Source: Clostridium sp.
Lineage (GTDB): Bacteria; Bacillota; Clostridia; Clostridiales; Clostridiaceae
NCBI GenBank assembly: GCA_030626065.1
Contig: DAOUPR010000002.1
Coordinates: forward strand, 1-37,235
Direction of reading: 5' to 3'
Length of the DNA: 37,235 nucleotides
Part shown: positions 1 to 37,235 of the stretch, piece after piece
How positions within the stretch are numbered: the stretch's first letter is position 1
Layout: each line of letters begins with the position of its first letter
The notes under the pieces: model-generated
Databases searched by the model: none
What the model was told of the DNA's origin: nothing
What the model saw: only the letters and a program-made list of their open reading frames with translations
Translations under genes and position numbers: made by a program

Positions 1-46
1 AAATATAAATTATTTTTAAAATCAAAGTTAGGGAGCGTTTTATAAT

Positions 47-1006
47 ATGGAGAAGATATTTGATATAGTGACTTTTGGAGAAAGTATGGTTTTGTTTAAT
101 CCGGATAGTGCAGGTCCTTTAAAATATGTAGATGGATTTACTAAATCTATAGGTGGTGCAGAATCTAATGTAGCTATAGCTCTATCTAAGCTATGACATA
201 AAGTTGGCTGGTTCTCTAAACTTGGGGATGATGCCTTTGGTAGATATATTCTTTCAGTTATTAGAGGTGAAGGTGTAGATGTATCAAGAGTAGTATTTGA
301 TGAAGAACACAGTACTGGAATTTTATTTAAAGAAAGATTTGAACACGCAAATCCTAATGTGTATTATTATAGAAAAAATACTGCAGCAAGTAATCTTCAA
401 TGGAAAGATATTGATGAAGAGTATATTAAAGCATCAAAAATTCTTCATATTACAGGAATTACTCCTGCTATATCAGAAAGTTGTAGAGAGTCTGTTTTTA
501 AGGCAATTAAAGTAGCTAAAGAAAATAATGTTTTAGTATCTTTTGATCCAAATATTAGATTGAAATTGTGGAATGAGGAAATAGCTAGAGATGTTATTTT
601 AGAAATAGCAAGTAATGCAGATATAATGTTGCCAGGTGTTGATGAAGGAGAATTACTTTTTGGAACAAAGGACTCTGAAAAAATAGCAGAAGAATTTATT
701 GGGTTAGGTTGTAAGATTGTAGCCGTGAAACTTGGTAAAAAAGGATGTTATGTAACTGATTCTAATGAGAAAGTATATGTTGATGGCTATCCAGTTGAAA
801 GAGTTGAAGATACTGTAGGAGCTGGAGATGGTTTTGCAGCAGGATTCTTGTCAGGTTACCTAAGAAATTTATCATTAAGAGATTGTGCTAAACAAGGAAA
901 TGGAGTAGGTGCAATGGCTGTTCTTGTAAAAGGCGATATGGAGGGGTATCCGGATATGGACCAACTTAATGACTTTATTGGAGTAACTAAGTCAATAGAA
1001 AGATAA
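47..1006 (+). pseudogene. kdgK: PfkB-family sugar kinase, likely 2-keto-3-deoxygluconate kinase, interrupted by in-frame TGA at 194-196
   Basis: Frame from ATG 47: MEKIFDIVTFGESMVLFNPDSAGPLKYVDGFTKSIGGAESNVAIALSKL*HKVGWFSKLGDDAFGRYI... and ending in the VGAGDGFAAGF PfkB signature; one stop at codon 50, rest intact. Confidence 0.85.
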
Positions 1007-1140
1007 ATTATAAATTAGATAAATTAACTTAAATATAGAACTAAATAAATTTCACCTGTACTCTTGTTTTAGTTTTTGTAAATACATAAAGCCAAAGATA
1101 AATGATGTATTTTAATATAACTATATTTAAGTGATTAATA

Positions 1141-1163
1141 GGAAGGTAGTTTTGCTACCTTCC
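1141..1163 (+). terminator. Hairpin GGAAGGTAGT-TTT-GCTACCTTCC, possible terminator of the kinase transcript
   Basis: 10-bp stem with one G-U pair; weak T-tract. Confidence 0.4.
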
Positions 1164-1184
1164 ATTTAGTATATAATTATAAGT

Positions 1185-1262
1185 GACAATGCACAATTCA
1201 GAATTCACAATGCACAATGCACAATTTAGGAGATTTTTTAGCGGAGCTAAAAAATTTTTAAT
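1185..1262. repeat. Palindromic intergenic repeat, copy 1 (half element)
   Basis: CACAATGCACAATGCACAATTTAGGA followed by ATTTTTTAGCGGAGCTAAAAAATTT, which is shared exactly with the copy at 22.6 kb. Confidence 0.8.
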
Positions 1263-1424
1263 TGTTAAAATATTAAAGCATTGAAGATTAAACATAAATA
1301 AGTTAAACATAAAGAGTTAAAAAAATTAAATAAGTAAATGATTAAAAAATATAATTAGGATTTTTCTAGAAAATAAATAAAGTGATCTTAATTATATATT
1401 GAAAAAAATAATGAGGTGATTGTA

Positions 1425-1823
1425 ATGATAGGTATGGAACATGTTGGGATTTGCGCAAATGATACTACTGCATTAAAGGATTGGTATGTAAAGCTTTTCG
1501 GATTTGAAGTTGTTTATAATAATAAAAAAGAAAAGCCTACTTATTTTCTATGGTTAGATGATGGAAATATGATTGAGATTTATGCAGCAGATGAAAATGA
1601 AGAAGTTTATGGAAATAATAAAAAAGGAATAAGACATTTGGCTTTTAGTACAGATGATATTGAAAAAGAGTATAAGAATTTAATGGACAACAAAGTCGAA
1701 ATAGTGAAAGATTTTGCTGAAAGCTCAAAGGGGGTAAAAACAGTTTTCTTTAGAGATTTAGAAGGAAATATTATTCATTTTATTAGTAGACCAGAAGAAC
1801 AGAAATTAAAACCAAAAGCTTAA
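1425..1823 (+). CDS. VOC (glyoxalase/bleomycin resistance) family protein
   Basis: MEHVGICANDTTALKDWYVKLFGFEVV...KTVFFRDLEGNIIHF; GAGGTGAT RBS favours ATG 1425 over the GTG at 1416. Confidence 0.85.
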   Translation: MIGMEHVGICANDTTALKDWYVKLFGFEVVYNNKKEKPTYFLWLDDGNMIEIYAADENEEVYGNNKKGIRHLAFSTDDIEKEYKNLMDNKVEIVKDFAESSKGVKTVFFRDLEGNIIHFISRPEEQKLKPKA

Positions 1824-1844
1824 TTAATTAGATATCTAATTAAT
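1823..1844. repeat. 22-bp perfect palindrome ATTAATTAGATATCTAATTAAT just after the VOC stop
   Basis: Direct reading. Confidence 0.7.
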
Positions 1845-1903
1845 CATTTGGTTGACAAAATAATATGTTTTATGATAAATTTATAATATAACAATTGTAT
1901 ATA

Positions 1904-1997
1904 GAATACAGGGGAGTTGGATATTGGCCAATTGAGAGTAAGAACCTATTCTTAGACCCTCGACCTGATCTGGATAATGCCAGCGTAGGTAGTTGTA
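1904..1997 (+). ncRNA. TPP riboswitch aptamer (THI element)
   Basis: ACAGGGGAG...TGAGA...ACCCT..ACCTGATCTGGATAATGCCAGCGTAGG matches the conserved THI core. Confidence 0.92.
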
Positions 1998-2126
1998 GCA
2001 ATATAGAGTTAAATGATTAACCTTGCTAAACAATGCGGTGAAAATGTTTAACTTTCCTTTATAGTCCAAACTATAAAGTAGAAATGTAATTTATTTACAT
2101 ATTTATTATTATGTAAAGTTGTGCTC

Positions 2127-2158
2127 AAAACATAAATCGCTGAGGTTTGTGTTTTTTT
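2127..2158 (+). terminator. Intrinsic terminator downstream of the TPP aptamer
   Basis: AAACATAAATC-GCTGA-GGTTTGTGTTT (11 pairs with G-U) followed by a T-run. Confidence 0.75.
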
Positions 2159-2790
2159 ATTGTCTAAAAAAGTATATTTTAATGGAAATTAAATATTCAT
2201 TAGATATTGATAGATGGATTTATTATTTTCAAGCATAGAAAAAAAGTATCTCCACTTATGTGGAGATAAAAATATTGAAAGATAAGGGAAGGAACATTTG
2301 TACAAGTTTCTAGAAATATGAATGCAAAATAAGCAATGTGATATACTAATAACTTTCTTATATGTATAATTTTATCATAATAAAATTGAATTCTAAACAT
2401 TGAAATAGCCTATTAAAAATGAGTATGGCTTACTAATAAAGAAGTAATTGAACTAGAAGAGAAAAAACAGTAGAATACTGAATGTTATGAATATTTTTAC
2501 AATTTATAAATTATTTGAATTGTTAAAAAGATGGGTGAATAATTAATGCAAACACTTGTTCAGTTAGATGGATATTAATGAAAAAACAAATAAAATCATC
2601 CATAGAATTTATTGTTAGTAGATAATTTTAATTTTACTTTATCAAAAATATTGTAAATAGCGAATATTTCTATTACAAGTATGAATAAAATATTATAAAG
2701 GTAATGTTTTACATGATTTTAATATTAATAAACTGTAATATAAATGAAACTCTGATATTATATAAAGTATAGAATAGAATGGAGGGGACT

Positions 2791-3990
2791 ATGGGGAAGA
2801 AAGTAAGGTTGGCAAGTTACTCATTTCATCGATTAGCAAAGGTTACTTTAGGAAAATATCTTAAAAAAAGGTACCAAATATCTATTAATAATGAAGATGT
2901 TAAGGGGTTGAAACCTCCATATTTAATTTTACCTAATCATGTGAATAACTGGGATCCTTTTATGGTAAGTGTTTTTATGGACAACCCAATTCATTGGGTT
3001 GCATCAGATGAACAATTTAGAAATCCAATTAAAGCTTGCTTACTGCGAAATTTAGCAGGTGCTATACCAAAAACGAAAAATAAATCAGATATGGATACTG
3101 TTAGAACCATACTTAAGATCAAGAAAATGAATGGTGTAATAGGTGTATTCCCGGAAGGGGCGAGATGTTGGCAAGGAGCAACACGGCCACTTGTGTATTC
3201 AACAGCTAAATTGGCTAAGTCTTTAAAGGTACCGGTTGTTACTGTGCTTATAAAAGGTGGTTATATGAGTAAGCCTAGATGGGCATCTAGTACAAGAATA
3301 GGGAAGATGGAAATTGATTATAAAATAGCATTAACACCTGAAGAAACAAAGAAGTTGTCTATAGAAGAAATCTATAATGAATTGACTGAAAAATTAGAAT
3401 ATGACGAATATCAAGAAAAGAATATTAGCAAAATACCATTCAAAGGTAAAAGACTTGCTGAATACTTGGAAAAATATCTTTTTATATGTCCAGAATGTAA
3501 GAAAATAGCTTGCTTAGAATCTAAAAATGATGTGTTTTATTGTAAAGAATGTGGCTATAGCGTTAAATATAATGAATATGGATTTTTTGAGAAAAAAAAT
3601 GGAGAATTGTATTTTCAATATCCTGGTAAGTGGGACCAGTGGCAACTTTCTTATTTTAAGGATGTATTTGAAAAAATAAAAGAGAAAAATAAAAAAGATA
3701 ATATAATTGAAGATAAGGATGTAAGGTTATTTGTTGGAGAGAGAATGAAACCTTTAATTAAAAAGGAGCATGGGAATTTTATTATAAATAAAGATGGCGT
3801 GGAATTTATAGGAAATTCAGGGGATGTTATTAGTTTTAAGGTGAATAGAATATTAGGTATTAATGTAGTTTTAAATAGAGAATTTGAATTTTACTACGAG
3901 GAGGTTCTCTATAGATTTAAGTTTAATAGTCCAAGAGTGTCACCTTATAAATGGGTGGAATGTATTAAGGCAATGCACAATGCACAATGA
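2791..3990 (+). CDS. PlsC-like 1-acyl-glycerol-3-phosphate acyltransferase with zinc-ribbon region (CPECKK...CKECG)
   Basis: NHVNNWDPF (HX4D-type) and FPEGARCW motifs; RBS GGAGGGG before ATG 2791. Confidence 0.82.
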   Translation: MGKKVRLASYSFHRLAKVTLGKYLKKRYQISINNEDVKGLKPPYLILPNHVNNWDPFMVSVFMDNPIHWVASDEQFRNPIKACLLRNLAGAIPKTKNKSDMDTVRTILKIKKMNGVIGVFPEGARCWQGATRPLVYSTAKLAKSLKVPVVTVLIKGGYMSKPRWASSTRIGKMEIDYKIALTPEETKKLSIEEIYNELTEKLEYDEYQEKNISKIPFKGKRLAEYLEKYLFICPECKKIACLESKNDVFYCKECGYSVKYNEYGFFEKKNGELYFQYPGKWDQWQLSYFKDVFEKIKEKNKKDNIIEDKDVRLFVGERMKPLIKKEHGNFIINKDGVEFIGNSGDVISFKVNRILGINVVLNREFEFYYEEVLYRFKFNSPRVSPYKWVECIKAMHNAQ

Positions 3991-4250
3991 ACAATGAACA
4001 ATGAACAATGAACAATGAACAATGCACAATGCACAATGTACAATGCACAATCAAAAGATAAAAGATAAGAGATAAAAGATAAAAGATAAAGCATAAAGCA
4101 TAATGAACAGAATAAACAGTATAGAAGATGATTAGCAGAGTGCAATTAATGATGATTTTTTTCCTTTGGGTAAGAAAATCTTTAACTAAATAGTCGATTT
4201 TGCGTAACAAAATCATCCGGAATTGCAAATTGCTAATTGAAAATTAGAAA
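3971..4250. repeat. Palindromic intergenic repeat, copy 2, with 11 tandem heptamers (GNACAAT) at 3975-4051
   Basis: GCACAATx2 GAACAATx5 GCACAATx2 GTACAAT GCACAAT; then AAAAGATAA-type tandem repeats; then two inner hairpins and a GCAAATTGC-type right end. Confidence 0.8.
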
Positions 4251-4281
4251 TAGTACATTATTATTAGAAAGGGGAATTAAT

Positions 4282-5649
4282 ATGTCGAGTACTTGGGGTT
4301 CAATGCTTGATTTTGTTTTTCTGACAGTTTGTTTAGCTTTTGCAGCACTTTTCAAAGATAATCTTAAAATCTTCAAGAAATTAGTTATTCCGACATCTAT
4401 AATAGCTGGATTTATAGGTTTATTTTTAGGACCAGAGTTCCTTAAGATAATACCATTTAATGTAGATGTACTAGGTAATTTGGTATATCACCTTATGGCA
4501 ATTGGATTTATTGCTTTAGCATTAAAAGAAAGAAAGGGAGGAAATAATCTCTATAGTGGCAAAACGGGTTTTTATATTGTATCAATGTATTTAGTTCAAG
4601 GAATAGCGGGCTTTATAGTGACATTAGTTCTTGCAGCTACGATTATAAAAAAATTATTTCCTGCTTTTGGATTACTTTTACCTTTAGGATATGGGCAAGG
4701 ACCTGGGCAAGCATATTCTATCGGTACACAATGGGAAGCATTAGGGTTTGAATCAGGGTCACAGATTGGCTTGTCTGTAGCTACAATAGGATTCTTATGG
4801 GCATGTTTAGGCGGAATTATATTACTTAATTTTTTAATGAAGAAAAAAAGTATGAGACATGAGAAGTTAGAAACGGATGAATCAAAACCTAGAATTATTG
4901 AAGATTCTGAACCGGGTGAAATTCCTCTAAGTAGTGGACTTGATAAAATAACTGTTCAATTGTTTTTGATAGGAATAGTTTATTTGGTTACTTTCTTGAC
5001 TATCAAGGGGTTAGAAATTGTACTTGCGCCAATGGGACAATTTGGACAAACCTTATCTCAATTGTTTTGGGGTTTTCACTTTTTAATAGGAACAGTATAT
5101 GCCATTTTATTAAGGGTTATATATGATAAAGCTAGAAAATCCAAAGTTTTAAAAAGTAATTATCCAAACAATTATTTACTTCAAAGAATATCCGGGGCAT
5201 CCTTTGATTTAATGATAACAGCATCGATAGCGGCTTTGTCAATGAGTGCTATAAGAAAAGCTTGGCTCCCATTATTAATAGTAACTACGATAGGTGGATT
5301 AGTAACTATTTCGTGGACTACATTTGTTTGCAGAAGAGTATTTAAAGAACATACATTAGAATATATACTTGCTTTTTATGGAATGCTCACGGGAACTATT
5401 TCAACTGCATTAGCATTGCTTAAAGAAGTGGATAGTGAGTTTGAAACAGGAGTAGCGGAAAATCTTGTGTTTGGAAGTGCTATAGCTCTTCCATTTGGAC
5501 TGCCTTTAATGGCAATATTGACAATACCAACTTTAGGATATGTTAATAATAATCCAATTATGTACATATATACACTAATAGCATTTATAGTTTATTTGAT
5601 ATTTATTTGTATATTACTATTTAGGAAAGGCAAAAGGAATAATATATGA
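4282..5649 (+). CDS. Sodium:glutamate symporter (GltS-like) family transporter
   Basis: About 10 TM helices; GYGQGPGQAYSIGTQWE segment; AGGGG RBS before ATG 4282. Confidence 0.72.
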   Translation: MSSTWGSMLDFVFLTVCLAFAALFKDNLKIFKKLVIPTSIIAGFIGLFLGPEFLKIIPFNVDVLGNLVYHLMAIGFIALALKERKGGNNLYSGKTGFYIVSMYLVQGIAGFIVTLVLAATIIKKLFPAFGLLLPLGYGQGPGQAYSIGTQWEALGFESGSQIGLSVATIGFLWACLGGIILLNFLMKKKSMRHEKLETDESKPRIIEDSEPGEIPLSSGLDKITVQLFLIGIVYLVTFLTIKGLEIVLAPMGQFGQTLSQLFWGFHFLIGTVYAILLRVIYDKARKSKVLKSNYPNNYLLQRISGASFDLMITASIAALSMSAIRKAWLPLLIVTTIGGLVTISWTTFVCRRVFKEHTLEYILAFYGMLTGTISTALALLKEVDSEFETGVAENLVFGSAIALPFGLPLMAILTIPTLGYVNNNPIMYIYTLIAFIVYLIFICILLFRKGKRNNI

Positions 5650-5653
5650 AGTA

Positions 5654-5818
5654 ATGGAGCAAACTAAGAAGTCAATAAAAGAATACGGGTTCAATTACTT
5701 AAGTACTGATACAAACCCGAGGAATAAAGGAGCTCAAAGATTTTTTATTAATGTGCAATTTACAGTGCACAATTTAATTGATTTATGTGAAAGTCACCTA
5801 TGTTCTATAACTAGATGA
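5654..5818 (+). pseudogene. Short reading frame resembling a GNAT acetyltransferase C-terminal fragment running into a repeat
   Basis: MEQTKKSIKEYGFNYLSTDTNPRNKGAQRFFIN then repeat-encoded VQFTVHNLID. Confidence 0.35.
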
Positions 5819-5985
5819 TGGATAACAGTATTTTTAGAAAGGTTCAATACCTTTCTAAAAATACTATAATTTACGATGATTTCCTTTGTATATCTAAGAC
5901 TCTTTAATTAATTTAAAGACTTCTGAAGAATGAGCAGGTCATCTATCACTGCACTCTGCAAATTGCACTTTGTACTCTTTTTTAT
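5750..5985. repeat. Palindromic intergenic repeat, copy 3
   Basis: ATGTGCAATTTACAGTGCACAATTTAAT left end; 17-bp perfect hairpin 5827-5865; GATGATTTCC...TTTAATTAATTTAAA...GGTCATCTATC; CACTGCACTCTGCAAATTGCACTTTG right end. Confidence 0.7.
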
Positions 5986-7472
5986 TACAAGTTATATATT
6001 TCTTTATATTTATTATTTAAATATTCAATGAAGTACTTAGCCTTAAGTTCTTCACCAGTTATGATTTTAATCAAGTGGGCTGGTTTATAAATTGATCCAT
6101 GTTTATGAACATTTTCTTTAAGCCAGTTGTGGATATCTGTTAAGTTACCTTTTTCGATTTGTGTATAAAAATCAGGAATATCTTTTTTCATTTTATTTAA
6201 CATCTGTGCTCCATATAAATTACCTAGGGCATAACTTGGGAAATAACCAAAGCTTCCATCGGCCCAATGCATATCTTGAAGAACCCCTTCACTATCAGTA
6301 GGAGGTTCTATACCTAGGTATTCTTTATATTTTTTATTCCACATTTCAGGTAAATCTTTTACTTCTAATTCATCATTCATAAGCATTTTCTCAAGTTCAT
6401 ATCTTATAATAATATGAAGAGAGTAAGTAAGTTCATCTGCTTCAACTCTTATAAGAGACGGTTCTACATAATTAATTCCTCTATAAAATGTTTCAAGATC
6501 AATATTTTTGAATTCAGGGAATGTTTTTTGAGCTTCAGGGTAGAAAGAGCTCCAAAATTCTTTTGATCTACCTACTATATTTTCATAAAATCTTGATTGA
6601 GATTCGTGTATCCCCATAGATACACCTTCTCCAAGAAGAGTTCCTTTAAGTTCGTCAGGAATATCTTGTTCATATAAAGCATGACCACCTTCATGAACAC
6701 AGCTATAAAAGGCTGGTCTAAAATCATCTTCATAATAATGAGTAGTTATTCTAACATCTTTATTGCAGAATTGAGTTGTGAATGGGTGAGTTGATTCATC
6801 TATTCTACCCATACTTTCATAATCATATTCCATATGTTTTAAAACATATTTTGAAAATTCCTCTTGTTTTTCTTTTGGAAAATGACCGTTAAAAAATGAT
6901 ACATCAGGTTTAGTTCCAGAAAGCTTAATTTTATTTAAAAGTTCAACTATGCCGTCTCTTAGTTCAGAAAACACTTCATCTAGTTTTTTAACAGTAATTC
7001 CTGGTTCATACATATCAAGCAAGGTATTATATTTGTTTTCTTCATAGCCTAAATAATCAACAAATTTCTTTTTATAATCGATCATCTTCTGTAAGTGAGG
7101 AGCATAAATATTAAAATTGTTACTATCCTTTGACTCTTCCCAAGCAGCCATTGAATTAGAAGAATCTATAGTATATTGAGTGTATAATTCTTCAGGAATT
7201 TTTTTAGTTTCATTATAGTCTTTTTCGCATTTATCCACCATTGCTTTTGTAACAGTATCTAAATTATCTTCTTTTTTCAAATATTCAATATAGCTAAGCA
7301 TTTCATCTGATGTTATTAATTTATATAGTTCTCCTGATAAATAACCTAAAACTTCGCCTCTGTAAGCTTTACCCTGTTTAGGGGTATTGACCATTTCATC
7401 CCAGCCAAGTACCGCAATGGAACTATTTAAATACTCTATTTTCTTTATGTATTCTTTGAAACTATTAAGCAT
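5985..7472 (-). CDS. M32 family metallocarboxypeptidase
   Basis: HEGGHALYEQ (HEXXH), HESQSRFYEN and DELTYSLHIIIRYELEK motifs; GGAGTG RBS before MLNSFKEY. Confidence 0.92.
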   Translation of the reverse strand: MLNSFKEYIKKIEYLNSSIAVLGWDEMVNTPKQGKAYRGEVLGYLSGELYKLITSDEMLSYIEYLKKEDNLDTVTKAMVDKCEKDYNETKKIPEELYTQYTIDSSNSMAAWEESKDSNNFNIYAPHLQKMIDYKKKFVDYLGYEENKYNTLLDMYEPGITVKKLDEVFSELRDGIVELLNKIKLSGTKPDVSFFNGHFPKEKQEEFSKYVLKHMEYDYESMGRIDESTHPFTTQFCNKDVRITTHYYEDDFRPAFYSCVHEGGHALYEQDIPDELKGTLLGEGVSMGIHESQSRFYENIVGRSKEFWSSFYPEAQKTFPEFKNIDLETFYRGINYVEPSLIRVEADELTYSLHIIIRYELEKMLMNDELEVKDLPEMWNKKYKEYLGIEPPTDSEGVLQDMHWADGSFGYFPSYALGNLYGAQMLNKMKKDIPDFYTQIEKGNLTDIHNWLKENVHKHGSIYKPAHLIKIITGEELKAKYFIEYLNNKYKEIYNL

Positions 7473-7730
7473 AAAAAACACTCCTTTTTAAAAAATATTA
7501 AATGTATTGTAAAAATTAACGCGTGTAAATACAATTATACATTAGCAAGCTTTATTTATAAATAATAATTTAGAAAATAATACTATTTATAGGATTTCTA
7601 GTTTAACTATTTATGTATATAATAATCATCTTAATAATCTACCTTTACTATAAGATTATTGATATAATTAATTGAAAAGATTTTTTATTGTATAGGAAAG
7701 TATATTTTTCTTTCCTATGTAATAAAAAAA

Positions 7731-7845
7731 ATGAAGGGGTGCAGGGGAAAATTCCCCGCTTCTTTCAGGAAGGTGCTCAGACACGCAGTGTACGCCTGCG
7801 GAAACCTAAGGTTTCCTAGCAAAGCAGCTTTGCTGCCTTTTTTAT
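7731..7845 (+). ncRNA. GC-rich multi-hairpin element ending in a T-run (candidate structured RNA or independent terminator cluster)
   Basis: GAAG..GGGGAAAATTCCCC..CTTC; GGAAACC-TAA-GGTTTCC; AGCAAAG-CAG-CTTTGCT followed by GCCTTTTTT. Confidence 0.5.
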
Positions 7846-7913
7846 AAGTTATGTGAATAGAAAAATAATAATTTTGTTATAATATGGTACACATTAGAAA
7901 GGTGGAATAAAAA

Positions 7914-8888
7914 ATGCTAAAAGAAATCATGATAAAAGTAGGAAAAGTTATCATAATAATTATTGGCATCTTAGCAATTATTTCTATAATAAGTTATAGC
8001 AATCATAGAATTAATATTAATAGAGAATCTGAATTATTTAAACCATTAGGGGAAATGGTTTCAGTAAATGGACATGATATGCAGGTTTATACTGAAGGAG
8101 AAGGCCTAGGAACATTAGTGTTTATGTCAGGAGGAGGGACTTGTTCTCCCACTTTAGATTTTAGAAGTCTTTATTCTAATTTAAGTGATGAATATTCTAT
8201 TGCTGTAGTAGAAAAAGCAGGATATGGGTTTAGTGAAGTGGTAGATACTCCTAGGGATATTGATTCAATATTAGAAGAAACAAGAGAAGCCTTAACATTA
8301 GCCGGAGTAGAAGCTCCATATATTTTATTTCCGCATTCAATGTCTGGCATTGAAGCATTATATTGGGCACAAAAATATCCTAATGAAATTGATGGTATTG
8401 TAGGATTAGACCCTGCTGTACCAGAAGATTATAAAAATTACCCAATGCCAAATAAAATTCTTTTAAGTCTTTCGGTATATGCAGCGAGAATTGGATTTAC
8501 AAGATTTATTCCATCAGTATGTAATAGCTCATCTGCAATCAAAGATGGAACATTGACTGATGATGAAAAAGATATTTATAGAGCAGTTTTTTATAAAAGA
8601 ACAGCTTCTAAAACAATGATTAAAGAACTAGATTCAATTAAAGAAAGTGCATATAAAGTTAGTGACTTGAATATACCTCAAGTACCTATGCTGTTTTTCA
8701 TTTCCAATGGAAATGGTACAGGCACTGATAAAAAAGAGTGGCAAGACAATGCCAAACAATTTATTGATAGTGTACCTAAAGGTCAATATGTTTCATTAGA
8801 TAGTAATCATTATGTTCATAATTATAGGTATGATGAGATTGCATTGAAAAGTAAAGAATTTATAAACGAGATATTAAAAGAAGAATAA
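7914..8888 (+). CDS. Membrane-anchored alpha/beta hydrolase
   Basis: N-terminal TM; FPHSMSGIEALYW nucleophile elbow (GXSXG-like); late SNHYVH. Confidence 0.85.
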   Translation: MLKEIMIKVGKVIIIIIGILAIISIISYSNHRININRESELFKPLGEMVSVNGHDMQVYTEGEGLGTLVFMSGGGTCSPTLDFRSLYSNLSDEYSIAVVEKAGYGFSEVVDTPRDIDSILEETREALTLAGVEAPYILFPHSMSGIEALYWAQKYPNEIDGIVGLDPAVPEDYKNYPMPNKILLSLSVYAARIGFTRFIPSVCNSSSAIKDGTLTDDEKDIYRAVFYKRTASKTMIKELDSIKESAYKVSDLNIPQVPMLFFISNGNGTGTDKKEWQDNAKQFIDSVPKGQYVSLDSNHYVHNYRYDEIALKSKEFINEILKEE

Positions 8889-8947
8889 CTTTAAAAAAGT
8901 AGAATATGAAATGTCAGGAATACCTTGGGTTATAGGAGGAAAACATT

Positions 8948-9790
8948 ATGAAATTTATTATAACAGGTAGTGGAGGATGCGTAGCTCTTCCTAAACCATT
9001 ATGTAAATGTAGAGTTTGTACAGAGGCTAGAGAAAAAGGTAAGCCATATTCAAGATTTGGGTGTAGTTTGTTTTTAGAAGATATAAATCTATTAGTAGAT
9101 ACACCTGAAGATATTGTGCATGCATTAAATTCTTTTGATATTAATGAAATTGATTCAGTAGTCTTTAGCCATATGGACCCGGACCATGTGCTTGGTATGA
9201 GGGTTTTTGAACATTTGAGACTCAATTGGTTCGAAATAGGAGAAGGGAAAGAATGTACAAACCCTATAAATGTGTATGCAATGGATCACGTTATGGAAGA
9301 TTTAAATTTATTACGCTCAAAATATGGCTCGTACTTTGATTATTATGAAAACATTAGAAACTTAATAAAAAGAATAAAGGTAAAAGATTGCATTTACATA
9401 GAAAATATAAAAATTACATTTGTAAAAGCAGGAATTGCAACAGTGTTTGTATTTGAGCAAGGAGATAAAAAAGTTATATATGCTCCTTGTGATGTTAAGC
9501 CATTCCCAGAAAATGATATATTTGAAGGGGCAGATATTATGGTTATTGGAAATACTGTTGTAGGAGATGTATTAAAAGATGGATATATTTTAAAAGCAGA
9601 CAATAGTATTAATGATGAGTTGTTTAATATGAATGAGATTGAGGAATTAAAAAATAAATATAGTATCAAAAGAGTGATTATCACACATCTAGAAGAAGAT
9701 TGGGGTAAATCCTACGATGATTATTTAGAGCTACAGAAGGAATATACGGATATTATTTTTGCATATGATGGAATGAGTTTTGAGGTGTAG
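8948..9790 (+). CDS. MBL-fold metallohydrolase, PhnP-like
   Basis: GSGGCVALPKPLCKCRVCTEAREKG...VFSHMDPDHVLGMR; AGGAGG RBS. Confidence 0.85.
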   Translation: MKFIITGSGGCVALPKPLCKCRVCTEAREKGKPYSRFGCSLFLEDINLLVDTPEDIVHALNSFDINEIDSVVFSHMDPDHVLGMRVFEHLRLNWFEIGEGKECTNPINVYAMDHVMEDLNLLRSKYGSYFDYYENIRNLIKRIKVKDCIYIENIKITFVKAGIATVFVFEQGDKKVIYAPCDVKPFPENDIFEGADIMVIGNTVVGDVLKDGYILKADNSINDELFNMNEIEELKNKYSIKRVIITHLEEDWGKSYDDYLELQKEYTDIIFAYDGMSFEV

Positions 9791-9848
9791 TTTTGATTGA
9801 TTCTATGTAATTAATTTTAATTAAGACAAACTATAAGGAGTCTGCAAA

Positions 9849-10481
9849 ATGTCAGAATACATGTTGATGAATATAAATGATATTCAACCAAGTCAGTTAT
9901 ATATAAATGCTCAAAAACTTCAGGATGTTTTAAAATGGTTTAATCCAGAAGATTGTGATAGCTACGACCCTATCCCAATAAAAAAATTGAATGGTAAAAT
10001 AATATTTACTGATGGACATACAAGAGCTTATGCTACATATCTAAAAGGAATAGAGAAAATCAAAGTCTATTGGGATGAAGATGTATTAGATTGGAATGCA
10101 TATCAAATTTGTGTTGATTGGTGTAATGATGAAGGCATAAAGTGGATTAAAGATTTGGAAAGTAGGGTAATAAACAATTCTGAATATGAGGTTTTATGGT
10201 TAGAAAGATGCAAAAATATGCATAAAAAATTATGTTCAATGAAAGAGATAAACAGAAATGATATGAAAATCATAATCAGAGAGGCTGTTAAAGAAGATGC
10301 TAAATTATTAATAGAATATCTTAATACAATTGGTGGAGAATCAGATTTTTTAACTTTTGGAATAGGCGAGTTTGGGAAAAGTGTTGAACAAGAAGAACAA
10401 TTTATCACTAATGTATCAAATGAGGGAAATACTTTATTTATTATAGCTGAAATTAACATGAATACATTTAAGAAAAAGTAA
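9849..10481 (+). CDS. ParB/Srx-like N-terminal domain plus truncated GNAT-like C-terminal segment
   Basis: IPIKKLNGKIIFTDGHTRAYATYLKG; then MKIIIREAVKEDAKLLIEYLNTIGGESDFLTFG ending before any acetyl-CoA motif. Confidence 0.65.
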   Translation: MSEYMLMNINDIQPSQLYINAQKLQDVLKWFNPEDCDSYDPIPIKKLNGKIIFTDGHTRAYATYLKGIEKIKVYWDEDVLDWNAYQICVDWCNDEGIKWIKDLESRVINNSEYEVLWLERCKNMHKKLCSMKEINRNDMKIIIREAVKEDAKLLIEYLNTIGGESDFLTFGIGEFGKSVEQEEQFITNVSNEGNTLFIIAEINMNTFKKK

Positions 10482-10509
10482 TTTTATAAAAATTTAAAGG
10501 GGTGAAAAT

Positions 10510-11031
10510 ATGAAAACTGTTGTTATTTATAAGTCAAAAACAGGATTTACAAAAAAATATGCAGAATGGATTGCAGATGAGCTATCCGCTGATATTTTTG
10601 ATGTTTCAGATGTAAAGGTGAATAGCATTGCAACTTATGATACTGTAATTTATGGAGGAAGCTTACATGCTGTTGGTATTAATGGAGTAAAATTTATAAC
10701 ACAAAATTTTGACAAGCTTAAAGATAAGAAGATTGTTGTTTTTGCAACAGGAGCTTCCCCGTGGAGAGAAGAAGTGATAAAAGAAGTAAAAAGTAATAAT
10801 TTTACTTTAGAACAGCAAAAACATATAGAGTTTTTTTATCTTCGAGGTGGGTTTAATTATAGTAAATTAGGGCCTGTTGATAAATTATTAATGACATTAT
10901 TAAAGTGGAAATTGAAGAATAAAAAAGAATTGACTCCTGATGAGAAAGGCATGCTTTCAAGTTATGATAATCCGTTAGATTTTACAAAAAAGAAAAATAT
11001 AGATGAGCTAATTAATTATGTAAATAATTAA
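10510..11031 (+). CDS. Flavodoxin-domain protein
   Basis: VVIYKSKTGFTKKYAEWIADEL; YGGSLHAVGING; GGTGA RBS. Confidence 0.88.
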   Translation: MKTVVIYKSKTGFTKKYAEWIADELSADIFDVSDVKVNSIATYDTVIYGGSLHAVGINGVKFITQNFDKLKDKKIVVFATGASPWREEVIKEVKSNNFTLEQQKHIEFFYLRGGFNYSKLGPVDKLLMTLLKWKLKNKKELTPDEKGMLSSYDNPLDFTKKKNIDELINYVNN

Positions 11032-11053
11032 TTGATGGTTGTGAGGTATAGAT

Positions 11054-11515
11054 ATGGTGAAAGTAAATTTTTATAATCTTAATTCAATAGAAGACAGTAA
11101 ACTATTATTTGCTGTTATTATGGCAAAATATAAAGATAAATGGGTATTTGTAAGACATGAAAAAAGAAATACTTGGGAAATACCAGGTGGACATAGAGAG
11201 GAAAATGAAAATATTAATGTAACAGCTTCAAGAGAATTAGTTGAGGAGACTGGAGCTAAGAATTTTAAAATTACCCCTGTGTGTATTTATTCTGTTGAGG
11301 CAGAAGAAGGTGAATCATTTGGTGGATTATTTTGTGCTGAAATAGACTCCTTTGAAGAGCTTCCTGACTATGAAATAGAGGAAACAAAGCTACTTGAAAA
11401 ATTACCTAAAAATCTAACATATCCTTTAATTCAGCCAGATTTATTTTATAAAGTTGAAGAGTGGTTACTCAAAAAGTTGGTAGAAAAGGAGACAGAAATA
11501 ATATCATATCAGTAA
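11054..11515 (+). CDS. Nudix hydrolase
   Basis: GGHREENENINVTASRELVEETGA Nudix box. Confidence 0.9.
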   Translation: MVKVNFYNLNSIEDSKLLFAVIMAKYKDKWVFVRHEKRNTWEIPGGHREENENINVTASRELVEETGAKNFKITPVCIYSVEAEEGESFGGLFCAEIDSFEELPDYEIEETKLLEKLPKNLTYPLIQPDLFYKVEEWLLKKLVEKETEIISYQ

Positions 11516-11994
11516 AAGAAAGTCCACAACATTTAGAAGGAGTTAGTATAAAAATTAACGAATCAGATAACATTAATGGAAGAAATTCAGGAGTTAAAAA
11601 ACAGATACTTATAACTCAAATATTAAGTATTATATTTGCTATTATTGGAAATCTACATATGAGATTAATAATAGTTCATGATTTTTTATTTACTAATTTT
11701 GTATTGCTAAATTTAATCATTATTTCATTAACAATACTTTATACAATAGCAATAAGATTTTCTTTAAAAGGAAGTTGGAAAAATGTATTATTGATTTCAA
11801 TTCCTTATGTAGTATACTGGCTTTTGGCTTTAGCGTATGGAAGTAAACTTTTCCCTATAAATACGGATCCAAATGACTATGGGGTAGGACTTATAGGGGT
11901 ATTAGTAAGTATGTATCAATGGATAAGTGTAATTATAGCTAGTTTAATTGGAACATACATAAATAAGATAAGATATAATCTTAAGAATAATTGA
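11461..11994 (+). CDS. Multi-TM membrane protein, start uncertain
   Basis: Four hydrophobic segments; overlaps the Nudix 3' end by 55 nt with no convincing start. Confidence 0.5.
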   Translation: MVTQKVGRKGDRNNIISVKESPQHLEGVSIKINESDNINGRNSGVKKQILITQILSIIFAIIGNLHMRLIIVHDFLFTNFVLLNLIIISLTILYTIAIRFSLKGSWKNVLLISIPYVVYWLLALAYGSKLFPINTDPNDYGVGLIGVLVSMYQWISVIIASLIGTYINKIRYNLKNN

Positions 11995-12095
11995 TCTGTT
12001 GCAAATTATTATTTTAAATAATGTAATCTATTAAACAATAGTTTAAGTATCAACACTATTCTAAAACATTGGGTAGTTCACAAGGGGATAAGTAG

Positions 12096-12356
12096 ATGGA
12101 TAACCGAGACAAGCAACAGCAATTTCAAAATGCACTAACATATAGAAAAATAGGATTTTTTGTTTGGTTTATAGCTATCATTCCTATGACAATTATTCAA
12201 GGTACTTTAAAATATATAGTTACAGTAATAATATGTGCCATAGCAATCTATTTTGAACGTAAGTATAAATGCCCATATTGTGGGAAGGTATTCAATCCAA
12301 GAATAAAACCTAGAGAACTAACCTATTGCCCTGAGTGTAGCAAAAAACTGCAATAA
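12096..12356 (+). CDS. Small TM protein with C-terminal zinc ribbon
   Basis: CPYCGKVF...YCPECSKKLQ. Confidence 0.65.
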   Translation: MDNRDKQQQFQNALTYRKIGFFVWFIAIIPMTIIQGTLKYIVTVIICAIAIYFERKYKCPYCGKVFNPRIKPRELTYCPECSKKLQ

Positions 12357-12378
12357 AAAGTTGTCCTTTTTATTGCAG
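12348..12378. terminator. Hairpin CTGCAATAAAAAG-TTGTC-CTTTTTATTGCAG overlapping the stop of the zinc-ribbon ORF
   Basis: Perfect 13-bp stem. Confidence 0.6.
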
Positions 12379-12399
12379 TTTCGGTTTTGATCTTATAGA

Positions 12400-12456
12400 T
12401 TATAGATTTTCTGACGAAAGGAAGAAAATCATCCTTAATTGTGCATTGTGCATTCG
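12400..12456. repeat. Palindromic intergenic repeat, copy 4 (right half only)
   Basis: AGATTTTCTGACGAAAGGAAGAAAATCATCCTTAATTGTGCATTGTGCATT. Confidence 0.8.
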
Positions 12457-12478
12457 CCTTTAAAGTTATGCATTGGTT

Positions 12479-13432
12479 TTAAATCATCCTATTCTCCGGT
12501 TTTCCATTCTCAAAAGCTTCAATATTATTAAATACCATTTCAGCTCTTCTAAAAATTGATTCATCAGTTGCAAAAGCTACGTGTGGAGCAACTAATGTAT
12601 TTTTTGAGTTTAATAGTGGATGATCTTCTGGAATTGATGGTTCCATTTCAAATACATCTATTCCAGCTCCGGCAATTTTACCAGCGTTTAAAGCATCAGC
12701 AAGAGCGGCACTATCTACAACAGCTCCTCTAGCTACATTGATTAAAATTGATGATGACTTCATTAGAGCTATATTTTTTTTATTTATAAGTAATTTAGTT
12801 TGAGGTGTAAGTGGTGTATGTAGAGAAACAATATCACTTTTACTCATTAATTCTTCTAGAGATACATATTCCATACCTAGTTTTTTAGCTTCTTCTTTTT
12901 CTGTTCTGCTATATCCAAGCAAATTACATCCAAATGCTTTTGCAATCTCTGCAACTCTTATTCCAATAGCACCTGTACCGACTATTCCAACAGTTTTTCC
13001 GAATAATTCATTACCAACTAATCCAGCTCTAGTTTTTCCATCTCGTGTAGCTTTATCACAAGGTGTAATATTTCTTAAAACTGATAACATAAGTCCGTAA
13101 GTTAGTTCAGCTACTGAATGTGTACAATATCCAGCTGCATTGCTTATAGTAACCTCTTTTTTCTTGCAAGCATCAATATCTACATGATCGATTCCTACAA
13201 AAGCAACTGAAATAAGTTTTAAATTCTTACTGGCGTTGATAATATCAGCGTCTAATGGAGAGTTGGCAATGATAAATACATCTGCTCCTTTAGCTAGGGC
13301 CATTTTTTTTTCTTTACTTTCAATTTTTTCATAACAAGGTACAAATTCATAACCTTTGTTTATAAATGGTTTGGCAAGTGTTTCTACCTCTTCTTTACTG
13401 ATTCCTAGAGGTTCAAGCATAACTATTTTCAT
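12479..13432 (-). CDS. D-isomer specific 2-hydroxyacid dehydrogenase (NAD-dependent)
   Basis: GKTVGIVGTGAIGIRVAEIAKAFGCNLLGY; LINVARGAVVDSAALADAL; AAGGAGTG RBS before MKIVMLEP. Confidence 0.92.
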   Translation of the reverse strand: MKIVMLEPLGISKEEVETLAKPFINKGYEFVPCYEKIESKEKKMALAKGADVFIIANSPLDADIINASKNLKLISVAFVGIDHVDIDACKKKEVTISNAAGYCTHSVAELTYGLMLSVLRNITPCDKATRDGKTRAGLVGNELFGKTVGIVGTGAIGIRVAEIAKAFGCNLLGYSRTEKEEAKKLGMEYVSLEELMSKSDIVSLHTPLTPQTKLLINKKNIALMKSSSILINVARGAVVDSAALADALNAGKIAGAGIDVFEMEPSIPEDHPLLNSKNTLVAPHVAFATDESIFRRAEMVFNNIEAFENGKPENRMI

Positions 13433-13596
13433 GATATACACTCCTTATAAATTTCACTATGTGAAATTAGATTCTACTATTATATGTTAAGAATACCATT
13501 GTGATAAAATGCTTGTCAACTAATGCTGATATCAGGTATTAATTGATTAGTTTTCTGTATTATGGTAAACTCGTTATAAATAATGAAGAATGTTAA

Positions 13597-13770
13597 ATGG
13601 GTGCTAAGTGTGTAGCAGCACCTTTAAAAGATTACAATGGTAAAATTGTAGGGTGTATTAGTGTAACAGGTCCTTCTAAAAGAATGAACAAAGATAGGAT
13701 ATTAAAAATAAGTAACATTGTAAAAGAAAAAGCAGTACAAATTTCTAAATTATTGGGGTATGTAGATTGA
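13597..13770 (+). pseudogene. C-terminal remnant of an IclR-family transcriptional regulator
   Basis: MGAKCVAAPLKDYNGKIVGCISVTGPSKRMNKDRILKISNIVKEKAVQISKLLGYVD*; absent from the ORF track (57 aa). Confidence 0.75.
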
Positions 13771-13789
13771 TTTTGAAAGGATGATGAAT

Positions 13790-14842
13790 ATGAAGAAACT
13801 ATCTCTATTTGATAAAACAAAAATTAATAATATGGAACTTAAAAATAGATTTATAAGGTCTGCTACTTGGATGAATATGGCAGATGATAAAGGGCATTTA
13901 ACAGAAAAATTATTTAGTGTATATGAAGATTTGGCGAAAGGTGGAGTAGGGTTAATAATTACAGGTTATGCTTATGTAATGGAAGAAGAAAAACCTAATG
14001 CAGGAATGCTTGGGATTTATGAGGATAGTTTTATTGAGGAATATAAAAAACTCACTGAAATGGTACATAGTTATGGAAGTAAAATAATGCTTCAAATTGT
14101 TTATGGAGGTTCTTCAACAAGGTATAAGACTGAAGAAAGAATAATTTGGGGCATGTCTTCTGTAAAAAACAAGAATACAGGAGTTATCCCTAAGGAAATC
14201 ACTAAAGAGGAAATAAAAAAATTAATTAAGTCTTTTGGAAATGCAGCTGGAAGAGCAAAAGCTGCGGGTTTTGATGCTGTGGAAATTCATGGTGCTCATG
14301 GATATTTTCTATCTCAAACATTAAGTCCATATTATAATAGAAGAAAAGATGAATATGGTGGTAGTATAGAAAATAGAGGAAGAATGATATTAGAGGTTTA
14401 TGATGAAGTGAGAAATAGAGTAGGAAAAGAGTATGCTGTAACAATTAAGCTCAATTGTTCTGATTTTGACGAAGACGGCGCTACTTTTGAGGAGTGTAAG
14501 TACATAAGTAGCAAGCTGAAAGAATACGGATTAGATGCTATTGAAGTTAGTGGAGGAGCGTGGAGCGACAAAACTAAAGAAGAAGCTGTTTTCAAAGATT
14601 ATGCAGCAGAACTTGCTGAAAATCTTAATATTCCAATTATATTAGTAGGATTAAATAGAAGTCTTGAAAATATGGATTCAATATTAAATAATACGAAAAT
14701 AGAGTATTTATCAATGTGTAGACCATTTATTAGAGAACCTAACATTATAAATAGATGGCAATCTGGTGATTATACTAAAGCTAAATGTATATCTTGTGGT
14801 AAATGCTATTCAGAGGATGGCGTAAGATGTATTTTTAATTAA
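13790..14842 (+). CDS. NADH:flavin oxidoreductase / Old Yellow Enzyme family
   Basis: GFDAVEIHGAHGYFLSQTLSPYYNRRKDEYGGSIENRGRMILEV. Confidence 0.92.
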   Translation: MKKLSLFDKTKINNMELKNRFIRSATWMNMADDKGHLTEKLFSVYEDLAKGGVGLIITGYAYVMEEEKPNAGMLGIYEDSFIEEYKKLTEMVHSYGSKIMLQIVYGGSSTRYKTEERIIWGMSSVKNKNTGVIPKEITKEEIKKLIKSFGNAAGRAKAAGFDAVEIHGAHGYFLSQTLSPYYNRRKDEYGGSIENRGRMILEVYDEVRNRVGKEYAVTIKLNCSDFDEDGATFEECKYISSKLKEYGLDAIEVSGGAWSDKTKEEAVFKDYAAELAENLNIPIILVGLNRSLENMDSILNNTKIEYLSMCRPFIREPNIINRWQSGDYTKAKCISCGKCYSEDGVRCIFN

Positions 14843-14867
14843 TATTTTAAAGGTTTTAATGTATTTG

Positions 14868-14905
14868 GGTTTAACTGCACTTTGCACTCTGCAAACTGCA
14901 CATTA
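14868..14905. repeat. Short end-type repeat remnant, copy 5
   Basis: AACTGCACTTTGCACTCTGCAAACTGCACATT. Confidence 0.55.
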
Positions 14906-14931
14906 TTTTTTAAAAGAAAGAGGGGATTAAT

Positions 14932-15393
14932 ATGAGTTTAGAAAGTGTTAAAAAGTATTTCACAGAAAACAATTTGGAATTGAGTGTTATCGAATTCAAA
15001 GAAAGTACAGCAACAGTAGATTTAGCAGCAGAGGCTTTAGGGGTAGAGCCAGGGCAAATTGCTAAAACTATGGCATTTAGATTGAAAGATAGAGATATTT
15101 TAATATTATCTAAAGGTGATGCGAGAATTGATAATAAAAAATATAAAGAATATTTTAAGAATAAGGCAAAAATGGTTAGTTTTGAAGATGTTGAAGAAGC
15201 TACTGGGCATCCAGTTGGAGGAGTTTGTCCTTTTGGATTAATAAAGCCATTAGGTATTTATTTAGACGAATCTTTAAAACAATATGAAATAGTATTTCCA
15301 GCAGGAGGTTCGCCAAATACTGCAGTGAAAATTGGAGTTGAAGAATTGGCCCAAATAACAGAAGGAGAATGGGTAAATCTTTGTAAGGAATAA
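14932..15393 (+). CDS. YbaK/EbsC family aminoacyl-tRNA deacylase
   Basis: TVDLAAEALGVEPGQIAKTMAFRL; GHPVGGVCPFGL; FPAGGSPNTAVKI. Confidence 0.9.
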   Translation: MSLESVKKYFTENNLELSVIEFKESTATVDLAAEALGVEPGQIAKTMAFRLKDRDILILSKGDARIDNKKYKEYFKNKAKMVSFEDVEEATGHPVGGVCPFGLIKPLGIYLDESLKQYEIVFPAGGSPNTAVKIGVEELAQITEGEWVNLCKE

Positions 15394-15477
15394 TTGAATA
15401 ATAATCTATTTGTTTAAGTTCTGATTATTAATTATGGAAAGACATAACTGTAAGGTATTCACTACGAAACTTAAAAT

Positions 15478-15527
15478 TTATACTTGTTCAAAATCACAAT
15501 GAATTGGTAGGTTTTGAACGAGTATAA
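15478..15527. terminator. Long hairpin TTATACTTGTTCAAAA...TTTTGAACGAGTATAA
   Basis: 16-bp stem with one G-U; 18-nt loop; intergenic between convergent genes. Confidence 0.45.
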
Positions 15528-15572
15528 GTTAATAATTTTATTGGTAAAAATATATACAAGCTACATATTTTT

Positions 15573-16154
15573 TTATTTTAAAATATATTTCAAAAATTTG
15601 ATGGCTATATCCTTATGGGTAGAAATATCAACAATTGCGATTACTTTACCTTCGGTATTATAATCAAGACTATCTAAAATAGTATTTTCGGGTAGTTTAA
15701 TTCCATATATATTTTTAGAATCAGTTAATGATTTTCCCACAAATTGAAGTTCTTTCGTTGATATAGAGTCTTTTTCTTTTGAAAGCTCCATAAAAGCTCC
15801 TTCCTCAGCATATGTATAAAAATCTCCTTCGTTTAATATTAGAACATCTATTGAACCAGTAGAAAATTTCACAGAAAATGCAGTTTGTATAGGAGGATTA
15901 ATGTCTTCATCATTAATGGAGTTTATTGAAATGATTTGTTTGTTAGTTAATTCTAATTCAGAGGCTAATTCTTCTTCTAAAGCAATAGTTTTTGTTTTTT
16001 CGGTATAGGCATTTAATAAATATGCTTGCAAAACTATCTCATCTTTGTTTAACATATCTATTATTAATGAACTTATAGCAAATACTGCAATTACACCTAT
16101 GATAGTTTTAGTTTTATTATAATACCAAAAGTTTTCTAGTTTTTTCTTATCCAT
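15573..16154 (-). CDS. Hypothetical membrane-anchored protein
   Basis: Single N-terminal TM; AAAGG RBS before MDKKKLENFWYYN. Confidence 0.55.
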   Translation of the reverse strand: MDKKKLENFWYYNKTKTIIGVIAVFAISSLIIDMLNKDEIVLQAYLLNAYTEKTKTIALEEELASELELTNKQIISINSINDEDINPPIQTAFSVKFSTGSIDVLILNEGDFYTYAEEGAFMELSKEKDSISTKELQFVGKSLTDSKNIYGIKLPENTILDSLDYNTEGKVIAIVDISTHKDIAIKFLKYILK

Positions 16155-16469
16155 AGCTAACATCCTTTATTGTATGATTGTTTGAGTTGACTTAAATGAT
16201 AATAACAACTTTAACATACATTATACATTAGTAATTCTGAATTTAATTAACTATATAATAAATTTTATAAAATGTTAATAATGTAAAGGGTTTAGGAGAG
16301 ACTATCTAATTAAACATAATTAAAATAATGATGAATTTATTAATTAGTTTGTAAATCTTCATATTTGCTTAATAATTATAAAATATAATACTATTATAGT
16401 TAAATTATAATAAATGATTCTGTTTATAACAGACAAAATAAAATATTATTACAACATGGGGGAAGATTA

Positions 16470-17306
16470 ATGGATATGTTTTTGAATATTGGATTAGCCA
16501 AAATAAGTACGTTTTTAGCTATTATATTAAGTGTCATTTATGTTTTAAGAGTTGTTAATAAGAAATTTTTCAATAATGAAAAGAATTTTTTATATAGCTT
16601 AAATAAAGTTTTAAGAAAACATCATAAAACTTTAGGAATTATATTGGTGATTACTGGTTTGGTACATGGTATATATTCATCAGATAGTGTGTTGAGTTTT
16701 AACTGGGGTACAGTGTGTTGGGTTTTAAGTCTATTATTAGGACTTAATTGGATGCTTAGAAAAAAACTTAAAACAAAGAAAGTGTGGATATATTATCATA
16801 GGATTTTAACTGTAATATTTTTACTAACAATGATTATACATATTGCTGTTGTAAAAGGTGTATTTAATTCAAATAGTGAAGAGTATCAACAATCTGTTAG
16901 CATATCAGAAAATGTAGATACTGATGATTTAACAAGTAAAATTGATGATGACTATGTAGCAAGAGAAAATAATAATGAAGAGATAACAGATGAAACAGAT
17001 AATAACAATGAAGATATAACAGGTGTAGATGACAGTAGCCTTTATAAAGATGGTATATATTATGGAGTTGCAAATGGATATAGACCTAATTTAAATGTAG
17101 AAGTGGTTATTGAAGATGGAATGATAAAAAGTGTTGAAGTAACCGACAATAATGAAACACCAAAATTTTTGGATAAGGTTGTACCTTATTTAACAGATGA
17201 GATAGTACAAACTCAAAGTACAGATGTGGATGCAGTATCAAGAGCTACTATGAGTTCGAATGGTATTATAGAAGCTACAAATGAAGCTTTAGAGCAAGCA
17301 CAGTAA
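16470..17306 (+). CDS. Ferric-reductase-like TM protein with C-terminal FMN-binding domain
   Basis: Several TMs with His residues; DGIYYGVANGY...VVIEDGMIKSVEV...DAVSRATMSSNGIIEA. Confidence 0.8.
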   Translation: MDMFLNIGLAKISTFLAIILSVIYVLRVVNKKFFNNEKNFLYSLNKVLRKHHKTLGIILVITGLVHGIYSSDSVLSFNWGTVCWVLSLLLGLNWMLRKKLKTKKVWIYYHRILTVIFLLTMIIHIAVVKGVFNSNSEEYQQSVSISENVDTDDLTSKIDDDYVARENNNEEITDETDNNNEDITGVDDSSLYKDGIYYGVANGYRPNLNVEVVIEDGMIKSVEVTDNNETPKFLDKVVPYLTDEIVQTQSTDVDAVSRATMSSNGIIEATNEALEQAQ

Positions 17307-17350
17307 AATTAATAATAAATATTGTAATAGCTGAAATATAAAATTAAATC

Positions 17351-17392
17351 AAAAGACTTTCTATGTTAATGTAGAAGGTCTTTTGTCTTTTA
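17351..17392 (+). terminator. Intrinsic terminator after the FMN-binding protein
   Basis: AAAAGACTTTCTA-TGTTAATG-TAGAAGGTCTTTTGTCTTTT. Confidence 0.75.
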
Positions 17393-17550
17393 TGTAGATA
17401 GGGTAAAAAAATATATAAAAGATAAAAATTATCTATAAAATATTAGAAAAATATAGTAATATTAATAGTGAGTCATAAAGTGAAAAGGTTTTCTAAGAAG
17501 TTTAGATATAGATTATAAAAGGATTTATATTCATATAAATATAGATAAAA

Positions 17551-17626
17551 AATATATAAGTAAATATATAAGTAAATATATAAGTAAATATATAAGTAAA
17601 TATATAAGTAAATATATAAGTAAATA
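17551..17626 (+). repeat. 12-bp tandem repeat (AAATATATAAGT), six copies
   Basis: Direct reading; ends at the RBS of the GNAT gene. Confidence 0.95.
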
Positions 17627-17639
17627 GGGGGAGCTTGTT

Positions 17640-18536
17640 ATGAGGATTGTGCCATTTATAAGTTTATGTAAAGAAGAAATAGAAGAATTGTTTGATTTTA
17701 TAAACGAAATTAGTGAAGAAGCCTCCTTTAATAATTTTAATACTATGGTGAAAGATTTTTCGGGACACACATTTAATTATGGTAAAGAATATTTTACAAT
17801 ATGGGAAAATAATGAATTAAAAGCGACTATGGGATTGATTACTATAGATATTGAAACAAAGAGAGAGGCTTTCATCACATCAATTTTTGCTTACGATGAA
17901 TCGGATAAGTATATTTTTAAGTTATTTGAAAAGGCAAAAGAAATTGTAAATAAAACTAATGCAAAATTTATAAGACTTGGTATTAGTAAAGGTAGAGAAT
18001 ATCTCATACCGGCAATGATTAAATTAGGATTTGAGAAATCATATGATATAGTTACATTAAAATTTGAAGATATAGAAGCTTTGAAAAAAATAGAAGAGAA
18101 TAGTAATTTTGAGTATAGAAATTTAACTAAAGAGAATACAGAAATATTTAGGACAGTACATAATAGGGCATTTATTTCATCTCCTAACGGAGGAACGATG
18201 ACAGAGGATGAGGCGAAAGAAATTGCTAGTTATAATAAAAATACTGATTGGTCTGGTATATGTTATTTCAAAAAGAATCCGGTAGCTATGTATCAATGTA
18301 ATTCTAAAGAAGATACTATTTGGATAGAAACTATTGGGGTATTGCCTAAATATCAAGGAATAGGAATAGGGAAACTAATTTTAAGAAGAGCTGTTAAAAT
18401 AGCGTTAAGAGAAAAATATGATAGTATAAAGCTTTATGTGGTTACAAGCAATGAAGTTGCATATAAAACTTATTTGAAATACGGATTTGAATTTTATGAA
18501 CAAAGGGCAGCTTGGTTTTCAATGAAAACAAAGTAA
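17640..18536 (+). CDS. GNAT family N-acetyltransferase
   Basis: IETIGVLPKYQGIGIGKLILRRAVKIAL; NEVAYKTYLKYGFEFYE; AGGGGGAG RBS. Confidence 0.9.
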   Translation: MRIVPFISLCKEEIEELFDFINEISEEASFNNFNTMVKDFSGHTFNYGKEYFTIWENNELKATMGLITIDIETKREAFITSIFAYDESDKYIFKLFEKAKEIVNKTNAKFIRLGISKGREYLIPAMIKLGFEKSYDIVTLKFEDIEALKKIEENSNFEYRNLTKENTEIFRTVHNRAFISSPNGGTMTEDEAKEIASYNKNTDWSGICYFKKNPVAMYQCNSKEDTIWIETIGVLPKYQGIGIGKLILRRAVKIALREKYDSIKLYVVTSNEVAYKTYLKYGFEFYEQRAAWFSMKTK

Positions 18537-18689
18537 ATGCTGCTTTCAAAGGGAGAAATCAAACCTTTTGGTAGACTTCAGAATATGGATACAAAAACGT
18601 AAATTAAATCTTTAGAAAAGATTAAAAAGCTAGAGGGGATAGAACTTATTTGTACTAGACATGGTGGATTTTGTATAAAAAGAAAATAA
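18537..18689 (+). pseudogene. C-terminal remnant of an MBL-fold hydrolase with in-frame TAA
   Basis: MLLSKGEIKPFGRLQNMDTKT*IKSLEKIKKLEGIELICTRHGGFCIKRK*. Confidence 0.5.
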
Positions 18690-18744
18690 AACATTAATGA
18701 AGAAGAGTAGAATTTAATATGCTCTTTATCTTTGCAAATAATTA

Positions 18745-18793
18745 TTGACATATACCCAAAACTGAGTATAATAATAAGTGTAATGGGTATATG
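18745..18793 (+). promoter_or_regulatory. Promoter TTGACA-N16-TATAAT with flanking inverted repeat CATATACCC/GGGTATATG
   Basis: TTGACA 18745-18750, TATAAT 18767-18772, arms 18749-18757 and 18785-18793. Confidence 0.75.
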
Positions 18794-18839
18794 TTCATTA
18801 CATGTATGTAAAATAATAAATAATTTAGGAGGTACAAAT

Positions 18840-19031
18840 ATGCCAAGAAGAGATGGAACAGGACCTCAAGGACAAGGTTCAAAAACAGGTAGAGGATTAG
18901 GTACATGTGATACTGATAACAACAATCAAAATAATCAAAGACCTTTAGGTTTAGGATTAGGACGTGGTTCAAGAGGTAGAGCTGGAAGAGGTAGAGGTTT
19001 TGGTGATGGTAATATAAATAGTAATAGATAG
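18840..19031 (+). CDS. Small Gly/Arg-rich protein (MPRRDGTGPQGQG type, DUF5320-like)
   Basis: TAGGAGGT RBS; MPRRDGTGPQGQGSKTGRGLG; neighbour of DUF134. Confidence 0.8.
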   Translation: MPRRDGTGPQGQGSKTGRGLGTCDTDNNNQNNQRPLGLGLGRGSRGRAGRGRGFGDGNINSNR

Positions 19032-19042
19032 CAATAAATAAA

Positions 19043-19211
19043 AATGCACAATGGATGAAGTGAAGTCTTAGTATGCAATTTGCAATGTTCAATGAAGGAA
19101 GATTTTCTTCCTTCGTTAGGAAATCTTTGATATAATTAAAGAAATATTTTAGTTCTGCTAAAATATTTAATCATTAATTGTGCATTGTAAATTGTGCATT
19201 GTGCATTGAAT
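19043..19211. repeat. Palindromic intergenic repeat, copy 6
   Basis: ATGCACAATG...GCAATTTGCAATGTTCAATG; GAAGGAAG-ATTTT-CTTCCTTC; AAATATTTTAG-TTCTG-CTAAAATATTT; ATTGTGCATTGTAAATTGTGCATTGTGCATTG. Confidence 0.85.
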
Positions 19212-19228
19212 TAATAAGGGGTGTAAGA

Positions 19229-19657
19229 ATGCCAAGACCTAAGAAAAGAAGAAAAGTTTGTGAAGTTCCAAAAGTTAATAAATTTGGACCTATTTACGAA
19301 AATGAAGATAATATTAGTGAAATAAATAAAGAGAATATGGTATTTATGTCTGTTGAAGAATATGAAATAATAAGGTTGATAGACTATTTAGGTTTGACTC
19401 AAGAACAGAGCTCAGAAATTATGTGTGTAGCACGTTCTACTATACAAAGGATTTATGAAGATGCTAGAAAGAAAATCGCTGATTCTTTAGTTAATGGTAA
19501 AAGAATTCGAATTGAAGGTGGAAATTACAAACTATGCGAAGAAAATGGTAGTATGGAGATTTGCAGAGGGTGTAATAGAAGAGGAAGACAAGGCGGGAAG
19601 GGTGGCCAAGGGGGTCGCGGATTAGGAAATAATAGAGCAGATAATAGTAAGAAATAG
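19229..19657 (+). CDS. DUF134 family HTH protein
   Basis: MPRPKKRRKVCEVPKVNKFGP; MSVEEYEIIRLIDYLGLTQEQSSEIMCVARSTIQRIYEDARKKIADSLVNGK. Confidence 0.9.
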   Translation: MPRPKKRRKVCEVPKVNKFGPIYENEDNISEINKENMVFMSVEEYEIIRLIDYLGLTQEQSSEIMCVARSTIQRIYEDARKKIADSLVNGKRIRIEGGNYKLCEENGSMEICRGCNRRGRQGGKGGQGGRGLGNNRADNSKK

Positions 19658-19675
19658 TAGTTTTTATAATAGTGT

Positions 19676-20139
19676 GAAATAAAAGTTGTAGATAAAGGTG
19701 AAAAATTAATTAATGAAGTTTATATAGATGGAAGTTATCAAGATAAAAGAAAAAAGGGTGCTTATACCATTATTATAAAAGATACAAAGGGTAATTATAA
19801 AAGTTATGTTGAAGAGTCATTGGAAATAGGATCATCTCAAATACAACTAAGAGCTGCAATTAAAGGGGTAAAATTATTAAAAGATACTGAGAAAATACCA
19901 ATTATCACAGACAGTCAATATGTAAGAAAAGCACTAACAGAATGGGTTATGTGTTGGAAGCTTAATGGTGGAAAACAGCCAATGGGGAAAAGGTGAAGAA
20001 TATAGATAATTGGCAAGAGTTTGATAAATTAACAGATGAAAAATATATAGAATTTCAATGGGTAAAAGCTCATACAGACCATTTTGAAAATACTTTGTGT
20101 GATTTATATGCTAAAAACAAATTGGAAGAATTACTATAA
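19676..20139 (+). pseudogene. RNase HI-like pseudogene (no evident start, frameshift near 19990)
   Basis: EIKVVDKGEKLINEVYIDGSYQDKRKKGAYTIII...SSQIQLRAAIKGVKLL...ITDSQYVRKALTEWV...NGGKQPMGKR*, then another frame VKNIDNWQEFDKL...IEFQWVKAHTDHFENTLCDLYAKNKLEELL*. Confidence 0.8.
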
Positions 20140-20150
20140 TATTCAAATTT

Positions 20151-20176
20151 AAAAGCCGGGCCCAAAGCCTGGCTTT
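20151..20176. terminator. Hairpin AAAGCCGGGC-CCAAA-GCCTGGCTTT
   Basis: 10-bp stem with one G-U pair. Confidence 0.6.
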
Positions 20177-20248
20177 ACAGCATTCTACAGAAAAATTTAA
20201 TAATTGTAAAATTATATTAACATAGTTTCCACAAAGTTACACACAGGC

Positions 20249-20270
20249 TTATCCACAGAACTGTGGATAA
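20249..20270. promoter_or_regulatory. Two inverted consensus DnaA boxes (TTATCCACA-GAAC-TGTGGATAA)
   Basis: Exact matches to TTATCCACA on both strands, with looser CCACA/CACACA motifs just upstream. Confidence 0.75.
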
Positions 20271-20311
20271 CTTATCTAAAACAAAGATACTATTAATTTT
20301 TTATTAATTAT

Positions 20312-20376
20312 AGAAAAAATTGGGCAGTTGATAGGTTTATTATTCATAAAATTATCTACTTCCCAACTGTCTTTAA
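20312..20376 (-). terminator. Possible terminator of the PBP gene
   Basis: GACAGTTG...CAACTGCC stem followed on the minus strand by CAATTTTTT. Confidence 0.45.
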
Positions 20377-20404
20377 ATTTATTTATTTTTTAGTATATTT
20401 ATAT

Positions 20405-22459
20405 TTAATAACTTTCTAAAAATGATTTTACTTTTCCAACCACGTAGTGGCTACCACCTCTGTTTTTAACTTCTTCAATCATCATTGTAGTAATATATGG
20501 TTTTTCAGCACTATTTTCGAGAGCTATAAACCAACCATTTTCAGTGCCATTTACATCAGTTTTATTTGCTTTCAGTTCTGCTGTACCTGTTTTACCTGCG
20601 ATTTCTCTTCCAGTAATTTTAGATGCATGAGCTGTTCCATTTGAATCTTCAACGACTTTAAGTAAGAAATCATATATTGTATTTGCTACTTCAGGTGATA
20701 TAGCAGATGTTGAGTTTAGAAGATTATTTTCTACCGCATTATATAAAAGGGTAGGTTCTATTACACTACCTTCATTTATAAAAGCAGTATAGGCTTTGGA
20801 TAGATATAAAGGATTCACTTCAACTTCACCTTGTCCATATCCAGTATCAGCTAATAAAGTATCCTTTATTGTGCTATTAGGATCAGATATAATTTGAGAG
20901 GAATCTATAGGGTATCCAATATTTAAGGATTCGCCTACACCAAATTTTTTAGAATAATCTAAGAAGTTTTGTTCACCAATTTTTAAGGCTAATTGAGCAA
21001 AGTATATATTATCAGAGTAAATATATGCCTTTTCCATATCTACATTAGTATTAGGGGATACTCTAGTGATAAAATAATTTCCCCAAGAAGAATCAGGTTG
21101 CCAATTAAGACCATCTACATTGATTGAAAAGTTTTTATCAGCAGCCCCAGTTTCAAGAGCAAGGGCACCTGTAATAGCTTTGAAAGTTGAACCTGGTGCG
21201 TACACTTTAGAAAATTTATTAGTAAGAGGTAATTGTGGGTTATCTAGTAATCCATTTAGTTCTTCTTGACTTATTCCTAAAACAAAATCATTTGGATCAT
21301 AAGAAGGAGAACTTACAAGAGCCATAATTTCACCAGTTTTATGATTCATTACTGAAGCTGTACCTGAGTCTTCACCTAATTGTTTAAATAAGTTATGTTG
21401 CATATTAGAATCTATAGTAAGTTTTATGTCTTGTCCATTTTTTGCTTCTTTTTTTATTAGTTCAGTAGAGTTGTCGCCTACTTTTAATGAAAGGATGATT
21501 CCATTTTCTCCATGAAGTTCTTTTTCATAAAGAGCTTCTAAGCCTGTTTTACCAATATAGTCGGTAGAGGTATATCCTTCCTCTTTATGTTTTTCTAATT
21601 CTTCTGCTGAAATCATACTAATATAACCAGTTAAGTGTGCAGCGCTTTCACCTAAGGGATAAATTCTACCTTGAGCAGTTTTGTAGGTTGCAGGTGATTT
21701 ACCATCAGCATTTATATATTTTACGTTGATGGATTCAATTCTACCAATTTCTGAGTTAGATATCTTGAGTATATCAACAAAAGAATCATCTTTGACCCAA
21801 CTTTTCATTAGTTTACTTTGGATAAATTTTTCGGATAAATTAAATTCTGTAGCTAAATCTTTAATAACCTCCTCTTTGTTATTATTAAATCTACCGGGGA
21901 CTATGCCTACTCTTATAATATCTCCGTAACCAGCTAAAAGAATATCATTTCTATCGTAAATACTTCCACGAGTAGGAGAAAGTATTTTAGTAGAAATTGA
22001 GACTTCTTCATCGGTATAATCTGATAAGAAATAAGTACTATTCCAAACTATATTCCATTTGTTATTTTTATCTTCTTTTTCTTTTACAATTTTAGCCTTG
22101 GAATACATAGAAAAATCTCCATAGCTTGTACTAACTTTTATCTCAAAAGGGAGTATAGTTTCGGTTTTATCTTTTAATTCATCTTTTATTTCTTCATAAG
22201 TTACATCAGTTGATATTTCAAGATTGTCCACAGATGCATCTTGAAAAAATGTTTCATTTTTAGCTATAAAATCTTCTTCTGTTAATTTTGATTTAGTGGA
22301 TGAGTCCATCATAGAATACATACTACTAAAATCTTTTGAAATCCATGCTTCTGAAAATTCGTTAAAAACTTGAACTGGGTCTTTTTCTTTTCCACAAGAA
22401 GAAAACATAAATACACTAGCAATTAATACTAAAACAATCAAACTTTTTTTCTTAAACAT
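20405..22459 (-). CDS. Class B penicillin-binding protein, lipoprotein, with MecA/NTF2-like N-terminal domain
   Basis: Lipobox FMFSSCGKEKD; PVQVFNEFSEAWISKDFSSMYSMM; APGSTFKAITG (SXXK), YSDN, KTGTAE. Confidence 0.92.
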   Translation of the reverse strand: MFKKKSLIVLVLIASVFMFSSCGKEKDPVQVFNEFSEAWISKDFSSMYSMMDSSTKSKLTEEDFIAKNETFFQDASVDNLEISTDVTYEEIKDELKDKTETILPFEIKVSTSYGDFSMYSKAKIVKEKEDKNNKWNIVWNSTYFLSDYTDEEVSISTKILSPTRGSIYDRNDILLAGYGDIIRVGIVPGRFNNNKEEVIKDLATEFNLSEKFIQSKLMKSWVKDDSFVDILKISNSEIGRIESINVKYINADGKSPATYKTAQGRIYPLGESAAHLTGYISMISAEELEKHKEEGYTSTDYIGKTGLEALYEKELHGENGIILSLKVGDNSTELIKKEAKNGQDIKLTIDSNMQHNLFKQLGEDSGTASVMNHKTGEIMALVSSPSYDPNDFVLGISQEELNGLLDNPQLPLTNKFSKVYAPGSTFKAITGALALETGAADKNFSINVDGLNWQPDSSWGNYFITRVSPNTNVDMEKAYIYSDNIYFAQLALKIGEQNFLDYSKKFGVGESLNIGYPIDSSQIISDPNSTIKDTLLADTGYGQGEVEVNPLYLSKAYTAFINEGSVIEPTLLYNAVENNLLNSTSAISPEVANTIYDFLLKVVEDSNGTAHASKITGREIAGKTGTAELKANKTDVNGTENGWFIALENSAEKPYITTMMIEEVKNRGGSHYVVGKVKSFLESY

Positions 22460-22551
22460 ATTTTTTACCTACCTTTAATTTACCTTAATTGAAATTTTTT
22501 ATAATAACATAATTTTAACACTGTATAATATTACAAGCAAACAATAAATTA

Positions 22552-22773
22552 TAAGGCACAATGCACAATGCACAATGCACAATTAAGGATGAAATTTTTT
22601 AGCGGAGCTAAAAAATTTCTCTAACTATTTTAAAAATTAAAGATTAATTGATATTCAATAGTAATTTGAAATTATTTTAAATTGCATTAGTTGTTTTATA
22701 AATTAAAGATTTTCTGACCAAGGTGAAGAAAATCATCCATAATTGTGCATTGATAATTGTGCATTGTGAATTT
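22552..22773. repeat. Palindromic intergenic repeat, copy 7 (near full length)
   Basis: GCACAATGCACAATGCACAATGCACAATTAAGGATG...ATTTTTTAGCGGAGCTAAAAAATTT...AATTAAAGATTTTCTGACCAAGGTGAAGAAAATCATCCATAATTGTGCATTGATAATTGTGCATTGTG. Confidence 0.88.
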
Positions 22774-22779
22774 GAACTT

Positions 22780-23277
22780 CTAGTACATTCCGTGTTGCTC
22801 CATATAGTTATATAGATCATATCCGTGTTTTTGTTCTTCTTTTTGGATATGGTTTAAGACGTCTCTTGCATTTTCATTTTTAAATTCGAAAATAGATGTA
22901 TCATATGCTTTTGATACATATTTTTCTGTCATTAAAAGGTCTTGGCAAATTTTTTTATCTTCAGCTTCTTGCATTGCAGGTGCTTGTGAAGGTTGTGCTG
23001 ATGAGTTTGCCTGTTGCCTAGTTGCTGGGGGTTGATTAGATTGTTGGTTTTGTTGTCCTTGTTGTTGTTGGGCATTCATATCAGGCACTGTTCCATTCAA
23101 CATTTGACTTAAAGTATCAAAATGTTCTTGCTCTGCATTAGCATGCTCTGTTAAAATTTGTTTTAGTTGTGGGTCCTTTGTTATAGATGCATAATTAGTA
23201 TACTTTTCTATGCATACCTGTTCATCTTTTTTAGCATCTTCTAGTAAAGCTCGTTCTTTATTTGTCCAATTTACCAT
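22780..23277 (-). CDS. Spore coat protein, CotF-like
   Basis: CQDLLMTEKYVSKAYDTSIFEFKNENARDVLNHIQKEEQKHGYDLYNYMEQHGMY. Confidence 0.85.
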   Translation of the reverse strand: MVNWTNKERALLEDAKKDEQVCIEKYTNYASITKDPQLKQILTEHANAEQEHFDTLSQMLNGTVPDMNAQQQQGQQNQQSNQPPATRQQANSSAQPSQAPAMQEAEDKKICQDLLMTEKYVSKAYDTSIFEFKNENARDVLNHIQKEEQKHGYDLYNYMEQHGMY

Positions 23278-23388
23278 AGTATCACCTCTTTTTTAGTATT
23301 GCCAGAGGGAAAAAAAATTAAACAGATTATTGGATATATATAGTTTGTATTTTTAGAATATTGAGTAAAAACTATTGAAACTGATAAT

Positions 23389-23518
23389 AGTGTGAAGTGT
23401 GGAATATAATGTGTTAAGTTAAAGAAGATTTTGCTAGTCAAACTTTACTATTAAATTAAAAGATTTACGAAGAACGAGGAAATCGTTCATCATTTCACAC
23501 TTCACATTTTACACTATT
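23389..23518. repeat. Palindromic intergenic repeat, copy 8, with GTGTGAAGTGTG-type ends
   Basis: AGTGTGAAGTGTGGAATATAATGTG...AAGATTTACGAAGAACGAGGAAATCGTTCATCATTTCACACTTCACATTTTACACT. Confidence 0.75.
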
Positions 23519-23603
23519 AGTAATAAAATCTTATTATTAGGCCAATACATTATAAATAAACGATGCTTTATAATAAAGCTAAATAAAAAGGGGGTATTAA
23601 CAA

Positions 23604-24116
23604 ATGGAAAAATGGGATTTATTAGATGAACAAAGACAATTATTGTATAAAACTCATAGAAGAAGAGACAAAATGGAAATAGGAAATTATCATGTTGTTG
23701 TGAGTATTTGGACAGTTAATTCAAAGAATGAAATATTATTGACACTGAGAGATCCTAAAAAGGATAAATATCCGAATTTTTGGGAAAATACTGCTGGTTC
23801 TGTGTTGGCAGGAGAAGCAAGTATCGAAGGGACATTGAGAGAATTATCAGAAGAAACAGGCATAATAGTTAGTGAAGCTGAATTAAGTTTTCTTGGTACT
23901 AAAAAAGAAAAAACAGCATTTATTGATGGTTATATAGTAAGAAAAGATTATGAAATCTCTGAATTGACAATGCAAGAAGGTGAAACTGTGGATGCTCAGT
24001 GGGTGACTTTAGAAAAATTAGATGAAATGATAGGATTAGGAGTTGTTGCTATACCAGTTGCAGATAGATTAGCCTATTTCAGGAATGATTTTTGTGATTT
24101 CTTATTTAATAAATAG
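23604..24116 (+). CDS. Nudix hydrolase (IPP-isomerase-like subgroup)
   Basis: YHVVVSIWTVNSKNEILLTLRDPKKDKYPNFWENTAGSVLAGEASIEGTLRELSEETGI. Confidence 0.9.
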   Translation: MEKWDLLDEQRQLLYKTHRRRDKMEIGNYHVVVSIWTVNSKNEILLTLRDPKKDKYPNFWENTAGSVLAGEASIEGTLRELSEETGIIVSEAELSFLGTKKEKTAFIDGYIVRKDYEISELTMQEGETVDAQWVTLEKLDEMIGLGVVAIPVADRLAYFRNDFCDFLFNK

Positions 24117-24159
24117 TTTTAGTATTAAGTACGTTAAATAGTTTATAGGAGGATTAAAA

Positions 24160-24729
24160 ATGGATTACATAGAACAAATAACTAAATTTATTCCTGAAAA
24201 TGATCAAGAGCGACAGGATAAAAAGGTTATTCTTGATTACATAGAAAAATTCCCTCACAATATTTTGATTAGAGATAATGAATTTGCACATATTACAAGC
24301 TCAGGATTTATAATGAATCAAGCTTTAGATAAGGTGTTAATGATTCATCACAATATAAGAAATGTTTGGGCGTGGACTGGTGGACATGTTGATGGAGATA
24401 CAGATTTTCTACATGTTGCAATAAAAGAAGCTAAAGAGGAAACTGGCATAAAAAATGTGAAACCACTAACTGACGAAATAATTACTATTGATATTTTACC
24501 TGTATATGGTCATATGAAGAATAATAAATATGTTAGTGTTCATCAGCATCTTTCGGTGGCGTATGTCCTTATTGCTAATGAAGATGAAGAGCTAAGAATA
24601 AAAGAAGACGAAAATAGTGGTGTGGAATGGTTTCCTTTGGGAAAATTTACAGAGGATTATTTTGATGATAAGGATGTTTATTTATATAATAAGATAATTG
24701 AGAGAGCTAAGAAATATAATTGTTTTTGA
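24160..24729 (+). CDS. Nudix hydrolase
   Basis: WTGGHVDGDTDFLHVAIKEAKEETGI. Confidence 0.9.
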   Translation: MDYIEQITKFIPENDQERQDKKVILDYIEKFPHNILIRDNEFAHITSSGFIMNQALDKVLMIHHNIRNVWAWTGGHVDGDTDFLHVAIKEAKEETGIKNVKPLTDEIITIDILPVYGHMKNNKYVSVHQHLSVAYVLIANEDEELRIKEDENSGVEWFPLGKFTEDYFDDKDVYLYNKIIERAKKYNCF

Positions 24730-24913
24730 AAAGAAAAATATGGAAAAGTAAGTGCAAGATTCTGATAAAAAACAAGAAAATGGAAATAATATGAAATAAA
24801 TGAAGAATAAATTTTGAAAAATAGCTTATTTGTTTTATAATGAAATAAACAATTGAAAAATACTAGATTTACAGAGTTTTAGCAAATATTTTGTTTTCAG
24901 TAGGAGCGATGGA

Positions 24914-27121
24914 ATGTCTGAAATTAAAGGGAAAGTAGAGAGTGTTATCTTTCAAAATGAAGATAATGGGTATACAGTAGCAAAAATTTATTATGATAAA
25001 AATCTGGTTACTGTAACAGGAATTATACCATTTATTCAAGAAGGAATAGAATTAAAAATAAACGGTGAATGGTTTGTTCATCCACAGTTTGGCGAGCAAT
25101 TTAAAGTAAAAGCTTGTGAGCAAATTCTTCCAGATACTGTAGAAAGTATAGAAAAGTACTTATCTTCTGGAATTATATCTGGTATTGGACCTGTTACAGC
25201 AAAAAAAATAGTTAAGCATTTTGGAGAAAAAACTCTTGAGATAATGGATACTGACATAAACAAGATAAAAGAAATAGAAGGAATAGGAAAGAAAAAAGCA
25301 CAGAAGATTGCAGATTCATATTCACAGCAATCTGAGATTAGAAATATAATGATATTCTTTCAAACCTACGGATTATCAGTGAATCAATGTGTTAAAATAC
25401 ACAAAAAGTATGGGTCAGAGGCAGTTAACCAAGTAAAGGAAAATCCATATATGTTAATTGAAGATATAGCTCGTATTGGATTCAAAACGGCAGATAAAAT
25501 AGCTAGAAATTTAGGGATTGATGCAGAATCAAAATTTAGAATACAAAGTGGAATTCTTTTTTCAATTAATCAATTTTGCTTAAAAGGGAATACTTATGTT
25601 CCACTTGAAATATTAATAGAAGAGGCAGCAAGTATACTTTTGGTGGATAGAGATTTAGTATACAAAAATATTATTGAATTTGCGACTACAGGAAAAATTA
25701 AAATTGAAAATATCGATGGAGAAGAAGCGGTTTTTTCAATTCCATTTTTACATAGTGAAATTGCGGTTACATTAAAGATGCTGACTTTAGCAACAGATGA
25801 ATATGAGGATATTGAAATAAATATAGAGCAGGAAATAAAAGATTTTGAAGAACACAATAGCATAGAATTTGCTCCGATTCAGAGAGAAGCAATTACTGGT
25901 GCATTCAAAAATGGTGTAGAGGTTATAACAGGTGGACCTGGTACAGGTAAAACTACCATAATAAAATGTATTACTGAAATATTTGAGAATGCCAGCATGA
26001 CAGTTTTTATGGCAGCACCTACAGGTAGAGCTGCAAAAAGAATGAGTGAAGCTACTGGAAAAGAAGCTAAAACTATACATAGATTATTGGAGATTGGATT
26101 TAAAGATGAAGAAAGCTACGATTTTGTCAAAGGTGATGAAGATCCACTTCAATGTGATGTTTTGATCGTGGATGAAGCTTCAATGATAGATATCTTATTA
26201 ATGAAAGATCTTCTTAAAGCACTTTCTAAAGGAACTAGATTAATAATTGTGGGAGATGCAGATCAACTACCTTCAGTAGGTCCAGGTAATGTACTTAGTG
26301 ATATTATTCATAGTGAAAGTGTGAAAGTTGTTAAGTTAAAAGAGATATTTAGGCAAGCTAAGGAGAGTATGATAGTAGTCAATGCTCATAAAATTAATAA
26401 GAGTGAAATTCCATTCATTAATACTAAAGATACTGATTTTTTCTTCTTAAATGGGGCAGGACATGATAATACAATGCAGACTATTTTAGAATTAGTAATA
26501 AAAAGGCTTCCCACTTTTAAAAAAGACATCGATAAAATAAAAGATATTCAAATATTAACGCCTATGAGAAAGGGAACTTTAGGAACAAATAATTTAAATT
26601 TAAAGCTTCAGGAAATTTTAAATCCTAAAAGTCAGGAGAAAAGAGAGAAAGAATTTAGAAATACCCTTTTTAGAGAAGGGGATAAAGTAATGCAGATTAA
26701 AAATAATTATTCTCTCAAGTGGAAATCAGTTAATTTTGAAGATGAAGGTGTAGGAGTATTTAATGGAGATATTGGTTATATAAAAAAGATAAATGATGAT
26801 AGTGTTACTATTTTATTTGATGACGATAGAAAAGTTATTTATGAGAATATTTTTGTTGATGAACTAGAACTTGCCTATGCAATGACTATTCACAAAAGTC
26901 AAGGAAGTGAATTTCCTATTGTGGTTATGCCAATGTTTATGGGACCACCGATGCTTATGAATAAAAATCTTCTTTATACTGGAATAACTCGGGCAAAGAA
27001 AATGGTTGTTTTAGTTGGTGAGAAAAAGGCTCTACATTTTATGATTAAGAATAATAATATTATAGAAAGATATAGTGGACTTTGTTATAGAATTAAGAGT
27101 ACAATTAATGCACTTGATTAG
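24914..27121 (+). CDS. recD2: RecD2-type ATP-dependent DNA helicase
   Basis: HhH repeats; ITGGPGTGKTTIIKCI; VDEASMIDILL; GDADQLPSVGPGNVL; YAMTIHKSQGSEFPIVVMP. Confidence 0.95.
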   Translation: MSEIKGKVESVIFQNEDNGYTVAKIYYDKNLVTVTGIIPFIQEGIELKINGEWFVHPQFGEQFKVKACEQILPDTVESIEKYLSSGIISGIGPVTAKKIVKHFGEKTLEIMDTDINKIKEIEGIGKKKAQKIADSYSQQSEIRNIMIFFQTYGLSVNQCVKIHKKYGSEAVNQVKENPYMLIEDIARIGFKTADKIARNLGIDAESKFRIQSGILFSINQFCLKGNTYVPLEILIEEAASILLVDRDLVYKNIIEFATTGKIKIENIDGEEAVFSIPFLHSEIAVTLKMLTLATDEYEDIEINIEQEIKDFEEHNSIEFAPIQREAITGAFKNGVEVITGGPGTGKTTIIKCITEIFENASMTVFMAAPTGRAAKRMSEATGKEAKTIHRLLEIGFKDEESYDFVKGDEDPLQCDVLIVDEASMIDILLMKDLLKALSKGTRLIIVGDADQLPSVGPGNVLSDIIHSESVKVVKLKEIFRQAKESMIVVNAHKINKSEIPFINTKDTDFFFLNGAGHDNTMQTILELVIKRLPTFKKDIDKIKDIQILTPMRKGTLGTNNLNLKLQEILNPKSQEKREKEFRNTLFREGDKVMQIKNNYSLKWKSVNFEDEGVGVFNGDIGYIKKINDDSVTILFDDDRKVIYENIFVDELELAYAMTIHKSQGSEFPIVVMPMFMGPPMLMNKNLLYTGITRAKKMVVLVGEKKALHFMIKNNNIIERYSGLCYRIKSTINALD

Positions 27122-27140
27122 GGGATATGGTGATTATTTT

Positions 27141-28151
27141 ATGGATTTAATAAAAACAGAAATCAGTAAAAAAACACATGAAGTTAGCGAAAAAATTTAT
27201 ATGTGGAGTAAAGGAAATGAAAGATATTTGAATGTAATTTCTCCTCCATATAATTCTTCTTATATTTTGCTTAAGACAATTCTTAATGCGATAAGTGAAA
27301 ATAAAAATATTCTTTATGTAACAAATGAGAATATAAAAGAAAATGATATATTAATTTCTCTTAAAAAGTATGTAACATATGAGAACTGTCCATTTTTGGA
27401 TAGAAAACAAAAATACGATTTATCTAATTTCAATATATGTAGTATTGAAAAGATGAGTAAATTAAAAAATACATATGATTTAATAATTTTTAATTGTATA
27501 AGAAGTTTTATTGATGTTAATAATGAAAACATAGTATTAAATTTATTGAATCTAATAAATAAAAAAGGCAAAATAATTTCTTATCATTTTGAAAAGATAT
27601 TTAAGTATTCACGTGAAATTATATTTCCTATTAAAGATAATGGGAAAATTTTAATTGAACCTATGTTTTTTAAAACAAAGATAAATTTGGAAAATGATAT
27701 ACCACAATTGGCTTATGAACATATTAGTTGGTCTTTGGAGATGAATAATAAGGTTATTGTTTATGTGCCCCATAAGGATAATATTCCAAAAGTAAAAAGT
27801 TATCTTAGAAATTATTTTAGACAAAAGTGTAGGGTAGTCAGTTGTTTTAATATTTTTCAAAATAATAGTAAGTTTGAAAAAATGGAAAAAGTTATACTTG
27901 TAACTAACAGATTTAGGGATGATTGTTTTAATATTGATAATATGAATATTATGGTTTTAAATGCTAATAGTAAAAATATTGATTATAAAGATATAGTATA
28001 TATGTGCGGTAGGGTAAGTAATAAAGAGAAAGGAAGTAAAGGGGAAGTAGTACTTTTAGCAAGATGGGATAATACTGAAATTGATAAAGCTAAAAGTATT
28101 ATAAGAAACTTAAATAAAAAAGTATGGGATATGAATTTACTAAAAATTTAA
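27141..28151 (+). CDS. ComFA-like protein lacking recognisable Walker A/DEAD motifs
   Basis: Position between recD2 and comFC; C-terminal IVYMCGRVSNKEKGSKGEVVLLARW...IRNLNKKVWDM resembles the ComFA motif VI region. Confidence 0.6.
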   Translation: MDLIKTEISKKTHEVSEKIYMWSKGNERYLNVISPPYNSSYILLKTILNAISENKNILYVTNENIKENDILISLKKYVTYENCPFLDRKQKYDLSNFNICSIEKMSKLKNTYDLIIFNCIRSFIDVNNENIVLNLLNLINKKGKIISYHFEKIFKYSREIIFPIKDNGKILIEPMFFKTKINLENDIPQLAYEHISWSLEMNNKVIVYVPHKDNIPKVKSYLRNYFRQKCRVVSCFNIFQNNSKFEKMEKVILVTNRFRDDCFNIDNMNIMVLNANSKNIDYKDIVYMCGRVSNKEKGSKGEVVLLARWDNTEIDKAKSIIRNLNKKVWDMNLLKI

Positions 28152-28810
28152 AGCATTATTTAGACTGCTTTTTAAATTTAATATATTTTGGTAATTCAGA
28201 CTGCATTATTTGTGGTAATAAAACAGAAGATTTATGTGTTTGTCAACGGTGCTTTAATAAAGTTTATTATTGTAGAGAGCCTTTTGTTATAGAAGAAGAT
28301 GGCATTAAGCTTAATTGTTATAGTGCTTGTTATTATTCAGGAGTAATGAAGGAGTTAATAACTTTATTAAAATTTTATTCTAGCTTTAAGGTTATAAGAG
28401 TAATTCAGATTTATTGTGTAGAAACTATTAAAAATTTCTATTTGGAATTTGATTTGATAACCTTTGTGCCATCTACAAAAGAAAGTAGCAAAAAAAGAGG
28501 TTTTAATCAAAGCGAACTTTTAGCAAAAAGTATTTCTAAGGAGTTAGGAATAAAAGCTACGAGCTTATTAGAAAGAATAGATGTAAAAAAGGATCAGATT
28601 GGACTCGGTAAAACAGAAAGATGGGAAAATATAAAAAACTCTTTTGCAATTAAAAAGAATATAAATTTAGATATCGTAAAAAATAAAAAGGTACTTATAA
28701 TTGATGATGTTATAACTACTGGAGCCACTAGCTTTTATTGTTCAAAGCAGCTATTTGAAATGGGAGCGGATGAGGTTATAGTATTGACCGCTGCTCGAGG
28801 GAGACTTTAG
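28124..28810 (+). CDS. comFC: ComFC family phosphoribosyltransferase-like protein
   Basis: CIICGN...CVCQRC; FVPSTKESSKKRGFNQSELLAKSIS; VLIIDDVITTGATSFYCSKQLFEMGADEVIVLTAAR. Confidence 0.92.
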   Translation: MGYEFTKNLKHYLDCFLNLIYFGNSDCIICGNKTEDLCVCQRCFNKVYYCREPFVIEEDGIKLNCYSACYYSGVMKELITLLKFYSSFKVIRVIQIYCVETIKNFYLEFDLITFVPSTKESSKKRGFNQSELLAKSISKELGIKATSLLERIDVKKDQIGLGKTERWENIKNSFAIKKNINLDIVKNKKVLIIDDVITTGATSFYCSKQLFEMGADEVIVLTAARGRL

Positions 28811-28814
28811 ACCC

Positions 28815-29020
28815 TACATTTCTATTATAGCATATTTAACCAAAAATTTCACAGAAGATTGTGACTATTAATAAGCTGATTTTGAGAGTAAATAGAGATA
28901 TGTGGGGAACGGTTAATGAAAACCTTTAATTTGACCTATTTACTGGATTTGTTATTGGTTTTATTTAATATTAAAATAGGAACATAAATAAAAATTCAAG
29001 TACTTAAGCGAGAGGGGCTG
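28815..29020 (+). ncRNA. Probable raiA-motif structured RNA
   Basis: 215-nt gap exactly between comFC and hpf/raiA; 9-bp stem AGTAAATAG (28887-28895)/CTATTTACT (28936-28944) enclosing GGTT-AATGAA-AACC. Confidence 0.5.
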
Positions 29021-29025
29021 ACTTT

Positions 29026-29556
29026 ATGAAAACAACAGTGATAGGTAAAAACATAGTGATAACAGAAGGGCTTAGAGAGGCAGTAGATAAGAAGTTATCC
29101 AAATTAGATAAATACTTTAAACCTGAAATAGAAGCTAATGTAACCCTTGGAGTTCAAAAAAATAGACACATATTAGAAGTAACTATTCCTTTTAATGGTG
29201 TGATATTAAGAGTAGAAGAAGCAAATGAAGATATGTATGTAGCTTTAGATAGTATTACTGATAAATTAGTAAGACAAGTAAGAAAACAAAAAACTAAGCT
29301 AGAAAGAAGAAGATATACAGAAAATTCATTGAGATATCAAAGTTTTACTAACGTAAAGCCAGAGGAAGAGGAAGATGGAAAGATAGTAAGAACAAAAAGA
29401 TTTGCTATGAAACCAATGGTTAATGAAGAGGCAATCCTTCAGATGGAATTGTTAGACCATAATTTCTTTGTTTATATGAATGCAGATACAGACGAAGTTA
29501 ATGTTTTATATAAAAGAAAAGATGGAAACTATGGATTAATTGAACCAGAATTTTAA
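29026..29556 (+). CDS. hpf: Ribosome hibernation promoting factor, long form (HPF/RaiA)
   Basis: NIVITEGLREAVDKKLSKLDKYF; C-terminal RTKRFAMKPMVNEEAILQMELLDHNFFVYMNADTDEVNVLYKRKDGNYGLIEP. Confidence 0.95.
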   Translation: MKTTVIGKNIVITEGLREAVDKKLSKLDKYFKPEIEANVTLGVQKNRHILEVTIPFNGVILRVEEANEDMYVALDSITDKLVRQVRKQKTKLERRRYTENSLRYQSFTNVKPEEEEDGKIVRTKRFAMKPMVNEEAILQMELLDHNFFVYMNADTDEVNVLYKRKDGNYGLIEPEF

Positions 29557-29574
29557 TATAAATGTATAACTTAT

Positions 29575-29650
29575 AATGTGCAATGTTCAATTAGCAATTT
29601 GCAATTAAGGTTGGTTTTGTTTCACAAAATCTTTGAATTTAAATAAAAAA
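29575..29650. repeat. Palindromic intergenic repeat, copy 9 (left half)
   Basis: AATGTGCAATGTTCAATTAGCAATTTGCAATTAAGGTTGGTTTTGTTTCACAAAATCTTTGAA. Confidence 0.8.
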
Positions 29651-29652
29651 TT

Positions 29653-29685
29653 AAAAGAGAGCTTATGCTCTCTTTTGTTGTGTTT
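29653..29685 (+). terminator. Intrinsic terminator after hpf
   Basis: AAAAGAGAGC-TTAT-GCTCTCTTTT then GTTGTGTTT. Confidence 0.75.
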
Positions 29686-29744
29686 ATTTTAATTTTTGGC
29701 TTTGTTTTAAAGAATTGTTGATTTATATAGTATTGTTTTATTAA

Positions 29745-29905
29745 TAGTGTAAAATGTGAAGAGTGAAGGGTGAGATGATGGATGATTTCTTCATTTTTCA
29801 CAAATCTTTTAATTAAATATACGATTTTGCGTAGCAAAATTATCCTTAACTTCACACTCCACATCTCACTCTTCACATTAATTACAAATTGTACATTGCA
29901 AATTA
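29745..29905. repeat. Palindromic intergenic repeat, copy 10, with GTGAAGAGTGAAG-type ends
   Basis: AATGTGAAGAGTGAAGGGTGAGATG...GATTTTGCGTAGCAAAATTATCCTTAACTTCACACTCCACATCTCACTCTTCACATT. Confidence 0.88.
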
Positions 29906-30078
29906 AAGTTAAAATTGTTAAGTTAAAATAAGATTATGTCTTTCTTCTAAAATAATATTTACATATATTTCATACACAAAGGCGTTTGAAAGTTGCTTTC
30001 TTATTGAAGGGGAATTTTATTGGTGGTATAATGAGTAAGTATAGTCAAAAGTAGAATAAATATGGAGAGGTCGATATA

Positions 30079-32589
30079 ATGAAACTATTTGAGAAAATAT
30101 TTGGAACCTATAGTGATAGAGAATTAAAGAAATTAGAAGGAACTATAAATAAAATTAATGCTTTAGAAGGAGAAATAAAAAAACTTTCAGATTCTGATCT
30201 AAGATTAAAAACAGATGAGTTTAAAGGAAGACTTAAAAAGGGAGAAACTTTAGAAGATATATTAGAAGAAGCTTTTGCTGTTGTAAGAGAGGCTTCTATA
30301 AGGACACTTGGATTAAGACACTATGATGTTCAGCTTATGGGTGGGATTGTACTTCATCAAGGTAGAATTTCAGAAATGAAAACTGGTGAAGGTAAAACAT
30401 TAGTTGCAACTTTAGCTGCTTATCTTAATGCTTTAGAAGGTAAAGGTGTTCATATTATTACAGTAAATGATTATTTAGCAAGTAGAGATGCTGAAGAAAT
30501 GGGAGAACTTTATGAGTTCCTTGGACTTAAAACTGGTGTTATAGTTCATGGATTAACTAAGGAAGAGAGAAGAGAAGCATATAATAGTGATATTACATAT
30601 GGAACAAATAATGAATTTGGATTTGATTATTTAAGAGATAATATGGTTATTTATAAAGAAGAAAGAGTTCAAAAGGAACTTAATTTCTGTATTGTCGATG
30701 AAGTTGACTCTATTTTAATTGACGAAGCTAGAACCCCACTTATTATTTCAGGTGCTGGTAGTAAATCTACTGATTTATATAAGGTTGCAGATTATTTTAC
30801 AAAGACACTTACTGAAGATGATGTCACTAAAGATGAAAAAACTAATTCTGTAATTTTAACAGAATCAGGTATAGAGAAAGCAGAAAGCTATTTTCATGTA
30901 GATAACTATGCTGATGCTAAGAATATGGAAATTCAACATCATGTGGTGCAAGCATTAAAAGGTAATTTTATGATGAAAAAAGATATAGATTATATGATGA
31001 AAGATGGAGAAGTTATTATCGTAGATGAATTTACGGGAAGACTTATGGAAGGAAGAAGATACAGCGATGGTCTTCATCAAGCAATAGAAGCTAAAGAAAA
31101 TGTTGAAATTAGAAAAGAATCTAAAACTTTAGCGACTATAACTTTCCAAAATTATTTTAGAATGTATACAAAATTATCAGGAATGACAGGTACTGCTGCA
31201 ACAGAGGAAGCAGAGTTTAGAGAAATATATGGTTTAGATGTAGTTGTAGTACCAACAAATGAACCTATTGCAAGAGAAGATGCATCAGATCTTGTTTATA
31301 AAACTGAAAATGGCAAATTTAGAGCTATAGTTGAAGAAATAACTGAAACTCATAAAAAAGGGCAACCAGCTTTAGTAGGTACTATAAGTATTGAAAACTC
31401 AGAAAAATTATCAAGTATGCTTAAGAAAAAAGGTATTCCACATAGAGTATTAAATGCCAAGTATCATGAGCAAGAAGCAGAAATTATTTCTCATGCAGGT
31501 GAAAAAGGAAATGTAACTATTGCTACTAATATGGCTGGTCGTGGTACGGATATTAAACTTGATAATGAAGTTAAAGAACTTGGCGGTTTGAAGGTTATTG
31601 GAACTGAAAGACATGAATCAAGACGTATAGATAATCAGTTAAGAGGTCGTTCTGGACGTCAAGGTGACCCTGGATATTCAAGATTTTATGTTTCTTTAGA
31701 AGATGACCTTATGAGAATATTTGCTCCTGAAAGATTTATGGGAATGGTTGAGAAATTAGGATTTACTGAAGATGATGCAATAGAGAGTAAGATGGTTAGT
31801 AATGCAATAGAAAATGCTCAGAAAAAAGTAGAAGGAAATAACTTTGATATAAGAAAAAATGTACTTCAATATGACGATGTAATGAATCAGCAAAGAGAAA
31901 TTATATATAAACAAAGATCTTCTGTACTTGAAGGAAATGATTTAAAGCAGCAAGTTGAAGATATGATTCATGAAGTAATAAGTGCAACTGTAGATTCACA
32001 TTATTCAGGAGTTAGTGAATCTAAAGAAGAAGATCTAAATAAGTTAATAGCTTATATGGAAGAAGTATGTATACCAAAAGATATGATTAAATATAATGAT
32101 ATTAAAGATTTGGAAGCTGATGCAATCAAAGAGAAATTCTTTAATACAGCAATGAAAGTATATAGTCAAAAGGAAACTCAATATACACCTGAACAAATGA
32201 GAGAAGTTGAGAGAGTAATACTTCTTAAAGTTGTTGATACTAAGTGGATGGCTCATATTGATGATATGGGACATTTAAAAAGAGGTATTGGACTTCGTGC
32301 ATACAGACAACAAGACCCAGTTCAAGCTTATCAGTTTGAAGGAAGCGAAATGTTTGATGCTATGATTTATACTATAAAAGCAGATACAGTTAAATACTTA
32401 TTCCATGTTCAAATAAGAGGAGAAGCACCTAAGAGAGAAAGAGTAGCTAAAGAAACTTCAACAAATCAATCTGATGGTACTACAAAAAAAGAGCCAAAAC
32501 GAAGAACACAAGAAAAAATAGGTAGAAATGATCCATGTCCTTGTGGAAGTGGAAAGAAATATAAACAATGTTGTGGAAGAAATGCTTAG
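30079..32589 (+). CDS. secA: Preprotein translocase subunit SecA
   Basis: [53 protein letters not shown]-terminal [18 protein letters not shown]. Confidence 0.98.
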
Positions 32590-32592
32590 TAG

Positions 32593-32812
32593 AGCAATGC
32601 ACAATTGAAAGATTAAAAGATTAAAAGATTAAAAGATTAAAAGATTAAAAGATTACTAAAGAAATGTGCAATTAGCAATTTGCAATGTGCAATTAAGGAA
32701 GATTCTCGACCGAGGTCGAGAATCTTTGAATTATTTAAATTAATTAAAGATTTTCTGACCAAGGGAAGAAAATAATCCTTAATTGTGCATCGTGCATTGT
32801 GCATTGTGCATT
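32593..32812. repeat. Palindromic intergenic repeat, copy 11 (full), carrying 6 x GATTAAAA tandem repeat (32611-32654) and a 13-bp CTCGACC hairpin
   Basis: GCAATGCACAATTG...GCAATTAGCAATTTGCAATGTGCAATTAAGG, AAGATTCTCGACC-GA-GGTCGAGAATCTT, AATTAAAGATTTTCTGACCAAGGGAAGAAAATAATCCTTAATTGTGCATCGTGCATTGTGCATTGTGCATT. Confidence 0.9.
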
Positions 32813-32901
32813 AATAAAAGAAACTGAAACTATATATTATAATTAAAACTAATTATAATATATGAAAGTGTGAAATTAAGTCAAAAAAAGGGTGTGATAA
32901 T

Positions 32902-34006
32902 ATGATGCAGCTCGATATGTTTTTAGAGAAGCTTGCGGATTTGAAAGAAGATTTAGATGAAGTGAGTGGTTCACTTTGACATAGAAGGATTAAAGCTTAA
33001 AATAGGTGAACTTGATATGAAAATGCAAGAACCTAATTTTTGGTCCGATATAGAAAAAGCTCAAATTGTTAGTCAAGAATCCAAGGGTTTAAAGGACAGA
33101 CTGCAAAACTTTAATAGTACAAAGAATAAATATGAAGATATTGAAGTTATGATAGAGTTATCCAAAGAAGAAGAGGACAGTTCATATTTTGATGATATTA
33201 AAGCTGGATTAAAGGAGTTAGATAAGGAATTAAGCGATTTTAAGATTCAATTGTTATTAGCTGGCGATTATGATAAAAATAATGCTATTATAACTTTTCA
33301 TGCTGGAGCAGGTGGAACAGATGCTCAAGATTGGACTGAAATGCTTATAAGAATGTATACGAGATGGGCTACTAATCAAGGTTATTCTGTTTCTACTTTA
33401 GACTTTTTGCCAGGTGATGATGCGGGAGTTAAAAGTTGTTCTTTGAAGATTGAAGGAGAATTTGCCTATGGATATCTAAAAAGCGAAAAGGGAATCCATA
33501 GATTAGTTAGAATTTCACCTTTTAATGCAAATGGTAAAAGACAAACTTCCTTTGCTTCAGTGGAGATTTTACCTGAGCTTACAGAAAGCCAAGATATAGA
33601 AATTAAACAGGATGATTTAAAAATAGATACTTATAGAGCTTCAGGTGCTGGTGGCCAGCATATTAATAAAACTGACTCAGCAGTGAGAATTACTCATATT
33701 CCAACAGGAATAGTAGTACAATGTCAAACGCAAAGAAGTCAACATCATAATAAAGATGCTGCTTTAAATATGCTTAAGGCAAAACTTGTTGAATTGAAAG
33801 AACGCCAGCATAAAGAAAGAATAGAAGATTTAACTGGAGACTTGATGGATAATGGTTGGGGAAGCCAAATTAGATCTTATGTATTTCATCCATATAATAT
33901 GGTTAAAGATCATAGAACAAATGCAGAAACGGGTAATGTTAATGCAGTGATGGATGGGGAAATTGATATGTTTATGAAAGAATATCTTAGATACAACTCT
34001 AATTAA
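32902..34006 (+). CDS. prfB: Peptide chain release factor 2 with programmed +1 frameshift at CTT TGA C (32974-32980)
   Basis: MMQLDMFLEKLADLKEDLDEVSGSL then TGA at codon 26, continuing +1 as DIEGLKLKIGELDMKMQ...; GAGGTDAQDWTEM; SGAGGQHINKTDSAVRITHIPTG. Confidence 0.97.
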
Positions 34007-34029
34007 AAAAAGAGTACTTTTATAAAAAA

Positions 34030-34130
34030 GAGTGCAATGTGCAGAGTGCAGTGAAAAGATAAAAGATTAAAAGATAAAAAAATTAAGAGAATAAAAAATT
34101 AAGAGAATAAAAAATTAAAGATAAGGTATG
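34030..34130. repeat. End-type repeat plus AT-rich tandem repeats, copy 12
   Basis: GAGTGCAATGTGCAGAGTGCAGTG then AAAGATAAAAGATTAAAAG and AATTAAGAGAATAAAA repeats. Confidence 0.55.
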
Positions 34131-34145
34131 ATAATAGTTTAAAGC

Positions 34146-34180
34146 TTTATAAAGGTTCTCGACGCATAGTCGAGGGCTTT
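34146..34180 (+). terminator. Intrinsic terminator after prfB
   Basis: TTCTCGAC-GCATA-GTCGAGGGCTTTTTATT. Confidence 0.7.
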
Positions 34181-34362
34181 TTATTGTATTAAATATTTTT
34201 TTATAGAATCTTTTTCAACAATTGACTTCATTTGCTGAGAAGCTTCTTTTAGAATTAGTAAGCAACTATGAAAGAGATAAAAGGTCTTTATCTAATTTTA
34301 AGGAATAAAATTAATCAATTATTAAAAATTTCTTAAAAATTATATGTATAGGACTACATTTA

Positions 34363-34415
34363 TTGACTATAACTAATAGATAGTGATAGAATACTACTGA
34401 CCGACTGTTCGGTCA
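34363..34415 (+). promoter_or_regulatory. Promoter TTGACT-N18-TAGAAT followed by palindromic operator TGACCGA-CTGT-TCGGTCA at the expected +1
   Basis: Direct reading; operator 34398-34415. Confidence 0.7.
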
Positions 34416-34441
34416 AAAAACAAAAATGAGGAGCAATAATT

Positions 34442-37235
34442 ATATGAGCAAAATATCGGAGTATAGTGTTAAAAAGCCAGTTACGATAGTTATGGCAGTA
34501 CTAATTATAATAATTTTAGGATTTGTGTCACTTACAAATACTACAACAGCATTATTACCAAGCATGAATTTACCTTATGCAGTTGTTTCAACAACTTATA
34601 TAGGGGCAAGTCCTGAAGAGGTAGAACTTATAGTTACAAAACCAATAGAAAATTCAATGGCTACTGTAAGTAATATTGAAAATATACAATCAGTATCTCA
34701 AGAAAATATGTCTATGGTTATCTTAGAATTTAATGAAGATGCTAATATGGATTCAGCGTTGATTGAAATGAGAGAAAATCTTGATATGGTAACTTCTTAT
34801 ATGCCAGAGGAAGTTGGAAATCCGATGGTTATAAAGGTTAATCCAGATATGATGCCTATTATGAGTTTTTCTATGGCATTAGAAGGTAAAAATACTGCAG
34901 AGACTAGTACTTGGGTAGATACAATTTTACCTAGAATTGAGAGAATTCCTGGTGTTGCATCAGTTTCATTAACAGGAGATGCTAAAGAAGAAATAAGAAT
35001 AAGTTTAAATGAAGATAAGATAAAAAAAGTAAATGAAGAAATGAAAGAATTAGCTTTAGAAGAAGCAAAAGAGCAGTTTATTGAAGCAGCAGTAGCTAAA
35101 GGTATGTCAGAAGAAATGGCAGCAAATATGGCCCCAACTGAAATTCCTTTTCCAGAAATAGAAATAACTAAAGATATGGTTTCAGGTGTATTAAAAGGAC
35201 AGAACTTTAATATGCCAGCAGGGTATATTATAGATGAAGGAACAGATTATCTTGTGAGAACTGGAGATAAACTAGAAGATGTTGAAGCAATTGAAGAATT
35301 ACCTATTTTATCTACGGAATTAATGACAGCAACAGTAGAAGATGTTGCTGATATAGAGATTATTAATTCAAGTGAGAATTCTTACGCTAAAGTAAATGGC
35401 GAAGATTCTATTATGCTTTCTATTCAAAAACAGAATAATGCAGTAACAACAGAAGTTGCTCATGCAGTAGAAGAGGAAATTGCAAAAATACTAGATGAAT
35501 ACGAAGGTTCAGAATCTGTAATGCTTATGAATCAAGCAGAATATATTGATATGTCAATAAAATCAATTACAAACAATCTTCTTTATGGTGCATTACTTGC
35601 GATTATTGTTTTGATTTTATTCTTAAGAGATTTAAAACCTACATTCATAATTGCACTTGCAATACCAATTAGTGTAATGACAGCTTTCATTATGATGTAT
35701 TTTGCAGGAATTTCTTTGAATATTATTTCTATGGGTGGATTGGCCTTGGGAATAGGTATGCTTGTAGATAACTCTATTGTAGTAATAGAAAATATATATA
35801 GAATGAGAAATAATGGAGTTGGCGCTGTAGAGGCAGCATTGAAGGGATCAACTCAAGTAGCAAGTGCAATAGTTGCATCAACACTTACAACTATATCAGT
35901 ATTTATACCGGTAGTATTTATGGAAGGTTTTACAGCACAGATATTTATGGAAATGGCGTTAACTATAACATTTTCTTTAATTGCTAGTTTGGTAATTGCT
36001 CTTTCATTAGTACCTATGATGGCATCTAAAATGATGTCAAAACCTCAAAAGGAAAGAGATCATAAAGTTTTAGATAAAATGAAAATTGGCTATACTAAAG
36101 CACTTGAATTTTCACTTAAACATGGAGCTTTAGTGATGATATTAGTATTTATATTATTTGGAGCAAGTATATATGGAGCATATTCAAATGGAGCAGAATT
36201 ATTCCCAGAGTCTGACCAAGGGCAAATAAGTGTGCAGGTTGATATGCCAAAAGGAACAGAGTTTGAAAAAACAGCTGAAGCTGTTGATGAAGTAAGTGAT
36301 TCTATATCAAATATAGAAGGAATAGAAAATGTTAGTTATTATCTAAGTGAAGAAGCGGGTGTTGAATCGTTATTTATGGGTGGTGGTAGTAGTGCTGCTA
36401 CAATTAATATTTTACTAGAAGACGATAGACAAAAGACAACTAAGGAAATAGCTCAAGATATAAGAGAAAAAACAAATAAACTTGGTTACGAAGTTGTTGT
36501 TAGTGAACAGGCCATGGATTTGTCTGCAATGGCTAGCTCAGGTATTTCAATTGAAATAAAAGGAACAGAATTAGATACTCTTGAAAATATTGCACTTGAT
36601 ATAGCTAAGATAGTTGAAGAGGAAGAAGGAACTACAGAAATAGATAATGGTGTTAGTAAAACTTCTCCGGAGCTTAAAATAGAAATAGATAGAGAGAAGA
36701 GTATTGAAAATGGATTAACTACAGCACAGGTTTTTGTACAGGTTAGAGAATTGATTGAGGCTGAAGATAAAACTACTACATTATCAATCGATGGATTAGA
36801 AAGAGACATTTACGTTTATGGAACTGAGAAAGAAGAAGAAGTAATTGATATTGATACAATAAAAAATTTAGAGCTTGAGTCTCCAATTTCTGAGGAATTA
36901 GTAAAGATAGAAGATATAGCTAAAATTTATACTCAATCGGGTTTTGCAAAAATTAATCGTGATAATCAAAGTAGAGCAATAACAATAACTTCAGCAATTG
37001 AAGATGGTTATAACGTTAAGTTGGTAGGAACTGAGATAGAAGATAAAATAGCTGATTATGAAGTGCCAGAAGGATATACTGTTGAATTTAAAGGTGAAAC
37101 AGCAGATATTGAAAAATCAATGGGTGACCTTATGAAGGCTTTATTATTAGCCCTTGTATTAATCTACATGATTATGGCATCGCAATTCCAATCACTTATT
37201 TTCCCGTTGATTGTAATGTTCAGTATTCCTTTAGC
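34442..37235 (+). CDS. RND-family efflux permease (AcrB/MMPL-like), truncated by window end
   Basis: MSKISEYSVKKPVTIVMAVLIIIILGFVSL; LNIISMGGLALGIGMLVDNSIVVIENIYRMR; absent from the ORF track because it is open at the window edge. Confidence 0.93.

Follow-up and report, generated by a model that had tools for sequence, protein, structure and literature searches.

The TPP aptamer described here is probably a vestigial riboswitch of the thiD type, stranded by loss of its operon. It lies in a window of 37,235 nt, the whole stretch of DNA analysed (Clostridium sp. GCA_030626065.1, contig DAOUPR010000002.1, positions 1–37,235, forward strand), which comes from a draft assembly of 2.85 Mb in 309 contigs, 80% complete. 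At genus level this genome stands alone among those compared, its SecA reaching no more than 74% identity with SecA from the other genera searched. A covariance-model scan, the check proposed at the outset, places the element above the gathering score for RF00059 (Table 1), near the bottom among about 150 matches listed; no other Rfam match reaches its cut-off anywhere in the window. The original prediction of an orphan TPP riboswitch is correct as a description: the aptamer is real, and no thi gene lies downstream.

Table 1 Features of the orphan leader and the following gene, in window coordinates
Feature	Position	Strand	Details
Promoter-like site	1852–1881	+	TTGACA, 18-nt spacer, TAAATT; TG one base before (extended -10)
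TPP (THI element) aptamer	1900–2008	+	RF00059, 56.6 bits, gathering score 54.3, E 1.2e-8
U replacing C of CUGAGA	1932	+	At the foot of P3; G-C pair becomes G-U
U replacing purine after GUAGG	1990	+	Purine in 97/97 related aptamers
Enlarged linker with AT-rich hairpins	2009–2126	+	Aptamer–terminator distance; single copy in genome
Intrinsic-terminator-like hairpin	2127–2158	+	AAAACAUAAAUC-GCUGA-GGUUUGUGUUUU and U-run, predicted -10.8 kcal/mol
Possible remnant of thiD C-terminus	2167–2247	+	KKYILMEIKYSLDIDRWIYYFQA*KKS versus ThiD KQYITTAIKHSLDIGHGVGPTNHFYELYKKA of G023
Acyltransferase	2791–3990	+	PF01553; ATG at 2791, GGAGGGG upstream

To call the aptamer core intact, as was done from first inspection, overstates the case. 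Its strands read UUGAGA and GUAGGUA, with two near-invariant bases altered: among 97 related aptamers the position of U1932 holds C in 93, T in three and A in one, and U1990 has no counterpart (Table 1).

The nearest DNA relatives of the leader precede thiamine-salvage genes—the thiW-thiD leader of G020 (L035, 88% identity) and the thiD leaders of G023 (L034, 86%), G025 (L036, 85%) and G006 (L037, 81%), that of G023 being also the top-ranked aptamer relative. Leaders of thiD, thiM-thiE, tenA and thiW rank next, and there are no ThiC or ECF-type leaders among the top DNA matches. This ranking points to a salvage-operon origin, and the orphan leader, judged by its sequence relatives, probably once led such an operon.

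Its present surroundings are quite different. The next plus-strand gene is the acyltransferase, which begins 632 nt past the terminator end, much as first estimated (about 630 nt), and the intervening DNA holds no credible coding sequence, there being no plus-strand ORFs of at least 40 amino acids within 2021–2778. For comparison we surveyed 104 further TPP loci in genomes of the same family, taking the first ORF of at least 70 amino acids after 99 of them and classing these by BLAST against representatives that had been identified by eye. All 99 sampled leaders have their first ORF within about 425 nt, and 91 of these ORFs count as thiamine-type genes. By BLAST, 89 fall into classes of this type: 27 ECF-type membrane proteins, 16 ThiC, 15 ThiD, 8 ThiW, 7 TenA, 5 ThiS/F, 3 ThiE, 3 ThiM, 3 MTH1187 and 2 ABC permeases. 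Three more are ambiguous (two TatD-like, one ATPase), and the remaining seven, read by eye, comprise two ThiS, one AIR-synthase-like and one PurF-like protein, and three out-of-frame artefacts. A leader with no gene for 632 nt past its terminator is an outlier. At locus L171 (G019:C43), about 97 nt separate a TPP aptamer near the start from the gene after it, which by eye reads as a PurF-like glutamine amidotransferase; AIR is an intermediate common to purine and HMP synthesis.

The comparison of syntenic loci that had been suggested was carried out, via the upstream VOC protein, the intergenic DNA and the acyltransferase; it found no relative with the same synteny in which the ancestral arrangement could be seen intact. 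The VOC protein itself has no close match in 208 family genomes. The acyltransferase carries a zinc-ribbon-like CPECKK..CKECG stretch at its C-terminus, and its frame ends (..MHNAQ) within a 7-base tandem array. Such arrays, of ACAATGC and variants on either strand, are mostly intergenic and recur through the window (1186–1226, 3971–4051, 19177–19208, 22556–22583, 22739–22772 and 32782–32812), with the motif found also on contig C188; a perfect 12-base tandem repeat, AAATATATAAGT in 6.4 copies, lies between genes at 17550–17626. Towards the start of the window (47–1006, plus strand) a single TGA at 194–196 breaks the frame of a PfkB-family sugar kinase, which scores 225 bits against PF00294 if the stop is ignored; this is either a pseudogene or a sequencing error.

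The predicted TTGACA is present at 1852, in a promoter-like site with 10 of 12 matches, but such sites are common here and this one is weak evidence alone, since 37 were found against 30.8 expected by chance; in the related leader L035, TTGACT...TATGAT precedes the aptamer. The anticipated terminator is likewise found, as an AT-rich hairpin with a U-run (Table 1) predicted to form with a probability of 0.99 in the full transcript, though too G+C-poor to be picked up by a simple terminator scan. It is without the aptamer-complementary arm or loop that related leaders have. The stretch that separates it from the aptamer has grown: GCGUAGG and the terminator lie 143 nt apart, against 28–61 nt in 13 related leaders. 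This linker shows no conservation across the 208 family genomes, and no second copy of it was found in the genome.

Transcriptional OFF riboswitches usually work by exchange between an antiterminator and a terminator (PMC2258182), and the related thiD and thiW-thiD leaders are standard attenuators of this kind, the aptamer 3′ strand pairing with the terminator 5′ arm. We assessed this coupling in transcripts ending before the terminator 3′ arm, scoring the pairing of the terminator 5′ half with the aptamer 3′ strand (GUAGGAAGUUGUUU and variants) in the orphan leader and 14 related ones. The antiterminator pairing probability is 0.00 in the orphan and 0.10–0.75 in the 14 relatives. As an isolated duplex, the antiterminator reaches -6.9 to -16.9 kcal/mol in 13 relatives (p at most 0.05 on shuffling in 8 of the 13), versus -5.7 kcal/mol in the orphan, where p is 0.69. 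Forcing the aptamer helices gives a structure 4.8 kcal/mol above the minimum-energy fold, with an identical terminator hairpin in both. On this evidence the folding models make the terminator of the orphan leader uncoupled from its aptamer: with the antiterminator pairing gone, the hairpin is predicted to form whether the aptamer is folded or unfolded. A new switch, in which 2043–2058 pairs over the aptamer 5′ half as in the minimum-energy fold, was considered and rejected; the pairing is no better than in shuffled sequences (404/1000), and the terminator is present in either state.

Immediately past the terminator, a short stretch resembles the end of ThiD when conceptually translated; it lies in frame on the correct strand, and its best match is the protein from G023. 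With this one pre-ranked query on the plus strand, the similarity is equalled by 9 of 2,000 shuffles (0.5%); with five ThiD queries and both strands, by 41 of 1,000. In real sequence of this genome, 13 of 342 chunks (4%) equal it, at least one of them probably a genuine kinase homologue. A profile HMM built from 17 ThiD proteins gives no significant match on 2159–2790, and gapped nucleotide alignment for a thiD remnant is dominated by AT-rich noise (80/500 shuffles). Taken as sequence similarity, these comparisons weakly suggest that the stretch may be a remnant of the thiD C-terminus. Remnants of ThiW, ThiM, ThiE, CytX and TenA sought in the intergenic region are unconvincing (p 0.07 for TenA, at least 0.14 for the others). 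Adjoining this stretch on the minus strand, a leftward terminator-like hairpin (2247–2268) has no minus-strand gene before it, and may mark where a further lost gene once ended.

Elsewhere in the 80%-complete assembly there is no match to ThiC or ThiE, and neither ThiM nor ThiD was found: the sole PF02110 match lies in a 529-aa frame that reads as an NnrD-like protein, and the sole PF08543 match above cut-off (57 bits) reads as a pyridoxal-kinase-like gene adjoining an ECF-type membrane gene. Given this completeness, missing thi enzymes may sit in unsequenced parts, and their absence is supportive rather than proof. Thiamine pyrophosphokinase is present (117.6 bits). The genome has two TPP matches, the second being an ordinary leader with a terminator on contig C188, ahead of an operon encoding, in order, an MTH1187-type thiamine-binding protein, an ABC permease, an NMT1-like solute-binding protein and an ATPase (the last two identified by inspection of their sequences). 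ABC transporters of this type often carry pyrimidine precursors.

Three options had been put forward—a deleted target gene, a standalone short transcript, or control of something unrecognised. Deletion of the regulated gene fits best, because the nearest leaders are those of thiD and thiW, the salvage enzymes were not found and the coupling is lost; nothing positive was obtained for a standalone role or for control of the acyltransferase. The ancestor would have controlled a thiamine-salvage operon by transcription attenuation, the operon holding thiD and perhaps also thiW, thiM and thiE. That operon would have been lost, probably through a deletion reaching from the terminator to at least the end of thiD; the lineage now appears to take up thiamine and to phosphorylate it via the pyrophosphokinase. 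Drift and linker growth would then have destroyed the antiterminator, so that termination should be TPP-independent; an RNA of about 270 nt is still expected, because promoter, most of the aptamer and terminator hairpin remain. We infer the operon deletion, the production of RNA, the constitutive termination and the absence of a present function. Several points speak against a vestige: the missing enzymes may sit in unsequenced parts, the thiD-like tail is weak, no syntenic relative was found, the retained C188 transporter would make most sense with ThiD present, and the aptamer still scores above the Rfam curated cut-off.

Among the alternatives, a standalone TPP-binding small RNA, which would run from the 1852 promoter to 2158 and either work in trans or serve as a TPP sink, by analogy with SreA/SreB, appears unlikely. 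Promoter-like site, near-complete aptamer and terminator are together self-contained, the RNA of 271 nt folds better than shuffled versions of it (z -3.0), and trans-acting terminated riboswitches have precedent (PMC8079631), but the linker is unconserved across the 208 family genomes, its alternative pairing with the aptamer is at chance level and the aptamer core bases are unusual. That the leader was kept after operon loss as a free-standing TPP-sensing RNA of ~270 nt, regulating transcripts in trans, is slightly less likely still. It is very unlikely that TPP-dependent termination controls the acyltransferase across a 632-nt untranslated stretch. The two share a strand, and the terminator scan finds no plus-strand terminator between 2158 and 2791; against such control stand the missing antiterminator pairing, a terminator predicted in both aptamer states and the closer spacing of gene and leader throughout the family sample. 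Moreover, the only good relative of the acyltransferase in a scan of reference genomes (36% identity, L077, in a Peptococcaceae MAG) has no TPP match in the surrounding 13 kb.

An assembly or binning artefact, with the contig made of two unrelated pieces and the real thi operon following the leader elsewhere, would be compatible with a fragmented, incomplete draft and with intergenic sequence that is unique and has no relative for comparison. A false join after 2158 leaves the linker growth, lost pairing and base changes unexplained, and no contig has a matching thiD; we regard this reading as highly improbable. Least probable of all is that the target of the leader is a short peptide or RNA, as yet unrecognised, within 2159–2778, for which position alone speaks, against the lack there of a plus-strand ORF of at least 40 amino acids, of any Rfam match and of conservation. 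Antisense control was also considered and set aside, there being no nearby minus-strand gene (the first is at 5985–7481).

The find is thus ordinary, and probably vestigial, within a known class. If the vestigial reading is true, a riboswitch has been caught decaying after gene loss, its terminator coupling gone and its aptamer still recognisable by covariance, which cautions against taking an aptamer match by itself as evidence of regulation. Should the RNA instead prove to be expressed and to bind TPP, the locus would provide a rare example of a free-standing TPP sensor made of RNA.

The four closest thiD and thiW-thiD leaders, with aptamer DNA 81–88% identical, share the aptamer–terminator order and a similar terminator 3′ arm (GGUUUGUGUUUUUU); the orphan differs from them in having no thi gene, a longer linker, no antiterminator complementarity and two changed near-invariant aptamer bases. 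Clostridioides difficile, as described in PMC11477304, has three TPP riboswitches, before thiD-thiM-thiE, a thiC operon and an ABC transporter. The two leaders of the Clostridium sp. genome match the thiD and ABC-transporter types of that account, with the difference that the thiD-type leader has no genes and ThiC was not found in the assembly. The same source places an orphan c-di-GMP riboswitch between CD2517 and CD2517.1, likewise a known class without a recognised target, though for another ligand (PMC11477304). The Listeria RNAs SreA and SreB are terminated SAM riboswitches that act in trans (PMC8079631). By analogy, the orphan TPP leader would also be expected to yield a short terminated riboswitch RNA; SreA differs in that it also regulates the operon that follows it and acts in trans on a known target (PMC8079631), none being evident for the orphan leader.
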